Below are positions 1-64,000 of a stretch of 64,000 nt of DNA, piece after piece. The stretch spans positions 2,615,380-2,679,379 of the forward strand of contig NZ_CP088017.1 in assembly GCF_021049285.1 (NCBI RefSeq), in the 5' to 3' direction. A program made the position numbers and the translations under genes. Under the pieces are notes generated by a model, which saw only the letters and a list, made by a program, of their open reading frames with translations, did no database searches and was not told the origin of the DNA. This DNA comes from Ruania halotolerans (GTDB taxonomy: Bacteria > Actinomycetota > Actinomycetes > Actinomycetales > Beutenbergiaceae). Each line of letters begins with the position of its first letter. The first letter of the stretch is position 1.

Positions 1-1112
1 ACCGGTGCACTCTCCCGGGAATCCCGAGAACTGGAGCGCGACGGTGCCGGCTCGTCTGCGGGCTCGACGACGGGCTCCTGCCGCGCCGGGGCCGGTTCTG
101 CGGCCCGCTCCGGCTGGGCGGCAGTGGTCGCGCGTGCACTCTGTGTGGTCGCCGTCGACGTCGGACCCCCTTGGTCGAAGCCGGCGGCGATCACCGTGAC
201 CCGCACCTCGTCGCCGAGCGCGTCATCGATCACCGCACCGAAGATGATGTTCGCTTCTGGGTGCGCCGCTTCCTGCACCAGGCGGGCCGCCTCGTGAATC
301 TCGAACAGCCCGAGGTCGCTCCCACCCTGGATGGACAGCAGCACGCCGTGCGCTCCATCGATACTCGCCTCGAGTAGTGGCGAGGAGATTGCCAGCTCCG
401 AGGCTTGGACGGCGCGGTCCTCCCCGCGCGCCGAGCCGATCCCCATCAGCGCACTCCCTGCGCCCTGCATGACTGACTTCACGTCCGCGAAGTCGAGGTT
501 GATCAAGCCCGGTGTGGTGATCAGGTCGGTGATGCCCTGCACACCTGAGAGCAGAACCTGGTCAGCGGATTTGAAGGCGTCCAGCACCGAGACGTTGCGG
601 TCGCTGATGGAAAGCAGCCGATCGTTCGGGATCGTGATGAGCGTGTCCACCTCTGAGCGGAGCGACTCGATCCCGGCGTCTGCCTGCACGCCACGACGGC
701 GGCCCTCGAACGTGAACGGGCGGGTCACCACGCCGATGGTCAAGGCCCCGAGGGACCGGGCGATCTTCGCCACGACGGGAGCTCCTCCGGTTCCGGTGCC
801 ACCACCCTCGCCGGCGGTCACGAAGACCATGTCGGCCCCGCGCAAGACCTCCTCGATCTCCTCGGTGTGATCCTCTGCTGCCCTCTTGCCAACCTCGGGG
901 TCGGCGCCTGCGCCCAACCCCCGGGTCAACTCCCGCCCGACGTCGAGTTTGACGTCGGCGTCGCTCATCAATAGGGCCTGCGCATCCGTGTTGACGGCGA
1001 TGAACTCCACGCCCTTCAACCCGACGTCGATCATCCGGTTGACGGCGTTCACGCCGCCACCACCGATCCCGACCACCTTGATGACCGCCAGGTAATTCTG
1101 CGGTGCCGCCAC
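1..1112 (-). CDS. ftsZ: Cell division protein FtsZ (C-terminus cut by window edge)
   Basis: Tubulin-like GTPase that polymerises into the Z ring at mid-cell and recruits the divisome. About 370 codons are present. The start is GTG at 1112 preceded by a GAGAGGGA ribosome site; the protein begins [20 protein letters not shown]. The tubulin signature GGGTGTG is at residues 103-109, the globular domain is complete, and the sequence leaves the window in the Pro/Glu/Ala-rich C-terminal linker, so the conserved C-terminal peptide is not seen. It is the last visible gene of the dcw cluster, separated from ftsQ by about 218 nt that carry a repeat cluster and probably its own promoter. Identification is certain. 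Confidence 0.98.
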
Positions 1113-1160
1113 GTCGATCCCTCTCGTCCGGTGCTCGTGCTCGGGTGACCCTGAAGTCCG

Positions 1161-1190
1161 ACCCTCAACCCTCACCCTCAACCTGAGGGT
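1161..1190. promoter_or_regulatory. Repeat cluster upstream of ftsZ
   Basis: On the plus strand ACCCTCA occurs three times head to tail (1161-1167, 1168-1174, 1174-1180) and is followed after ACC by its inverse TGAGGGT (1184-1190), giving a 7-bp-arm palindrome at the end. It lies about 50-80 nt upstream of the ftsZ start, where an ftsZ promoter is expected. The arrangement looks like an operator for a dimeric or multimeric DNA-binding protein; the protein is unknown. Confidence 0.5.
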
Positions 1191-1330
1191 AAGAGTTATG
1201 TCATTTTTCCAACACCACTGACGCTAGGTCTCCGACCGCAGGAGGGCAACGACATCGGGGGGTGTGTCGCCGACCGCGTTTCGGCACGGTCGATGGCACG
1301 CTCGCAACCCCGGCGATCACCGGCTGGGCG

Positions 1331-2338
1331 CTACTCGGTGGTGATCGGCGACCGCGGCGCGGAGAGGTCGTAGGTCGAGGCCTCCACCTGTCGCAGCGTG
1401 CGGAACACCTCGACCTTGAGTGTGTTCTCCTCCGCACTCCCCCACACCACCTCGTCACCATCGGTCAGTTCCAGCCGGACCTGGTAGGGCGTCTCCGCCC
1501 CGGCGCTTGACACCTCGGCCTGGATGTCCTCCGGAAGCGCCGCAAGCACGGTGAGCACCGCCGTCAGCGATTCCGCCGTGTCTGGATCGTCCAATGGCAC
1601 CGTGACCTGCGGCACCCCGTCGACAGGCTCATCACGGCGGACCATCACGACCGCCTCGGCATCCAGGAGCGCGTAGCGGTCACCATCGGAGACTGTGGCC
1701 ACCGGGACGCGCGGTTCCAGGGCGATCTCCAGGCCGTTCGGCCACGAACGCCGGATCTGGACGTCTCTGACCGCAGAGAGTTCTCGGATCTCCTCGGCCA
1801 CACCGCCGGTGTCCACCCGTGCCACCGGCACCTCGTGCGCAACGGCGGCAATCTCCTGGATCTGCTCCTCCTCGATGTACTCCGACGTGCCGGTCACCAC
1901 GACGTCCTCGGCATGGACCACCAACACGGGAGAGGCGAGAACCAACCAACTGAGGCCGGCCACCACCAGTACCGCCGCGAGGGCGGCAGCGATCCCGCGC
2001 CACCGTAGCCGTCGCACCGCAGAACGTCGTTCGGCGATCCGTTCGCTCAGTTGGGCGCCACGGTTCGCACCGGACGCACGCTGAGTGGCTCCCTGGAGAG
2101 CACCGTCGGCGGCTTCCGCGTGCCTGGAACGGCGTTGCGCTCGTCGCTGCTCGCGCTCCTCGCTGCGGTTGAGGCGCGCCTGCTCCTTCTCCGTGGCCCG
2201 CGCGCGTGTGACCGTCGAACTCCGGGCCCGCGCCGGCGCGCCGGTGCGCGCAGGCAGTTCCCTTCCCGCAGCTGCTGCAGGAGCGGACGGCGTGGTGGAG
2301 CGCGGTGTGCGCCGTCGGGGCTGTGCGGGGGCGCGCAT
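1331..2338 (-). CDS. ftsQ: Cell division protein FtsQ
   Basis: Bitopic divisome protein that links FtsW/FtsI to early division proteins. 335 aa. The first about 110 residues are an Arg/Ala/Glu-rich cytoplasmic tail, longer than in many bacteria but common in Actinobacteria. A transmembrane segment follows at about 115-138, then the extracytoplasmic POTRA region (VVVTGTSEYIEEEQI) and the FtsQ domain with the RRSWPNGLEI motif. Its ATG shares one base with the murC stop (TGATG), so translation is probably coupled. Confidence 0.93.
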   Translation of the reverse strand: MRAPAQPRRRTPRSTTPSAPAAAAGRELPARTGAPARARSSTVTRARATEKEQARLNRSEEREQRRAQRRSRHAEAADGALQGATQRASGANRGAQLSERIAERRSAVRRLRWRGIAAALAAVLVVAGLSWLVLASPVLVVHAEDVVVTGTSEYIEEEQIQEIAAVAHEVPVARVDTGGVAEEIRELSAVRDVQIRRSWPNGLEIALEPRVPVATVSDGDRYALLDAEAVVMVRRDEPVDGVPQVTVPLDDPDTAESLTAVLTVLAALPEDIQAEVSSAGAETPYQVRLELTDGDEVVWGSAEENTLKVEVFRTLRQVEASTYDLSAPRSPITTE

Positions 2339-3696
2339 CAGCCGGCTCGCTCTCGGAGGAGGTCCAGGATCACCTCGCCGAGGACGGTCACGTCCCCGGC
2401 GCCGATCGTCATCACCAGATCGCCGTCCCTGGCGAGCGCCGCGGCGGCACGTGCCGCCTCACGATGGTCTTCCACATACTGAGCGCCAGGGAGCCGGTCC
2501 CCGATCAGCGCCGAGGTCACTCCCGGTTGGGGCTCCTCCCGGGCCGGGTAGATCGCCGTCAGGATCACCTCATCGGCCCCGGCCAGCGCCTCGGCGAACT
2601 CGGCGGCGAATGCCGCGGTCCGGGAGTACAGGTGCGGTTGGAACAGCACGATCAGTCGACCATCACCGGCTGCTCCGCGCCCGGTGCGCACCGCGGCCGC
2701 GACCTTGGTGGGATTGTGCGCGTAGTCATCCACCACGCGCACACCCGCCGCCGCACCACGCAGTTCGAACCGCCGAGCGGTGCCGGTGAAGGCCGCGAGC
2801 GCGCTGATCATCTCGGCCGGATCGGCCCCGAGCGCGAGCCCAGCACACCATGCAGCGGCAGCGTTGAGCAGGTTGTGCGTGCCGGGCACAGCCAGGTCGA
2901 GCTCGAACTCTCCCTCGGCTGCAACGAGCCGGGCCGTGGCCGCGCCGGGAGTCAATTGCACGTCGGTGAGCCGCACATCCGCATCCACGCCCGTGCCGTA
3001 GGTGCGCACGGCGATGCCGCGAGCGCGAACCCTCTCGGTGAAGCGCCGGGCGCCCGCGTCGTCGGAGCAGGTGATCACCTGCCCGCCGGGAACCACTCGC
3101 TCGGCGAATGCGTCGAACGCCTGCTCGAATGCCTCCGCAGTGCCGTAGTGGTCCAGGTGGTCCGGTTCGATGTTCGTCACGACCGCGACCTGCGGTGCGT
3201 AGTTGAGGAAGGATCCGTCCGACTCATCGGCTTCGGCAACGAACACCGGCCCGGAACCGGCATTGGCTCCGCTGCCGAGCGAGAGCACTGCTCCACCGAT
3301 CGCAAACGATGGATCCTGCCCAAGCTCACGGAGGGCGACGGCGAGCATCGCCGAGGTGGTGGTCTTCCCGTGCGCACCAGCCACGGCAACGAAATCCTTG
3401 CCGGCGGCGGCACGCATCAACGCCACCGAGCGGTGCACGACCTCGATGCCTGCGGCGCGGGCCGCCACCACCTCGGCGTTCCCCTCCGGGATCGCCGAGG
3501 AGACCACGACGAGATCGGCACCGGCCACGTGCGCGCCATCGTGCCCCACGTGCACGGTCGCACCACGGCGCGCCAGCCGCTGCAGCACCGCCGAATCCTG
3601 ACGATCGGAACCGGAGACGACCACCCCGTCGGCGAGCATCAGTTCGGCGATCACCGACATCCCAGCACCGCCGATGGCCACGAAATGCACTCTCAT
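2338..3696 (-). CDS. murC: UDP-N-acetylmuramate--L-alanine ligase MurC
   Basis: Cytoplasmic ATP-dependent ligase that adds L-Ala to UDP-MurNAc, the first step of stem peptide synthesis. 452 aa, normal length. The N-terminal Rossmann glycine motif GGAGMS is at residues 9-14, the Mur ligase P-loop AHGKTT at 108-113, and the DESDGSF metal/ATP motif near 160. Its start overlaps the murG stop by ATGA and its stop overlaps the ftsQ start, placing it inside one coupled transcript. Confidence 0.97.
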   Translation of the reverse strand: MRVHFVAIGGAGMSVIAELMLADGVVVSGSDRQDSAVLQRLARRGATVHVGHDGAHVAGADLVVVSSAIPEGNAEVVAARAAGIEVVHRSVALMRAAAGKDFVAVAGAHGKTTTSAMLAVALRELGQDPSFAIGGAVLSLGSGANAGSGPVFVAEADESDGSFLNYAPQVAVVTNIEPDHLDHYGTAEAFEQAFDAFAERVVPGGQVITCSDDAGARRFTERVRARGIAVRTYGTGVDADVRLTDVQLTPGAATARLVAAEGEFELDLAVPGTHNLLNAAAAWCAGLALGADPAEMISALAAFTGTARRFELRGAAAGVRVVDDYAHNPTKVAAAVRTGRGAAGDGRLIVLFQPHLYSRTAAFAAEFAEALAGADEVILTAIYPAREEPQPGVTSALIGDRLPGAQYVEDHREAARAAAALARDGDLVMTIGAGDVTVLGEVILDLLRERAG

Positions 3697-4847
3697 CGGC
3701 GCTCACCCACGTGGCCCTCACCTGCGGTGGAGTCACCGGCAGCGGCCAGGATCAGGTCGGCCAGGCGCGCAGCACCGTCACGCACCCCCGCCTGGGCCGC
3801 AGCCGTTCCCATCGCGCGAAGGCGCTCGGGATCGGCGATCAGCGGCACCACATGATCGCGCAGCCACGGCGTGGTGAGATCCCCATCGGCCACCAGCAGT
3901 CCACCGCCGGCCTCGATCACGCCGGTGGCGTTGCGGCGCTGCTCGCCATTGCCCACGGGGAGCGGCACGTAGACCGCAGGTATCCCCAGGGCCGCAAGTT
4001 CGCTCACAGTACCGGCGCCGGACCGGCCAATCATGAGATCGGCGCAGGCCAAGGCCTCGTGCATCTCGCTCAGATACTCCCGCACGTGGTAGTGGTCCTG
4101 GACGTGGTCGGGCATCGCTTCCCGTGCCCGTCGCACCTGATCGGCCTTGCCGTTGCCGCTCACGTGCAACACCTGGGCCCCGGCCGCGATCAGTTCCGCA
4201 GCAACGGTGGGCACCTGGGTGTTCAGCCTGAGGGCACCCAGCGAGCCGCCGGTCACGAGAACTGTGCGTCGGTCCGGGTCCAGTCCACACGCCAGCGCCC
4301 CGGCTCGCGCGCGAGCGGCAGCGTCCTGCTCTCGCTCGGCCACCAGCGCGGCGATCTGCGGCCGCAGCGGCAGTCCGACCCACTGGGCTCCGGCAAGCGG
4401 GGTTCCTGCGAAGGTCACCCCGACGGCCCGGGCCCATCGAGCACCGAGGCGGTTCGCCAGCCCGGGAAGGGCGTTCTGCTCGTGGATCACGATCGGCACG
4501 CCGAGGCGGCGGGCCGCCAGGTAGGCCGGGGTGGCCACATAGCCACCGAATCCCACCACGGCGTCCGCCCCGTCGACGACGGCCCTCGCCGTGGCCAGTG
4601 CTCGTCGCCACCGCCCCGGGAACCGCAGCGCATCGCCGTTGGGGCGGCGCGGCATCGGCACCTTCTCGATCACGGTCAGCTCAAGTCCGGCGGCCGGAAC
4701 AAGGTCGGCCTCCAGTCCCTCGGCGGTGCCGAGCACACTCAGGTGCACATCGGGCAGGCGTTCCTGAAGTTCGGCAGCCGTGGCCAGCAACGGGTTCACG
4801 TGTCCGGCCGAACCTCCACCCGCGAGCACGAGGTGTCGACTAACCAC
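3693..4847 (-). CDS. murG: Lipid II synthase MurG (GlcNAc transferase)
   Basis: Peripheral membrane GT28 glycosyltransferase that adds GlcNAc to lipid I to make lipid II. 384 aa. The N-terminal glycine loop GGGSAGHVNP is at about 10-19, and the C-terminal UDP-GlcNAc site includes GRSGAGTVSELAALGIP and VPLPVGNGEQRRNA. Start is GTG at 4847, overlapping the end of ftsW by 8 nt; no better start is visible downstream of that overlap. ATGA overlap to murC. Confidence 0.96.
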   Translation of the reverse strand: MVSRHLVLAGGGSAGHVNPLLATAAELQERLPDVHLSVLGTAEGLEADLVPAAGLELTVIEKVPMPRRPNGDALRFPGRWRRALATARAVVDGADAVVGFGGYVATPAYLAARRLGVPIVIHEQNALPGLANRLGARWARAVGVTFAGTPLAGAQWVGLPLRPQIAALVAEREQDAAARARAGALACGLDPDRRTVLVTGGSLGALRLNTQVPTVAAELIAAGAQVLHVSGNGKADQVRRAREAMPDHVQDHYHVREYLSEMHEALACADLMIGRSGAGTVSELAALGIPAVYVPLPVGNGEQRRNATGVIEAGGGLLVADGDLTTPWLRDHVVPLIADPERLRAMGTAAAQAGVRDGAARLADLILAAAGDSTAGEGHVGERR

Positions 4848-6228
4848 GCGCGCGTCCCGATCCGGGAGCGATCACGGACAGTGATCGGCGCATCGACCCG
4901 CGGCGCGCCGCGAGCGCCTCCTTCGCGCAGGGTTCATCGCGTGCGAACGCGAGCACAACGGCGAGCGCCCCGAGCGTCGTCACCAGGGCCGAACCACCCT
5001 TGGACAGCAGCGGCAAGGGCACGCCGATCACGGGTAGCACTCCGATCACCACACCGATGTTCACCAGCGCCTGGCCGAGGATCCAGCAGGCGATCGCTGC
5101 GGTGGTGATCTTCACGAACGGGTCCGGGTGCCGGGTGATGACCCGGCTGAAGCCGATTGCGAGGACCACGAACAGGGCAAGCACCAGGAGGCAACCGAGC
5201 AGGCCGAGTTCTTCGCCGATGATGGCGAAGATGAAGTCGTCCTCAGCGGCCGGCAACCACAGCCACTTCTCCCGCGAGGCGCCCAGGCCCACCCCGGAGA
5301 TACCACCCGTACCCAATCCCTGGATCGCACGTAAGGGCTGATCACTCAGCGATTCATGGCCGCCCATGTTGAGGAAGGACAGGATCCGGCTCGTGCGGTT
5401 GTCGGAGGAGACCACGAACGCGGCGACGGCGGCGAGCACGATGCTCCCGGCCACCACGAACTTCGAGATTGGCACCCCGGCCACCCACAGCGCGCCCGCC
5501 ACGAGGGCGATCATGATCATCGCCGTGCCTAGATCCTTGGAGTAGACCACGGTACCGAGGAAGATCGTGGCCACGACCACGGCTGGGAACAGCACGTGCG
5601 ACCAGTGCCGGAGCAACCGGCCCTTCGTCGCCAGGACGGCGCCGAGCCAGAGCGCCAGCCCGAACTTCCCGAACTCCGAGGGCTGGAACACCGCCCCGGG
5701 AGCGAGTTGCACCCAGGCGGAGTTTCCCCCCTTACCCACGGCCAGCGGGGTGAACAGCAGCAACTGCAGCCCGAGGGCGCCGAGCATCGCGGGCCACGCG
5801 AGCCGTCGGATCCAGCGCACTGGGATGCGCGTGATCGCGAAAGCCACAGGCAGCGCGACCAACGCGTACAGCGCCTGGTTCTGGAACCCGCTCGTGATGG
5901 AGTCGCCGTCACGCAACGAGGGGATGGAGGAAGCGGAGAGCACCATGATCAGCCCGAAGGCGAGCAGCAGCAGCGTGGCGCCACCGATCAGGTAGTAGCT
6001 GGTCACCGGAGACTGCCAGGCGGCGCTCTCGGCCCACGGGAGCGAGCGCTTGGTGGCCGGCTTCCTCGGGGAACGTGATCCTGTGCGCGCACTCGGACGG
6101 CGTGAGGTCGTCGGCTTCCTGACGGTCCGGGTCGCAGCGCTCGCAGTCACTGCGCTCGGAGTGGCTCGCGGCCGGCCCGAGGCGGTGCCGCCGGTGCGTG
6201 GGCGCCGTGGCGGCGCGGGCGCACTCAT
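4840..6228 (-). CDS. ftsW: Peptidoglycan polymerase FtsW (SEDS family)
   Basis: Septal SEDS glycosyltransferase that polymerises lipid II together with FtsI. 462 aa. A cytoplasmic tail of about 75 residues, rich in Arg, Pro, Ser and Thr, precedes about ten transmembrane segments starting at YYLIGGATLLLLAFGLIMVLS. The family motifs GAVFQPSEFGKFGLALWLG and the C-terminal GVPLPLLSKGGSALV are present. The start overlaps the murD stop by ATGA. The long tail could be a phosphorylation or partner-binding region; this is inference. Confidence 0.96.
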   Translation of the reverse strand: MSAPAPPRRPRTGGTASGRPRATPSAVTASAATRTVRKPTTSRRPSARTGSRSPRKPATKRSLPWAESAAWQSPVTSYYLIGGATLLLLAFGLIMVLSASSIPSLRDGDSITSGFQNQALYALVALPVAFAITRIPVRWIRRLAWPAMLGALGLQLLLFTPLAVGKGGNSAWVQLAPGAVFQPSEFGKFGLALWLGAVLATKGRLLRHWSHVLFPAVVVATIFLGTVVYSKDLGTAMIMIALVAGALWVAGVPISKFVVAGSIVLAAVAAFVVSSDNRTSRILSFLNMGGHESLSDQPLRAIQGLGTGGISGVGLGASREKWLWLPAAEDDFIFAIIGEELGLLGCLLVLALFVVLAIGFSRVITRHPDPFVKITTAAIACWILGQALVNIGVVIGVLPVIGVPLPLLSKGGSALVTTLGALAVVLAFARDEPCAKEALAARRGSMRRSLSVIAPGSGRARG

Positions 6229-7706
6229 GACTCCAGCTCCCGGACGGCGTCGGCAAACGCTTCACCGCGCGCCGCATAGGACCGGAACTGGTCCATGGAG
6301 GCGCATGCGGGTGCGAGCAGCACCACGTCGCCGGGCTGGGCGAATGCTCGCGCGGCGTCGACGGCGGTCCTCATGACCTCAGTGTCGCCACCGGGCACCA
6401 CATGGCGCGGGAGGCCGGGCGCGTGTCGCTCAAGTGCCTCGAGTACGGGGCGCTGGTCCACACCGATCACGACGACGGCACGCACCTTGTCGCGATGTGC
6501 TGCCACCAGATCATCCAGCCGGGCACCTTTGGCCAGACCGCCGGCGATCCAGATGGTCCGGCCGGCCTCCATCGCACTCAGCGCTGCCGCAGCCGCGTGC
6601 GCGTTGGTGGCCTTCGAATCGTCGATGTATCGCACACCGTCCAGGGTGGCGATCGTCTGCATCCGGTGCTCTCCCGGGGAGTAGGCACGCAGCCCGCTCG
6701 CCACGTCAGCGGAGTCGACCCCCGCGGCCCGAGCGAGGGCAGCAGCAGCCAGGGCGTTCGCCACGATATGCGGCGGCACGTCACCGTCGCTACCGAGGTG
6801 TTCCAGATCCGTCAGAGATCCCAGCTCTGCGGCGTGCGTCTGCCGGTTCGCCACGAATGCCCGGTCGGCGAGCACATCCTCGACCATGCCGAGTTCACCC
6901 ACGCTGGGGCTGCCGTGAGTGAATCCGACGGCCCGTGCTCCCTCGATGACGTCCGCCTCGGCCACCATCTCCCGGGTCCGCGGATCGGCCACGTTGTAGA
7001 TGCAGGCCACCTTGGTGCTGTGGTGCACGCGCTCCTTGGCGGCCACGTAGGCGTCCATCGAGCCGTGCCAGTCCAGGTGATCGGCGTCCACGTTCAGGCA
7101 GGCCGAGGCGACCGCGGAGACCGAGTGGGTGTAGTGCAGTTGAAAGCTGGACAGTTCTACCGCGAGCGCGTCGATACCCGGTCCGTCACCAGCCCGCGCG
7201 CCAAGCACCGTGGCGGCGATCGGGGTGCCGACGTTCCCCACGGCCGGAGCATTCCACCCGTGCGCGGTGAGCATCGCCGCCAGCATGCCCACCGTCGTCG
7301 TCTTGCCGTTCGTCCCGGTGAGCGTGAGCCAGCGTACGTGCGCCGGGCAGACCTGCCAGGCCAGCTCCACCTCACTCCAGATCGGCACGTTGCTTGCCGT
7401 GGCATAGGTGAGCAGTGGCGCCGCGGGGGACCACCCCGGCGAGGCGACCACCAGGCTGGGTGAGAATTCCCACGCACGCTCGGCGAGCGCCGTCGGATCT
7501 GAGTCAGTGAGCACTCGCACACCGGAGGGCAGCTCCGTTGCAGGCGGTAGGACGTCCTGCATGTCCCGGCTGTCGACGGCCGTCACCTGCGCTCCGAGTT
7601 CGGTGAGTGCCTCCACGGCCGAGCGACCGGATGCGCCGAGGCCGGCGACGAGGACGGCTCGCCCGCGCAGTTCGTCGATCCCCGCACCTGGCAACAGGTG
7701 TGTCAT
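6225..7706 (-). CDS. murD: UDP-MurNAc-L-alanine--D-glutamate ligase MurD
   Basis: Cytoplasmic Mur ligase adding D-Glu to UDP-MurNAc-L-Ala. 493 aa. It has an N-terminal Rossmann motif (GLGASGRSA, 22-30), the P-loop GTNGKTT at 131-137, and the C-terminal ligase domain. The stop overlaps ftsW by ATGA. The start codon overlaps the stop of an upstream two-unit micro-ORF by ATGA instead of following mraY directly, so ribosomes reaching murD may arrive from that micro-ORF. Confidence 0.96.
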   Translation of the reverse strand: MTHLLPGAGIDELRGRAVLVAGLGASGRSAVEALTELGAQVTAVDSRDMQDVLPPATELPSGVRVLTDSDPTALAERAWEFSPSLVVASPGWSPAAPLLTYATASNVPIWSEVELAWQVCPAHVRWLTLTGTNGKTTTVGMLAAMLTAHGWNAPAVGNVGTPIAATVLGARAGDGPGIDALAVELSSFQLHYTHSVSAVASACLNVDADHLDWHGSMDAYVAAKERVHHSTKVACIYNVADPRTREMVAEADVIEGARAVGFTHGSPSVGELGMVEDVLADRAFVANRQTHAAELGSLTDLEHLGSDGDVPPHIVANALAAAALARAAGVDSADVASGLRAYSPGEHRMQTIATLDGVRYIDDSKATNAHAAAAALSAMEAGRTIWIAGGLAKGARLDDLVAAHRDKVRAVVVIGVDQRPVLEALERHAPGLPRHVVPGGDTEVMRTAVDAARAFAQPGDVVLLAPACASMDQFRSYAARGEAFADAVRELES

Positions 7707-7885
7707 CGGGTGCCTGCCTGGTCTGAGGGCTGCGATGCCTCGCTGCGGTAGACCTCGTCCCTCGACGTCCCTGCGCGGGCGCTCCTCGCACTCATCCAGT
7801 ACCCACGGTGGTCTGAGCGCTGCGGCGCCTCGCTCCGGTACACCTCGTTCCTCGGCGGCCCTACGCGGGGGCTCCTCGCGCTCAT
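7703..7885 (-). CDS. 60-residue micro-ORF of two tandem 30-residue units, bridging mraY and murD
   Basis: Unrecognised small ORF. It starts at ATG 7885, overlapping the mraY stop (ATGA), and ends at 7703, overlapping the murD start (ATGA), with no internal stop. The DNA is two tandem 90-bp units (7885-7796 and 7795-7706), each beginning with ATG. The peptide units share the pattern M-S-A-R-S-x-R-x-G, then R-x-E-V-Y-R-S-E-A, then Q-x-S-D; unit 1 opens [21 protein letters not shown] third divergent unit lies between rsmH and ftsL. The peptide is strongly basic, with no membrane segment. It may be translated purely as a coupling leader, or the repeat may act as DNA/RNA. Whether the peptide is stable is unknown. 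Confidence 0.5.
7706..7885 (-). repeat. Two tandem 90-bp repeat units (mraY-murD junction)
   Basis: Direct repeat with an exact 90-bp period on the minus strand, at 7885-7796 and 7795-7706. The best conserved stretch is ATGAGnGCGAGGAGCnCCCG, followed by GAGGTnTACCGnAGCGAGGC further in. A related single unit of the same length is at 14299-14210. All three begin at the stop codon of a dcw gene and end at the start codon of the next one. Confidence 0.85.
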
Positions 7886-8964
7886 CCGGTAAACCACTCG
7901 GCGTAGAAGACGCCCAGCCCCAGACACGCGCAGAGGGCAGCGATGATCCAGAACCGGATCACGATCGTCACCTCACCCCACCCCATCAATTCGAAGTGGT
8001 GATGCAGTGGAGCCATCTTGAAAACGCGCCTGCCAGTGGCTTTGAAGAACCCGATCTGGATCACGTCGGAGAGGATGATCAGCACGAACAACCCACCGAT
8101 GATGGCTCCGAGGATTTCGGTGCGGGTGAGGATCGTCATCCCGGCCAGTGCTCCACCGAGGGCGAGCGCGCCGGTATCTCCCATGAAGATCTTCGCCGGG
8201 GAGGCGTTCCACCAGAGGAAGCCGAAACAGGCGCCCACGATGGCCGCGGCCACGATCGACAGGTCGCGGGGATCGCGCACCTCGTAACAACTGGGACCCG
8301 CGCTGGCCAGCAGCTGACAGCTCTGGTTCACCTGCCAGAACGTCACGAGCGTGTAGGCACCGAAGACGAACATCGAGGCTCCGGTGGCGAGCCCGTCCAG
8401 ACCATCGGTCAAGTTCACGGCATTCGACCACGCGGTGATGAGGAAGTTCGCCCAGATGACGAACAGGATCAGGCCGACGGTCGCGCCGGCGAATGCGAGG
8501 TCGAGGCCGACATCACGGGTGAAGGAGATCTCCATGCTGGCGGGTGTGCGGAACCGGGCGTTCGGGAACTGCAGCACCAGCACCGAGAACGCCACACCGA
8601 TCACACCCTGACCGACGATCTTCCAGGCCGGGCTCAGCCCGAGCGAGCGCTGCCTGCTGATCTTGATGAAGTCATCCAGGAACCCGACGACCCCGAGCCC
8701 GACCATGAGGAACAGCAGGAGCAGTCCGGAAGCACTCGGCATATTGCCGGTGACCATGTTGGCGAACACATACCCCACCAGAGTGGCCACGATGATGACC
8801 ACGCCACCCATCGTGGGGGTGCCACGTTTGGTGAAATGGGCCGTTGGACCGTCTTGGCGGATGAACTGGCCGTAGTTGCGGCGCACCAGGAACCGGATGA
8901 ACAGCGGCGTGCCCAGCAATGAGACGGTCAATGCCAGGGCCCCGGAGACGAGGATCGCGATCAC
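7882..8964 (-). CDS. mraY: Phospho-N-acetylmuramoyl-pentapeptide-transferase MraY
   Basis: Integral membrane enzyme that transfers phospho-MurNAc-pentapeptide to undecaprenyl phosphate, making lipid I. 360 aa with about ten transmembrane segments. The catalytic DD pair is in GFLDDFIK (97-98); [24 protein letters not shown] and the C-terminal PLHHHFEL histidine motif are all present. Start overlaps the murF stop (ATGA). Its stop lies inside the first 90-bp unit. Confidence 0.97.
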
Positions 8965-10421
8965 GCGAGCTCCTCCGCATCCCCTGCGTCGGCCACGAGA
9001 CGGTCGGCGAGCACCGCAAGCCCGGCCGAGTTGGACGACTTGATCAACACGACGTCCTCGGGCCCGAGATCGGTGACCACAAGTTCCTCTGCTTCCTTCA
9101 CATCTGCCACAGTGCGTACCTGTGCCCCGGCGGATCGAGCTCCTCGGGCGATCCCGTCAGCGCCGGCACCGACCACCACGATCATGTCCGCGTGCTCGGC
9201 CGCGTACGCACCGATCTGCTCATGCGCCTGCTCAGCGATATCACCGAGTTCGAGCATCTCCCCGAGCACGGCCACAGTACGCCGTCCGGCCGCGATCGCG
9301 GTCAGGGCGTCCAGGGCGGCGCGCATGGAGTCCGGATTGGCGTTGTAGGCGTCATCGATGACGGTGCGCTCGCCCCATGTGCGCACATGCATGCGGTGCG
9401 GACTGAGTGCACCGGCGTGAGCGAGCCGCTGCGCCACCTCCTCCACCGACAGGCCCAGGGTGAGGCAGACGGCGGCGGCGGCGAGGGCATTGGTGACGTG
9501 GTGTCCCCCCACCAGGGCAACCTGCACCGGTGCACACACGCCGTCGATGCTTAGCGTGAACGCCGCTCGTCCGGTGGCGTCGACGGACACCTCCTCGGCA
9601 CGCACCTCGGCGTCCGGGCCAGTGCCGAACGTGCGCACCTGCGCGCCCGCGGACAACGCTGACATCGCGGCCACCCGGACGTCGTCGGCGTTGAGCACGG
9701 CGACGCCGTCAGGGCGTAGGCCCTGCACCAGTTCCGCCTTCGCACGGGCGATGCCTTCGACGCTGCCGAACCCGCCCAGGTGGGCAGTACCCACCGCGAG
9801 TACGACGGCGATATCGGGCGGGGCGATCGAGGTCAGGTAGGTGAGGTTGCCCGGTGCATCAGCCCCCATCTCCAGCACCAGCACTCGTGTACTGGGCGTG
9901 GCCCGGAGCACGGTGAGCGGAAGCCCCAGCTCGTTGTTGAACGAGCCCGCCGGGGCAATCAGGCCACCCAGCGGGGTGAGCAACTGAGCGAGCAGGTCCT
10001 TGGTGGTGGTCTTACCCACCGAACCGGTGATCGCCACCACGGTCAACTCACCGGCTGAACGCAGCCGTGCGAGCACCTCTCGGGCCAGGACGCCCAGCGC
10101 GATCTGGGCGTCCGCCACGAGCACCATGGGGACGGGGCTGCCCGGCACATGGCGGGAGACCAGGGCAGCGACCGCTCCGCGATCAGCGGCCGCGTGCAGG
10201 TAGTCGTGCCCATCCACCCGCTCACCCGGCACAGCGACGAAAAGGTCACCGGCCCCGACATCGCGGGAGTCGATCACGGTCGCACCGGTGACCTGCACTG
10301 CGTCTGCGGAGGTCGCGCCGGCGGAGCGTCGTGCTTCTTCCTGAAGCGGCGGTGCCGTCGCCGCAGCGAGCACCTTGCCGCCGGTCGCAGCAGCGATCTC
10401 GGCGAGCGTGAGCGTGATCAT
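8961..10421 (-). CDS. murF: UDP-MurNAc-tripeptide--D-alanyl-D-alanine ligase MurF
   Basis: Cytoplasmic Mur ligase adding the D-Ala-D-Ala dipeptide to complete the pentapeptide precursor. 486 aa. The P-loop GSVGKTTT is at 133-140; [15 protein letters not shown] and [11 protein letters not shown] are family motifs. The start overlaps the murE stop (ATGA). No ddl gene for D-Ala-D-Ala ligase is present in this cluster, so it must be elsewhere in the genome. Confidence 0.96.
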
Positions 10422-11971
10422 CGAACCGACCCCTCGGCGAGCGCGGCGCGCACCTCTTCCCGATCGTCGAGATGATGTTCCACACCCGCAATCTCCTGGA
10501 TGGTTTCGTGCCCACGGCCGGCGATGAGCACGGTGTCGGCCGGTCCGGCGAATTGCACGGCACGACGAATCGCCTTCGCGCGGGGAGCCACCTCGAAGAC
10601 GTCGACCGTCCGCCCGGCTCGCTGCGCGGCCGGCAGTGCACGCACCGCACCCACCATCACCTCGCTGCGGATCTGTGCGGCATCTTCATCGTGCGGATCG
10701 TCATCGGTGATGACCACGACATCGGCGCCCGCGACAGCCACTTCGCCCATCAACGGGCGCTTGGCGGTATCGCGTTCGCCGGTCGCTCCGAAGACCACGA
10801 ACAATCGGCCTTTGGTGGTGGGACGCAGTGCCTTGAGTGCCAGGTTCAGGGCTTCGGTGTTGTGGGCGAAGTCGACGATGCAGCGCGGGTGGTCGGCAAC
10901 GCGCTCCATCCGGCCCGGCACGTTCCCGCGCAGACCATGGTGACCCAGCACGCGATGGAGGTCACCGATGCTGATCCCCGACTCGAGCGCCATCACCACC
11001 GCCATCGCGGCGTTGGTCACATTGAACCTGCCCGGCATCCACACCTCGGTGGACAGGCTGCGCCCGTCACGGTGAGTCACGGTGAATGTGGTGTGGTCGG
11101 GGCGGGCGGCCACGATGGTCAGCAACCAGTCCGTGTCGGGATCCGGCCGCGTGGGAGGCGTCTGCGTGCCGATCGTGACCACCGGAATCTCGGCCTCGGC
11201 CGCGAGGCGGCGACCCCAGCTGTCGTCGGCCAGGATGACGCCGCGACGGGCGCGAGCAGGCGTGAACAGCGAGGCCTTGGTGCGGTAGTACTCCTCCATT
11301 CCACCGTGGAAGTCCAGATGATCAGCGGTGAGGTGGGTGAAACCGACCATGTCGTAGACGATCGCGTCCACCCGGTGCAGAGCCAGTGCGTGCGAGGAGA
11401 CCTCCATCACGAGATCTGTCACGCCGGCTGTCACCATCTGGGCGAGCAAGGCCTGCAGCTGCGGCGCCTCAGGTGTGGTCAGCCGTGCCGGAGTCTGCTC
11501 ACCGGCCACCTTCAGCTCCACGGTTCCGATCAGACCTGTGGTCCGGCCGAGCCGGTCGAGGATCTGCTCCAGCAGGTAGGTGGTGGTGGTCTTGCCGTTC
11601 GTGCCCGTGATCCCGAAGCTGCGCAACCTGCGCGCGGGCTCGCCGTAGACGGCGGCACTGACATCGCCCAACACCGCCCGAATGTCCGGGGCCACCAGGA
11701 CCGGCACCGATGAGCCTGCCAGTGATAGCCGCTGCGCGCCGGCAGCGTCGGTCAGGATCGCCACAGCCCCCGCCTCGACGGCGGCCACGGCGTGGTCGGC
11801 ACCGTGAGTGCGTGCACCGGGCAGGGCGGCGAACAAGTCACCCGGGCGGACTTGGCGGTTGTCCAAGCTGACGCCAGTCACCTCGACCTCACCCGCCTGG
11901 ATCACCTCGAGCCGGAAGGCGATGGCGAGGTCTGCCGTGGTTCGGGTGACCGGCGCGTCAGAGGCGTTCAT
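10418..11971 (-). CDS. murE: UDP-MurNAc-tripeptide synthetase MurE, probably L-lysine type
   Basis: Cytoplasmic Mur ligase adding the third stem residue. 517 aa from ATG 11971. An upstream open frame reaches 12061 but would run into ftsI, so I take the ATG after the ftsI stop; GTG at 11977 is also possible. The P-loop GTNGKTT is at 123-129. At the amino acid acceptor site, meso-DAP enzymes carry DNPR; here residues 424-427 read DDPH inside TDDDPHDED. This argues against meso-DAP and fits the L-Lys peptidoglycan common in Micrococcales. The substrate call is inference from one motif. Confidence 0.93.
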   Translation of the reverse strand: MNASDAPVTRTTADLAIAFRLEVIQAGEVEVTGVSLDNRQVRPGDLFAALPGARTHGADHAVAAVEAGAVAILTDAAGAQRLSLAGSSVPVLVAPDIRAVLGDVSAAVYGEPARRLRSFGITGTNGKTTTTYLLEQILDRLGRTTGLIGTVELKVAGEQTPARLTTPEAPQLQALLAQMVTAGVTDLVMEVSSHALALHRVDAIVYDMVGFTHLTADHLDFHGGMEEYYRTKASLFTPARARRGVILADDSWGRRLAAEAEIPVVTIGTQTPPTRPDPDTDWLLTIVAARPDHTTFTVTHRDGRSLSTEVWMPGRFNVTNAAMAVVMALESGISIGDLHRVLGHHGLRGNVPGRMERVADHPRCIVDFAHNTEALNLALKALRPTTKGRLFVVFGATGERDTAKRPLMGEVAVAGADVVVITDDDPHDEDAAQIRSEVMVGAVRALPAAQRAGRTVDVFEVAPRAKAIRRAVQFAGPADTVLIAGRGHETIQEIAGVEHHLDDREEVRAALAEGSVR

Positions 11972-12002
11972 GGGCACGAAATCTACCGCTCTCTCGGCTC
12001 GG

Positions 12003-13793
12003 TCACTGATCGTCGGGGCGCAGCGGGTACGGCGCGGCTTCCTCGCCGCTGGGTGGTACACCGAGTGATTGCAGGGCGAATGCGGTGATCTCGTGGAACA
12101 CCGGGGCCGCGATCGTACCGCCGTAGATGCCGGTGTCTGGGTTGTACATCACCACGCCGACCGCGATCTGCGGGTCATCAGCCGGGGCGATGCCCACGAA
12201 GGACGCCGCGACCTCGGTGAGTTCGCCGTCGTCGCCGGGCATCTGCGCCGTACCGGTCTTTCCGGCGATCCGGTAGCCCTCGATCGCGGCGCTCTCACCG
12301 GTCCCGGCGTCGGTCACCACGCTCTCGAGCATCCGGATCATCTGATCCGAGGATTCCTCGGAGACCACCTGTACCGGCTCGCCGGGATCGATCTGCTCAT
12401 AACCGTCCGCGCAGTCATAGCCGTCCACGATGCTCAACGGCATCCGAACCCCGCCGTTGGCGATGGTCGAGAACACCCCGGTGTTCTGCAGCAGGTTCAC
12501 CGAGACCCCCTGGCCGAACATCGTGGTGTAGCGCTGGCGGCCATCCCAGTCTTCGTAGTGGTGCAGAATTCCGGCCGTCTCACCGGGCATCCCCATTCCC
12601 GTGCGCTCACCCCAGCCGAGCCGCTGCATGTACTCGAAGCGGGTCTGATCACTCATCCGCTCGCCGATGAGGACGGTGCCGGTGTTCGCGGACTCGGCGA
12701 GTACCCCGGTGGTGGTGAGGATCTGATCGGGATGCTCGGTGTGGTCGTGGAAGGTCTGCCCGTTCTCCGTGGTGAGCCGGTACGGATCTTCGATAGGGGT
12801 GGTCGGGGTGACGACCCCCTCCTCAAGTGCCGAGAGCACGGTGAGCACCTTGCCCGTGGACCCGGGGTCGAAGATGTCCTGAACGGCGTGCGATCCGGTG
12901 TACCGGGAGGCACCCGGATTGTTCGGATCGACCACATCGGAGTCGGCGAGGGCGAGAATGCGCCCGGTGTCGACGTCGATCACCACCGCGGCGCCCCACT
13001 CGGCGCCGTACTGGTCGACGGCGTCGTCCACCACGGTCTGCGCCTGCCAGTTCAGGTCAGCATCCACGGTCAGGTGCACGTCACACCCGGGCACCATCGG
13101 GGTGGAGGCGTTGTGACCGGTGGGGATCACCTGGCCGGACGCCCCGATCTCGACGGTGAACTCGCCGTCAGCACCGAGGAGCCGGGTGTTCATCGTGGAC
13201 TCCAGGCCGGCCGCGCCATCACCCTCGTCGTTCACCCAGCCGACGATCTGACCCGCAGTGTTCCCGTTGGGATAGGCCCGTTCGAACGTCTCCTCCGCCG
13301 AGACCCCGGGGATGCCCAGGGCGGCAATCTCCCGCCACACCTCCGGCGCCACCTCGCGGGCGAGGATGTGGTAGCGATCCTGGCCGACGAGCTCGGCTCC
13401 GAGCGCATTCACGTCCCGATTCAGGAGTGGCGCCAGATCGCGAGCGGCAGCTGCTGCCCCGTATCCGGTCGGCTCACCCTCGGAGTCGGCGGTGAGATAG
13501 GCCGGGATCGCATCCTGATTGACCACCACGCGGTAGGTCTGCACCGATGTCGCCAGCACCGTACCGGAGGAGTCCACGATCGATCCGCGCAGGGCCGGCT
13601 CGGTGTAACTGTAACTGCGCTCGTTCGTCGCGGCCGCGGCCAACCCGGGTCCGGCGAAGACCTGGACGTAGACGAGCCGGCCCGCGAAGGCCAGCACCAC
13701 CACGAGCAGCATCGCCAACAACACGATCTGCCGGCGTTCCGGCGTACCCACGGCAGTGAACGAGTTGCCTCCCGGCCTCGTCGCAGTCATCAT
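12003..13793 (-). CDS. ftsI: Septal class B penicillin-binding protein FtsI (PBP3)
   Basis: Membrane-anchored transpeptidase that cross-links septal peptidoglycan with FtsW. 596 aa. The order is a short cytoplasmic tail, a transmembrane anchor at about 23-47, the PBP dimerisation domain with RGSIVDSSG, then the transpeptidase domain with active-site S312-T-G-K, S368-A-N and K512-T-G. No PASTA domain. A purine-rich AAGGGGGCGG lies directly before the paired ATG codons, so initiation could be at either; it follows ftsL by 9 nt. Confidence 0.96.
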   Translation of the reverse strand: MMTATRPGGNSFTAVGTPERRQIVLLAMLLVVVLAFAGRLVYVQVFAGPGLAAAATNERSYSYTEPALRGSIVDSSGTVLATSVQTYRVVVNQDAIPAYLTADSEGEPTGYGAAAAARDLAPLLNRDVNALGAELVGQDRYHILAREVAPEVWREIAALGIPGVSAEETFERAYPNGNTAGQIVGWVNDEGDGAAGLESTMNTRLLGADGEFTVEIGASGQVIPTGHNASTPMVPGCDVHLTVDADLNWQAQTVVDDAVDQYGAEWGAAVVIDVDTGRILALADSDVVDPNNPGASRYTGSHAVQDIFDPGSTGKVLTVLSALEEGVVTPTTPIEDPYRLTTENGQTFHDHTEHPDQILTTTGVLAESANTGTVLIGERMSDQTRFEYMQRLGWGERTGMGMPGETAGILHHYEDWDGRQRYTTMFGQGVSVNLLQNTGVFSTIANGGVRMPLSIVDGYDCADGYEQIDPGEPVQVVSEESSDQMIRMLESVVTDAGTGESAAIEGYRIAGKTGTAQMPGDDGELTEVAASFVGIAPADDPQIAVGVVMYNPDTGIYGGTIAAPVFHEITAFALQSLGVPPSGEEAAPYPLRPDDQ

Positions 13794-13802
13794 CCGCCCC
13801 CT

Positions 13803-14210
13803 TCAGTTCTCGCTGACCAGTCCGTCACCCTCGCCCAGGATCGATTGATCCTCGAGCACCAGGTAACGCATGTCCTCGGCCGGTTCCATACCGATCCCCC
13901 GAGCGGCCTGCTCGAGTTGGATGGGAGAGGCGAGCCGGTCGGCCTCATGAGCGAGCGACTGCTGTGTCTCGGTGAGCTGGGCCAGTTCGATCCGCTGCTC
14001 GTGGATCTCGTACGAGGTGGCGGACATGACCGTATTCAGCAGCAGCACACCGAGAAGCGCGGCACCGAGGATGGTCAAGCAGCCGAAGATGAAGGGCACC
14101 CGGCTCCGGGCCGGCTGCGGTGCTCGAACGATCCTCAGGCCGCGCCGCCCATCCCGGGCGGGCCCGCGGGCGGGGGGTGCCTGGAAGGCGCGCAGCGGCA
14201 ACGCGCTCAT
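13803..14210 (-). CDS. ftsL: Cell division protein FtsL-like
   Basis: Small bitopic divisome protein. 135 aa: a basic cytoplasmic tail of about 38 residues, a transmembrane segment at about 40-63 (FIFGCLTILGAALLGVLLL), then a periplasmic-side coiled coil with QRIELAQLTETQQSLAHEADRL. FtsL is poorly conserved, so the call rests on size, topology and position between rsmH and ftsI. Start chosen at ATG 14210, with AGGGGAG seven nt upstream and an ATGA overlap with the preceding micro-ORF. The same frame is open far upstream through rsmH but that is a shadow. Confidence 0.88.
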   Translation of the reverse strand: MSALPLRAFQAPPARGPARDGRRGLRIVRAPQPARSRVPFIFGCLTILGAALLGVLLLNTVMSATSYEIHEQRIELAQLTETQQSLAHEADRLASPIQLEQAARGIGMEPAEDMRYLVLEDQSILGEGDGLVSEN

Positions 14211-14299
14211 CGCACGCTCCCCTGGTTTGACTGTTGCGGTCGCTCGCTCCGAGACGGCTCGCAGGTCGGCGTCCCTGCGCGGGGGCTCCTCATCCTCAT
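14207..14299 (-). CDS. 30-residue micro-ORF bridging rsmH and ftsL (single repeat unit)
   Basis: Unrecognised micro-ORF of 31 codons including the stop. ATG at 14299 overlaps the rsmH stop (ATGA) and its own TGA at 14209-14207 overlaps the ftsL start (ATGA). The peptide opens [20 protein letters not shown] and matches the units at 7885-7706: R-S-P-R-A-G, E, R-S-E and Q-x-S sit at identical positions and the unit length is again 30 residues. It also supplies the ribosome site for ftsL. Function unknown. Confidence 0.5.
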
Positions 14300-15273
14300 G
14301 CGGGGCTCCCTTCACGGAGACGTTCGGCCGCGCGAACCCGCACCGACGCCGATCGGGGATTGCGGGTGACCTCGTCCTCATCGGCACGTTCGGCACCACG
14401 GGTGAGCAGGCGCAGGGACGGTTCGTGTTCGGGCAAGGTGACCGGTAGCCCGACTGGGGCGCTCGAACGAGCCCCCGCAGCCAACGCCTGCTTGACCAGC
14501 CGGTCTTCGAGGGACTGGTAGGACTCCACGACGATCCGGCCCCCCACAGCGAGCGCATCAAGCGCCGCCGGCAACGCGCGAGCGAGCACGTCCAACTCGG
14601 CGTTGACGGCGATCCGCAACGCTTGGAATGTTCGCTTGGCCGGATTGCCACCGGTACGACGGGCAGCGTGCGGGATGTTCTCTCGCACCAGCTGCACCAG
14701 CTGACCGGAGCGGGTGATCGGCTCCTGGGCGCGAGCCCGGACGATCGCACCGGCGATCCGCGGCGCGAACTTCTCCTCGCCGTATTGGTACAGGATGCGC
14801 CGCAGATCCGCCTCCGACTCATGGGCGAGCAGGTCGGCGGCAGTCGGACCCGTGCTCTGGTCCATCCGCATGTCCAGCGGAGCGTCCTGAGCGTAGGAGA
14901 ACCCGCGTTCGGCTTCGTCGAGCTGCATCGACGAGACGCCAAGGTCGAACAGGATCCCCTGCACACGGCCTGGCGCGTGAGCTGACGTGCCATAGGTGGC
15001 GGCGACGGCGGCGATCTCGTCGTAGACGGCGTGGACGGCGCAGAACCGATCGCCGAACTCGGCGAGCCGCACCTGCGCAGCCGCAATGGCCGCAGGATCG
15101 CGATCGATACCGATCACGCGCAACTGCTCGAACCGACGCAACGCGGCCTCGGCGTGTCCGCCGAGGCCGAGGGTGGCGTCGATGAGTACCGCACCAGGGC
15201 TGTTCACCGCGGGCTCGAGCAAGTCGAGGCATCGCTGCGCCAGCACGGGGAGGTGCCGATCATGCGATGTCAT
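14296..15273 (-). CDS. rsmH: 16S rRNA (cytosine-1402-N4)-methyltransferase RsmH (MraW)
   Basis: SAM-dependent methyltransferase acting on the 30S P-site nucleotide C1402. 325 aa from ATG 15273; GTG 15276 directly before it is an alternative. HLPVL near the N-terminus, the SAM motif [16 protein letters not shown] at about 30-45, [13 protein letters not shown] and the C-terminal RSLEDRLVK-like [14 protein letters not shown] are family hallmarks. A 271-nt gap with GTGGAG boxes and a hairpin separates it from mraZ. Confidence 0.96.
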
Positions 15274-15323
15274 CACGCTCGTGCCTTCCTGGTTCTCGGG
15301 TTCTCATGTGCGGGTGTTCAGAG

Positions 15324-15361
15324 GTGGAGCGATGTGGAGACGTCGGTGGAGGAAAGTGGAG
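15324..15361 (+). promoter_or_regulatory. Four GTGGAG boxes, candidate second MraZ operator upstream of rsmH
   Basis: GTGGAG occurs at 15324, 15334, 15346 and 15356, so the spacings are 10, 12 and 10 nt. Known MraZ operators are direct repeats of a TGGG-like core with about one helical turn between copies. The cluster lies about 50-90 nt upstream of the rsmH start and is oriented opposite to the boxes upstream of mraZ. The sites are seen directly; binding by MraZ is inferred. Confidence 0.6.
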
Positions 15362-15386
15362 CGGGCCGCTGCGGTCGGTGAAAGAT

Positions 15387-15413
15387 GGTCGGGTGGCCCT
15401 CCGCCACCCGACC
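15387..15413. terminator. Perfect hairpin between mraZ and rsmH (attenuator candidate)
   Basis: Perfect 11-bp inverted repeat GGTCGGGTGGC / GCCACCCGACC with a CCTCC loop. Read in the direction of the operon (minus strand) it is followed by ATCTTTC, only a weak U-tract. It could reduce read-through from mraZ into rsmH, with the adjacent GTGGAG boxes marking a separate promoter. Confidence 0.5.
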
Positions 15414-15553
15414 AGGACTCCCCCCGCATGCTCTGGCGCCGGGGAAGTGCGTCAGAGTCGCGGTGAGAGACCAAGCAGGGCGGTGGGTAGGGAGATACGG
15501 GGTATGGGGGGAGCTAACGAGGTGGTGCGCCGAACCCACCCGTTGATCAGTGC

Positions 15554-15982
15554 CTAGAGTCCGGGCAGCACCTCCTCGCTGATGTCGGCGAATGCCTGTT
15601 CGTTCTCGTCGAGGTAGGTGTTCCACGACTCCAGGTCCCAGATCTCGACCTTCGTGCCTGCGCCGATCACCGCGAGTTCGCGGCTCAGTCCGGCGTAGTT
15701 GCGCAGGTTCGCCGTGATGGTCACGCGGCCCTGCTTGTCCGGAATCTCGTCCGAGGCCCCGGAGAGGAACACCCGCATGTAGTCACGGTTGCGCTTCGAC
15801 GTGGTCGAAGCGTCCTGCATCCGCTCCAGGATTCGTTCGAATTCCACGCGCGGGTAGGCGTACAGGCATCGATCCTGACCGCGAGTGATCACGATCCCGC
15901 CCGCCATGGGCTCACGGAATTTCGCGGGCAGGATCAGGCGGCCCTTGTCGTCGAGTCGCGGCTCGTACGTACCGAGAAACAA
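15554..15982 (-). CDS. mraZ: Transcriptional regulator MraZ
   Basis: DNA-binding regulator of the dcw cluster with two SpoVT/AbrB-like repeats ([19 protein letters not shown] and [16 protein letters not shown]). 142 aa. Start is TTG at 15982: AAGGAGG at 15989-15995 is six nt away and the protein then begins (M)[13 protein letters not shown] as in other MraZ proteins; the in-frame ATG at 16000 lies upstream of the ribosome site and is rejected. Direct GTGG repeats upstream suggest autoregulation. Confidence 0.95.
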
Positions 15983-16015
15983 GGTCCACCTCCTTCCCAC
16001 TCACTCCGGATGCCC

Positions 16016-16039
16016 CCACATTACTCCACTTCCCTCCAC
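16016..16039 (-). promoter_or_regulatory. MraZ operator upstream of mraZ
   Basis: On the minus strand GTGG cores lie at 16039-16036, 16029-16026 and 16019-16016, an exact 10-nt period (GTGGAG, GTGGAG, GTGGGG). The first is 34 nt upstream of the TTG start. Spacing and core agree with the published MraZ box pattern of direct repeats one helical turn apart. Confidence 0.75.
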
Positions 16040-16100
16040 ATTCAATGGCGCATGACCCCTGTGGCGCGCCTCAAGGCCATAAAAGGGCAGGTCAGAGCGA

Positions 16101-16120
16101 GTGGAGCGAAGTGGAGGAGG
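16101..16120 (+). promoter_or_regulatory. Two plus-strand GTGGAG boxes before the MoxR operon
   Basis: GTGGAGCGAAGTGGAGGAGG contains two GTGGAG cores exactly 10 nt apart; a degenerate third copy (GTCAGAG) lies at 16091. They point toward the divergent MoxR gene and sit about 85-100 nt before its start. Candidate MraZ site that would link this operon to the dcw cluster. Confidence 0.5.
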
Positions 16121-16202
16121 TTCAGCGATCGGTCACGGCCTACGGTGGCGCGGTGGTGCCGATGCACCGAATAGAACGGTCACGCCCCGTAGGCTCGGAC
16201 CC

Positions 16203-17156
16203 ATGACCGAGCAGGGATACATCACCGGGGCCGCCCGCTCGATCGCTCGCCTGCAGGAGAACCTGCAGCAGGTGGTCCGAGGCCGACCCGAAGCCATCAG
16301 GACGACGATCGCCACGCTTCTCGCCGAGGGCCATCTGCTCCTCGAGGACGTCCCAGGTGTGGGAAAGACGACCCTCGCCAAGGCGCTGGCGCTCTCCGTG
16401 GAAGGGTCCGTCGGGCGCATCCAGTTCACACCGGATCTCTTGCCCGGCGACCTCACCGGCGTCACCGTCTACCGGCAGGAAACCGGTGCCTTCGACTTCC
16501 ACCCCGGCCCGGTGTTCGCGACCGTGGTGATCGGCGACGAAATCAACCGCGCCTCCCCCAAAACCCAATCTGCGCTCCTGGAGTGCATGGCCGAACGTCA
16601 GGTCACGGTGGATGGCATCACACACGCGCTCCCCCGCCCGTTCATGGTCATTGCCACACAGAATCCGGTGGAGATGGAGGGCACCTATCGCCTGCCCGAA
16701 GCCCAACGAGACCGCTTCATGGCTCAGATCACCGTGGGCTACCCGCCGAAGCACGACGAGTTCGAACTGCTCGCCACCGGTGGCGCGATGGACCCCCTCG
16801 CGCAACTTTCACCCGTCGTCTCACTGGCAGACGTGCAGCACGCGATGGCCGCCGTCCGTGAGGTACACGTGGCCGACCCGGTGCTCGCCTACGTGCTCGA
16901 CCTGGTGCATGCCACTCGCGAGCACCCTGCTCTCACGCTCGGCGCTTCTCCGCGAGCAGGTCTGCACCTGGTAGCGCTCGCTCGCGCCGTGGCCATGATG
17001 GCCGGTCGCCACCACGTCATCCCCGATGACGTCCAGTCGCTGATCCACCCCGTACTCGGGCACCGGATTGCCCTGACCCGCACTGCCCGGTTGGCTCACG
17101 CATCTGCGGCGGACGTGCTCACCGAGATCGCCCGCACAGTCCCAGCGCATCGCTGA
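16203..17156 (+). CDS. MoxR-family AAA ATPase
   Basis: MoxR ATPases act as chaperones for partner proteins, often DUF58/VWA proteins encoded next door. 317 aa. Walker A PGVGKTT is at 51-57, Walker B region VVIGDEINRA at 108-117, and the sensor stretch VIATQNPVEMEGTYRLPEAQRDRF is intact. Start ATG 16203: TAGGCT at 16190-16195 ends seven nt before it and there is no Shine-Dalgarno sequence, so the mRNA may be leaderless. First gene of an operon with a DUF58 protein and a transglutaminase-like membrane protein. Confidence 0.92.
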   Translation: MTEQGYITGAARSIARLQENLQQVVRGRPEAIRTTIATLLAEGHLLLEDVPGVGKTTLAKALALSVEGSVGRIQFTPDLLPGDLTGVTVYRQETGAFDFHPGPVFATVVIGDEINRASPKTQSALLECMAERQVTVDGITHALPRPFMVIATQNPVEMEGTYRLPEAQRDRFMAQITVGYPPKHDEFELLATGGAMDPLAQLSPVVSLADVQHAMAAVREVHVADPVLAYVLDLVHATREHPALTLGASPRAGLHLVALARAVAMMAGRHHVIPDDVQSLIHPVLGHRIALTRTARLAHASAADVLTEIARTVPAHR

Positions 17157-17161
17157 GCGCC

Positions 17162-18301
17162 ATGCGTCCCACCGTCCGAGGTATCGGCCTAATCCTGGCC
17201 GGACTCGCCCTGGCATTCCTGGCGACGGCGATGCGCTCACCCGTGATCGCGACGCTCGCCGGTCTGGCGCTAAGCGCGCCGTTGGTGAGCATGGTCTGGC
17301 TGATCGCGCGGTTCGTGCGCCACCCGAGAACGCACGTGCGCAGGCGGATCGATCCACTCCGCCCAAGCGCTGGGGAACAGGTACGGATCTCACTGGCAGT
17401 GGCGGCAGGGACACTCGATGCATGGACTCATCTGCGTGAACGGGTCCCCGCACACCTGCGCAGAGGTCACACTGACGCGACCGGATACACACTCCGACCG
17501 GACGTACGCGGCGTCTACCTGCTCGGACCGGCCACCGCGGTGCGGACCGACCCGCTGATCCTGGCACGTATCCGCAGCACCGTTCCCGGCACCGACGAAC
17601 TGGTCGTCTGGCCCGAGGTGACCGACCTGACCGCGTTGGTCCGCGCCTGGGCTGATCACCAATCCGCGCATACGGAGACGGGTCAGCCGGAGCGCGCACC
17701 CGACGATCTCACCCTACGCGAGTACCAACCGGGAGACGATCTGCACCGTGTGCACTGGCGCGCCTCCGCGCGGCACGGTGAACTGCTCACTCGGCAGGAT
17801 GAGCCGGCCCAGGACCACTCGGCGTCGGTCATTCTGGACCTCGGGCCCGACGAGGCCGCGCACCCGGACTCCACCACGGAGTGGCTCGTCAGCGCGACCG
17901 CATCGCTGACCGTGGCGATGATCGAAGTCGGTTATCGGCTCCGCCTCACGCTGACGTGGACACTGCCCGACGGGTACACCGGGCCCTCCGATCACGATCG
18001 CACGGGGACGGTATCACTCGGTGAGATCCCCGAAGCGCTCGACGTCCTCGCCCGGGCACGATCGGGCTCTCCTCGCCCCGAGCCGGCGCAGCGGGGGCTT
18101 GCCGTGGCAGCACTGCGCGCTCCCTCGGCGCAGACCGTGCACACGCTCTCCACCTGGACAGGACGCCGGCTCGCCCTCGTGGTCGATGCCTCAGCGGAGG
18201 CCGTGACCGAACTCACCGACGCTGGTTGGACCGTACAGACGCATCGCGAGGATGTATCGATGGAGGACACCTGGTCCGCGCTACTCGGGGGGGCGCCATG
18301 A
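17162..18301 (+). CDS. DUF58 domain-containing membrane protein
   Basis: 379 aa. Two transmembrane segments lie near the N-terminus (about 8-50), followed by a soluble region with the DUF58 signature LREYQPGDDLHRVHWRASAR near 185-205 and a VWA-like fold. DUF58 proteins are usual partners of MoxR ATPases. Five nt separate it from the MoxR stop, and its own stop overlaps the next start (ATGA). Biochemical function unknown; cell envelope maturation is plausible. Confidence 0.88.
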   Translation: MRPTVRGIGLILAGLALAFLATAMRSPVIATLAGLALSAPLVSMVWLIARFVRHPRTHVRRRIDPLRPSAGEQVRISLAVAAGTLDAWTHLRERVPAHLRRGHTDATGYTLRPDVRGVYLLGPATAVRTDPLILARIRSTVPGTDELVVWPEVTDLTALVRAWADHQSAHTETGQPERAPDDLTLREYQPGDDLHRVHWRASARHGELLTRQDEPAQDHSASVILDLGPDEAAHPDSTTEWLVSATASLTVAMIEVGYRLRLTLTWTLPDGYTGPSDHDRTGTVSLGEIPEALDVLARARSGSPRPEPAQRGLAVAALRAPSAQTVHTLSTWTGRRLALVVDASAEAVTELTDAGWTVQTHREDVSMEDTWSALLGGAP

Positions 18302-20478
18302 TCGCCGCAGCCCGCACGCTGGCCCAGGCGGCGTTGGTCCTGGCCAGCACCTGGTCCCTGGCCACGCTCGTGATTCCGGCGCTATGGGTACTCCCCACGG
18401 TCTGCACAATGGCCATCACGGGCGTCGTCCTGGTGATTCTGCGCCGCCTGATACGCGCTGCGCTGGTCCCGACCCTGGTGGCCGCCGTCGTGGCGGCGCT
18501 GTTTCTGCACGGCTGGTACACGGTCGACCTGGCCGCTATCCCGGGTGTACCGGACGGCCAGACGATCGCCTACCTGCGCACCCATGTCGAATCGGCGGTC
18601 GCACACATCCAGGTGGTCCTGCCGCCGATCATGGACCACCAGGGCGTCGGGCTCCTGGTGAGCAGCGGCGCTACGCTGGCGTTCTTGCTCGCCGAACTCG
18701 TCGGCGTCGGATCACGCGCCCCCGTGTGGTCAATGGTGCCGGTCCTCGCCCTGTGGACCATCCCCGTCGTGCTCGATGCCCGGGTCAGCACAGGGGTCCT
18801 GGTCGCTACCGGAGTCGCCTTCCTGAGCGTGCTCGCCACCTCCGCGGCACCGGAGGGCACCCGCACCGCACCGACTATCCCGCAGATTCCCGAACACGTG
18901 GGAGCACCGGGCCCTGTCCGGACCCGATCGACTGCGTGGTGGCCCGGGCTCGTCGGAACGAGCGCAGCATGCGTCGCACTCACCCTGATCGCAGGTCCCT
19001 CGATCCTGCACATCCCGAACCCGATCCGGATCCACACGCCGGCTGAGCTCGGTGTGGCGGACTCGACGCGACTCCAGCTGGGGCTCGACCTGCGCGATGA
19101 TCTCGTGCGCTCCCAGGAGGAGACCGTGATCTCCTACACCGGCAGCACGCCGGAGCAGCTCGGCCCACTGCACGCGTACACACTCACCGACTTCGACGGG
19201 TCCAGCTGGGACCGCACCTCTGAGGCGGTCACGGAGTCCGTTGATGTGGACGATCAGATCCTCTGGCCGACCGACACTGCGGGCGGGCAGGCTCGCACAA
19301 TCACTATCACTGTCCAGGACCTCCGCCAGGACCGACTCCTCCTTCCTGGCGAACCTCGATCCGTCCGCGTCCCAGACGGAACCGAGTACCTTCCGCGCGC
19401 TGACGAACTCGTGGTCGACCGGGCTCAGCCCGGGAACCCGCTCGAGTACCAGGTCACGACCTATCCGCGCGATCTCGACCCCGATCGGTTGCGCGGGCTC
19501 GACCCACGAGCGCAGGAGAGCGACCCCTCCTGGTTGGCCGTACCGGACACCGGCTACTCCGACGATATCGGCGCCATGGCCCGCGAGATCGTCGGCGATG
19601 CGAACGCCGAGACCGGGTACGACGAGGCTCTGGCACTGCAGAACTACCTGCGCGATCCCGACGAGTTCACCTACACCGAGTCAGTGACCGCCGTCCGCAC
19701 CACCGATGCGGTGTGGGACTTTCTCGACGACCGGCGTGGCTACTGTGTCCAGTTCGCGACCACGATGGTGATACTGGCCCGCAGCCTCGATCTTCCAGCC
19801 CGGTTGGCCATCGGGTATCTGCCCGGTGAAGCGACTGACGATGGGGGTGAGATCGGGAGCCACTCGGCCCATGCGTGGCCCCAGATCCTGTTCCCGGAGG
19901 TGGGCTGGGTTCGTTTTGAGCCGACCCCGCAGCAACAAACCGGAACGAGCCCTGACTGGGCCCCGGAGGAGGACTCCGCCGAAGAACCGGACCAGCCGGA
20001 TGAACCGGACGAGGAGCCGGACGAAACCTCGGAACCGGACGAAGATCCTGAACCCACTGACACGGCCACGGAGACTGAGGACGCGGACGTGAGCGAGCGC
20101 TCCACCACCGGCGGTCCTGAGCTGGCCGTCGTCGCCCTGGTCCTGCTGGTCTCGCTCGCAGCGGCGCTGAGCCTATGGTTGCGACGCCGCGAGCGCATGG
20201 GTGCTACCGGCCTGGAGCCTGCGTGGGCGCATGTCGTGCAGCGCTTGCGCCGAGCAGGTGTCCGCGTCCGACCTGACTCGACACCGCGCACGCTCGCTGC
20301 GGCGGGTGTTGAGCTGACCAGCGACGCCGGCGGAGCAGCCTTGCGCTCCTTGGCTCATGCCGTGGAGGAGTACCGCTACCGGGCCGGGGCAGCAGAACCG
20401 GAGCGGCAGGAGATTGCGAGGTGGGTGCGTGACATTGAGCATGGACTACGCCGTGGCCGGGGTCATCCGGACGACTGA
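18298..20478 (+). CDS. Membrane transglutaminase-like protein (TgpA type)
   Basis: 726 aa from ATG 18298, which overlaps the DUF58 stop. About six N-terminal transmembrane segments are followed by an extracytoplasmic transglutaminase-like domain: Cys483 in RGYCVQFAT, His525 in SAHAWPQ, and Glu541 in VRFEPTP at the usual Asp position. An acidic Glu/Pro/Asp linker (about 560-600), a transmembrane helix (about 608-630) and a cytoplasmic DUF4129-like tail follow. Third gene of the MoxR-DUF58 module. Substrate unknown. Confidence 0.9.
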   Translation: MIAAARTLAQAALVLASTWSLATLVIPALWVLPTVCTMAITGVVLVILRRLIRAALVPTLVAAVVAALFLHGWYTVDLAAIPGVPDGQTIAYLRTHVESAVAHIQVVLPPIMDHQGVGLLVSSGATLAFLLAELVGVGSRAPVWSMVPVLALWTIPVVLDARVSTGVLVATGVAFLSVLATSAAPEGTRTAPTIPQIPEHVGAPGPVRTRSTAWWPGLVGTSAACVALTLIAGPSILHIPNPIRIHTPAELGVADSTRLQLGLDLRDDLVRSQEETVISYTGSTPEQLGPLHAYTLTDFDGSSWDRTSEAVTESVDVDDQILWPTDTAGGQARTITITVQDLRQDRLLLPGEPRSVRVPDGTEYLPRADELVVDRAQPGNPLEYQVTTYPRDLDPDRLRGLDPRAQESDPSWLAVPDTGYSDDIGAMAREIVGDANAETGYDEALALQNYLRDPDEFTYTESVTAVRTTDAVWDFLDDRRGYCVQFATTMVILARSLDLPARLAIGYLPGEATDDGGEIGSHSAHAWPQILFPEVGWVRFEPTPQQQTGTSPDWAPEEDSAEEPDQPDEPDEEPDETSEPDEDPEPTDTATETEDADVSERSTTGGPELAVVALVLLVSLAAALSLWLRRRERMGATGLEPAWAHVVQRLRRAGVRVRPDSTPRTLAAAGVELTSDAGGAALRSLAHAVEEYRYRAGAAEPERQEIARWVRDIEHGLRRGRGHPDD

Positions 20479-20546
20479 GATTGACCCTGCAGCGATCAGA
20501 CCAACACTCACAGTCAGATCAACTGGCTACTCGTCTCCTCTGGCGA

Positions 20547-20930
20547 TCAGCCGTCGTCGCGGCGCTTGTCCCAGCGCTCTTCGAGCCTCGTCATGAACGA
20601 ACCGTCAGACTTGCCCTCGGGCTTGCGACGCAACGGACGCACGTTGTCCGCCGTGCCGTCGCCGTGGGCTGGCGTACGGGGCCGCGAGATGGCAAGCATC
20701 ACACCGGCGAACATCGCCAGGAAGCCGACGATGCCCAACACCACAATGTCCGCAGCAACGCCACCCACCAACATTCCCACGCCTGCCAGGCCGAGGAGCG
20801 TGCCGAGTACAACGTTCCGGGGCCGCCGCACCGCCGTGCCGGAGATCGCGTTGGCCAACTTGGGGTCGTCGGAGCGCAACTGCTGCTCCATCTGCTCCAG
20901 CACGCGCTGCTCGTACTCGGAGAGAGGCAT
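20547..20930 (-). CDS. DUF3040 membrane protein
   Basis: Small actinobacterial family of unknown function. 127 aa: the N-terminus MPLSEYEQRVLEQMEQQL is the family hallmark, then two transmembrane segments (about 43-90) and a basic tail. Start at ATG 20930 because GGGAGG lies five nt upstream; an in-frame ATG at 20975 has no such support. It is convergent with the transglutaminase gene and lies downstream of dinB, a common actinobacterial arrangement. Confidence 0.88.
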   Translation of the reverse strand: MPLSEYEQRVLEQMEQQLRSDDPKLANAISGTAVRRPRNVVLGTLLGLAGVGMLVGGVAADIVVLGIVGFLAMFAGVMLAISRPRTPAHGDGTADNVRPLRRKPEGKSDGSFMTRLEERWDKRRDDG

Positions 20931-20980
20931 GTCACCTCCCGATCGGGTCCAGGTCACCCCACCTGCGGGGTGCATTCCAC

Positions 20981-22228
20981 TCAGGATAAGTCGCCGCGAG
21001 CATTCTCGGTAGTTGGAACGCGAACCAATGATGCTGCAGTCAGCGAGGTGGAGCCGTATCGCTGTCGAATCCGGTCCATCGCGACCTCCGCATCACGACG
21101 TTCCGGCCCAGAATCGTCCAGCCGGACCTGCACTGCCGTCCTGGCCGCATCGCTGAGTGATTCACATCGCACCCCAAGAAGTCGAACGCCGCCGGGCGGG
21201 ATGACCACGCCGGACAGCAGCTGCCGCGAGGCGAGATAGATCTCGTGTGCAACGTCGGTCGGAGCGTCGAGCACGTGTGAGCGCGTGAGGGTGGTGAAGT
21301 CGCTGTATCGCACCTTGATCGAGACGCTCGCGGTGAACAACTCGCCGGCGCGCAGTCGCGCAGCACATCGGTGCGCCTGGTCGAGTAACACCGCGGCCAA
21401 CTCGGCGGGCAGGGTGAGGTTCTCGGCGAAAGTCTGCTCGTGCCCGATGGACTTCTCCCGTCGCACAGGTTCGACAGCGCGCGGATCACGCCCCCACGCC
21501 AGATCCATCAACCGCCGACCTGCCGAATGGCCAATGGCTGCTTGCAGGGTATCCAGGGGCGTGTTCGCCAGCTCTTCCACCGTTCGAATCGCGAGGCGAC
21601 CCAGATGTTCGGCGGTACGTTCCCCCACGCCCCAGAGTGCCCCAACCGGCAGAGAGTGCAGGAACGGGATCGTCGCTTCGGAGGGAATGAGCAGCAGCCC
21701 GTCCGGTTTGGCATGACTCGAGGCCAACTTCGCGACAAACTTCGTGGCCGCGATCCCCACCGACGCAGGCACACGCAACTCGGCGGCGATGCGTTCGCGC
21801 AATCGCGCTCCGATCACGCTTGGCGAGCCGAGCCGGCGGCGCGCACCGGAGACGTCCAGGAAGGCCTCGTCGATGCCGAGCGGTTCGATCACTGGGGTGA
21901 CGTCACTGAGGATCCGCATGACTGCGCGAGAGACGTCGCGGTACCGCGTGTGGTCCGGCGAGATCACGATGGCCTGCGGGCACAGCACGCGGGCACGGGA
22001 CATCGGCATCGCCGAGTGCACCCCGCTGGCACGCGCCTCATAGGTGGCCGCTAGGACCACACCGCGCTGCCGGCCACCGACGATCACCGGCTTGCCCCGC
22101 AGCTCCGGCCGGTCGATCAGCTCGACGGAGGCGAAGAAGGCGTCCATGTCGACGTGCAGGATCGGTGCGTGGGAGTCGTCCGATCCCCAGTCACGACGAG
22201 CCGACGCACTGCGCGGCGCGCGACTCAT
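20981..22228 (-). CDS. dinB: DNA polymerase IV (Y-family, DinB)
   Basis: Error-prone translesion polymerase. 415 aa. The catalytic motif VDMDAFFASVE has Asp27; GIDEAFLDVSG carries the second acidic pair. The little finger domain follows. The start overlaps the stop of the upstream HEPN gene (ATGA), and the pair is preceded by a near-perfect LexA box at 22677-22700, so damage induction is likely. No obvious beta-clamp motif can be assigned with confidence at the C-terminus. Confidence 0.95.
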   Translation of the reverse strand: MSRAPRSASARRDWGSDDSHAPILHVDMDAFFASVELIDRPELRGKPVIVGGRQRGVVLAATYEARASGVHSAMPMSRARVLCPQAIVISPDHTRYRDVSRAVMRILSDVTPVIEPLGIDEAFLDVSGARRRLGSPSVIGARLRERIAAELRVPASVGIAATKFVAKLASSHAKPDGLLLIPSEATIPFLHSLPVGALWGVGERTAEHLGRLAIRTVEELANTPLDTLQAAIGHSAGRRLMDLAWGRDPRAVEPVRREKSIGHEQTFAENLTLPAELAAVLLDQAHRCAARLRAGELFTASVSIKVRYSDFTTLTRSHVLDAPTDVAHEIYLASRQLLSGVVIPPGGVRLLGVRCESLSDAARTAVQVRLDDSGPERRDAEVAMDRIRQRYGSTSLTAASLVRVPTTENARGDLS

Positions 22229-22629
22229 GAGGCGAGCGCTCCGGTCATCGGCAGAGATTCCTGTGCGGTGCGGGTCACGATGGCCACGAAATCGGCGGCG
22301 GCCGCGACGGCCTCCTCGACGCGGTCCGGCGTCAGTGTGACATCCCGATCAGTCTCGATCGCCGCGCGGATTGAGGCTCCTTGAGCGAAGTAGGCTGCCC
22401 ACGATTCCCACTGCGTACCGCACTCGGCAAGCTGCTCCCACACGCTGCGCACCGATCGGCGCCGACGGCTGGGCAGTGGAGCCGGGTGCAGCGCAAGCAC
22501 GGCTGCTCCGGCACGCAACGCTGCCATATGCGCGTGCACGAACGTCTCACGCGGATCGCCATCGGCTTCGATCTGGCCGAGCTCGAGTTCAGCACGACGC
22601 AGTTGCTGCGCTGCCGTGATACCCACCAT
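22225..22629 (-). CDS. SAV_6107-type HEPN domain protein
   Basis: 134 aa, all helical, matching the SAV_6107 HEPN family often found beside dinB in Actinobacteria. ATG 22629 is chosen because GGAGGT lies seven nt upstream; ATG 22647 lies upstream of that site. It is translationally coupled to dinB and probably LexA controlled. Some HEPN proteins are ribonucleases, but I do not see a clear RxxxxH catalytic motif here, so activity is not assigned. Confidence 0.8.
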   Translation of the reverse strand: MVGITAAQQLRRAELELGQIEADGDPRETFVHAHMAALRAGAAVLALHPAPLPSRRRRSVRSVWEQLAECGTQWESWAAYFAQGASIRAAIETDRDVTLTPDRVEEAVAAAADFVAIVTRTAQESLPMTGALAS

Positions 22630-22676
22630 CTGCCGACCTCCCATCAATGACGTTCTGGCTGAACCGATACATCCTC

Positions 22677-22700
22677 AGTATCGAACGGTTGTTCGATACT
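22677..22700. promoter_or_regulatory. LexA (SOS) box between dinB operon and spermidine synthase-like gene
   Basis: The core TCGAACGGTTGTTCGA (22681-22696) is a perfect match to the actinobacterial SOS consensus TCGAAC-N4-GTTCGA, and the symmetry extends to 10-bp arms (22677-22700). It is 48 nt from the HEPN start and 39 nt from the divergent start at 22739, so it can control both directions. Confidence 0.85.
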
Positions 22701-22738
22701 GTCAAGAGTGGCCTTCGGCTCGCGGTACCGTCGCTCCT

Positions 22739-23614
22739 ATGGCCCGACGATCGTCCCCGCGCCGCACGGATCAGCGACCCCGCGGCGGACAATCGCTCCC
22801 CATCGGACCGCTGCCAACCACGTACACCACGGTAGAGCTGACCACTGACAGTGCGGATCCGAACGGAGTCATGCTGCTCCTGGACGGCGCCGAAAGCTCG
22901 CACCTGGATCTGGTGGACCCGCGACGGCTGCTGTTCGAGTACATGCAGCAGATGATGGCCGTCTTGGAGGAGATCTTCCCAGCCGATGCGCACCCGCGCG
23001 CGGTACACCTGGGCGCCGCGGGGTGCGCGTTGCCCCGCGCCATCGATGCCACCTGGCCCGGTGCACGACAGATCGCGGTCGAGATCGACCCTCGACTGGC
23101 CGAGTACGTTCGCGAGTGGTTTGACTTGCCCCGCTCCCCCGCACTCCGGATCCGCGTGGCGGATGCTCGTGAGGCCACCGAGAGCATCCATCCGGGCAGC
23201 AAGGATCTCCTTGTCCGCGATGTCTTCGCCCACCGGGTGGCGCCGCCGCACGTTCGCACCGTTGAGTTCACGCGAGCAGTAGCGATGACGTTGGCCCCAG
23301 ATGGCATCTACCTGCTCAACACGGCGGACCGACCTCCGTTGGAGGATGCACGACGCGAAGTGGCCACGGTGGCACAGGTGTTCACCCATGTGGCCGTGAT
23401 TGCGGAACCAGGCGTGCTGAAGGGCCGTCGCTACGGGAACGTCGTCGTGCTCGGATCGCAGGCTCCGCTGCCCACCCACGCCCTGGACCGGCGAATGCGC
23501 ACGTTGCCGGTGCCGGCCACGTACCTCAGCGGCAGAGACGTCACGTCGTTCGTCGGCACCTTCGTCCCATTCGAGGATCCGCCCCGAGCGGTCGAACCCG
23601 CCGAACCCTCATAA
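22739..23614 (+). CDS. Spermidine synthase-like methyltransferase-fold protein
   Basis: 291 aa. The central part has a Rossmann SAM/dcSAM-binding layout: AVHLGAAGCALPRAI (motif I), QIAVEIDPRLAEYVREWF (acidic end of beta 2), RVADAREAT and DLLVRDVFAHR. Actinobacterial proteins of this type are annotated as spermidine synthase-like, but the usual polyamine site is not evident, so the reaction is uncertain. TACCGT at 22726-22731 ends seven nt before ATG and there is no Shine-Dalgarno, suggesting a leaderless mRNA. It shares its upstream region with the dinB operon LexA box. Confidence 0.75.
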   Translation: MARRSSPRRTDQRPRGGQSLPIGPLPTTYTTVELTTDSADPNGVMLLLDGAESSHLDLVDPRRLLFEYMQQMMAVLEEIFPADAHPRAVHLGAAGCALPRAIDATWPGARQIAVEIDPRLAEYVREWFDLPRSPALRIRVADAREATESIHPGSKDLLVRDVFAHRVAPPHVRTVEFTRAVAMTLAPDGIYLLNTADRPPLEDARREVATVAQVFTHVAVIAEPGVLKGRRYGNVVVLGSQAPLPTHALDRRMRTLPVPATYLSGRDVTSFVGTFVPFEDPPRAVEPAEPS

Positions 23615-23631
23615 CCACCAGCCACCAATCG

Positions 23632-23692
23632 CCAGGCACCAGGCACCAGGCACCAGGCACCAGGCACCAGGCACCAGGCACCAGGCACCAGG
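23632..23692. repeat. 7-bp tandem repeat (CCAGGCA) array
   Basis: About 8.7 head-to-tail copies of CCAGGCA, essentially perfect, in the convergent gap between the spermidine synthase-like gene and the cold shock gene. The unit is not a multiple of three and no gene spans it. It is a likely variable-number repeat. Confidence 0.9.
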
Positions 23693-23709
23693 ATGAGATC
23701 GAGGAAGCA

Positions 23710-23748
23710 GCACGGCCCGCACCCCGCCGAGCGGGATACGGGCCGTGC
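23710..23748. terminator. Terminator hairpin of the cold shock gene
   Basis: Outer perfect 10-bp stem GCACGGCCCG / CGGGCCGTGC (23710-23719, 23739-23748) encloses a small inner stem CCCGC-CGA-GCGGG. It lies just after the csp stop and can serve both convergent genes. No strong U-tract. Confidence 0.65.
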
Positions 23749-23761
23749 GGTGAGCCTGAGA

Positions 23762-23965
23762 TCAGACGGCGCGAACGCTCTCCGCCTGCGGGCCCTTGGG
23801 GCCCTGCGTGATCTCGAACTCGACCCGCTGCGCCTCATCGAGGCTGCGGTAGCCATCCGACTGAATGGCGGAGTAGTGGACGAAGACGTCGTCGCCGCCA
23901 CCGTCCTGGGCGATGAAGCCGAAGCCCTTCTCCGCGTTGAACCACTTGACGGTTCCTTGTGCCAT
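23762..23965 (-). CDS. Cold shock protein (CspA family)
   Basis: Single-stranded nucleic acid-binding protein acting as an RNA chaperone. 67 aa, normal length. RNP1 KGFGFI is at 13-18 and RNP2 VFVHY at 27-31. The MAQGTVKWF start at 23965 is preferred over an ATG nine nt upstream because it places GGAAGGA at a usable distance. A long gene-free stretch (23,966-24,194) upstream probably holds a promoter and a long 5' leader, as is usual for csp genes. Confidence 0.95.
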
Positions 23966-24194
23966 GTCGTGCATGTCCTTCCGGGGACTGTTGAGCGGAC
24001 CCTGTGCCCGCTCGGGTCGTGCCGCAATGCTTCAGCCCACGCTGTGCGTCCGACCGGCGGAGGTCTCCGTCAGTCGTCCGTGAGACCTGCACCGGTATGT
24101 GCGTGCCCCGGGTTGTACGTAAGTGAAACGCCTGCAACGCAACAAGTCTGGCATGGCACCGGGCTCGAACGCCAGCATCTGTGGATGAAGAACG

Positions 24195-25142
24195 TCAGCC
24201 CGTGGTCGGGCCGTCCTCACGGCCCGCCAGGAATGCTTCGAACTGCGCGGCAAGCTCATCGGCGCTCGGCAGTTCATCAAGGACCTGCCCTTGCCCGATC
24301 GACTCGGCGCCGTCGGTGCCGCTGGCCTCGAGGAACGAGTCGTACTGACGTTCCAGGGCCTGCACCACGGCCGAGACCTCCTCCGACTCGGCGACCTGTC
24401 GATCCACCTCTGAGCGCACCTGCGTTCCCGAGGCCTCCAGATCTCCCACCGGCAGACTCATCCCCGACACTTTCGTGATCTGGCGGACGAGCTCGGCAGC
24501 GGCCTGTGGGTACTCGGTCTGAGCCAGATAGTGCGGCACATTGACGGCGAAGCCCATCGCATCACGGCCTTCCTGACCCAGTCGCAACTCGAGGAGAGCC
24601 GCGGCGCTACCTGGCACCTGGACGCGAGAGAAGTAGTTCGGGTAGGACTCGATCAGCTCGGCGCGGGTGGCGTGGGCGGTCACCGTGAGTGGGCGCGTGT
24701 GTGGCACCCCCATCGGGATTCCGTGGACTCCGATGGTGAGCTCTACGCCATAATCCTCGATCACCGTCTGGACCGCGCGGGTGAACTTCTCCCATTGCAG
24801 GTCTGGCTCGTGTCCGTGCATGAGAAGCAACGGCACGCCGTCGTCATCACGAACCAGGTCCACCACGAGCTCAGGCTTGTCGTACTCGACCCACGTGCCT
24901 TCGGCGAATGTCATCACAGGGCGGCGAGAACGATAATCCAGCAATGTGTCGAGATCGAACTCGAGCAGCCGACGGCTGGGCAACTTCTCCCTGAGATGGC
25001 GGGCAAGCAAGCTGCCCGCATGCCCGGCATCGATCGATCCGCTCAGGGCGTGCACGAGCACCGGCGCCTCGCCGTCGTGCAGTTCGGGCGCGTCGTCCAC
25101 GATGCGGTACAGATCCCGCGGGTGATTCATCCTCATCCTCAT
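24195..25142 (-). CDS. PAC2 family protein
   Basis: About 315 aa, matching the actinobacterial PAC2 (proteasome assembly chaperone-like, DUF75) family: VLVHALSGSIDAGHAGSLLARHL, FDLDTLLDYRSRRP, LLLMHGHEPDLQWEKF and GIPMGVPHTRP are typical. The C-terminal 70 residues are acidic and probably helical. Three ATG codons (25142, 25136, 25130) are equally possible starts. The molecular role in bacteria is not settled. Confidence 0.85.
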   Translation of the reverse strand: MRMRMNHPRDLYRIVDDAPELHDGEAPVLVHALSGSIDAGHAGSLLARHLREKLPSRRLLEFDLDTLLDYRSRRPVMTFAEGTWVEYDKPELVVDLVRDDDGVPLLLMHGHEPDLQWEKFTRAVQTVIEDYGVELTIGVHGIPMGVPHTRPLTVTAHATRAELIESYPNYFSRVQVPGSAAALLELRLGQEGRDAMGFAVNVPHYLAQTEYPQAAAELVRQITKVSGMSLPVGDLEASGTQVRSEVDRQVAESEEVSAVVQALERQYDSFLEASGTDGAESIGQGQVLDELPSADELAAQFEAFLAGREDGPTTG

Positions 25143-25298
25143 CTCACCAGTCATCTTCCCGACACAACACTCACCGCCGCCTGAGAGATTCCCGCTTCTT
25201 CCGGGAGCGAAACCCCAGCCAGGCGAACGCACTCCACCCGAACGAGGTGGATAATAGATCTTCGCTTCTGACGTCGAGCACGTAGGGAGAGCCGATCA

Positions 25299-27539
25299 GT
25301 GGCCTCGAGCGATGTGGTGCCCGATTCTCGGGCGACACCTGATTCGGCAGTGGCCCACGAGCTCGAACAAGCATATCTGGACGCGGTCTACGCTCGGCTG
25401 GACGAGTTGCGTGCGCACACCCGCACCCGACTGACTGCAGTGCGCCGGACCGGGGCCACGGGCAGCCACCAGAACCGTTCTGAACGCGACGCCTTCGCCA
25501 CCCTGTACGAAGATCGCCTGGCCCAGTTGAACGCCGTCGAGGAACGCCTGGTGTTCGGCCGATTGAATCTTCGCAGCGGAGAGCGCCGGTACGTGGGACG
25601 CCTCGGCCTTTCCGATGCCGAACACATCCCGATCCTCACTGACTGGCGTGCCCCGGCTGCTCGGGCCTTCTACCAGGCCACTGCCGCCCACCCAGGCGAG
25701 GTGGTCCTGCGCCGGCACCTGCAGACCAAGGATCGCCGCGTCGTCGGGATCGAGGACGACGTCTTCGATCTGGACGCCGTCTCCGACACCGACGTGGTGC
25801 TCTCCGGCGAAGGCGCGTTGCTCGCCGCACTGAACGCTCAGCGCACGGGCCGGATGAGCGACATCGTGGCCACGATCCAGGCGGAGCAGGACGCGGTGAT
25901 TAGGTCCGACCTGGACGGCGTGCTGATCGTCGAGGGCGGACCCGGCACGGGGAAGACCGCCGTGGCTCTGCATCGTGCGGCATACCTGTTGTACGCGCAT
26001 CGTGAGCGGATTGAGCGTTCCGGTGTGCTCGTGGTGGGTCCGAGCCGCGTGTTCCTCCGGTACATCGAGAAGGTGTTGCCTTCCCTCGGCGAGACCGGTG
26101 TGGTGGCCACCACGATCGGAGATCTGCTGCCCGGCATCGAGGCCACCGGTGTGGAGACTCCGCAGGTGGCGGAATTGAAGGGGCGCGAGATCTGGTCGCG
26201 AATTATCGCCTCGGCCGTCAAGGCACGCCAGCGCGTGTTGCCCGAGCAGGACCTCGTGGTCGGGTCGGTCCGGTTGCGCTTGCTCGCCAGCGATGTCCGT
26301 CAGGCACAGGAGCGAGCACGGCGTGGCCGCGCGCCTCACAACGTGGCCAGGGTGGCCTTCGTGCGGCATATGCTCAATGCCCTGGTGCGGCAGTACGCCG
26401 AGAAAGTGCCCGGCGTCGGTGAGGAGGATCGCGCCGACATCATCGACGATCTGCGCAATTCGAGGGATGTGCGAGTAGCGCTCAACCTGTGCTGGATGCC
26501 GCTGACAGCCACGGGCCTGCTCGAGGACCTCTACGCCAAACCGCATCGGTTGGCGGAGGTGGCCGGTCGCCTCACCCCTGCGGAGCGGGCATCGCTCTAC
26601 CGTGAGCGGGGCGCGCCGTGGACGCCATCGGATGTCCCGATCCTGGACGAGGCCGCCGAACGCCTCGGAGAGGACGACGAAGCCGAGCGAGCCCGTTCGC
26701 AGTCTGAACTCGCACAGCGTGAATCCGAGGTGGCGTACGCCCGCGAGATGCTCGCCCAGTCCGGCCATGGCGGGGGCATGGTGGACGCCGAGATGGTCGC
26801 CGACCGGTTCGCCGGTTCCGGGCCACGACTCTCCACCGCCGACCAGGCACTGAATGACCGCGCCTGGACCTACGGGCACATCGTGGTGGATGAGGCTCAA
26901 GAACTGTCCGCAATGGCGTGGCGCGCACTACTTCGCCGCAACCCCACTCGGTCGATGACCGTGGTGGGCGATGTCTCCCAGACCTCCAGCCTCGCCGGTG
27001 CCACCAGTTGGGAGGCGATGCTGGACCGTCCGCTGCGGGGACGGCACCGCAAGGCAACGCTGACCGTGAACTACCGAACGCCGTCGACTGTGATGGCGGC
27101 CGCTCGCCGCATGGTGGAGGCGGTGGACCCTGCCCATCCCCCGACGCCGGTGACCTCAGCGCGCAACGTACCGGAGGCCGTCGTGACGATCGAGACGGAC
27201 TCGATCGTGGAAGGTACTGTGGCCGCGGTGCAGCGTGAGCGCAGCATCGCCGACGGCGGACGGTTAGCCGTGATCGTGCCGGCAGACCTGCGCGAGGAGA
27301 TCGCCCAGGCCGTCGGGGTCAGCGGTGCCGTGAACCTCACCGACGAGGTGGTCGTCCTTGATCCTGGCGGAAGCAAGGGTCTGGAATTCGACGTGGTGAT
27401 CCTGGTCGAACCCGCCCGCATACTTGCCGACGCCCGGCGCCCTGGGGACCTGTACGTCGCGATGACGCGCCCGACACAGCGTTTGCATGTGGTGCACAGC
27501 CAGCCGCTGCCTCCGGGCTTCGAAGAGTCCAGCACCTGA
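25299..27539 (+). CDS. HelD-like UvrD-family ATPase/helicase
   Basis: Superfamily 1 enzyme. 746 aa. Start GTG 25299 with AGGGAG about eight nt upstream. The N-terminal region is helical with RxxxxR-rich segments; Walker A GGPGTGKT is at 213-220, Walker B DEAQE at 531-535, and motif VI MTRPTQRLHVV near the C-terminus. Relatives of this size in Gram-positive bacteria (HelD) bind RNA polymerase and remove stalled or inactive complexes. That role is inferred from family and length. Confidence 0.85.
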   Translation: MASSDVVPDSRATPDSAVAHELEQAYLDAVYARLDELRAHTRTRLTAVRRTGATGSHQNRSERDAFATLYEDRLAQLNAVEERLVFGRLNLRSGERRYVGRLGLSDAEHIPILTDWRAPAARAFYQATAAHPGEVVLRRHLQTKDRRVVGIEDDVFDLDAVSDTDVVLSGEGALLAALNAQRTGRMSDIVATIQAEQDAVIRSDLDGVLIVEGGPGTGKTAVALHRAAYLLYAHRERIERSGVLVVGPSRVFLRYIEKVLPSLGETGVVATTIGDLLPGIEATGVETPQVAELKGREIWSRIIASAVKARQRVLPEQDLVVGSVRLRLLASDVRQAQERARRGRAPHNVARVAFVRHMLNALVRQYAEKVPGVGEEDRADIIDDLRNSRDVRVALNLCWMPLTATGLLEDLYAKPHRLAEVAGRLTPAERASLYRERGAPWTPSDVPILDEAAERLGEDDEAERARSQSELAQRESEVAYAREMLAQSGHGGGMVDAEMVADRFAGSGPRLSTADQALNDRAWTYGHIVVDEAQELSAMAWRALLRRNPTRSMTVVGDVSQTSSLAGATSWEAMLDRPLRGRHRKATLTVNYRTPSTVMAAARRMVEAVDPAHPPTPVTSARNVPEAVVTIETDSIVEGTVAAVQRERSIADGGRLAVIVPADLREEIAQAVGVSGAVNLTDEVVVLDPGGSKGLEFDVVILVEPARILADARRPGDLYVAMTRPTQRLHVVHSQPLPPGFEESST

Positions 27540-27581
27540 GAGCGATTGTGAATCCCGGGCCGGCAGGAGGACGATGTCACT

Positions 27582-28799
27582 GTGGTCAAGGCACTCCTTC
27601 TCGAGAACATTCACTCACTCGGTAGCGATCTGCTCCGTAGCGCCGGAATCGAGGTCGACACCCGTTCGGGTGCCCTCGACGAAGACGAGCTGATCGACGC
27701 TCTGGCTGGCGTCCAGGTTCTCGGCCTGCGGTCCAAGACGCAGTTGACGGCACGGGTCATCGAGAATGCCCCGGATCTGCTCGCGGCGGGCGCCTTCTGC
27801 ATCGGTACCAACCAGATCGATCTCGCCGCGGCCGCGAATGCTGGGGTAGCAACGTTCAATGCGCCCTTCTCGAACACCCGGTCCGTGGTGGAACTGGCGC
27901 TGGCCGAGATCATCGCGCTGACCAGACGGCTCACCGAGAAGGACAAGTCGCTCCATGCGGGCGTGTGGGACAAGTCGGCGAACGGGGCTCATGAGGTCCG
28001 CGGACGGACTCTGGGCATCGTGGGATACGGCAACATCGGCACGCAGCTGTCCGTGGTGGCAGAGGCACTGGGGATGCGCGTGGTGTTCTTCGACACTGCG
28101 GAGAAGCTGGCACTGGGCAACGCCAAACGGATGCCGAGCCTGAACGCACTCCTCGAAGAGTCGGACGTGGTGACCCTGCACGTGGACGGGCGCGAGGGTA
28201 ATGCCGGCATGTTCGGTGCGCGCCAGTTCGCCCGGATGAAGGAGGGGGCGATCTTCCTGAACCTCTCCCGCGGCTTCTTGGTGGACTACGACGGGTTGCG
28301 TGAGGAGATCCTGGCCGGGCGATTGGCCGGCGCCGCCGTCGACGTCTTCGGCCAGGAGCCGAAGAGCCAAGGGGACCCGTTCGACTCCGAGTTGCGGGAT
28401 CTACCGAACGTGATCCTCACACCGCACGTGGGCGGATCCACGGAAGAGGCACAGCAGGACATCGGCCGGTTCGTGGCCGCGAAGCTGCGGGACTACCTCG
28501 AGAACGGGGCGACCGCGCTGAGCGTGAACCTGCCCTCGCTCATCCTGGACCGGCCCAGTGACGGCGCCCATCGCGTCGCGCACCTGCACCACAACGTGCC
28601 CGGAGTTCTCGCCCACGTGAACCAGGCACTCTCTGACGCAGGTGTGAACATCGAGAGTCAGGTGCTCAGCACGTCCGGCTCGCTGGGATACGTGGTCACC
28701 GACATCGCGGGCGACCTGCCTCGGGAGACACTGCAGCAGATTGAGCAGATGGATGCCACGATCCGGGTACGGGCACTGAGCCCCGACTCGGGCGACTAG
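27582..28799 (+). CDS. serA: D-3-phosphoglycerate dehydrogenase
   Basis: First step of serine synthesis, oxidising 3-phosphoglycerate with NAD. 405 aa, the shorter class with one C-terminal ACT domain (about 335-405) and no intervening domain, like E. coli SerA. Substrate domain, NAD motif GYGNIGTQ (about 147-154), catalytic Arg/Glu/His region (LNLSRGFLVDY, VFGQEP, LTPHVGGSTEEAQ). Start GTG 27582, with AGGAGG at 27565-27570, slightly far (11 nt). Confidence 0.94.
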   Translation: MVKALLLENIHSLGSDLLRSAGIEVDTRSGALDEDELIDALAGVQVLGLRSKTQLTARVIENAPDLLAAGAFCIGTNQIDLAAAANAGVATFNAPFSNTRSVVELALAEIIALTRRLTEKDKSLHAGVWDKSANGAHEVRGRTLGIVGYGNIGTQLSVVAEALGMRVVFFDTAEKLALGNAKRMPSLNALLEESDVVTLHVDGREGNAGMFGARQFARMKEGAIFLNLSRGFLVDYDGLREEILAGRLAGAAVDVFGQEPKSQGDPFDSELRDLPNVILTPHVGGSTEEAQQDIGRFVAAKLRDYLENGATALSVNLPSLILDRPSDGAHRVAHLHHNVPGVLAHVNQALSDAGVNIESQVLSTSGSLGYVVTDIAGDLPRETLQQIEQMDATIRVRALSPDSGD

Positions 28800-28822
28800 C
28801 TGCTGAGAGCGCGGCTCAACCT

Positions 28823-29134
28823 GTGCGGCCAATCGATCGGCTCGTCCACGCCATCGACGACGGCGTGACGATCGACGCCACTCACTCCAAGGGCCGGATC
28901 TGCTTCCATGTCAGGGACGACCCGCCGCGGACCCTGATCTGGACCACCGACGACGCCGAGCTGAACGCCATGACAGCGCAGTTGCGGCACCATGCGCGCA
29001 GCGCGTTCGGCAGCGGCAACCACGGCTGGGACCTCCTGATCGAACGCGTTCAGGAGGAGTTGCTGACCTTCACCGGCGTGCGAGGCGTCATCCGCGCCGA
29101 GCCCGATGGTCGGATCAGCACGGAGGACGCATAG
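28823..29134 (+). CDS. Hypothetical protein, 103 aa
   Basis: Not recognised. Starts at GTG 28823, 23 nt after the serA stop, and reads VRPIDRLVHAIDDGVTIDAT. Soluble, no membrane segment or signal peptide; the middle contains RICFHVRDDPPRTLIWTTDD and the end is acidic. The ribosome site is weak (GAGAG, about 13 nt away). Coding bias and position downstream of serA support a real gene; it may be cotranscribed with serA. Confidence 0.5.
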   Translation: MRPIDRLVHAIDDGVTIDATHSKGRICFHVRDDPPRTLIWTTDDAELNAMTAQLRHHARSAFGSGNHGWDLLIERVQEELLTFTGVRGVIRAEPDGRISTEDA

Positions 29135-29161
29135 GCCGCAACCGGCAGTGAAAATCTCGAC

Positions 29162-29371
29162 TCAGACCGATTTGCGCCGGAAGACGCGACGTCCGCCTGG
29201 TCCGTCTACCTCAGACCCGTGCACCGCCCCGGTGTTGCGGTGACCGCGTGCGGTCGGGTGTTCCCGCTCAGACTTTCGCTCGAGCGCCTCACGCATCTTC
29301 GCCTTGGCATCAGCCATACCCTCGTTCTGGTCCGGCTCGTTCTGGTCCGGCTCGTTCGGCGACTGCGTCAT
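29162..29371 (-). CDS. DUF5302 family protein
   Basis: 69 aa hydrophilic protein resembling actinobacterial DUF5302: MADAKAKMREALERK in the middle, NTGAVHGSEV and a basic end FRRKSV. Start at ATG 29371, with GAGGAG eight nt upstream. The N-terminus has a short direct duplication, NEPDQNEPDQNE, from an 15-bp repeat in the DNA. Function unknown. Confidence 0.75.
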   Translation of the reverse strand: MTQSPNEPDQNEPDQNEGMADAKAKMREALERKSEREHPTARGHRNTGAVHGSEVDGPGGRRVFRRKSV

Positions 29372-29516
29372 CTTCGGCTCCTCAACTGACCCTTGTTCGG
29401 GGCCTTGTGGTCTGATTCGGCAGGTGCTGCCATCTGCGCAATACCCGCACACCGCCGCCTTTGGGCCAACTCTGCCCGGATCCTGCGGCAGGCGCCAGGC
29501 CTTTAGCATCGCAGGT

Positions 29517-30569
29517 ATGACGATGCACTATCAGGCAGCCGATTCCCGCTACGACTCGATGGCCATGCGCCGAGCAGGGAGTTCCGGCCTCGATCTCCCG
29601 CTCGTCTCCCTCGGACTGTGGCAGAACTTCGGTTCCACCACACCGGCCCAGACCCAGCGCGATCTCGTGCTCGGCGCGTTCGACCGAGGGATCACCCACT
29701 TCGATCTCGCGAACAACTACGGCCCGCCGCGTGGGGCCGCCGAAGAAGCGTTCGGCCACCTGCTCGCCACCGACCTATCCGCATACCGGAACGAGTTGGT
29801 GATCACCACCAAGGCGGGCTACCGCATGTGGCCGGGTCCCTATGGTGAAGGTGGTTCTCGCAAGTACCTGCTGAGTTCCCTCGATGCCTCCCTGCGCCGG
29901 CTGGGTCTGGACGCCGTCGACATCTTCTACTCCCACCGGTTCGACCCGACCACACCGCTGCGGGAGACGATGGGCGCGCTCAAGACGGCGGTGGATTCCG
30001 GCCGTGCGCACTACGCCGGGATCTCCTCCTACTCGGCTCAGCGCACACGAGAGGCGGCCTCGATCGCCGCCGAGATCGGCCTGAATCTCATGGTGCACCA
30101 GCCCTCGTACTCCCTGATCAACCGATGGATCGAACAGCCCGACGAGTCCGGGGAGTCGCTGATGGACGTCCTGGGCGATCTGGGGATGGGAGCCGTGGTG
30201 TTCTCACCGCTGGCACAGGGAATGCTCACCGACCGGTACTTGGCGGGCGTCCCGGATGATTCGCGGGCGGCGAAAGACGGACCGCTCCGTCCCTCGTTCC
30301 TGTCCGAAGCGAATCTGCATCGGGTGCGGTCGCTGAACGCGATCGCCGCCGATCGCGGTCAGACTCTCGCGCAGATGGCCGTCGCGTGGGTGCTCCGCGA
30401 TCCGCGTATCACCACGGCCCTGGTGGGCGCGTCCAGTGTGGACCAATTGGATGACACGCTCGGTGCCCTGGCGAACCTTGAATTCGACGATGACGAACTG
30501 GCGGCCATTGAGCAGCACGCTCGGGACGCCGGCGTCAACATCTGGGCTCATCGGTCCAGCGACCTGTGA
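29517..30569 (+). CDS. Aldo-keto reductase (YghZ / L-glyceraldehyde-3-phosphate reductase type)
   Basis: NADPH-dependent reductase with a TIM barrel fold. 350 aa. The tetrad is visible: Asp and Tyr in HFDLANNYGPP, Lys in ITTKAGYRMWPGPYG, His in YSHRFDP. The YGEGGSRKYLL segment and QPSYSLINRWIE resemble E. coli YghZ (MgrA). TAGCAT at 29504-29509 ends seven nt before ATG 29517 with no Shine-Dalgarno, suggesting a leaderless mRNA. Physiological substrate is uncertain. Confidence 0.88.
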   Translation: MTMHYQAADSRYDSMAMRRAGSSGLDLPLVSLGLWQNFGSTTPAQTQRDLVLGAFDRGITHFDLANNYGPPRGAAEEAFGHLLATDLSAYRNELVITTKAGYRMWPGPYGEGGSRKYLLSSLDASLRRLGLDAVDIFYSHRFDPTTPLRETMGALKTAVDSGRAHYAGISSYSAQRTREAASIAAEIGLNLMVHQPSYSLINRWIEQPDESGESLMDVLGDLGMGAVVFSPLAQGMLTDRYLAGVPDDSRAAKDGPLRPSFLSEANLHRVRSLNAIAADRGQTLAQMAVAWVLRDPRITTALVGASSVDQLDDTLGALANLEFDDDELAAIEQHARDAGVNIWAHRSSDL

Positions 30570-30613
30570 GCACCTCGCGATCAGAAGGAACGGGCCGCCA
30601 GCACCGGTATGTC

Positions 30614-30655
30614 GCCGTCGGTGGTCCGGGCTTCCCCTCCCGGACCACCGACGGC
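30614..30655. terminator. Strong bidirectional terminator hairpin
   Basis: Perfect 17-bp inverted repeat (30614-30630 and 30639-30655) with loop CTTCCCCT, between the convergent aldo-keto reductase and nrdR genes. The right arm ends three bases from the nrdR stop. Confidence 0.85.
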
Positions 30656-30658
30656 CGC

Positions 30659-31135
30659 TTAGGTGAGGGACTTCGCCTCGTCCAACTCGGCGCGATCCTC
30701 CCGCAAGGCGGTGATCGCGGCCTCGAAGTCCTCCAGGGAGCAGAATCCTTGGTACACGCTCGCGAAGCGTAGGTAAGCAACCTCGTCTAAAGCACGGAGC
30801 GGACCAAGAATCGTCAGGCCGATCTCATGGGCATCCACTTCGGCGACTCCGGTGGCGCGCACTGCTTCCTCGACCTGTTGGGCAAGTAGCGCCAGGTCGT
30901 CCTCGGAGACGGGTCGTCCCTGACACGCTTTACGGACACCAGAGATGATCTTGTCTCGACTGAACGGTTCAACGGCTCCGGAGCGCTTCATCACACTGAG
31001 GCTGGTGGTCTCGACGGTGGTGAACCGTCGCGAGCAGTTGGGGCACTGACGGCGACGGCGGATGGACGCACCGTCCTCGGCCGTCCGCGAGTCCACGACA
31101 CGCGAATCGCCGTGGCGGCAGAACGGACAATGCAC
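30659..31135 (-). CDS. nrdR: Transcriptional repressor NrdR
   Basis: Zinc- and nucleotide-binding repressor of ribonucleotide reductase genes. 158 aa from GTG 31135 (VHCPFC). The zinc ribbon has Cys3, Cys6, Cys31 and Cys34; an ATP-cone domain follows ([16 protein letters not shown]...RFASVYQGF). A longer in-frame ATG at 31189 is rejected because NrdR begins at the first CPxC. GAGAGGGA lies about 11 nt upstream. The nrdR / LysM / lexA neighbourhood is usual in Actinobacteria. Confidence 0.95.
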
Positions 31136-31202
31136 TTCGGCGCCGATCCCTCTCGTCGAGTGATGCCACAAGCACCATATCTGCGGCAATCACATCGGTG
31201 TA

Positions 31203-31218
31203 ACTACTAGATGTAGGG
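31203..31218. promoter_or_regulatory. Possible NrdR box upstream of nrdR
   Basis: ACTACTAGATGTAGGG contains an AT-rich dyad CTAC-TAGAT-GTAG (31204-31216) that resembles half of a NrdR box. It lies about 70 nt upstream of the nrdR start. Only one copy is seen, whereas NrdR boxes normally come in pairs, so this is weak. Confidence 0.25.
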
Positions 31219-31309
31219 AAACCGTAGACACTGAGAGGCCTGCAGCGCAAGTGGAAAGTCACCGACGACTCCGACACGGCACGCGAGCACGGCTGCGAGG
31301 CGGAGGCGC

Positions 31310-31771
31310 TTAACTCCCAGCGGGCACCGTGAGCTGCTGTCCGGCGTGCACCGTCGCACCCGAGAGACCGTTCAGCGCCATGATCTGATCGATGACCACG
31401 CGCACATCCTGCCCCGGCTCGGCCACCTCACTCGCGATCACCCACAGGCTCTCCCCCGCAGCAACGGTGACGACACCGACCTCGGCGGGCGGTGCTTCAT
31501 TCGCCGGGAAGGTGATACCCACCAGCGAACCGACCAGCACAGCGGCCAGCAGCGCAAGGACGGAGAGTACGACGCGACCGCGAGCGGTCAGTCGCAGCGG
31601 CCTCATCACCGAGGCGACCGCAGCACCAGGTGCCGGCGCAGGCTGAACGGTCGGATCCGAGGCCGCTGGTCGGCCGGGCACATCAGGAACCGTGTCGGGC
31701 ACGGCAACAAGGTGACGGCGACGCACCGGGCTCGGGCGAAACTCCGGAACGGGAAGGGCCAAGGCGCTCAT
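31310..31771 (-). CDS. LysM domain membrane protein
   Basis: 153 aa. A Pro-rich cytoplasmic N-terminus is followed by one transmembrane segment (about 66-86) and a single LysM domain (about 101-150: VTVAAGESLWVIASEVA ... VHAGQQLTVPA) that should bind peptidoglycan outside the membrane. Start ATG 31771, with GAGGAG seven nt upstream. It is divergent from lexA and shares the intergenic region holding several SOS boxes; homologues occupy this place in many Actinobacteria. Confidence 0.9.
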   Translation of the reverse strand: MSALALPVPEFRPSPVRRRHLVAVPDTVPDVPGRPAASDPTVQPAPAPGAAVASVMRPLRLTARGRVVLSVLALLAAVLVGSLVGITFPANEAPPAEVGVVTVAAGESLWVIASEVAEPGQDVRVVIDQIMALNGLSGATVHAGQQLTVPAGS

Positions 31772-31820
31772 CTGAGCTCTCCTCTCGAAAGAACGTGCAG
31801 GTCTCGATGGGACGTGTGGG

Positions 31821-31905
31821 TCGAACACTCGTTCGTCGAACACCTGTTTTGACAGTAGCACGCATGTGCGACACTGTCGACACGCTGGTCGAACAGATGT
31901 TTTGA
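31821..31905. promoter_or_regulatory. Three LexA-type boxes in the lexA / LysM intergenic region
   Basis: TCGAACACTCGTTCGT (31821-31836) matches the SOS consensus with one mismatch. TCGAACACCTGTTTTG (31836-31851) and TCGAACAGATGTTTTG (31889-31904) have perfect left halves and altered right halves. In both of the last two the right end runs into a TTGAC -35 hexamer (31849-31854 and 31902-31907), which would allow LexA to block RNA polymerase directly. Confidence 0.75.
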
Positions 31906-31929
31906 CGTGGCGGCGCTTCGCTCTAGGCT
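31902..31929 (+). promoter_or_regulatory. Probable lexA promoter
   Basis: TTGACG (-35, 31902-31907) and TAGGCT (-10, 31924-31929) are 16 nt apart. The -35 overlaps the third LexA box. A transcript starting near 31937 would have a leader of about 75 nt before lexA. Confidence 0.6.
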
Positions 31930-32010
31930 GGGAGCACCACCACGTCAGAGCACACCACCGACCACTGACATTGGCGTCATATCAACGCCCGAGGCCCCTT
32001 GGAGGACACC

Positions 32011-32709
32011 ATGAGCCGCGCGAAATCGACCGATCCGAAGGACCGCCCCGGTCCGGACGGACTCAGCCCGCGCCAGCGCCTGATCATGAAGTCGATCAAG
32101 CACAGCCTCGAGAAGAAGGGCTACCCGCCCACGATGCGCGAGATTGGCGCTGCCGTGGGGTTGGCGAGCCCGTCATCGGTGAAGTATCAGCTCAACCTGC
32201 TCGAGCAGAAGGGCTACCTGCGCCGCGACCCGGTGTCGACTCGTGCGATCGAGATCATCAACCCTGACGACGCTCAGGAGGTCACTGCCCAGCCGGGCAC
32301 GTTCACCATGCATGACGGCGAGCAGTCCGACGTCTCAGCCACCTACGTCCCGGTGGTGGGTCGGATCGCGGCCGGTGGGCCGATCTTGGCAGAGCAGGTC
32401 GTCGAGGACGTGTTCCCACTGCCGCGCCAACTCGTCGGCGAGGGGGAGCTCTTCCTGCTCAAAGTGGTCGGTGACTCGATGATTGACGCTGCTATCTGTG
32501 ACGGCGACTGGGTGGTCGTTCGTCAGCAGGCCGTCGCAGAGAACGGAGAGATCGTCGCGGCCATGATCGACGGCGAAGCGACAGTGAAGACGTTCAAGCG
32601 CACCGCCGACGCGCTATGGCTCCTTCCGGCCAATGATGCGTACTCCCCCATCGATGGAACGGACGCAGAGGTCCTGGGCCGCGTGGTCAGCGTGCTCCGC
32701 GCGCTCTGA
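32011..32709 (+). CDS. lexA: SOS repressor LexA
   Basis: Repressor of DNA damage genes that self-cleaves when RecA is activated. 232 aa. N-terminal winged helix (about 19-85), cleavage site Ala121-Gly122 in VGRIAAGGP, catalytic Ser156 in GDSMID and Lys193 in EATVKTFKR. Start ATG 32011 with GGAGG seven nt upstream; an earlier in-frame start overlaps this site. Boxes upstream indicate autoregulation. Confidence 0.97.
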
Positions 32710-32724
32710 TCACCACCCCGATCA
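32705..32724. terminator. Short hairpin between lexA and ldh
   Basis: CTGATC-ACCACCCC-GATCAG, a 6-bp stem that spans the ends of both convergent genes. Weak as a terminator, but the only dyad in this narrow gap. Confidence 0.35.
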
Positions 32725-33660
32725 GAAGCCGAATCGGCGCGCTACCTCGCGAACCGATGCAGCGCTGTCCTGCAGCCCGGCGAGCTCGCGCTCAGTCAGC
32801 GGCACCGGGAGGTGGCGCGTGACCCCGCTGCGATCGAGGACGGTCGGCACCGAGAGGCAGACGTCGGAGATCCCCAGATAGTCGTTCAGGAGGCTGGACA
32901 CCGGGAGCACCGCCCCTTCAGATCGCAGCACCGTCTGAATGATCCGTGCGCTGGCAAGGCCGATGGCGTAGTTGGTGGCACCTTTCCCGTTGATGATGCG
33001 GTAGGCGGAATCCACCACCTCGCGAGCGAGACGGTCACGCACCTGGGCGTCCAGAATCGCGAAGTCGGCCACGGGCGCGCCACCAATGGTCGCCGAACTC
33101 CAGATGGGCACCTCGGAATCCCCGTGCTCACCGAGCACATAGGCGTGCACATTGCGCACCGCCACCCCGCACTCGGACGCCACGAGGTAGCGCAAGCGGG
33201 ACGAGTCGAGCACCGTCCCCGAACCGATCACCTGATGGTCAGGCAAACCGGAGATGCGCAGGGCCGCATAGGTGACGACGTCGACCGGGTTGGTCACCAT
33301 GAGGTAGACGGCCCGCGGCGCCACCTGCACAAGTGCGGGCATGATGGTGCGCATCAGGTCGATGGTGTGCCCAGCGAGGTCGAGCCGGCTCTGGCCCGGG
33401 CGCTGTTTGGCCCCGGCGGTGACCGCCACCACATCAGCGTCGGCGCAGATGTCGATGTCATCCGAACCCTCCACGGAGCCCATCGGGACGAACTCGATAC
33501 CGTGTGCGAGGTCGAGCGCCTCCGCCCTGACTTTCGCACCGTCAATGTCATAGAGCACCACCCGTCGCGCAACGCCGCGGATCAGCGCCGCGTAGGCGAG
33601 GGTCGCGCCCACCGCTCCGGCGCCGACCACCGCCAAGGTGTCCACGTGATGTGAGGGCAT
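32722..33660 (-). CDS. ldh: L-lactate dehydrogenase
   Basis: NAD-dependent interconversion of pyruvate and L-lactate. 312 aa from ATG 33660, with GGGAGA five nt upstream; ATG 33672 is an alternative. Rossmann motif VVGAGAVGATLAYA, the active loop containing KQRPGQSRLDL (Gln before Arg marks lactate rather than malate dehydrogenase), VTNPVDV and catalytic His in LGEHGDSEVP. Implies fermentative lactate formation or use. Confidence 0.93.
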   Translation of the reverse strand: MPSHHVDTLAVVGAGAVGATLAYAALIRGVARRVVLYDIDGAKVRAEALDLAHGIEFVPMGSVEGSDDIDICADADVVAVTAGAKQRPGQSRLDLAGHTIDLMRTIMPALVQVAPRAVYLMVTNPVDVVTYAALRISGLPDHQVIGSGTVLDSSRLRYLVASECGVAVRNVHAYVLGEHGDSEVPIWSSATIGGAPVADFAILDAQVRDRLAREVVDSAYRIINGKGATNYAIGLASARIIQTVLRSEGAVLPVSSLLNDYLGISDVCLSVPTVLDRSGVTRHLPVPLTERELAGLQDSAASVREVARRFGF

Positions 33661-33687
33661 CCGATCTCCCATCGTGTGCAGATCGAG

Positions 33688-35715
33688 TCAGGCCGAGGTG
33701 GACTCGGTTGTCACGGCCAGCCTACGCAGGGCCGCGCGGACTACCTCACCGTCCGTGGTCGGCCACAGGGGCGGCAGACTCGCGGCGAGGAAGGTGCCGT
33801 AGCGCGCGGTCCGCAACCGCGGGTCGAGCACCGCGACCACTCCCCGGTCGGTCGTGGACCGGATCAATCGGCCGGCGCCCTGCGCCAGCAACAGCGCCGC
33901 ATGCGTGGCGGAGATGGCCATGAACCCGTTCCCACCAGCTTTGCCAACCGCCTCGGTCCGCGCAGCCTTGATCGGATCATCGGGGCGTGGGAACGGAATA
34001 CGATCAATCAGCACGAGCCGGCAGGACTGTCCAGGCACATCGACGCCCTGCCACAGGGAGAGGGTGCCGAAAAGTGAGGCGGTCGGATCGGCCGCGAACT
34101 CCCGCACCAACGTCGGCAGCACATCGTCGCCCTGCAGCAACACCGGAGTGTCCAATCGCTCCCGCATCGCCTCCGCGGCCGCCTGTGCGCCGCGCCGGGA
34201 GGAGAACAGGCCCAGGGTGCCACCCCCGGCGGCGCTCACGAGGTCGGCGATCTCGTCGAGCACTTGGTCGTCAGTCCCGTCCCGGCCTGGTGGAGGCAGG
34301 TGCTTGGCCACATAGAGGATTCCTTGCCGGCCGTAGTCGAAGGGTGAGGAGACGATCTCCGAGCGATAGGCGCCCGCAGCCAGGCCGAGCGCCCCGGCCG
34401 TGGCGTCGAAGGTGCCGCCGAGCGTGAGCGTCGCCGAGGTGAGAATGGCTGAGCGCCCAGCGAGCAACTCTCCGACGATCGGGCCGGCCACATTCAAGGG
34501 CGCCACCATCAATCGTGAACCTTCGCCAGGGCGGCGCCCGCGTTCGCACCAGAGCACGTCCACGTTCTCCTGCACGCGGTCCGAGAGCAGCCGATCGGCC
34601 ACCTCGAAGAGCACCAGCAGGGCGCTCTTGGCCATCGTCATCCCGCCAGCCTCGCCGCCGGCCTTGTTCTCGCCCTTCATTGCGCTCATTCCCTCGCGGG
34701 CAGCGCCGGCGATGGTGCGGACCGCGGCGGTGAGTTCCTCGGGCAGCCCGGTCCGGAGCCGACCTTCGGGAACCTGCATGAGAAGGGTGCGCAGTTCGGC
34801 GGCCGCGTCATCCATCGCGGCCAGGCTGACACCACCGTGGCGGCGGGCGATCCGGGCGGTCCGTTCCACGACCGCGGCGGAGAGTTCCACCGTGGCCTGA
34901 GCGGTGACGCGGTCGGTCAGTTCGTGCGCCTCGTCCACCAGCAGGATCTCGTGCTCGGGGAGCACTTTCGGCGATCCGGAGGCGGCAATACCGAGCATGG
35001 CATGGTTGGTCACCACCAGGTCCGCCTCGCGCGCCGTGGCCCGGGCCCGTTCGGGATAGCACTCGGCTAGGAGCGGACACTTCTGGCCGAGGCATTCCAT
35101 CGAGGTGATCGAGACCTGCCGCCAGGCGCGGTCGCTGACTCCAGGGACGAGATCGTCCCTGTCTCCGGTGTCGGTCTCTTCTGCCCATTCCCGCAGCCGC
35201 ACCACCTGGGCGCCGAGGGATGCGTCGGCGGCCTGCTCGCCCGGGTGGTCCTCCGCCGCCGAGGGCGCAGCCTCGCTCGCGGAGAACAGCGTGCCTTCGT
35301 CGTCGGGCGGGTAGCCGCCGGCGACCTTGTGTTTGCACACATAGTTGTGCCATCCCTTGAGCAGGGCCACCTCGGGTGGACGAGGGAGGCGTTCGGCGAG
35401 GATGTCCGCCACCAGTGGAAGATCATGCCCGATCACCTGACGCTGCAGGGCGAGGGTGGCGGTGGAAACGATCGCTCGCTGCCCACGCGTGACGGCGTGC
35501 ATGAGCGTGGGCACCAGGTACGCGAGCGACTTCCCCGTGCCAGTGCCGGCCTGCACCAGCAGGTGCGCTCCGTCGTCGAGGGTGTCGGCAACGGTCCGGG
35601 CCATCTGGTGCTGTCCCTCGCGGCGCGAGCCTCCCATCGAGGCCACCACGGCGTCGAGAACATCATCGATCGGATGGTCGGCCGCGTCGGTAGCGGGGGT
35701 GGCATCAGCAGGCAC
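33688..35715 (-). CDS. DinG/YoaA-type iron-sulfur DNA helicase
   Basis: Superfamily 2 XPD-like 5'-3' DNA helicase. 675 aa. Walker A AGTGTGKS is at 56-63. The four Fe-S cysteines are Cys127, Cys208, Cys213 and Cys219. DEAH box at 261-264; motif VI region QGAGRLIRST near the C-terminus. This family unwinds D-loops, R-loops or damaged forks. I see no LexA box directly upstream. A 190-nt stretch without a gene separates it from hflX. Confidence 0.92.
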   Translation of the reverse strand: MPADATPATDAADHPIDDVLDAVVASMGGSRREGQHQMARTVADTLDDGAHLLVQAGTGTGKSLAYLVPTLMHAVTRGQRAIVSTATLALQRQVIGHDLPLVADILAERLPRPPEVALLKGWHNYVCKHKVAGGYPPDDEGTLFSASEAAPSAAEDHPGEQAADASLGAQVVRLREWAEETDTGDRDDLVPGVSDRAWRQVSITSMECLGQKCPLLAECYPERARATAREADLVVTNHAMLGIAASGSPKVLPEHEILLVDEAHELTDRVTAQATVELSAAVVERTARIARRHGGVSLAAMDDAAAELRTLLMQVPEGRLRTGLPEELTAAVRTIAGAAREGMSAMKGENKAGGEAGGMTMAKSALLVLFEVADRLLSDRVQENVDVLWCERGRRPGEGSRLMVAPLNVAGPIVGELLAGRSAILTSATLTLGGTFDATAGALGLAAGAYRSEIVSSPFDYGRQGILYVAKHLPPPGRDGTDDQVLDEIADLVSAAGGGTLGLFSSRRGAQAAAEAMRERLDTPVLLQGDDVLPTLVREFAADPTASLFGTLSLWQGVDVPGQSCRLVLIDRIPFPRPDDPIKAARTEAVGKAGGNGFMAISATHAALLLAQGAGRLIRSTTDRGVVAVLDPRLRTARYGTFLAASLPPLWPTTDGEVVRAALRRLAVTTESTSA

Positions 35716-35905
35716 CAGACGACGTTAGCGCGTCCTCCACGGCGTCAGCGGCAGCGACCGGCCGGCCTGTGGACGTCTGGGGCACGATTCTGGACTCTTG
35801 CCGCGTCGAGGACGACCTGACGTCCGCCCTCACGCAGGACGGCGGGCTGGTCGTGCGGCAGGTCTCGACCGGTGTGGCAGATCTCGATCGAGTGCCCGCG
35901 GGCCC

Positions 35906-37420
35906 TTAACCGGATCGGCGGTGCTCCGTGGCGCCGAGGTCATTCGCGAGCGCCTCGTCCACGCGGGCCACGAGGTGGGTCCCCTCGTCCAGATGCTCGA
36001 TGGTGATCACCTCGCCGGTGGTGTGTGCCCGGTGCAGCAGGTCTCCGCGGGAGTAGGGCACCATGAGGTCCACGTCGACAGCCGGGCGAGGGAGCAGATC
36101 GGCGATACGCGCCTGCAACTCGGCCACGCCTGCGCCAGTCTTCGCCGAGACGACGATCGCGCCCGGTTCGCGGGTGCGGAGCCGGGCGATCGTCTCGGCT
36201 TCGGCGAGGTCGGCCTTGTTCAGGGCGATGATCTCGGGGATGTCCTTGACTCCCTCGATCTCGCGCAGCACGTCCCGAACGGCGGTGAGCTGACCCTCGG
36301 GATCGGGATGGGACGCGTCCACGACATGCAGGAGCACATCGGACTCGCCCACCTCCTCGAGGGTGGATCGGAAGGCCTCGACCAGCTGAGTGGGAAGGTT
36401 GCGCACGAAACCGACCGTGTCGGCCAGGGTGTAAAGGCGTCCATCTTGGGTCTCAGCCCGGCGGACGGTGGGGTCCAGCGTGGCGAACAGAGCGTTCTGC
36501 ACGAGCACGCCCGCGCCTGTGAGGCGGTTCAGCAGCGAGGACTTCCCGGCGTTGGTGTATCCGGCGATGGCCACGGACGGCACAGCACCGGTGCGGCGCG
36601 AACTGCGGCGGGCAGCACGGCCGGGAGCCATCTGGGAGATCTGACGGCGCAACTTGGCCATCCGGGTACGAATCCTGCGCCGGTCCAGCTCGATCTTGGT
36701 TTCACCGGGACCACGCGAGCCGATTCCCTCACCGCCGGCGGCGCGACCACCGGCTTGGCGGGACATCGACTCGCCCCAGCCGCGCAAACGCGGGAGCAGG
36801 TACTCGAGCTGGGCGAGCTCTACCTGTGCCTTGCCCTCGCGAGACTTGGCGTGCTGGGCGAAGATGTCCAGGATCAGCGCGGTCCGATCGATCACCTTGA
36901 CCTTGATCACATCCTCCAGCGCGCGCCGCTGCGAAGGTGCGAGTTCGGAGTCCACGATCACCGTGTCCGCACCGGTGCTCTTCACCACATCGGCGAGCTC
37001 GGCAGCTTTACCGGAGCCGATGTAGGTGCCTGGGTCAGGGGCGGAGCGGCGCTGCAGCAGGCCGTCCAGTACCTCCGAACCGGCGGTTTCGGCGAGCGCG
37101 GCGAGTTCGCGGAGGGAGACTTCGGCGGTCTCAGCGGTGCCGCGGGTCCACAGGCCGACCAGCACGACCCGCTCGAGGCGCAACTGCCGGTACTCGACCT
37201 CAGTGACATCCTCAAGCTCGGTGGAGAGCCCGCCGACCCGGCGCAGCGCGGCCCGTTCGTCCAGGTCCAGTTGGTCGCCGTGGTGGCTGGCGTGTTCGTC
37301 ATCTCCAGCCTGGATGGCCGTCCCCGCCCTCGCCAGGATTCGGGCGACGACGTCCTGTGCGCGATCCTCGGTGGAGGGCTCGGGCTCGTCGGGCGTCGTA
37401 CGGGCGGAAGGTACGGTCAT
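35906..37420 (-). CDS. hflX: GTPase HflX (ribosome-splitting)
   Basis: Ribosome-associated GTPase that can split stalled or stress-inactivated 70S ribosomes. 504 aa from ATG 37420, preceded by AGAGGA. An acidic N-terminal extension of about 70 residues precedes the HflX N domain (ETAEVSLRELAALAETAG, DTVIVDSELAPSQRRALED), then the G domain with GYTNAGKSSLLNRLTG, DTVGFVRNLP and NKAD. An in-frame start at 37516 would lie upstream of the ribosome site. Confidence 0.94.
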   Translation of the reverse strand: MTVPSARTTPDEPEPSTEDRAQDVVARILARAGTAIQAGDDEHASHHGDQLDLDERAALRRVGGLSTELEDVTEVEYRQLRLERVVLVGLWTRGTAETAEVSLRELAALAETAGSEVLDGLLQRRSAPDPGTYIGSGKAAELADVVKSTGADTVIVDSELAPSQRRALEDVIKVKVIDRTALILDIFAQHAKSREGKAQVELAQLEYLLPRLRGWGESMSRQAGGRAAGGEGIGSRGPGETKIELDRRRIRTRMAKLRRQISQMAPGRAARRSSRRTGAVPSVAIAGYTNAGKSSLLNRLTGAGVLVQNALFATLDPTVRRAETQDGRLYTLADTVGFVRNLPTQLVEAFRSTLEEVGESDVLLHVVDASHPDPEGQLTAVRDVLREIEGVKDIPEIIALNKADLAEAETIARLRTREPGAIVVSAKTGAGVAELQARIADLLPRPAVDVDLMVPYSRGDLLHRAHTTGEVITIEHLDEGTHLVARVDEALANDLGATEHRRSG

Positions 37421-37605
37421 GGTGTCCTCTCGTGGGCGCAATGATGGTCTACGATCCCATGCGGCCGGGAGAGCGCCAAGGGATTTCACCCAGAGCACAT
37501 GCCGCACTCGTGCCACGCCGAGTGCGCGGCATCTCGCCTATATCTCAGCAGGTGAGCGAGATACACCGCACTCGCGGGGTGGGGCTGGGGCTAGGGTGGG
37601 CGACC

Positions 37606-38208
37606 GTGAGTCACTACTTCTCCTCACCGGAGGGACCCGGGCGACGGCGGACACTCACCGTGACGCTTCGCGGCACGCCCGTCACTGTGCAGGTGGACCG
37701 TGGCGTGTTCTCGGGCGACCGCCTCGACCCCGGCACCACCGTGCTCCTCGACGCCGTGGGCGAGCCTCCGCCGTCGGGAAATCTGCTCGACCTGGGCTGC
37801 GGCTGGGGGCCGATCGCCTTGGCCCTCGCACAGGCCAGCTCCAGCGCCCGGGTGCTCGCAGTGGACGTGAACGAACGCGCCCTGGAGCTCACGCGCGAGA
37901 ACGCGGCAGCAGCGGGACTGGATCACGTGGAGGCGTGGCAGCCGGCCGCGCTTCTGGCCGCGGAACCAGAGCTTCGGTTGGATGCCCTGTGGTCGAATCC
38001 GCCGATCCGGATCGGCAAGGCGGCCCTGCACGAGATTCTGCAGACCTGGCTACCGAGGGTGCGACCCGGCGCGCAGGCGCACGTGGTGGTGCAAAAGCAC
38101 CTGGGGTCGGACTCGTTGCACCGTTGGATCGCCGAGACCCTAGAGCTGGACGTGGTGCGGCTGACCAGCGTGAAGGGCTACCGGGTGCTGCAGGTCACCG
38201 GCGCTTAG
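37606..38208 (+). CDS. RsmC-like class I SAM methyltransferase
   Basis: 200 aa. SAM motif LLDLGCGWGPIALAL and the NPP-type catalytic motif LWSNPPIRIGK are clear, as in the catalytic half of RsmC/RlmG 16S or 23S rRNA guanine methyltransferases; the N-terminal half of those enzymes is missing, which is usual in Actinobacteria. GTG 37606 follows TAGGGT (37592-37597) by eight nt without a Shine-Dalgarno, suggesting a leaderless mRNA. Divergent from hflX. The target base is unknown. Confidence 0.85.
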   Translation: MSHYFSSPEGPGRRRTLTVTLRGTPVTVQVDRGVFSGDRLDPGTTVLLDAVGEPPPSGNLLDLGCGWGPIALALAQASSSARVLAVDVNERALELTRENAAAAGLDHVEAWQPAALLAAEPELRLDALWSNPPIRIGKAALHEILQTWLPRVRPGAQAHVVVQKHLGSDSLHRWIAETLELDVVRLTSVKGYRVLQVTGA

Positions 38209-38264
38209 GACGTGTGGGCAGAGTGCCTGTGGGCAAAGTGGCCCGTCGTGGCGAGCATGCGCTG

Positions 38265-39239
38265 TCAGAGCAGCGTGACCTGACCCACCAGTTCAGCCGG
38301 ACCGGCGAGTTCCACATGCTGTTCAGGCAGCATGCGCACCCGGAGCGCGCCCCCGGGCACCAGCACCTGCCACTCATCCGGCGCCCCGCTACCGAACCAG
38401 GTCCGCACGGCGAGCGCCGCCGCGCAGGCACCGGTCCCGCAGGAGAGCGTCTCCCCCACGCCCCGCTCGTGCACCCGCATCCGCACCACACCGATGCGGC
38501 GAGTGCCGAGGAGTGTGCCGTCAGTATCGATCTCTTCGATCTCCCGCTCGCCGAGCGGCATCACGAACTCCACATTGGTGCCGTGCTCGGGTGCCGGGTC
38601 GACCCCGGGCGGATGGGAGAGATCCAGTTCGTCGAGCTCCTCGGGGGCTTCCACCGCGACCACGGTGTGCGGGTTCGGCAGCTCCAGGCGCAGGCCCGGT
38701 CGTTGTTCGGACAGACCGTGCACCACCACAGAGACGTCGAAGCCTTCGCTGAGCGCCTCTGGCCCACCGGGTGCCGTCCACACGCCCATATCGACGGCGT
38801 AGTCCTCGCCTTCGCGGCGCACCTGCAGCACCCCGGCGCGGGTTGCCACCGGGATCGTGGCACCGTCGGGCAGGTCGATCAGGCCCTCCTGCCGCAAGAA
38901 CGCAGTGAACACGCGGATGCCGTTACCGCACATCTCGGCGAGGGAGCCGTCAGCGTTGCGGTAGTCCATGAACCAGATGGCGCCGGCTTCGTCCGCGGCC
39001 TTAGCGAGTGACTCCTCGGCGTGAGTGGCGGGCACCGCGCGGATCACGCCGTCGGCGCCGATGCCGATGTGCCGGTCGGTGAGGGAGGCCACCTGCGCCT
39101 GCGTGAGGTCGTGCAAGCCATCGGGGTCAGCCCAGAGCAGGAAGTCGTTGCCGGTGCCGTGCCCCTTGATCAGAGTCGTCGGCAGGGTCGGCGCGGAGGC
39201 CTGGACGGCGCGCTCGGGCGGGGTGCTCATCTCGCTCAC
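38265..39239 (-). CDS. dapF: Diaminopimelate epimerase
   Basis: Converts LL- to meso-diaminopimelate in lysine synthesis. 324 aa. The two catalytic cysteines are Cys104 in EMCGNGIR and Cys267 in LSCGTGAC. The start is taken as GTG 39239, overlapping the miaA stop (GTGA); ATG 39230 is an alternative. In an organism with Lys-type peptidoglycan the enzyme would serve lysine synthesis. Last gene of miaB-miaA-dapF. Confidence 0.94.
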
Positions 39240-40183
39240 CCCACGAGCCTACGTGCCCGAGTGAGGAGGTCGGGCCCGTCGTCAGGATCGGACGCCGAGA
39301 GCCACGTGATGCGCGGGTCACGGCGGAACCATTTGCGCTGCCTGCGGGCGAGCTGCCGGGTGGCCAGTGCCGTACTCTCGATCGCCTCCGCCTCGGTGAT
39401 CTCGTCGTGAATCCAGGCGATGGCTTGTGCGTATCCGACGGCGCGCGAGGCCGTGCGTCCATCCTCGAGGCCCTCCTCGAGCAGGAGCTCGGTCTCGGCT
39501 GCCAGACCGCCGGCGAACATCCGCCGCGCACGCTGATCGATCCGGGCATCCAGTTCCTCGTCAGCCAGATCAAGGCCGATCTGCACCGCCGGAATCGCAT
39601 AGGTGTGGTCGGGCAGGTTGGCGGAAAACGGGCGGCCGGTGATCTCGATGACCTCGAGTGCACGGACGATGCGGCGGGTGTTGGCGCGGTCGATGCGGGC
39701 GGCGGCCTCCGGATCACGGCGGGTGAGCTCCTCGTGCAGAACGCCCGGCCCGTCCTCAGCGGCACGCTCCTCCCACGCGGTGCGCACCTCGGGATCGGTG
39801 CCGGGAAAGTCGATCCGGTCCAGGAGCGCGCGTACGTACAGTCCGGAGCCGCCGACCACCACCACGGCGTGGCCACGCTCGCGGCACGCCTCGATGTCAG
39901 CCCGGGCAAAGGCTTGGTAGGTCGCCACGCTCGCTTCTTCAGTCACCTCGAGCACATCGAGCTGGTGGTGCTCGATGCCTCGGCGCTCGTGCACCGGGAG
40001 CTTCGCGGTGCCGATGTCCATACCGCGGTAGAACTGCATGGCGTCGGCGTTGATGATCTCGGCGTTCAACTGCTCAGCGAGGTCGAGGGCGAGATCGGAC
40101 TTACCGGTGGCCGTAGGTCCGACGACGGCCACTACCGGGGGTTGATCGGGCTCGCCTTCAGGCGTAGGCACAGCGGGCACCAC
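39236..40183 (-). CDS. miaA: tRNA dimethylallyltransferase MiaA
   Basis: Adds a dimethylallyl group to N6 of adenosine 37 in tRNAs reading UNN codons. 315 aa. P-loop GPTATGKS at 22-29, [28 protein letters not shown] and [14 protein letters not shown] are family motifs. GTG start directly after the miaB stop; two consecutive GTG codons are possible. Works with MiaB, encoded just upstream. Confidence 0.95.
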
Positions 40184-41755
40184 TCAGCGCCGGAGCGAGG
40201 GCATACCGAGGGTGACCGGACTGCCTGCTGCAGCTGCGCCGTCGGCGGGGGTGGCATGGGAGTGGCCACCTTCGCGGCGGGCCTGCCAGGCGTCCCCCGC
40301 GCGGGTGCGACGGACGGCGAACGTACCGCCGTCGAGGCCGGAGTCGGCGATCAGGTGATACGGAGCGGAGCGGGTGATGGTGGCGGTGACCATGTCGCCC
40401 GGCCGGGGGCGCTCCGTCTCAGGAAGGGCTGCGATGTGCTCCGGCAGACCCACGTGGACAAGCCGGTTGTCTTCGGCTCGGCCGGATAGGCGCTGCGTGG
40501 TGGTGTCCTTACGCCCTTCGCTCTCGGCGATCAGCACATCGAGCGTGCGGCCCACCTGCGTCGCGTTCTCCTCTTCGGAGATGCGATCTTGGAGTGCGGC
40601 CAGCCGCGCGTACCGTTCGGCCACAACGTCCTGCGGCACCTGATCAGGCAGCTCGGCAGCCGGGGTGCCCGGGCGCGGGGAGTACTGGAACGTGAAGGCG
40701 CTGGAGAAGCGAGAGGCTTCGACCACGTCGAGGGTGGCCTGGAAGTCCTCCTCGGTCTCCCCCGGGAACCCGACGATGATGTCGGTGGTGATGGCGGCGT
40801 GCGGGATCTGCTCACGGACCCGATCGAGGATGCCGAGGAACTTCGCGCTGCGGTACGAACGGCGCATCGCACGCAGGATCCGATCGGATCCGGACTGTAG
40901 CGGCATGTGGAGTTGCGGCATCACGGACGGTGTTTGTGCCATCGCCTCGATCACGTCATCGGTGAACGCAGCGGGGTGCGGGGAGGTGAATCGGACGCGC
41001 TCCAGACCATCGATCCGGCCCGTGGCCCGGAGCAACTTGGCGAAGGCGCCGCGGTCGCCGAATCCCACCCCGTAGGAGTTCACGTTCTGGCCGAGCAGGG
41101 TCACCTCGATGGCGCCCTGCGCGACCACGGCCTCCACCTCAGCGAGGACCTCGCCGGGGCGGCGATCGCGTTCCTTACCGCGCAGGTGGGGCACGATGCA
41201 GAAGGTGCACGTGTTGTTGCAACCCACCGAGATGGACACCCACGCTGCGTAGGCACTCTCACGGCGGGTGGGCAACGTGGACGGGAAGACCTTGAGTGCC
41301 TCCTCGATCTCCACTTGCGCGGCATCGTTGTGCCGGGCGCGCTCCAGCATCGCGGGCAGCACATCGATGTTGTGCGTGCCGAAGACGACATCCACGAAGG
41401 GGGCACGGTCCACAATGCCGCCCTTGTCCTGCTGGGCCAGGCACCCCCCGACGGCGATCTGCAGGTTCGGGTTCTCCTTCTTCAGGCTGGCGAGTTGGCC
41501 CAGGTTTCCATAGAGGCGGTCCGAGGCGTTCTCCCGGACGGCGCAGGTGTTGATCACGACGACGTCGGCGCCCGCGGCTTCGGCCATCAGGGAGCCTGCG
41601 CCACGGGTCTGGGCTGCTACGTAACCGGCATCTTCGAGCAGGCCAGCCATCCGTTCGGAGTCGTGCACGTTCATCTGGCAGCCGAGCGTGCGCACCATGT
41701 AGGTGCGGGGTCCAGCGAAGTCGGTGCTCACGCAGGCAGATTCTACGGTGTGCAT
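40184..41755 (-). CDS. miaB: tRNA-2-methylthio-N6-dimethylallyladenosine synthase MiaB
   Basis: Radical SAM methylthiotransferase acting on the product of MiaA. 523 aa. N-terminal auxiliary cluster cysteines Cys26, Cys71 and Cys105, radical SAM CxxxCxxC at Cys179, Cys183 and Cys186, and a C-terminal TRAM domain. An extra Ala/Gly/Arg-rich C-terminal tail of about 35 residues is present. Start ATG 41755, with GAGG seven nt upstream. Confidence 0.95.
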
Positions 41756-41890
41756 CCGTCAACCTCGCAGTTCGAGCGGGCCCGGGGCACAGTGAGCCCG
41801 GGTGGGGATGAGATGCCAGATGAACGGATCGTTTCCGTACTGTGACTCGACTGCCTCGCTCTGGAAACGCAGAAAGGTTAGGTTGCGTCT

Positions 41891-42685
41891 ATGACCGACA
41901 GTTCCGTGACGCCCGTCACACCCGAGGGTGAGATCCCTGCGCACTCCGGCGAACCGCTCGTGGTGTTGGAGAACGTGAACAAGTACTTCGGCGATCTACA
42001 CGTGCTGAAGGACATCAACGTGACCGTGCACCGGGGTGAAGTGCTGGTGGTGATCGGCCCCTCCGGTTCGGGGAAGTCCACCTTGTGCCGCGCCGTCAAT
42101 CGTCTTGAGCCGATTGACTCCGGATCGATCACACTCGATGGTGTGCCGTTGCCGGACGAGGGCAAGACGCTGGCCCGGTTGCGCGCCGACGTCGGGATGG
42201 TGTTCCAGTCCTTCAACCTGTTCGCACACAAGTCGATCCTCGAGAACGTCACGCTTGGGCCGATCAAGGTGAAGGGGGTCAAGCCCGCCATAGCGAAGAA
42301 GCGCGCGATGGAACTCCTCGAACGCGTCGGAGTGGCGAACCAGGCCGCGAAGTTGCCCGCTCAGCTCTCCGGTGGTCAGCAGCAGCGGGTCGCAATCGCC
42401 CGCGCATTGGCGATGGAGCCCAAGGTGCTGCTGTTCGACGAGCCGACCTCCGCCCTGGACCCAGAGATGGTGAACGAGGTACTCGACACCATGGTCGCCC
42501 TCGCGAAGGAGGGGATGACCATGGTGGTGGTCACCCACGAGATGGGCTTCGCCCGCAAGGCCGCGGACCGGGTGATCTTCATGGCTGAAGGGCAGATCGT
42601 GGAGGAGGCCGACCCGGAGACGTTCTTCACCAACCCGCAGACCCACCGTGCCCAGGACTTCCTCGGAAAGATCCTGGCGCACTGA
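41891..42685 (+). CDS. gluA: Glutamate-type ABC transporter ATP-binding protein
   Basis: ATPase of a polar amino acid importer. 264 aa. Walker [10 protein letters not shown] at 56-64, signature [15 protein letters not shown], Walker [11 protein letters not shown] and the H-loop [16 protein letters not shown] (41879-41884) ends six nt before ATG and there is no Shine-Dalgarno, so the operon mRNA may be leaderless. Gene order ATPase, binding protein, two permeases matches Corynebacterium gluABCD; glutamate as substrate is inferred from this. Confidence 0.92.
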
Positions 42686-42753
42686 TGTATACCGAGCCGT
42701 CGAGGAACCCTCACGGCCCGGCGAACCACTCCCGCACAACCCGAAGGAGAATC

Positions 42754-43644
42754 ATGAAGAGCACACGAGTAGCGCTGGCGGCCTTTGCTGCCGTGGGGGC
42801 GCTCACCCTGACAGCCTGTAGCACAGCCGACCCCGGGGAGACAGACGACACTGGCAACACCGGCGGTGAGGAGATGACCGACGAAGGGGACGGTGGTGCC
42901 GACGCTGGCGAGGGCCTGCGGATCGGCATCAAGTTCGACCAGCCCGGTCTCGGCTTCCAGGACGGCGGCGACTACACCGGCTTCGACGTGGATGTCGCCC
43001 TCTATGTGACGGAACAGCTGGGCTACTCCGCCGACCAGATCGAGTTCGTGGAGGCACCGTCCGCGCAGCGCGAGACGATGCTCCAGAACGGTCAGGTGGA
43101 TATGATCTTCGCGACCTATTCCATCACGGACGAGCGGGACGAGGCAGTCGACTTCGCTGGGCCGTACTTCGTGGCTGGTCAAGATCTGCTCATCCGATCC
43201 GAGGATGAGGGCACGATCACTGGTCCCGAATCGCTGGATGGGCTCGATCTGTGCTCCGTTTCAGGGTCCACATCCGCGCAGCGCGTCGTGGATGAGTACG
43301 CAGCCGGTGCCAACCTCATCGAGCAGCCCGGCTATTCAGAGTGCATCCAATTCCTCACCGGCGGTCAGGTGGACGCCGTGACCACCGACGACATCATCTT
43401 GGCCGGCCTTGCCGCTGCCGAAGGCAGTGGCGCGCTGCAAGTGGTGGGAAGTCCGTTCTCAGAGGAGAACTACGGTGTGGGCCTTCCTGACGGCTCCGAC
43501 ATGTGCGAGGACATCAACGCCGCGATCCAGGCGATGATCGACGACGGCTCGTGGGAAGCTGCTGTCGAGGCGAATACAGAAGGCACCGGGTACACGCCGA
43601 ACGCCGAACTGAACCCGCCCGAGATGCGCGGCTGCGCCTCCTGA
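42754..43644 (+). CDS. gluB: Amino acid ABC transporter substrate-binding lipoprotein
   Basis: 296 aa family 3 solute-binding protein. Signal peptide with lipobox LTAC (Cys22), then an acidic Gly/Asp/Glu-rich linker to about residue 55 and the binding domain (GFDVDVALYVTEQLG, QNGQVDMIFATYSITDERDE). ATG 42754 is preceded by AAGGAG at six nt; the open frame upstream is a shadow. Follows gluA by 68 nt. Confidence 0.92.
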   Translation: MKSTRVALAAFAAVGALTLTACSTADPGETDDTGNTGGEEMTDEGDGGADAGEGLRIGIKFDQPGLGFQDGGDYTGFDVDVALYVTEQLGYSADQIEFVEAPSAQRETMLQNGQVDMIFATYSITDERDEAVDFAGPYFVAGQDLLIRSEDEGTITGPESLDGLDLCSVSGSTSAQRVVDEYAAGANLIEQPGYSECIQFLTGGQVDAVTTDDIILAGLAAAEGSGALQVVGSPFSEENYGVGLPDGSDMCEDINAAIQAMIDDGSWEAAVEANTEGTGYTPNAELNPPEMRGCAS

Positions 43645-43745
43645 TTTCGATGACGCGTGGTGGCGAGGTTGCGGCCTCGCCACCACGCCTCCGAGCAACG
43701 TTCTGATCGCCCTGCCGTGACGGGGCCGGAAGTGGTGAAGGTGGT

Positions 43746-44426
43746 GTGTCAGTGAGCGACTTCCTCGAGGTGCTCTCTAACTACGACATCGCGGGCGCTT
43801 ACTGGGTCAACCTGAAACTGACCTTCTTCGCGGCGCTGTTTGCGTTCATGCTCGGGACCTTCCTGGCGATGATGCGTATCTCACCGATCGCATCATTACG
43901 GATGGCCGGTGCGGGCTACGTGAACCTCGTCCGGAACACTCCACTGACCATCGTCATGGCCTCAGGCATCCTCGTCCTGTGGCCACAGTTGGGTCTCCAG
44001 TTCTCGGATGACTTCGCAACGAACTTCTTCTGGCTGGCAGTCCTTGCGCTGACCATCTACCACGCATCGTTCGTGACCGAGTCGATCCGGTCGGGGGTGA
44101 ACACTGTGCCGGTGGGCCAGGCCGAAGCGGCTCGGGCAATCGGGCTCTCGTTCTTACCCGCAGCGCGCCTGGTGATCCTGCCCCAGGCGTTCCGTGGTGC
44201 GATAGCCCCACTCGGCAATACACTCATCGCGCTGATCAAGAACAGTACCGTGGCGGCGGCGGCGTCGGTCCCCGAGGTCTCCGTGATGATGCGGACAATG
44301 ATCGAGAACGACGCGAACTACGTCGTACCAATCTTCCTTACGATCGCCGTGGGTTTCGTGATCATCGTTGTCCCTGTCGGCCTGATCACTACCTACCTCT
44401 CCCGGCGTCTGGCGGTGTCCCGATGA
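43746..44426 (+). CDS. gluC: Amino acid ABC transporter permease
   Basis: 226 aa His/Glu/Gln-type permease with about five transmembrane segments and the EAA-loop motif GQAEAARAIGLSFLPAARLVILPQAF. Start GTG 43746 or GTG 43752, with AAGGTGG nearby. 101 nt after gluB. Its stop overlaps the start of the second permease (ATGA). Confidence 0.91.
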   Translation: MSVSDFLEVLSNYDIAGAYWVNLKLTFFAALFAFMLGTFLAMMRISPIASLRMAGAGYVNLVRNTPLTIVMASGILVLWPQLGLQFSDDFATNFFWLAVLALTIYHASFVTESIRSGVNTVPVGQAEAARAIGLSFLPAARLVILPQAFRGAIAPLGNTLIALIKNSTVAAAASVPEVSVMMRTMIENDANYVVPIFLTIAVGFVIIVVPVGLITTYLSRRLAVSR

Positions 44427-45328
44427 GTGCACAAGCAGTTCTGTTCGATTCGCCGGGACCCAAGGGCCGTCGCAATATCGCCGTCGGAAACGTCGTCGGT
44501 ACCGTCTTCGTCCTCGGCGTACTCGCCTGGGTGATCGTTCAGATGGCCGAGAAGGAGCAGTTCGACCCAGCCAAGTGGGCCGTCATGGTCGAGGCCGATA
44601 CCTGGGAGTTCTATTTCCTACCCGGCCTTCAGAACACGCTGATTGCGGCCGCCTACGCGATCGTGCTCGCGATGATATTCGGCTTGCTGTTCGGTGTGGG
44701 ACGGCTCGCGTCGAACGCGCTAATCCGAGGATTCTGCAGCGTCATCGTAGAGTTCTTCCGAGCCGTCCCCGTGCTCATCATGATGATCGCCGGGTGGTTC
44801 ATAGCAGCGCTTGTCTTAAACGTCCCTCCAGAAGACGCGCCCCTCTTCGGTGTGATTGTGGGACTCACCTTGTACAATGGCTCCGTCATTGCCGAACTCG
44901 TTCGGTCCGGTGTGCATGGGTTGGCCAAGGGCCAGGGCGAAGCGGCACTCGCGATCGGGATGACCCGGGGCCAGTCACTGCGGTCGATCGAACTTCCCCA
45001 GGCGCTGATCGCCATGCTGCCCTCGCTGATCAGCCAATTCGTGGTGATCCTCAAGGACACCGCGCTCGGGTACATCATTACCTACCCCGAGCTTCTTCGC
45101 TCGGCTCGGTTGATCGGGTCGAACGCTCCGTTTCCCATCCTGCAGGCATTCTTCGTCGCAGCCGTGATGTTCATCGTGATCAATATCGTGTTGTCGTTCG
45201 CGGCTGGGCGTCTGGCCCGGCGGATCGGCGGTCGATCGGGCGCTGCCGGCAAGCAAGCACCCGGCGTCGGCATCACGACCGGAATGGCCGGTGTAGCGGA
45301 TACCCGAGGTGAGGCAACGGGCAGCTGA
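44423..45328 (+). CDS. gluD: Amino acid ABC transporter permease
   Basis: 301 aa, the second permease of the importer. EAA-loop motif GQGEAALAIGMTRGQSLRSIELPQAL, five to six transmembrane segments, and a Gly/Ala-rich C-terminal tail of about 45 residues. Coupled to the preceding permease by ATGA, so the two probably form a heterodimer. Confidence 0.91.
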   Translation: MSAQAVLFDSPGPKGRRNIAVGNVVGTVFVLGVLAWVIVQMAEKEQFDPAKWAVMVEADTWEFYFLPGLQNTLIAAAYAIVLAMIFGLLFGVGRLASNALIRGFCSVIVEFFRAVPVLIMMIAGWFIAALVLNVPPEDAPLFGVIVGLTLYNGSVIAELVRSGVHGLAKGQGEAALAIGMTRGQSLRSIELPQALIAMLPSLISQFVVILKDTALGYIITYPELLRSARLIGSNAPFPILQAFFVAAVMFIVINIVLSFAAGRLARRIGGRSGAAGKQAPGVGITTGMAGVADTRGEATGS

Positions 45329-45362
45329 GCCTTGTCTTGCACGTCCCGCGCCCAACCCCCAG

Positions 45363-45974
45363 TCACGGTGCATCCAAGAACTCTCCTGGACCGTCGGAGG
45401 ACCGCGCATCGAGTTCGTCGAGGGCTGGAATCTCGCTATCCTCAGCCAGCACCTCGTCCACGGCGCTGAGCGCCACCCCCGGCCCGTACCCCTTCCGGGC
45501 GAGCATGCTCACCAGGCGTCGTCGCCGCTTCTGGTGCTCCAATCCCTGGGTGCTCCGGGCCTTACGCCTGACGAGTTCGCGCGCACGCTCGTGCTCGTCC
45601 TCGGGCTGCACGGCCTCCAGCGCGCCATCGGCCACGTCGCCCTCGATCCCCTTGCGGCGCAACTCCTGTGCCAGGGCTCGCCGGGCCAACCCACGCTCGT
45701 TGTGCTTGCTGCGCACCAGCATCTCGGCATAGGCCACGTCATCAACGAGCCCCACCTCGGTGAACCGGTCGAGCACTTTCTCGATGATCGGCTCCGGCAC
45801 GTCTCGCTTCGCCATCGCCTCGGCCAGTTGCGCACGCGACTGCGGTGCGGCGTTCAGTTTGCGCAGCGCGATGGTGCGCGCCACCTGCTCCGGGTCCGGC
45901 TCGGCGTCCTCAGCAGCCGCACCCGTCTCAGGCGGCTCCTGCACGCGGGAGGGTCGCCGTCGAGCGCTCTTCAT
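45363..45974 (-). CDS. recX: Recombination regulator RecX
   Basis: Modulates RecA filament activity. 203 aa, all helical, with three-helix RecX repeats: LAEAMAKRDVPEPIIEKVLDRFTEVGLVDDVAYAEMLVR and LARRALAQELRRKGI are clear. It lies downstream of recA on the same strand, 135 nt away, beyond a strong hairpin, so it probably depends on partial read-through. Confidence 0.93.
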   Translation of the reverse strand: MKSARRRPSRVQEPPETGAAAEDAEPDPEQVARTIALRKLNAAPQSRAQLAEAMAKRDVPEPIIEKVLDRFTEVGLVDDVAYAEMLVRSKHNERGLARRALAQELRRKGIEGDVADGALEAVQPEDEHERARELVRRKARSTQGLEHQKRRRRLVSMLARKGYGPGVALSAVDEVLAEDSEIPALDELDARSSDGPGEFLDAP

Positions 45975-46035
45975 CGTTCTTCCACCTCACTCGCCTGCCT
46001 CGACCACCTCTGTGACAGGCGCAGCCTCGAAACGA

Positions 46036-46068
46036 CCGCACCGCCGTCGGGATCCGACGGCGGTGCGG
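46036..46068. terminator. Hairpin between recA and recX
   Basis: Perfect 15-bp inverted repeat (46036-46050 / 46054-46068) with a three-base loop. Read from recA it is followed by TCGTTTCG, a partial U-tract. Probably a partial terminator that keeps recX expression below recA, as known in E. coli. Confidence 0.75.
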
Positions 46069-46109
46069 GTTGATGCAGCAGCCTGCCCGCCGGAGCGGCA
46101 CCTCGGGAC

Positions 46110-47162
46110 TTAGAAGTCGACTGCCTCCGCGGCCTCGCCAGCCTCCGGAACGGCCTCCAGCTTCACGCCGATGCCAAGCTTGGTCTTGATCTTCTCCTCG
46201 ATCTCCACGGCCAACTCGGGGTTGTCCTTGAGGAACCGGCGAGAATTCTCCTTACCCTGTCCGAGCTGGTCACCTTCGTAGGTGTACCAGGCACCGGACT
46301 TGCGCACGATGCCGTTCTCCACACCAAGGTCGATCAGGCTGCCCTCGCGAGAGATTCCCACGCCGTAGATGATGTCGAACTCGGCCTGCTTGAACGGCGG
46401 GGCCATCTTGTTCTTCACGATCTTCGCGCGGGTGCGGTTACCCACCGAGTCGGTGCCCTCCTTGAGGGTCTCGATCCGGCGCACGTCGATACGTACCGAG
46501 GAGTAGAACTTGAGGGCCTTACCGCCCGTGGTCGTCTCCGGTGAGCCGAAGAACACACCGATCTTCTCGCGGAGCTGGTTGATGAAGATCGCCGTGGTGC
46601 CCGAGGAGCTCAACGCACCGGTGATCTTGCGCAATGCCTGCGACATCAACCGGGCCTGCAGGCCGACGTGGCTGTCGCCCATCTCGCCCTCGATCTCCGC
46701 CTTCGGCACGAGCGCCGCCACGGAGTCGATCACGACGATATCCAACGCGCCGGAACGGATCAGCATGTCCATGATCTCCAGGGCCTGCTCGCCGGTGTCC
46801 GGCTGGGAGACCAGCAGCGCGTCGGTGTCCACACCGAGCTTCTTCGCATACTCCGGGTCGAGCGCGTGCTCGGCGTCGATGAAGGCGGCGATCCCGCCGT
46901 TCTTCTGCGCATTCGCCACGGCATGCAGGGCCACCGTGGTCTTACCGGAGGATTCCGGTCCGTAGATCTCGATGACGCGTCCGCGCGGCAATCCGCCGAC
47001 GCCGAGGGCAACGTCGAGCGCAATGGATCCCGTGGGGATGACCGCGACCGGAGGGCGCGTGTCGTCCCCGAGGCGCATCACCGAACCCTTGCCGAAGTTT
47101 CGATCGATCTGCGCAAGCGCGGCATCGAGTGCCTTGCTGCGATCTGCCACTGGAGCAGCCAT
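46110..47162 (-). CDS. recA: Recombinase RecA
   Basis: Strand-exchange ATPase for recombination and co-protease for LexA. 350 aa. Walker [10 protein letters not shown] at 68-76, [13 protein letters not shown], loop L2 region and the acidic C-terminus ([11 protein letters not shown]). Start ATG 47162 with AAGAAGGTG upstream. A LexA-type box is about 190 nt upstream, leaving a long leader. Confidence 0.98.
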
Positions 47163-47351
47163 GGTTCACCTTCTTCGTCTGGTAGGCGGTGATCCGCCTC
47201 GTTCTCGGATGGGGCCGGTCTTTTCAGGGACCCGCCCTCTCCGGGCGGCAACCTCGAACGCAGGCTATGTCCGACCACCGACATCCGGATTTTGCCTCGG
47301 CCACTGGGTGTGGACGACGGCGCACCGTCCTTACGTCTGTGTACAGAGTAG

Positions 47352-47367
47352 GCGAACAGTTGTTCTA
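47352..47367. promoter_or_regulatory. LexA-type box upstream of recA
   Basis: GCGAACAGTTGTTCTA has both core half-sites (CGAAC-N4-GTTCT) with one deviation from CGAAC-N4-GTTCG. It is about 190 nt upstream of the recA start. Confidence 0.65.
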
Positions 47368-47435
47368 TGCCAGGACCGGCGCGCCCGACACGCCGAACGA
47401 TTACGCCTAGTTCTTCGCGCAGTACTCCGCTACGC

Positions 47436-47454
47436 GTTGTAGTGTGCGAACAAC
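47436..47454. promoter_or_regulatory. Dyad in front of padR, possible operator
   Basis: GTTGT-N9-ACAAC inverted repeat about 55 nt before the padR start, overlapping a possible -10 element (TAGTGT). PadR regulators commonly repress their own operon from such dyads. Inferred only from position and symmetry. Confidence 0.4.
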
Positions 47455-47508
47455 AAACGGGGAATCACCTGGGAAGCGGGCGCGCTCCCCACCAACGAAG
47501 GGGCTCAG

Positions 47509-47838
47509 ATGGACACCACACAACTGCTGAGAGGAGTGCTCGACGTCGCAGTGCTCGCCGTGATCTCTCGCGAAGACGGATACGGCTATGACGTGCTGAG
47601 GCGTCTACGCGCCAGTGGACTCACCGAGGTCGGTGACGCCTCGGTGTACGGCACACTACGGCGCCTCTATGCCTCGGGCGCGTTGACCAGTTACGTCGTT
47701 CCCTCTGAGGAGGGGCCGCATCGCAAGTACTACGGGATCACTGCTCAAGGACGAGCCTCATTGGAGCTTCAGTCCAAGCAGTGGCGTGAGTTCAACCGCA
47801 CGATGACCGATCTTCTCGACCTGGCGGAGGCATCCTGA
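47509..47838 (+). CDS. PadR-family transcriptional regulator
   Basis: 109 aa winged helix regulator: LLRGVLDVAVLAVISREDGYGYDVLRRLRASGL, SVYGTLRRLYASGALTSY and EGPHRKYYGITAQGRASLE are PadR hallmarks, with a short C-terminal dimerisation helix. Start ATG 47509 after GAAGGGG. TGATG overlap with the downstream membrane protein, its likely functional partner. Confidence 0.92.
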   Translation: MDTTQLLRGVLDVAVLAVISREDGYGYDVLRRLRASGLTEVGDASVYGTLRRLYASGALTSYVVPSEEGPHRKYYGITAQGRASLELQSKQWREFNRTMTDLLDLAEAS

Positions 47839-49046
47839 TGTCCACGACCACCGACACCACTGAGACCGGGGCGACGAACGCCGTCGGGGCCTACGCCCGT
47901 GCGGTACGCGAGCACCTGAACGATCTCCAGCCGGAGATCCTCGATGAGCTCACCGGCGGCCTCGAGGCTGACCTGACCGACTCACTCGCCGACCGGTTGC
48001 CGCCTGAGGAGCTCGCGCGGCTGACACCGGCAGACATGGCTCGCCGGTTCGGCGATCCGGGCGCGTACGCCGCAGAGATGCGCGACGCGGCCGGTATCGC
48101 ACCACCGGAGCCAAGCCGCTCAGGGCGTCGCACCCTCGCCCAGGCGATGGCCGAGGGCGTCCGCTCGCTCGGTGAGAGATGGTCGGGCTTCGTCTCACGC
48201 CACGGAGCCTTGAGGGTGATCGCACCGATGAGCCGTGATCTGCGGCCGGTGTGGTGGGTACTGCGCGGCTGGCTTGTGTACATGATCGCGAGTTTGCTGT
48301 TCGGTCAGGGGTGGGACGCGACGCCCGACGGTGCCTTCTGGTTCGTCTTGATCGGGTTGATCGTCCTCAGCGTGCAGTGGGGGCGTGGTGTGATCGGACA
48401 GGGGCGGCACTCACGTCGTTGGGGATATGCCATCAGTTTCTTGGTGCTGTTGTTCTTCGTTCCGATCGTGGTCGCAGTCTCAGCAGAAGCGTCCTACCGC
48501 GACGACGCTGCGCGGGCCGCCGGATACAGCGACGGATACCACGATGGCCTCAACTCCCGCGATACGACCGCCCCTGCGTCGGGGGTCTATGCCGACGGAA
48601 CTCGTGTCGACAACCTCTTCGCCTATGACGCAGACGGTCAACCGCTGGAGAACGTGCGGCTGGTGGACTCCGAGGGAAATCCGATCATCCTCCAACCTGA
48701 GGGGGGTGACTGGGAGACCTGGCAGGACGATGAAGCCGGAACTCCGATCTCAGGCGTCCCCCTCGCGGCATTGCAGGACAGTGCCGCGCTGAACGTCTTC
48801 CCGTACAGCACGATCTCACCGTCACAACTCACCCTGGAGGCGGACGGCTCCTGGAGCTGGGACGAGAACGAAGTGAGGCAGCCGCAATGGCCCGCGCCCT
48901 CGCTCTTCCCGTTGCCGGAAGCCGGAGGAGAGCCGGAGAACGACTCCGGCGCGGTTCCGCAGACATCGGGCGACCCGGACGGCGGCTCCCAAGAGTCCGC
49001 GCCGTCGGACCAGGAGAGCTCTCCTGAAGAAACAGCCACCGACTGA
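47838..49046 (+). CDS. PadR-associated membrane protein with HAAS-like N-terminal domain
   Basis: 402 aa. Residues about 15-85 form a helical HAAS-like module (HLNDLQPEILDELTGGLEADL ... DMARRFGDPGAYAAEMR), typical of proteins encoded with PadR regulators. Two or three transmembrane segments at about 135-220 follow, then an extracytoplasmic region with a FAYDADGQPLENVRLVDSEGNPI segment and an acidic Ser/Glu-rich end. Probably senses an envelope signal and acts with PadR; this is inference. Confidence 0.75.
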   Translation: MSTTTDTTETGATNAVGAYARAVREHLNDLQPEILDELTGGLEADLTDSLADRLPPEELARLTPADMARRFGDPGAYAAEMRDAAGIAPPEPSRSGRRTLAQAMAEGVRSLGERWSGFVSRHGALRVIAPMSRDLRPVWWVLRGWLVYMIASLLFGQGWDATPDGAFWFVLIGLIVLSVQWGRGVIGQGRHSRRWGYAISFLVLLFFVPIVVAVSAEASYRDDAARAAGYSDGYHDGLNSRDTTAPASGVYADGTRVDNLFAYDADGQPLENVRLVDSEGNPIILQPEGGDWETWQDDEAGTPISGVPLAALQDSAALNVFPYSTISPSQLTLEADGSWSWDENEVRQPQWPAPSLFPLPEAGGEPENDSGAVPQTSGDPDGGSQESAPSDQESSPEETATD

Positions 49047-49060
49047 GTCGGTCTACAAGC

Positions 49061-49097
49061 ACCGGCGGCGGTGACGGGAGGGGTCATCGCCGCCGGT
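49061..49097 (+). terminator. Terminator after the PadR operon
   Basis: 15-bp stem (49061-49075 with 49083-49097) containing a single G-U pair; the outer part is ACCGGCGGCG / CGCCGCCGGT. It lies 15 nt after the stop of the PadR partner. Confidence 0.75.
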
Positions 49098-49201
49098 CTG
49101 AACAAGCAACACACCTCTCGTGCGCGGATGCCCTAGGTAGACCTGCCTCGCAACCCTGGGCGGGCACGCCCTGGCCACCGGTCACCTCGGCCCGGCCGAG
49201 A

Positions 49202-50011
49202 TTGAGCCCACTCGCGCCTGAGAACGGGCGGCGCCCAGAGATCCACGTTCAGGTGAGTCTGAGCGATCTCGTACCTCCGGCGGTAGAGCCGGTCGCGGCC
49301 ACAGGTGCGAACAGTAGGACACGCGACTCTGCCGCACCCCAGGTCGCGCAAGCCAGGGCCGAAGGACGCAGCGCATCAGAGCGGTCGATCGGTTCTGCGC
49401 CCACGCTGAGCGGGTACGGCCCGATTACCCCGACGACGGCCCGTGCGCTGGCAACAGGCGGCGTATGGCAGCGGGTGGTCACCGATCCGGTCACCGGAGC
49501 GGTCCTGGATGTGGGCCGAACCCGATATCGGCCCACATCAGCGATCGCAGAGCATGTGCGTGCCCGTGACCCCATGTGCGTACGACCGGGCTGCGGCCAT
49601 CGATCCAGCTCGTGCCAGCGCGATCACACCAGGGAATGGCGTGACCCACAGCGACATGTCAGTGGAGGAAGCACGGGCGTGACCAACCTCGGATCGCTGT
49701 GCATCCGTGACCATCTGCTCAAAACTCACGGCAATTTCACCGTGGAGCAGGTGGAGCCGGGCATCTTCGAGTGGCGCACTCCCAGCGGACATCGGTACCG
49801 GCGTGAACGCGACGGCTCCACGGTCCTGCTCAGTCACTGCGGGCCTCCGAGGGCCACCATCCTGCCGGGGCCGACCGACCGTGGCCCACGGGAAAGCCAG
49901 ACCGTGCGAAGGGATGCGCTGGAGACGGCGGCAACCGCTGCGCGAACGATCGGAGCGGGTGATGCCCCGATGGCAAGCATGGACGACTGCGATCCCGGTC
50001 CGCCGTTCTAA
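49202..50011 (+). pseudogene. Truncated DUF222/HNH endonuclease (13E12-type remnant)
   Basis: The 269-residue frame matches only the C-terminal half of DUF222-HNH proteins: GYGPITPTTARALA, then the HNH region with CQRDHTREW, GVTNLGSLCIRDHLLKTH and FEWRTPSGHRY. The DUF222 half (about 250 residues) is absent; only 155 nt lie between the preceding operon and this frame. In the HNH motif the usual HH pair reads DH. No convincing ribosome site. Probably decayed, though a short functional HNH protein cannot be excluded. Confidence 0.7.
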
Positions 50012-50103
50012 GCCGCAGGATCAGGTCCTGGCCCGGACAACGGCCGGACCGCTCAGCTGATCGACGAAACCAGTCACTGGGCTGAGCTGCGCGGTCGAAG
50101 CGC

Positions 50104-50325
50104 TCAACGCTTGTGCTCGGCCTGCCGGTGGTGCCACCGCACTGACTCGGGCAGCTCGTTCACCTCACAGATCGCCGCCCACACTGCACCGGGCGATTCC
50201 CCATCCGCGAGCGCCTGGTTTGCGGTCCGGCTGCCCAGCGGCGCCAGCACGAGGTCCTCAGCGAGCGAGGGGGCATACGCACCGAAGATGTCATCCATCG
50301 CGACTCGGAACTCGGAGTGCTTCAC
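50104..50325 (-). CDS. DUF3046 family protein
   Basis: 73 aa actinobacterial protein of unknown function: MKHSEFRVAMDDIFG at the start and a central ALADGESPGAVWAAICEVNELPESVRW are family hallmarks. Often found near recA. Divergent from lhr. Confidence 0.88.
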   Translation of the reverse strand: MKHSEFRVAMDDIFGAYAPSLAEDLVLAPLGSRTANQALADGESPGAVWAAICEVNELPESVRWHHRQAEHKR

Positions 50326-50428
50326 CCAACTACCCTACGGCGAGACCTGGGCACCACCTCGCACCTGACTCGCGGTTCACGTGCGCACCGGTCCGACCGA
50401 TGTCAGTACGTCACGGCACAATGGCTGC

Positions 50429-53400
50429 GTGACCACATCGGCTGTACTCACACGGTTCAGCGAACCGACCCGCACCTGGTTCAGCCGTGCCTTCGAAGCA
50501 CCCACCGACGCCCAGATCGGTGCATGGGAGGCAATCGCCTCCGGGGAGCACGCGCTCGTCGTGGCCCCCACCGGCTCAGGCAAGACCCTTGCCGCCTTCC
50601 TCTCCGCCTTGGACAGGCTGCTCACCGAGGAGCAGCCGAGCGAGCGGGCACGCCGATGTCGGGTGTTGTACGTCTCCCCACTGAAGGCGTTGGCGGCAGA
50701 CGTCGAACGGAACCTGCGCTCCCCGCTCGTCGGCGTCACGCAGGCGGCGACGGCGTCCGGCACGTCGGTCAACGATGTGCAGGTGGGTGTTCGCACCGGT
50801 GACACCCCGGCCGCGGAACGCCGTTCGTTCGCGACCAAACCACCGGACATCCTGATTACCACGCCGGAGTCACTGTTCCTCATGCTCACCTCATCCGCGC
50901 GAGAGGGCCTGCGGGGCGTGGAGGCCGTGATCGTCGATGAGGTGCACGCTCTCGCGGGAAACAAGCGAGGTGCGCATCTGGCGCTCTCCTTGGAGCGCCT
51001 CGACGCACTCCTTGAGCGGCCAGCGCAGCGGATCGGGCTCTCAGCCACTGTCCGGCCCGCCGAAGCAGTAGCCACCTACTTGTGCGGTATGCGATCGATC
51101 GATGACGGCGGCCGGCCTGTTCGTACCGTCCAGCCTCGAGTAGCCAAACAGCTCCAGGTGGATGTGGTGGTCCCCGTACCAGATCTCGCCGACCTCCCTG
51201 GGTCCACTCGCGTCATCGGTGCTACCGGTACCGCAGCCACTGCGGGTGCTGCGGGTGCTTCCAGGGACGTCGGTGCTGAAGCTTCCGATGCTTTCAGCAG
51301 TACCGGCACCGACAGTTCCGGTGCCTCCGGAGGTGCCGGTGCGTCTGCTTCGGCCGGAACTGACGCACACTCCATCGAGCCCGACCTCAGCGGTGACGCG
51401 GCCGGGATGGTGCCCGAGGGACGCACCCGCCCGGCACCGTCAGGGGGCTCCGCAACGGACCGCGGATCGATCTGGCCGCATGTGACCGAACGCGTGGTGG
51501 ACCTCATCACGAGCCACACCTCGACGATCGTGTTTACGAACTCTCGCCGCGGTGCCGAGCGCCTCGCAGCGCGGATCAACGAGTGCTACGCCGAACGCCT
51601 GGGCCTCGGCAGCGATCTCGATCCGGGATCGGCGTGGGCCGCAGAGATTCCCGCTCAATCCGGCACCTCACTGCCTCGGTCCCCGGAACTGCCCGCGGAG
51701 GCGATCATCGCCCGACCGCATCACGGGTCTATGAGCCGCGACGAACGCACAGCCACGGAGACGGCTCTGAAGAACGGGACGCTGCCGGCGGTGGTAGCCA
51801 CCAGCTCTCTCGAACTCGGGATCGACATGGGCGCCGTCGACCTGGTGGTTCAGGTGGGTGCGCCACCGTCTGTGGCCAGCGCCCTGCAGCGGATCGGACG
51901 AGCCGGACACCATGTCGGAGCCCTTTCCCACGGTGTGGTGCTCCCCACCCATCGAGGTGACCTCCTCGCGGCGGCCACCACCGCGGTCCGCGCGCGGGCG
52001 GGAGCGATCGAAGCGGTGCACGTCCCCACTAACCCCTTGGACGTGCTCGCCCAGCAGATCGTGGCCATGTGTGCGCAGGAGACCTGGGACGTCCATGAAC
52101 TCGCAGCCTTGGTGCGCCGGGCGGCGTCATTCGACGGCCTCTCCGAGCGTGTCCTGACGGCAGTGCTGGACATGCTCGCCGGCCGCTACCCCAGCGAGGA
52201 GTTTGCGGAGTTACGCCCCCGCCTGGTCTGGGACCGGGTGGCCGGCACAGTGACTGGACGACCCGGGACGCTCCGGCTTGCCGCGACGAGCGGCGGCACC
52301 ATCCCGGATCGTGGCCTCTACGGGGTGTACGTGGTGGGCGAGCAGGCATCTGCGCGCGGTGGCAAACGAGTGGGTGAGCTCGACGAGGAGATGGTGTACG
52401 AATCCCGCGTGGGCGACACATTCACCCTCGGGTCCAGCACGTGGCGCATCGAGGACATCACGCCCGATCGCGTGCTCGTCTCCCCCGCCCCCGGCTTGCC
52501 CGGTCGGCTGCCGTTCTGGAAGGGAGACCGCCCCGGCCGCCCCGCCGAACTGGGCCAGGCGATCGGGGCGATGATGCGCGAACTCGCCGAGAGCGGACTG
52601 AGTGCCGAGTCCGTGGAGTCCTGGGGGTTGGACGACTGGGCCGCCGAGAATCTCCTCGCCTACCTGCGCGACCAAGAGAGAGCCACCGGACGACTCAGCA
52701 CCGATCGCACACTCGTGGTGGAACGCTTCCGGGACGAGCTCGGCGACTGGCGGGTTGTGATCCACTCCCCCTATGGCGCCGAGGTGCATGCCCCCTGGGC
52801 TCTCATTCTCACGGCACGCCTGCGTGAGCAGTTCGGAATGGACGTCTCGGCGATGCACGCCGACGACGGCATTGTGCTGCGATTGCCGGACACTGACGCC
52901 GCCTGGGCTTGGGGCGGCGACCCGTACGGGCCCGCCGGTGGCGGCCAGCACGCCCCGGCGGACGGGGGGCCCGAGCAGCCACGCGCAGCCGGCGAGCTCA
53001 CCCTCGAGGATCTGCTGCTCGACCCCGATCGGATCGAGGCCGACGCGATGGCGGCGTTGTCCGGTTCGGCGCATTTCGCTGCACGGTTCCGGGAGGCCGC
53101 CGCCCGCTCCCTCCTGCTCCCTCCGCGCCGCCCCGACCGGCGGCAACCGTTGTGGCAGCAACGTCAACGCAGTGCCCAACTGCTGGCCGTCGCGGCAGAC
53201 TACGGTGACTTCCCCGTGGTGCTCGAAGCGGTGCGCGAGTGCCTGCAGGACGACTACGACGTGGGCGCGCTCATTGATCTGATGCGAAGAGTGCGAGGAC
53301 GGGACATACACGTGGTGGAGGTGAGCACGCCGACACCGTCCCCATTCGCCCAGTCATTGCTGTTCGGGTACGTGGCGCAATTCCTCTACGGCGAGGACAC

Positions 53401-55558
53401 TCCGCTCGCGGAGCGCCGGGCCGCGGCACTCACCCTCGACGCTGACCTCCTCGCCGACCTCCTCGGTGACGGTGCCGAGATCGCGGATCTCTTGGACCCG
53501 GAGGCTCTGGCCTCGGTGGAGGCAGAGGTCGGGTGGCGGACCGAATCCTCGCTCGCACGCGATCCGGAGAGCCTGCTGGAACTGATCCGCAGGCTCGGAC
53601 CCCTCGATGACGAGGGCCTGACGCTCCGATCGATCGAGGCCAGCGCGGTACCGGCTTGGCTCTCCGAGTTGCACGAGCGCCGCCGGATTCTGCCGGTGCG
53701 AGTCTCAGGCGAACTCCGCTGGGCGGTGCTCGAAGATGCCGGGCGCCTGCGCGACGCCCTGGGCACAGCACTTCCCACCGGACTTCCCGAGGCGCTCACC
53801 GCACCGGTCCCGCGAGCACTGGAGGACCTGGTTCGACGGTATGCACGCGCGCACGGACCGTTTCGCGCCGGGCAACTCGCGCAGTGGTACGGACTCGGGG
53901 TAGCCACGGTGACACCCGTACTGACCGAGCTCGTTCGGCGCGGTGCGGTCACCGCTGGCACCCTGCGCCCCCAGGAGACTCATTCGGCAGCCAGCCTCGC
54001 CATGACCGGCCCCGACTACTGCGACGCCGACGTGCTGCGCCGCATCCGTCGCCGCTCGCTGGCCGCGCTACGCGCCGAAGTCGAAGCGGTACCCCCGGAG
54101 CGATTCGGAATCTACCTGCCACGCTGGCACCAGGTCCGCTCACTACGTGGAGTGGACGGTGTCTTGACCGCTATCGACCAACTCGCGGGGACGCCGGTGG
54201 CTGCGTCCGCATGGGAGTCCCTGGTGCTCCCCGCGCGAGTGTCCGACTACACCCCGGACATGCTCGACGAACTCACCACATCCGGTGAGGTGGTCTGGGT
54301 CGGAGCGGGCTCCGGGCCAGGCGCCGACGGTTTCGTCGCGCTCCTTCCTGTCGATACGGTCGCCGACCTCGCCCCGGCCACCGAGCACCCGGTGACGACG
54401 CCCGTGCACCAGGCCGTCCTGGATGTGCTCTCCCACGGCGGTGGGCTGTTCTTCCGCGACGTGGTAGCCGCGGTGCGCGAGGCCTGGACCGACCGCGAGC
54501 CGACGGCCCCGGCGGTCCAGATGGGTACGCCAGATACGGCAGCGCCGCCAGGAGCCGGGCACCCACCAGTGGCTTCCGAAGCACCGGGCGCCACAATCGA
54601 AACTGACGCCGCGGGTCCAGTGAACCGACCGGGCACAGCGGACCCACTGAGTCCAGTCCGTCGGGACGGCGCAGCGCCGTCGGCGGAGGACATCCTCACG
54701 GCTCTGTGGGAGTGTGTATGGGACGGCAGGGCCACGAACGACAGCCTCGCCCCACTTCGCGCTCGGCTGGGCGCCAAACCTCGGCCTGGGACTCGCACCA
54801 CCAGACGCGCCAGGCCCCGGGGTAGGTCGTTGCGCACGATGCGGCCGGCTCTCCCGGTGCCCGACACAGCCGTGGGGCGCTGGTCGGCAGTGGTCGACCG
54901 ATCCGACGCCGGCCGCCGCGCCACGTTCGCCGCGCTGGCGTTGCTCGACCGAGATGGATTGGTCACTCGTGGCAGTGCCGCCCTTGCCGTTCCTGGCGGG
55001 TTCGGTACTGCGTATCGAGCCTTGGCCACGCTGGAGGAGAACGGACAGGTGCGCCGCGGCTACTTCGTGGAAGGACTCGGTGCCGCACAGTTCGCGCTCG
55101 GCGACGCCGTGGAACGCCTCCGCGGCGCCGGGAGCGAGCCCGTTGGGCCCCACACCCACCCAGACACCGACACCACACTGCTCCTCGCGGCGACCGATCC
55201 AGCGAATCCATACGGCGCGGCACTCACCTGGCCCGAACCGGTGGGCCTGGCCGAAGCGTCCTCTGCGCATCGCCCAGGGCGAAAAGTCGGTGCCAGCGTG
55301 GTGCTCGTGGCCGGTGTGCCCGTGCTCTATCTGGAACGCGGAGCACGGTCAGTCCTCAGTTTCACCCGGGATCGCCGGCCACTGGATGCGGCAGCCGCCG
55401 AACTCGTGCGCGCGGCCATGGCTGGCACCCTCGGGCGCTTCACAGTGGCGAAGGTGGATGGCGGCGCTGCCCTCGGCTCGTCCTCACCGGCCGCCGAGGC
55501 GCTGCTGGCGGCTGGCTTTCTGGCGACGCCGAGCGGGTTACGCATCCGGAGGCGTTGA
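50429..55558 (+). CDS. lhr: ATP-dependent helicase Lhr (very large, with low-complexity inserts)
   Basis: Superfamily 2 DNA helicase of the long Lhr type linked to mitomycin C resistance in mycobacteria. 1709 aa versus about 1500-1550 usually. Walker A APTGSGKT at 46-53, DEVH at 170-173, then a Gly/Ala/Ser/Thr-rich insert at about 258-347 between the RecA folds, second RecA fold with ATSSLELGIDMG and QRIGRAGH, winged helix, and the long C-terminal half (Lhr-CTD). A second disordered stretch is at about 1356-1417. GTG 50429 follows CACAAT by six nt; leaderless mRNA likely. nei follows three nt later. Confidence 0.93.
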   Translation: MTTSAVLTRFSEPTRTWFSRAFEAPTDAQIGAWEAIASGEHALVVAPTGSGKTLAAFLSALDRLLTEEQPSERARRCRVLYVSPLKALAADVERNLRSPLVGVTQAATASGTSVNDVQVGVRTGDTPAAERRSFATKPPDILITTPESLFLMLTSSAREGLRGVEAVIVDEVHALAGNKRGAHLALSLERLDALLERPAQRIGLSATVRPAEAVATYLCGMRSIDDGGRPVRTVQPRVAKQLQVDVVVPVPDLADLPGSTRVIGATGTAATAGAAGASRDVGAEASDAFSSTGTDSSGASGGAGASASAGTDAHSIEPDLSGDAAGMVPEGRTRPAPSGGSATDRGSIWPHVTERVVDLITSHTSTIVFTNSRRGAERLAARINECYAERLGLGSDLDPGSAWAAEIPAQSGTSLPRSPELPAEAIIARPHHGSMSRDERTATETALKNGTLPAVVATSSLELGIDMGAVDLVVQVGAPPSVASALQRIGRAGHHVGALSHGVVLPTHRGDLLAAATTAVRARAGAIEAVHVPTNPLDVLAQQIVAMCAQETWDVHELAALVRRAASFDGLSERVLTAVLDMLAGRYPSEEFAELRPRLVWDRVAGTVTGRPGTLRLAATSGGTIPDRGLYGVYVVGEQASARGGKRVGELDEEMVYESRVGDTFTLGSSTWRIEDITPDRVLVSPAPGLPGRLPFWKGDRPGRPAELGQAIGAMMRELAESGLSAESVESWGLDDWAAENLLAYLRDQERATGRLSTDRTLVVERFRDELGDWRVVIHSPYGAEVHAPWALILTARLREQFGMDVSAMHADDGIVLRLPDTDAAWAWGGDPYGPAGGGQHAPADGGPEQPRAAGELTLEDLLLDPDRIEADAMAALSGSAHFAARFREAAARSLLLPPRRPDRRQPLWQQRQRSAQLLAVAADYGDFPVVLEAVRECLQDDYDVGALIDLMRRVRGRDIHVVEVSTPTPSPFAQSLLFGYVAQFLYGEDTPLAERRAAALTLDADLLADLLGDGAEIADLLDPEALASVEAEVGWRTESSLARDPESLLELIRRLGPLDDEGLTLRSIEASAVPAWLSELHERRRILPVRVSGELRWAVLEDAGRLRDALGTALPTGLPEALTAPVPRALEDLVRRYARAHGPFRAGQLAQWYGLGVATVTPVLTELVRRGAVTAGTLRPQETHSAASLAMTGPDYCDADVLRRIRRRSLAALRAEVEAVPPERFGIYLPRWHQVRSLRGVDGVLTAIDQLAGTPVAASAWESLVLPARVSDYTPDMLDELTTSGEVVWVGAGSGPGADGFVALLPVDTVADLAPATEHPVTTPVHQAVLDVLSHGGGLFFRDVVAAVREAWTDREPTAPAVQMGTPDTAAPPGAGHPPVASEAPGATIETDAAGPVNRPGTADPLSPVRRDGAAPSAEDILTALWECVWDGRATNDSLAPLRARLGAKPRPGTRTTRRARPRGRSLRTMRPALPVPDTAVGRWSAVVDRSDAGRRATFAALALLDRDGLVTRGSAALAVPGGFGTAYRALATLEENGQVRRGYFVEGLGAAQFALGDAVERLRGAGSEPVGPHTHPDTDTTLLLAATDPANPYGAALTWPEPVGLAEASSAHRPGRKVGASVVLVAGVPVLYLERGARSVLSFTRDRRPLDAAAAELVRAAMAGTLGRFTVAKVDGGAALGSSSPAAEALLAAGFLATPSGLRIRRR

Positions 55559-55561
55559 GCG

Positions 55562-56341
55562 ATGCCCGAGGGAGATGTGCTGCTGCGGGTGGCACGCCGG
55601 CTCACTACCGCCCTAGCGGACGGGCCACTGGTCCGAGCCGACCTACGCTGGCCGGATGTCTCCGGGGCCGAACTCGTGGGGCGGCGCAGCCTCGGAACTG
55701 TCTGCTATGGCAAGCATCTGCTCACCAGGTTCGATGACGGTCGCACGATGCGCAGTCATTTGCGAATGGATGGTCGGTGGCTGGTGCGGCGCACGATGAC
55801 TCCTCCGGAGCCGCTCCGACGTCCGATGACTCGTGCCGTGATCGCCACCAGCGCCTGGACCTGCGTGGGCGATCACCTCGGCATGCTGGATCTCCTACGG
55901 ACGCGAGACGAGCCCACCCTGCTGCGCCACCTCGGCCCCAACCTGATGGCCGACGACGTCGACACCGGCACCGCGGCCGAGAACTGTCGTGCGCAGGGCG
56001 AACGAGCAATCGGTGCCGTGTTACTCGACCAGAGGGTGGCGGCAGGCATCGGCACCATCTACCTCGCCGAAACGCTGTGGCGGCACCAGATCAGCCCTTG
56101 GCGCCCCGCTCGGGCCGTGCCCGACCCGCAGGCCCTTTTCGTGACCGCAGCGGCGCTGATGCGGCGCTCCGCGGACGCGCCAACGCTGACCGCCACGGGT
56201 GCGCGCGATCAGCCCACCTACGTGCACGGGCGCGCCGGGCTGGTGTGTCTACGCTGCGGCGACGTGATCGCGGTCGCACCCGTTGAGGAAGCGCCCTATG
56301 ACCGGCCGGCTTTCCACTGCCCTACATGTCAGGTGGACTGA
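55562..56341 (+). CDS. nei: Fpg/Nei family DNA glycosylase (endonuclease VIII type)
   Basis: Base excision repair glycosylase/AP lyase for oxidised bases. 259 aa. Catalytic Pro2 and Glu3 (MPEGD), a helix-two-turn-helix region (VLLDQRVAAGIGTIYLAETLW) and a C-terminal zinc finger with CLRCGD and HCPTC. Three nt after the lhr stop; the lhr-nei pair is conserved in Actinobacteria and probably cotranscribed. Confidence 0.93.
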   Translation: MPEGDVLLRVARRLTTALADGPLVRADLRWPDVSGAELVGRRSLGTVCYGKHLLTRFDDGRTMRSHLRMDGRWLVRRTMTPPEPLRRPMTRAVIATSAWTCVGDHLGMLDLLRTRDEPTLLRHLGPNLMADDVDTGTAAENCRAQGERAIGAVLLDQRVAAGIGTIYLAETLWRHQISPWRPARAVPDPQALFVTAAALMRRSADAPTLTATGARDQPTYVHGRAGLVCLRCGDVIAVAPVEEAPYDRPAFHCPTCQVD

Positions 56342-56382
56342 GCCATGCGACGCGTGCCACACGCGACGACTCCTGGCCCGTG

Positions 56383-56429
56383 CCATGCGAAAGGGGCACC
56401 GCCGCTCCGACGGTGCCCCTTCGCATGGT
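56383..56429. terminator. Bidirectional terminator between nei and clgR
   Basis: Stem of 18 bp with one bulged A: left arm 56383-56401, loop CCGCTCCGA, right arm 56412-56429 with inner core AGGGGCACCG / CGGTGCCCCT. It sits between convergent genes. Confidence 0.8.
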
Positions 56430-56452
56430 GCTGATCAGCGGGTTCGCAGGAC

Positions 56453-56761
56453 TCAGACGGTCGCGAGGTCCTCGTGGCCGAATTGACTGAGGAAGTCCGC
56501 TGGGATCGTGTCCGGAATCGCGACGCCCTCAGCGAGTGCCACGCGGTCCGAAACCTCACGCAGAACCACGGAGAGCGGAATGTTCAGGGCCTCACAGATG
56601 GAGAAGAGTAGCTCCGAAGAGGCTTCCTTCTGCCCGCGCTCCACCTCGGAGAGGTAGCCGAGGGAGACTCGCGCCGCCGACGACACCTCACGCAGGGTAC
56701 GACCCTGCCCCTGACGGGCGCCCCGAAGGACATCACCGATCTCTCGTCGTAGAACCACCAT
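56453..56761 (-). CDS. clgR: XRE-family regulator ClgR
   Basis: Activator of clp protease genes in Actinobacteria. 102 aa. HTH region [33 protein letters not shown] and a C-terminal segment ([16 protein letters not shown]) as in ClgR. ATG 56761 after GAGGGA; the open frame upstream to 56851 is rejected. The order ftsK-pgsA-cinA-clgR is conserved, supporting the call. Confidence 0.9.
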
Positions 56762-56925
56762 GGTGCGTCCCTCCTCTCGCTCCGTCATCATCGCTACTGT
56801 CTTACCGTACCCCGGTGCACTGACACCGGCGTGCTCAGAGTGTCTCATCACCGGGTATAACGCCCACCGTCAGCGATCTGTTCCGTCGAGACCCACGGTG
56901 CAGCCGCCGCGGATTGTGGAACGCC

Positions 56926-57465
56926 TCACACTCGAGGCACCCGCTCCAGTACTCCCGCGAGTGCGGCTAGGGCCAACCCACAGGTGGCCTGGCGCACCAT
57001 CGAGCGGGGCCCCGCAAGCTGGTACCCACGCACCTGGCTGTACTCGATGCCTGTCGCTGCGCCTCGCGAGGCGACGGCGGCCACGAACACGGTCCCGGCC
57101 GGTTGACCGTCGGCCGGCCCGGGTCCGGCCACACCGGTCGTGGCCACCCCAACGTCGGCCCCGAGCAAGCGGCGGACGCCGTCGGCCATCTGCAGGGCCA
57201 CATCCGGATTCACGGGGCCACACTCGGCGAGTAGACCCCGGTCCACGCCCAAGACGTCCTCCTTCACAGCCGTCGCATACGCCACCACCCCACCGACGAG
57301 AACCATGGATGCGCCAGGCGGATCGGCCAGTCTCGCGGCCACCGCGCCAGCGGTGAGTGACTCCGCCACTGCCACCGTGAGCCCCGCCATACGGGCTCGG
57401 ATGATCACCGACCGGGTCGCGATCGTGGAAGAAGACGCGGGCACGGCGTTGCGCCCTGAACTCAT
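56926..57465 (-). CDS. CinA C-terminal domain protein (NMN amidohydrolase, PncC-like)
   Basis: 179 aa, corresponding to the stand-alone CinA C-terminal domain, which deamidates nicotinamide mononucleotide. Motifs VAVAESLTAGAVAARLAD, VVAYATAVKEDVLGV and ATTGVAGPGPADGQPAGTVF are clear; Ser36 and Lys68 are the likely catalytic pair. Start overlaps the pgsA stop (ATGA). The first about 25 residues are extra relative to the family. Confidence 0.9.
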   Translation of the reverse strand: MSSGRNAVPASSSTIATRSVIIRARMAGLTVAVAESLTAGAVAARLADPPGASMVLVGGVVAYATAVKEDVLGVDRGLLAECGPVNPDVALQMADGVRRLLGADVGVATTGVAGPGPADGQPAGTVFVAAVASRGAATGIEYSQVRGYQLAGPRSMVRQATCGLALAALAGVLERVPRV

Positions 57466-58067
57466 GGCCGCTGATCACGCACGATGCGCCACGCCCGCCA
57501 GCAATAGTCCAGGCCCGTCACCACCGTCACCGCGGCCGCCACGTACAGCACCACCAGCCCCGTCACGAGGACAATCTCTCCGAGCGGGGAGCCGAACAGG
57601 GCCGCCGCCGGAAGGAGGAGCAAACAGATGGCCACGATCTGCAGCACCGTCTTCAACTTGCCGCCGTTGGAGGCTGCCATCACCGAACGGCGCACCATCA
57701 CAAACCGCAGAATGGTGATTCCCACTTCGCGAACGAGGATCACGATGGTCACCCACCACGGGATCACCCCGAGGACAGACAGCATCACGAACGCCGAACC
57801 GGTGAGGAGCTTGTCGGCGAACGGATCGGCGATCTTGCCGAAGTTGGTGACGATTCCGCGGCTGCGTGCGATCGAGCCGTCGAGCTTATCCGTGATCGCC
57901 GCGGCAATGAACACCCCGAGCGCCCCCACTTGGGTACCGGCGCTGTCCTGCCAGAGAAGCAGCACAAAGACAGGCACCAGCACCACCCGCAGCATGGTGA
58001 GCGCGTTCGGCAGGTTCCACACCTGCGATGGCGAGTGCGTCAGCGGCGATTCAGCGTTGCTCGTCAC
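57462..58067 (-). CDS. pgsA: CDP-diacylglycerol--glycerol-3-phosphate 3-phosphatidyltransferase
   Basis: Membrane enzyme making phosphatidylglycerol phosphate. 201 aa with about five transmembrane segments. CDP-alcohol phosphotransferase motif: Asp60, Asp63-Gly64, Ala67-Arg68, Gly77, Asp81, Asp85. Start GTG 58067. In some Actinobacteria paralogues make other phospholipids, so substrate is likely but not proven. Confidence 0.9.
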   Translation of the reverse strand: MTSNAESPLTHSPSQVWNLPNALTMLRVVLVPVFVLLLWQDSAGTQVGALGVFIAAAITDKLDGSIARSRGIVTNFGKIADPFADKLLTGSAFVMLSVLGVIPWWVTIVILVREVGITILRFVMVRRSVMAASNGGKLKTVLQIVAICLLLLPAAALFGSPLGEIVLVTGLVVLYVAAAVTVVTGLDYCWRAWRIVRDQRP

Positions 58068-58165
58068 CCACCCAGACTAGGGGAATCGGCACCGATCGGC
58101 AGACCCACTCCGACGAGGTCTGGACACGCACGAAAGCGCCGAGCCGCGTCCACTACCCTCCTGCC

Positions 58166-59470
58166 ATGTCACCACGCCGCCGGCGCACCTGGGTGCTGCC
58201 CGCCGTCCTCACTCTCGTCGTCCTGATCGCCCTGACTGCAGCGCTCGGCGCTGTGGTGCATCGGGCGAGCACGGAGGAGAACGCGGATCCGACGGGCACC
58301 GGCACAGTCACCGGAGAACCCAGTACTGAGCCCCCGACCGAGGATGCGACGCCCAGCCAGGAGCCCTCCGAGGACGCCGTCTTCACGATCGGCGCCGCCG
58401 GAGATGTGCTCCCGCATGACACTCCGATCCGGGTCGCTCGCACCGACTCTGGATACGACTTCACACCGATGCTCGAAGCCACACGGCCTTGGAGTGCTGG
58501 TGTGGACCTCGCCCTGTGCAATATGGAGGTGCCGCTCGCCCTCCCAGAGGAGGAGCCGAGTGGATATCCGCTCTTCGGAGCTCCTGGGGAACTCCCGGGG
58601 AATCTCGCCGATCTCGGATGGGATGGATGCTCCACCGGCACCAACCACTCCCTGGACCGCGGACCGGACAATCTCGCCTACACCCTGGACGTCTTCGATG
58701 ACGTCGGCCTCGGCCACGCCGGCTCCGCCCGCAGTCAGGATGAGGCGGATACGCCGCAGCTCTACCGCCTCGACCGCGCCGGACAACAGATCACCGTGGC
58801 CCAGATCGGCGGCACGTACGGTACCAACGGTCTCCCGATCCCGGCCGATGCACCCTGGTCGGTCACGCTCTTGGATGCCGAATCTCTGATCAGCCAGGCA
58901 CGGCAGGCGCGGGACGCCGGCGCCGACCTGGTGGTGGCCACCTTGCACTGGGGCGTCGAGTACCAGAACAGCCCGAACTCTGAGCAGACCGAGCTGGCGC
59001 AGGCGCTCGCCGAGTCCGGGCAGGTGGACCTGGTGATCGGAAACCATCCACACGTTCCGCAGCCGTTCGCCCTGCTCGACGGCGGCCCCGACGGTTCTGG
59101 CATGTGGGTCGCCTATTCGCTCGGAAACTTCATCTCCAACCAGGACGATGCCTGTTGCGTACCGCAGACGGCCACCGGGCTGTTCATGACAGCCACCGTC
59201 GTCAAGCCTGCGGACGGCCCCGCTCGAGTCACCGGAGTGGAATGGACGCCGACCACTGTCGATCGCGAAGGCGGACAGCGGGTGTACCCGCTCGCCGAAC
59301 TCATCAGCGGTGACCAGCCCAGTGCTCTCACTCTCTCGGCCAACGAACTCCAGTCCCGTGCCGATGGTGTTCAGTCCGTGATGGCCGAGTCCACCGGCGC
59401 CGAGTTCGACGAGCGCGTCGAAGCCCCCGAACCGACAGGGCCGGAACCGGAAGTGGTGCCTCGATCGTGA
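58166..59470 (+). CDS. CapA family metallophosphatase-like protein
   Basis: 434 aa. One N-terminal membrane anchor (about 10-31), a Thr/Glu/Pro-rich linker to about 70, then the PGA_cap (CapA) domain: GAAGDVLPH, LCNMEVPL, TGTNHSLDRG, ATLHWGVEY, GNHPHVPQPF and YSLGNFI. The fold is metallophosphatase-like; in Bacillus CapA takes part in poly-gamma-glutamate export. No other capsule genes are near, so the role is open. TACCCT (58154-58159) six nt before ATG suggests a leaderless mRNA. Confidence 0.88.
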   Translation: MSPRRRRTWVLPAVLTLVVLIALTAALGAVVHRASTEENADPTGTGTVTGEPSTEPPTEDATPSQEPSEDAVFTIGAAGDVLPHDTPIRVARTDSGYDFTPMLEATRPWSAGVDLALCNMEVPLALPEEEPSGYPLFGAPGELPGNLADLGWDGCSTGTNHSLDRGPDNLAYTLDVFDDVGLGHAGSARSQDEADTPQLYRLDRAGQQITVAQIGGTYGTNGLPIPADAPWSVTLLDAESLISQARQARDAGADLVVATLHWGVEYQNSPNSEQTELAQALAESGQVDLVIGNHPHVPQPFALLDGGPDGSGMWVAYSLGNFISNQDDACCVPQTATGLFMTATVVKPADGPARVTGVEWTPTTVDREGGQRVYPLAELISGDQPSALTLSANELQSRADGVQSVMAESTGAEFDERVEAPEPTGPEPEVVPRS

Positions 59471-59500
59471 GACCGATGCGGCGGGCTGGAACGATCGACG

Positions 59501-62209
59501 TCAGGAACGATCGGTGAGAGCCCAGGCATCCTCGGAATCACCGTCGTCCTCGGAATAGACCGCGCCGTAGTCATCGCTGTCCCCGAAAGCCCCTCGGGCG
59601 CTGCTGGCGCGAACGTCGTCGTACGCCACGTCCGCGCCTCCAGCGACCGGGTCCGGTTCTGCGTCACCAGCGGCGCTCGGCGGAGTCTCCCCGCGCAGGC
59701 CAGCCAGGGTCGCGGGCAGATCGTCCGGCTGTACGAGTACGTCTCGGGCCTTCGACCCCTCAGACGGGCCGACGATCTCCCGGGATTCGAGCAGGTCCAT
59801 CAGCCTGCCCGCCTTGGCGAACCCGACGCGCAACTTGCGCTGCAGCATCGATGTCGAACCGAACTGCGTGGTCACCACGAGTTCGGCCGCCTGCAGGAGC
59901 AGGTCGAGATCGTCGCCAATGTCCTCATCCACCTGCTTCTTGACCTGCGGGACAACGACGTCCTCGCGGTAGTTCGGCTTGAGCTGCGCCTTGACGTGGT
60001 CCACCACTGCGTGGACCTCGGACTCAGTGACCCAGGCTCCTTGTACACGCATCGGCTTGGCCGCGCCCATGGGCAGGAACAGCGCGTCACCCTGACCGAT
60101 CAGCTTCTCGGCCCCGGGTTGGTCCAGCACCACACGTGAGTCAGCCAGCGAAGAGGTGGCGAACGCCAGTCGCGAGGGGACGTTCGCCTTGATCAGACCC
60201 GTGACCACGTCCACGCTGGGTCGCTGCGTGGCGAGCACCAGGTGAATACCCGCCGCCCGAGCGAGCTGGGTGATCCGCTGAATCGACGCTTCCACATCCC
60301 GCGGCGCCACCATCATCAGATCAGCGAGTTCATCCACGATGACGAGCAGGTATGGGTAGGGGGTGATCGTTCGTTCGCTGCCCGGCAACGGTTTCACCTT
60401 GCCGCTGCGCACGCCCTGGTTGAAGTCGTCAATGTGCTTGTAGCCGAACGCGGCAAGGTCGTCATAGCGGGTGTCCATCTCCCGCACCACCCACTCCAGC
60501 GCTTCCGCGGCCTTCTTTGGGCTGGTGATGATCGGGGTGATCAGGTGCGGGATGCCCTCATAGATGGTCAGCTCAACCCGCTTGGGGTCCACCAGCACCA
60601 TCCGCACTTCCTCGGGCGTGGCACGCATCATGATCGAGGTGATCATGGAGTTCACGAACGAGGACTTACCGGCACCGGTGGCACCGGCCACCAGCATGTG
60701 CGGCATCTTCGCCAAGTTGGCCACCACATAGCCGCCCTCAACGTCCTTGCCGACCCCCATCACCATCGGGTGCTCAGTGCGCCGCGCCGGGCCGGAGCGC
60801 AGCACGTCGCCCAGCGCCACCGTCTCGCGGTCCGCGTTCGGGATCTCGATGCCGATCGCCTTCTTGCCCGGGATCGGGGAGAGGATCCGCACATCGGCCG
60901 AGGCCACCGCATAGGCGATGTTCTTGCTCAGCGCAGTGACGCGCTCCACCTTCACACCCGCACCGAGCTCCACCTCGTACCGGGTCACCGTGGGGCCACG
61001 GGTGAATCCCGTCACCTCCGCGTTGACGCCGAAGTCCGTGAGCACTGCCGTGAGCGCCTCAACCACCCGGTCATTGGCCGCCGAGCGAGTCTTGTGCGGC
61101 GGGCCCTGCAGCAGTACCTCATCACCTGGGAGCGTGTACGTCAGGCCTGGATCGAGGACGAGCTGCTCGGCCCGCGCAGGCAAAGCCTCCGTCGGCGGGG
61201 CGGCCAGCTCCTCGGGCGCCGGTGAGGGAGCATCGGCGGTCGGTGCTGCCGACCGTGCGCCATGGCCGGATTCCTGCTTCGGCACGGCCGTATCGTCCGG
61301 TGCGAGCTCCGCGGCCTGCTCGAATGCCTCGTCTCCGTGGAAGGCACCCGGTTCGACGGCGGCTCCGGTCCCAGGCTCGGCCTTCCGGGCTCGCTTGCGG
61401 CGCTTGCTGACGGCGGTCGCGGCAAGATCGCCGCCGTCCGGTTCATCGTCCCCGCGAACTTCCTCACCGTCGGCATCGAGATCGGCATCGATGTCACGTC
61501 CGGTGATCCAGTCCAGTCCCTGGCGGAAGCGGCCCGGGATCGACGCGACGGGCGTGGCGGTCACCACCAGCAGTCCGAAGAAGCCGAGCAGGGCAAGGAG
61601 CGGGATGGTGACCCAGATTGTCAGGGCAGCCGAGAGCGGGTTGGCTGCGACCCAGCCGATCAGACCGCCGGCGCCAAAGACGTCGAACCAGTTCGGCGGA
61701 GCGGGCAATCCTGATGCCACGTGCACCAACCCACATACGGCCACCACGATCGCGCTGATGCCGATCGTGATGCGACCGTTCACCTCCCCACGATCCGGGT
61801 GACGCATCAACCGGATTGCGAGGAATATCAGGATGACAGGGATCACCACGGCGAGCACGCCGACCCCGCCGGCGGCGGCGGCATGTACCCAGTCCCCCGC
61901 ATTACCTGAGAGGCCGAACCACTCCCGGACCGCGACGATCACGGCCAGCGCGAGCAGGAGGAACGCGAACCCGTCCCGCCGGTGGGCAGGGTCAAGTCCC
62001 TTGGCGCCAGATCCGATCGACCGCGCCGTACCACCGATCACATGCGCCGTACCCATCCACAGGCCACGCACGATCCTGATCGGCAGTGCGGGCCTTGCCG
62101 GTTGTTTCCTGGTTCCGCGCGGCCGCGACGCGGGCGCCTTGGCGGCACTCCCGCCCTTCTTGCGTCCTGGTGCGGCGGACCGTGCGGGGGAAGTCGTACG
62201 GGTCGCCAT
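59501..62209 (-). CDS. ftsK: DNA translocase FtsK
   Basis: Septal motor that pumps chromosome ends and activates XerCD at dif. 902 aa from ATG 62209 (TTG 62230 overlaps the ribosome site AGGAGG and is less likely). A basic tail, four transmembrane segments (about 85-230), an acidic Ala/Pro/Glu linker (about 240-380), the RecA-like motor with Walker [10 protein letters not shown] near 505, and the C-terminal gamma winged helix ([25 protein letters not shown]) that reads KOPS. The last about 80 residues are acidic and disordered. Confidence 0.96.
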
Positions 62210-62343
62210 AGTGGTCTCGTTCCTCCTCAATCAGGCATGCCGAGACAGGCCTGTCGCAAGCCACTCAACCAGGTCCAGCGTGGAACGAGCGGAACTGACA
62301 CGCAGTCAGGCACCGAAAAGTCGTTCGCCCTCCTTCAGCAGGC

Positions 62344-62964
62344 TCAATCTTGCTGACTGACGGCGTTCTCCCCGCCGATGTAGCTCTCGCACACCTGCTC
62401 GTCGAACTCACCGTCGTCGAACAGTTGCTCGAGCGTCGGCTGGTCAATCTGCTCGCAATATCCCCCTGACTCGGTGTCACTCCCACCCTCACCACCCCCG
62501 CCCGGGAACGTCACGATCTCACCACCGTCCGGGTGACGGCACGTCGACGAACGACCGGGATCCTGGCTCGAGGAGGAGTTGCACTCCCAGTTCTCGATCG
62601 CCAGATAGGCACCGCTTCCCTCCGGGATCGCGGGCGGGTCGTTGTAGTAGGTATCGAGAAGGTCCTCAGCGAACGCACAGTCACTGTCCCCCGCGACGAT
62701 CTCCACCGTGAGCGTCTCACCGCTCGTGGAGGTGACCGTGCCACAGGTCTGCGGACCAGTCATCGGATCCACTGGCTCTGGCTCGGGCTCTGAAGACTGG
62801 ACCGGCTCCTCGACCACGCCGCCGGACTCCTCGCCACTGGCGGACGGCGACGCCGACTCCGACTCCGTCATCGTCTCGTGGGCCTGATCGCCGGTACCGG
62901 TGTCCGGCGCACATGCGGCCAGCGTCAGCACCAGCAATGAGAACGCCACCACGCGACGCAACAT
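62344..62964 (-). CDS. Hypothetical lipoprotein
   Basis: 206 aa. Signal peptide with lipobox LAAC (Cys18), then a Ser/Glu/Pro-rich linker (about 25-65) and a small Cys-containing domain with TCGTVTSTSGETLTVEIVAGDSDCAFAEDLL; six further cysteines suggest disulfides. ATG 62964 has CAGGAG six nt upstream. The domain is not recognised. Confidence 0.75.
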   Translation of the reverse strand: MLRRVVAFSLLVLTLAACAPDTGTGDQAHETMTESESASPSASGEESGGVVEEPVQSSEPEPEPVDPMTGPQTCGTVTSTSGETLTVEIVAGDSDCAFAEDLLDTYYNDPPAIPEGSGAYLAIENWECNSSSSQDPGRSSTCRHPDGGEIVTFPGGGGEGGSDTESGGYCEQIDQPTLEQLFDDGEFDEQVCESYIGGENAVSQQD

Positions 62965-63053
62965 GATCACTCCTGCCGGTGAATCGATCTCTGATCGTTG
63001 CACAACCGACCACCCTGTAGGAGCCCTGAAGCGGTGTTCATCGAATCGTGACC

Positions 63054-63473
63054 TCAGGCGAGCAGTCCGACGGCGAGGGTCACCAGCCCCGCGACCAGCG
63101 GTACCGCTCCGGCCACCAGCAGCCCCACCCACCGGTTCGGCGACGTGCGCCCTTCGCCTAGCGCGGAGAGGAAGAATCCGGCCGGCATCATGATGGCCGC
63201 CACCAGCACACCGGACCGGGCGAGCCAGAGCCAGAAGCCAGTGAGTGCCGTCGATTCCGCCAGCAAGAGACATACCAGACCGAACACGATCAGGATGCCC
63301 GCATGACCGTGACCGGCACGATAGAAGGACCGTTGAAACTCCGTGGCCGGAACACGACCGGAGGCGACGCGGGCGAGGAAGGCACCTCCGGAAGTCACGG
63401 TCACGGCGGCGAGCAGGACGATTCCGGCGGTGGTCTGGGCATCAGTCGACAGGGTCAGCACGGCAGGGCTCAC
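63054..63473 (-). CDS. Small four-helix membrane protein
   Basis: 139 aa, four predicted transmembrane segments, with SFYRAGHGHAGILIVFGLVCLL between the first two, a motif seen in uncharacterised actinobacterial membrane proteins. GTG start at 63473 with a weak GAGAA site. Divergent from a TetR regulator across a 13-bp operator-like palindrome, so it is probably that regulator's target. Function unknown. Confidence 0.7.
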   Translation of the reverse strand: MSPAVLTLSTDAQTTAGIVLLAAVTVTSGGAFLARVASGRVPATEFQRSFYRAGHGHAGILIVFGLVCLLLAESTALTGFWLWLARSGVLVAAIMMPAGFFLSALGEGRTSPNRWVGLLVAGAVPLVAGLVTLAVGLLA

Positions 63474-63492
63474 TTCTCGTGATGGGAGTTCT

Positions 63493-63505
63493 CTAACAGC
63501 GTTAG
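63493..63505. promoter_or_regulatory. TetR-type operator
   Basis: CTAACAGCGTTAG, two perfect 5-bp arms around AGC, between the divergent membrane protein and TetR genes and 20 nt from the former's start. Shape and place fit a TetR/AcrR operator. Confidence 0.6.
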
Positions 63506-63550
63506 CAAACAGTGTGACGAAACCTCTGTCAAGGCCGTACGCTCACCTGT

Positions 63551-64000
63551 GTGGCCAGACCTCGCCAATACGACGACGCCGTTCGACGGCGGCTCCTCGA
63601 CCGCGCCTCGCACCTGATCTCCACCCACGGCGTGGGCGGACTCTCCCTGCGCCAGCTCGCCGCCGAGGCCGAGACGACAACGGCCGCCGTCTACACGTTG
63701 TTCGGCGCGCGGGACGACCTCGTCCGTGCCGTCGTCGATGAAGGCTTCAGCCGGTTCGCCGCGCACCTGCGGTCTGTGGAGCGCAGCGCGAATCCGGGGG
63801 CAGACCTCCTCGCATTGGGAATGGCCTACCGGCGCAGTGCACGTGCCGACCCGCACTTCTACCGGATCATGTTCGGGCCCGGTGAGTTCCGCTCTGGTGC
63901 CGACAGCATGGCCGAACCCACATTCGTGGTGCTGGCAGAGGCCGTCGCCCGGCTACACCCTGGGGTCGACCAGACCCGTACACAGGCGGAAGCACTCCGC
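63551..64000 (+). CDS. TetR/AcrR family regulator (C-terminus cut by window edge)
   Basis: 150 codons visible from GTG 63551. N-terminal HTH: RRRLLDRASHLISTHGVGGLSLRQLAAEAETTTAAVYTLFGARDDLVRAV. The following helices (ALGMAYRRSARADPHFYRIMFG) resemble the WHG/TetR_C_33 ligand domain. TACGCT (63538-63543) ends seven nt before the start and no Shine-Dalgarno is seen. Probably represses the divergent membrane protein. Confidence 0.9.
   Translation, partial: MARPRQYDDAVRRRLLDRASHLISTHGVGGLSLRQLAAEAETTTAAVYTLFGARDDLVRAVVDEGFSRFAAHLRSVERSANPGADLLALGMAYRRSARADPHFYRIMFGPGEFRSGADSMAEPTFVVLAEAVARLHPGVDQTRTQAEALR

Follow-up and report, generated by a model that had tools for sequence, protein, structure and literature searches.

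Two small open reading frames in the dcw cluster

The dcw cluster of the analyzed window (i.e., the whole 64-kb stretch of DNA) lies on the minus strand, and small open reading frames (ORFs) were found at two of its gene junctions: a 60-codon ORF composed of two units between mraY and murD, and a 30-codon ORF composed of one unit between rsmH and ftsL (Table 1). Both had been pointed out in an earlier sequence-only reading, and their presence, lengths, and unit structure were confirmed by translation. The ATGA overlap with the neighboring genes, also described there, holds at all four junctions of both ORFs. The statement that all units measure exactly 90 bp proved only approximate, as the start-to-start distance is 90 bp from unit 1 to unit 2, and 89 bp both from the last unit to murD and from the single unit to ftsL. 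The DNA sequences of the two mraY/murD units are 86% identical over 83 nt, at a 90-bp spacing. The ftsL gene is the 3' part of a longer open frame (13803-15086), and its identity in the seven congeneric genomes rests on DNA alignment from near its start (7/7). A search of Rfam with the region 7600-8000 of the window gave no match at E ≤ 1, and a known RNA family was therefore rejected.

Table 1. Positions of the two small ORFs, their units, and the flanking genes in the window.
Feature	Position	Strand	Remarks
mraY/murD ORF	7885-7703	-	60 residues, two units
Unit 1, mraY/murD element	7796..7885	-	ATG (7885-7883) overlaps the mraY stop in ATGA
Unit 1, predicted hairpin	TGAGCGC (7884-7878) to GCGCTCA (7820-7814)	-	
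Unit 2, mraY/murD element	7707..7795	-	In frame with unit 1; murD ATG (7706-7704) 89 bp on
mraY/murD ORF, stop TGA	7705-7703	-	Overlaps the murD start
mraY, upstream host gene	7882..8964	-	ORF; translation matches in 7/7 congeners; name from the earlier reading
murD, downstream host gene	6225..7706	-	ORF; translation matches in 7/7 congeners; name from the earlier reading
rsmH/ftsL ORF	14299-14207	-	30 residues, one unit
rsmH/ftsL single unit	14211..14299	-	Only in this one of eight Ruania genomes
rsmH, upstream host gene	14296..15276	-	ORF; translation matches in 7/7 congeners; name from the earlier reading
ftsL, downstream host gene	13803..14210	-	ATG 14210-14208; name from the earlier reading

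Dispersal of the repeat and its placement at gene junctions

With a single 92-bp unit as a query, 16 places were found in the 4.27-Mb genome at E ≤ 6.5e-7 (its own place included), the rsmH/ftsL copy being matched at E = 3.5e-7. The relatedness of the dispersed copies is far beyond chance. A 77-position sequence model, built from 17 units, gave 22 matches at E ≤ 0.01 in the same genome and from 2 to 26 matches in each of the eight Ruania genomes. Among the 59 genomes searched, 15 contained a match at E ≤ 0.01, 10 of them strong and 5 weak. The strong ones were all eight Ruania genomes (including G005, G006, and G007) and two of Isoptericola (G031 and G049), and the five weak matches, in other genera, were left out of the placement analysis. 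No strong match was found in the 16 other listed genomes of the window's own family (G008-G023).

The structure model R2 gave matches at E ≤ 1e-6 in five of 394 genomes of the class, and at the same threshold 16 of 396 genomes of the order were positive in the structure search, with eight hits from Ruania, seven from the genus to which G031 and G049 belong, and a weak one elsewhere. A pattern scan of named genomes yielded 41 stretches in Ruania, Isoptericola, Krasilnikoviella, Nocardioides, and one Nonomuraea, the last of which had no support from the profile. The distribution of the repeat is patchy. One genome of the class sample (G411) contains three weak matches (L229, L233, and L237), which cover model positions 14-59 with E from 7e-7 to 9e-7. 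A literature search covering titles and abstract beginnings, which included Ruania, Isoptericola, and elements resembling the mycobacterial interspersed repetitive units (MIRUs, a term that reportedly goes back to Supply et al. in 1997), found no report of this element.

It is worth mentioning that at two places of the window's own genome, L024 (C1:1438668-1438689) and L029 (C1:2375806-2375823), only the first ~18-22 bp of a unit are present, forming there the N-termini of genes for a permease-like and an UppS-like protein (judged by eye); they are possibly fossils or deletion remnants. Moreover, in a subfamily (L018, L019, L122, L133, and L145) the first 15 nt are followed, always at this position, by 12 inserted nt that preserve the frame.

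Placement was counted in the genomes of Ruania (eight) and Isoptericola (two) for 97 arrays with a score of at least 26 bits. Of 112 arrays, 15 had been dropped beforehand for a best score below 26 bits, as had the locus L120, which overlaps L113. The sequence-only reading had proposed a search for further copies in the genome and its relatives; such copies were found, and 93 of the 97 arrays start with ATGA or GTGA (DTGA). In 78/97 arrays the TGA at the array start closes an upstream frame of at least 80 codons, compared with 1190 of 5420 control DTGA/TTGA sites on both strands of the same DNA, a rate which is high because antisense frames are open in G+C-rich DNA. The frame of the downstream gene was clear in 75 arrays (45 with a stop/start overlap, 20 in frame, and 10 in the third frame) and not clear in 22/97. 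When codon composition was used as a criterion, 86/97 arrays preceded or ran into a same-strand coding frame and 76/97 came after one, so that a same-strand coding neighbor was present on at least one side of 94 arrays and on neither side of three.

Array numbers vary widely within Ruania, with 20 in G004 but two in G001. Two or three units are present in 24 of the 97 arrays, and the 26 spacings between tandem neighbors are 87 (13 cases), 89 (7), 90 (4), 91 (1), and 96 bp (1), which corresponds to 18 in frame 0, seven in frame 2, and one in frame 1. From the last unit to the nearest DTGA the distance is mostly 89 or 87 bp (range 83-101, with 78-104 searched), and for 7/97 arrays no DTGA occurs within 78-104 bp of the last unit.

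According to Pfam matches, the host genes in this genome include trpC/trpB, glgE, relA/spoT, clpP, and argC/argJ; further ones are a response regulator/histidine kinase pair, ABC permeases, and trkA. They have no pathway in common, and because they are unrelated, an operon leader or attenuator of one pathway was rejected. At L002, L006, L007, and L008, the element ORF is joined in frame to proteins of the TrpB, ABC permease, ClpP, and ArgJ types, so the annotated N-termini of these proteins may include element sequence. At another site, the same junction is occupied in two families (L113 and L133 of Ruania, and L175 of Isoptericola), following in L133 a gene for an FAD-binding oxidoreductase, which reflects either independent insertion or operon transfer.

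The orthologous junctions of the congeners were inspected for sites without the element. At rsmH/ftsL, all seven congeners have a bare ATGA that contains the rsmH stop, and the DNA from near the ftsL start aligns. At mraY/murD, a bare DTGA is present in three of the seven (ATGA in G001 and G004, GTGA in G005), the element is present in G002, G003, and G006, and in G007 the mraY stop has no overlap. Another six loci of this genome were traced in the congeners that gave a match. The clpP site is a bare ATGA in all three genomes read (G003, G004, and G006). At trpC/trpB, G004 and G007 have a bare junction, and G002, G003, and G006 have diverged copies; in G001 and G005, with the junction itself unread, there is no room for an element. 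The L006 locus is a bare ATGA in 4/4 genomes read, the L004 locus is a bare ATGA or GTGA in 5/7 (the other two unread), and the L018 and L022 loci are without the element in 4/4 and 7/7 congeners, respectively. In some congeners (e.g., G004) the target start of the L022 locus is a GTGA placed 13 bases past the upstream stop, which indicates that insertion targets the start codon and does not necessarily need the overlap.

When loci were defined by matching both flanks, the 97 arrays fell into 66 loci, of which 43 hold the element in a single genome of the ten and 23 in at least two. The number of units varies between species in 7 of these 23 orthologous groups.

Subsequently, the bases before the DTGA of the element were compared with those before the downstream DTGA, for which the DTGA closest to a distance of 89 bp past the last unit was chosen. 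The comparison covered 87 of the 97 arrays, and then 59 with one array per orthologous locus. In the latter set, identity at positions -4, -3, -2, and -1 was 0.47, 0.56, 0.68, and 0.80, compared with 0.32, 0.28, 0.42, and 0.41 for shuffled loci (z from 3.0 to 6.4; with shuffles within genomes, from 2.8 to 5.4). All four flank bases matched at 16/59 loci, compared with 1.6 after shuffling. The D base of DTGA agreed in 0.83 of the cases (0.64 shuffled), the base after DTGA in 0.85 (0.71 shuffled), and position +7 in 0.54 (0.41 shuffled).

A unit-like fragment occurs at the downstream start in 17 of the 87 arrays. Upon removal of such starts and of L171 (n = 44), the left side retained z values from 2.4 to 4.7, with 4/4 matches at 11/44 loci vs. 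1.6 shuffled, and z amounted to 2.3 for the D base, 2.6 for the base after DTGA, and 1.6 for position +7. The flanks can be read as a duplication of about 9 bp (from -4 to +4) containing the start codon, for which the support is statistical, across loci, and whose right-hand end is less certain than the left. At L171 (G007:C251) the duplication of the left flank extends over 26 bases, far longer than at the other loci. Taken together, the dispersed copies, their species-specific presence or absence at orthologous junctions, and the target-site duplication lend support to the proposal, made in the sequence-only reading, of a mobile short repeat adapted to gene junctions.

Predicted hairpin and the open frame

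Each unit is predicted to form a single long hairpin of 22 pairs, reaching from TGAGCGC to GCGCTCA. In 122 aligned units (111 distinct), 91.7% of the paired cells hold a pair, compared with 83.3% in shuffles, which treat related units as independent, and with 31-48% when partners were slid. Double changes occur in 197 cells vs. 62 in shuffled data. The number of pairs with any double change shows a modest excess (13 vs. 10.4, reached by 18/500 shuffles). At one position of the stem, 55 distinct units have A-U and 51 have G-C. Pairing is lowest in the outermost helix (86.6%). A further set of 28 distinct units, partly taken from close relatives of those already used, had 533 of 578 cells paired vs. 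87% shuffled. G.U wobbles are retained (212 cells, 239 in shuffled data) and A.C cells are depleted (23 vs. 85), which indicates that the mRNA-sense strand is the structured one. On this strand the loop reads GAGGNACGA in 90 of the 111 distinct units.

Orthologous copies provide information on the fate of the hairpin at a given locus. Among the 68 changed pairs in 25 comparisons of orthologues at a distance below 0.16, 38 were broken. This share slightly exceeds that for copies at different loci at a comparable distance (44 to 51%) and suggests that the hairpin decays once inserted. On the other hand, 23 of 61 single changes kept the pair, compared with 11% expected from a rough spectrum of unpaired columns, which suggests in-place maintenance of the hairpin.

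As concerns the open frame, none of the 111 distinct units contains an in-frame premature stop, compared with 25.7±4.4 or 16.5±3.9 in simulations, which count related units as independent. A match of 4 nt or more to a Shine-Dalgarno-like sequence, located at most 20 nt before the next start, is present in 81% of 90 arrays vs. 50% of shuffled tails, and one before the element's own start in 60% vs. 32%. No codon periodicity was found, the entropies of the three codon positions being 0.63, 0.57, and 0.60. Similarly, changes between orthologous copies (41 pairs, some non-independent) fall on positions 1, 2, and 3 in 138, 115, and 123 cases. The peptide seems unimportant, and the open ORF probably keeps ribosomes flowing through the insertion. 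Of the possibilities left by the sequence-only reading (i.e., peptide, RNA structure, or coupling), the data thus favor a sense-strand structure combined with an open frame and speak against the peptide.

Proposed mechanism and comparison with known repeats

We consider it likely that the repeat is a mobile element, small and non-autonomous, which targets start codons and has a MIRU-like lifestyle, with translation passing through it. Such an element would consist of a body of about 80 bp and a target-site duplication of about 9 bp, and its targets would be DTGA start codons, mostly those at which an upstream TGA stop overlaps the next start. Since the duplication contains DTGA, the upstream stop and the downstream start would both be kept and the element would gain a start codon of its own; the open frame of the body would then end in the next DTGA or continue as an N-terminal extension. 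Owing to this open frame and the Shine-Dalgarno-like tail, ribosomes could translate across the insertion. Propagation would require the sense-strand hairpin and its GAGGNACGA loop. We infer actual transposition, this role of the hairpin, and translational coupling from the anatomy of the sequences. The earlier idea of a portable translational bridge gains indirect support from the missing in-frame stops, the under-used third frame, and the Shine-Dalgarno-like tails, and the 10/75 arrays with the downstream gene in the third frame count against the main explanation.

Essential or central operons (mraY/murD, rsmH/ftsL, clpP, trpC/trpB, and argC/argJ) have apparently been entered with little harm, for which the anatomy of the insertion suggests a reason: the start codon is copied with the duplicated site, and the body leaves ribosomes an open frame. 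As for a mobilizing enzyme, Y1 transposases (PF01797) were found in none of the 11 genomes searched and were rejected for this role, and inspection by eye revealed no terminal inverted repeats of known transposases.

A structured RNA mobile element, in which the GAGGNACGA hairpin joins in insertion via an RNA or single-stranded intermediate, is a rather unlikely form of this mobility. If it were true, the restriction of insertions to the sense orientation at start codons would stem from the mechanism itself rather than from selection alone, and the targets would be found through translation-initiation sites. It is improbable that the repeat is a recruited cis-regulatory RNA, whose hairpin and loop would be bound in trans and regulate its own operon, a role compatible with mobility. 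The covarying stem, the conserved loop on the mRNA-sense strand, the 23 loci common to two or more genomes, and the pair-keeping single changes between orthologues would agree with such a function. However, the host genes have no common pathway, most loci (43 of 66) hold the element in a single one of the ten genomes, more than half of the changed pairs are broken between close orthologues (38/68), and a mobility factor would give the same loop conservation.

Two other explanations dispense with a mobile element. A gene-start segment may have been locally duplicated and then, without a transposition enzyme, have been copied to similar ATGAGCGC starts through gene conversion or illegitimate recombination. 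Tandem copies are indeed common, a unit-like fragment lies at 17/87 downstream starts, and the search for Y1 transposases gave no mobilizing enzyme. Nevertheless, a shared covarying core at 66 loci in ten genomes of two families, precise element-free sites, and short, locus-specific flank duplications fit discrete insertion better, and this origin is very improbable. Least credible is a conserved micro-protein family, whose peptide would act at or near the products of the neighboring genes. The copies do share recognizable residues, and 111/111 distinct units have an open frame. However, the three codon positions are equally variable, frameshifted copies persist (L125, L163, and L176 keep an open ORF and give other peptides), in-frame fusions to ClpP-, TrpB-, and ArgJ-type proteins occur, and the two window peptides have no match in Pfam or NCBIfam at E ≤ 1. 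The micro-protein was therefore rejected.

The mobile element favored here shares features with several known kinds of repeats. Miniature inverted-repeat transposable elements (MITEs) are short and non-autonomous and generate a target-site duplication; the Ruania-type element is likewise short and non-autonomous, with a duplication supported statistically across loci, but it has one long interior hairpin and a DTGA target, and no terminal inverted repeats matching a partner transposase were recognized by eye. REP/BIME palindromes are dispersed non-autonomous hairpins, as are the Ruania repeats, and are moved by Y1 (RAYT) transposases, whereas no Y1 transposase was found in the 11 genomes searched, and the Ruania-type element has an open frame at junctions and a flank duplication of about 9 bp. 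Rickettsia palindromic elements are also palindromic, mobile, and keep reading frames open, but are located inside genes and not, as in Ruania, at start codons between genes.

The closest known kind are the MIRUs, which serve for typing and for whose movement we know of no resolved mode. A hairpin-bearing counterpart of MIRUs in soil actinobacteria, whose genera are not known as notable pathogens, would offer a tractable system for finding the mobilizing enzyme, given its element-free sites in close relatives and its flank duplication. In excerpts of two papers, MIRUs appear as short interspersed units with a variable tandem number, inserted at start codons with -4 coupling, whose small ORFs overlap flanking genes of the same orientation (PMC12548453, PMC4473831). 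In excerpts of others, the region between senX3 and regX3 carries 77-bp MIRU units and has reported promoter activity (PMC4213456), and a class I MIRU forms the 77-nt 5' UTR of a gene that is leaderless in M. marinum (PMC4128351).

The Ruania-type element resembles MIRUs in the presence of several short units per genome (22 at E ≤ 0.01 here) and in tandem copy-number variation (24/97 arrays, and 7/23 groups between species). It also has a small same-sense ORF overlapping its neighbors (45 arrays with overlap, 20 in frame, and 10 neither; compare the MIRU ORFs in the excerpted part of PMC4473831), and its element-free orthologous sites place it at start codons, as the excerpted part of PMC12548453 reports for MIRUs. 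It differs in its host range (Ruania, Isoptericola, Krasilnikoviella, and Nocardioides) and in that its unit is a full-length, covarying hairpin of 22 pairs, whereas MIRUs are described without dyad symmetries in the excerpted part of PMC4473831. Because of this mismatch, the repeat may be said to work like a MIRU but is not classified as one, and the two kinds are set apart by description and not by sequence alignment.
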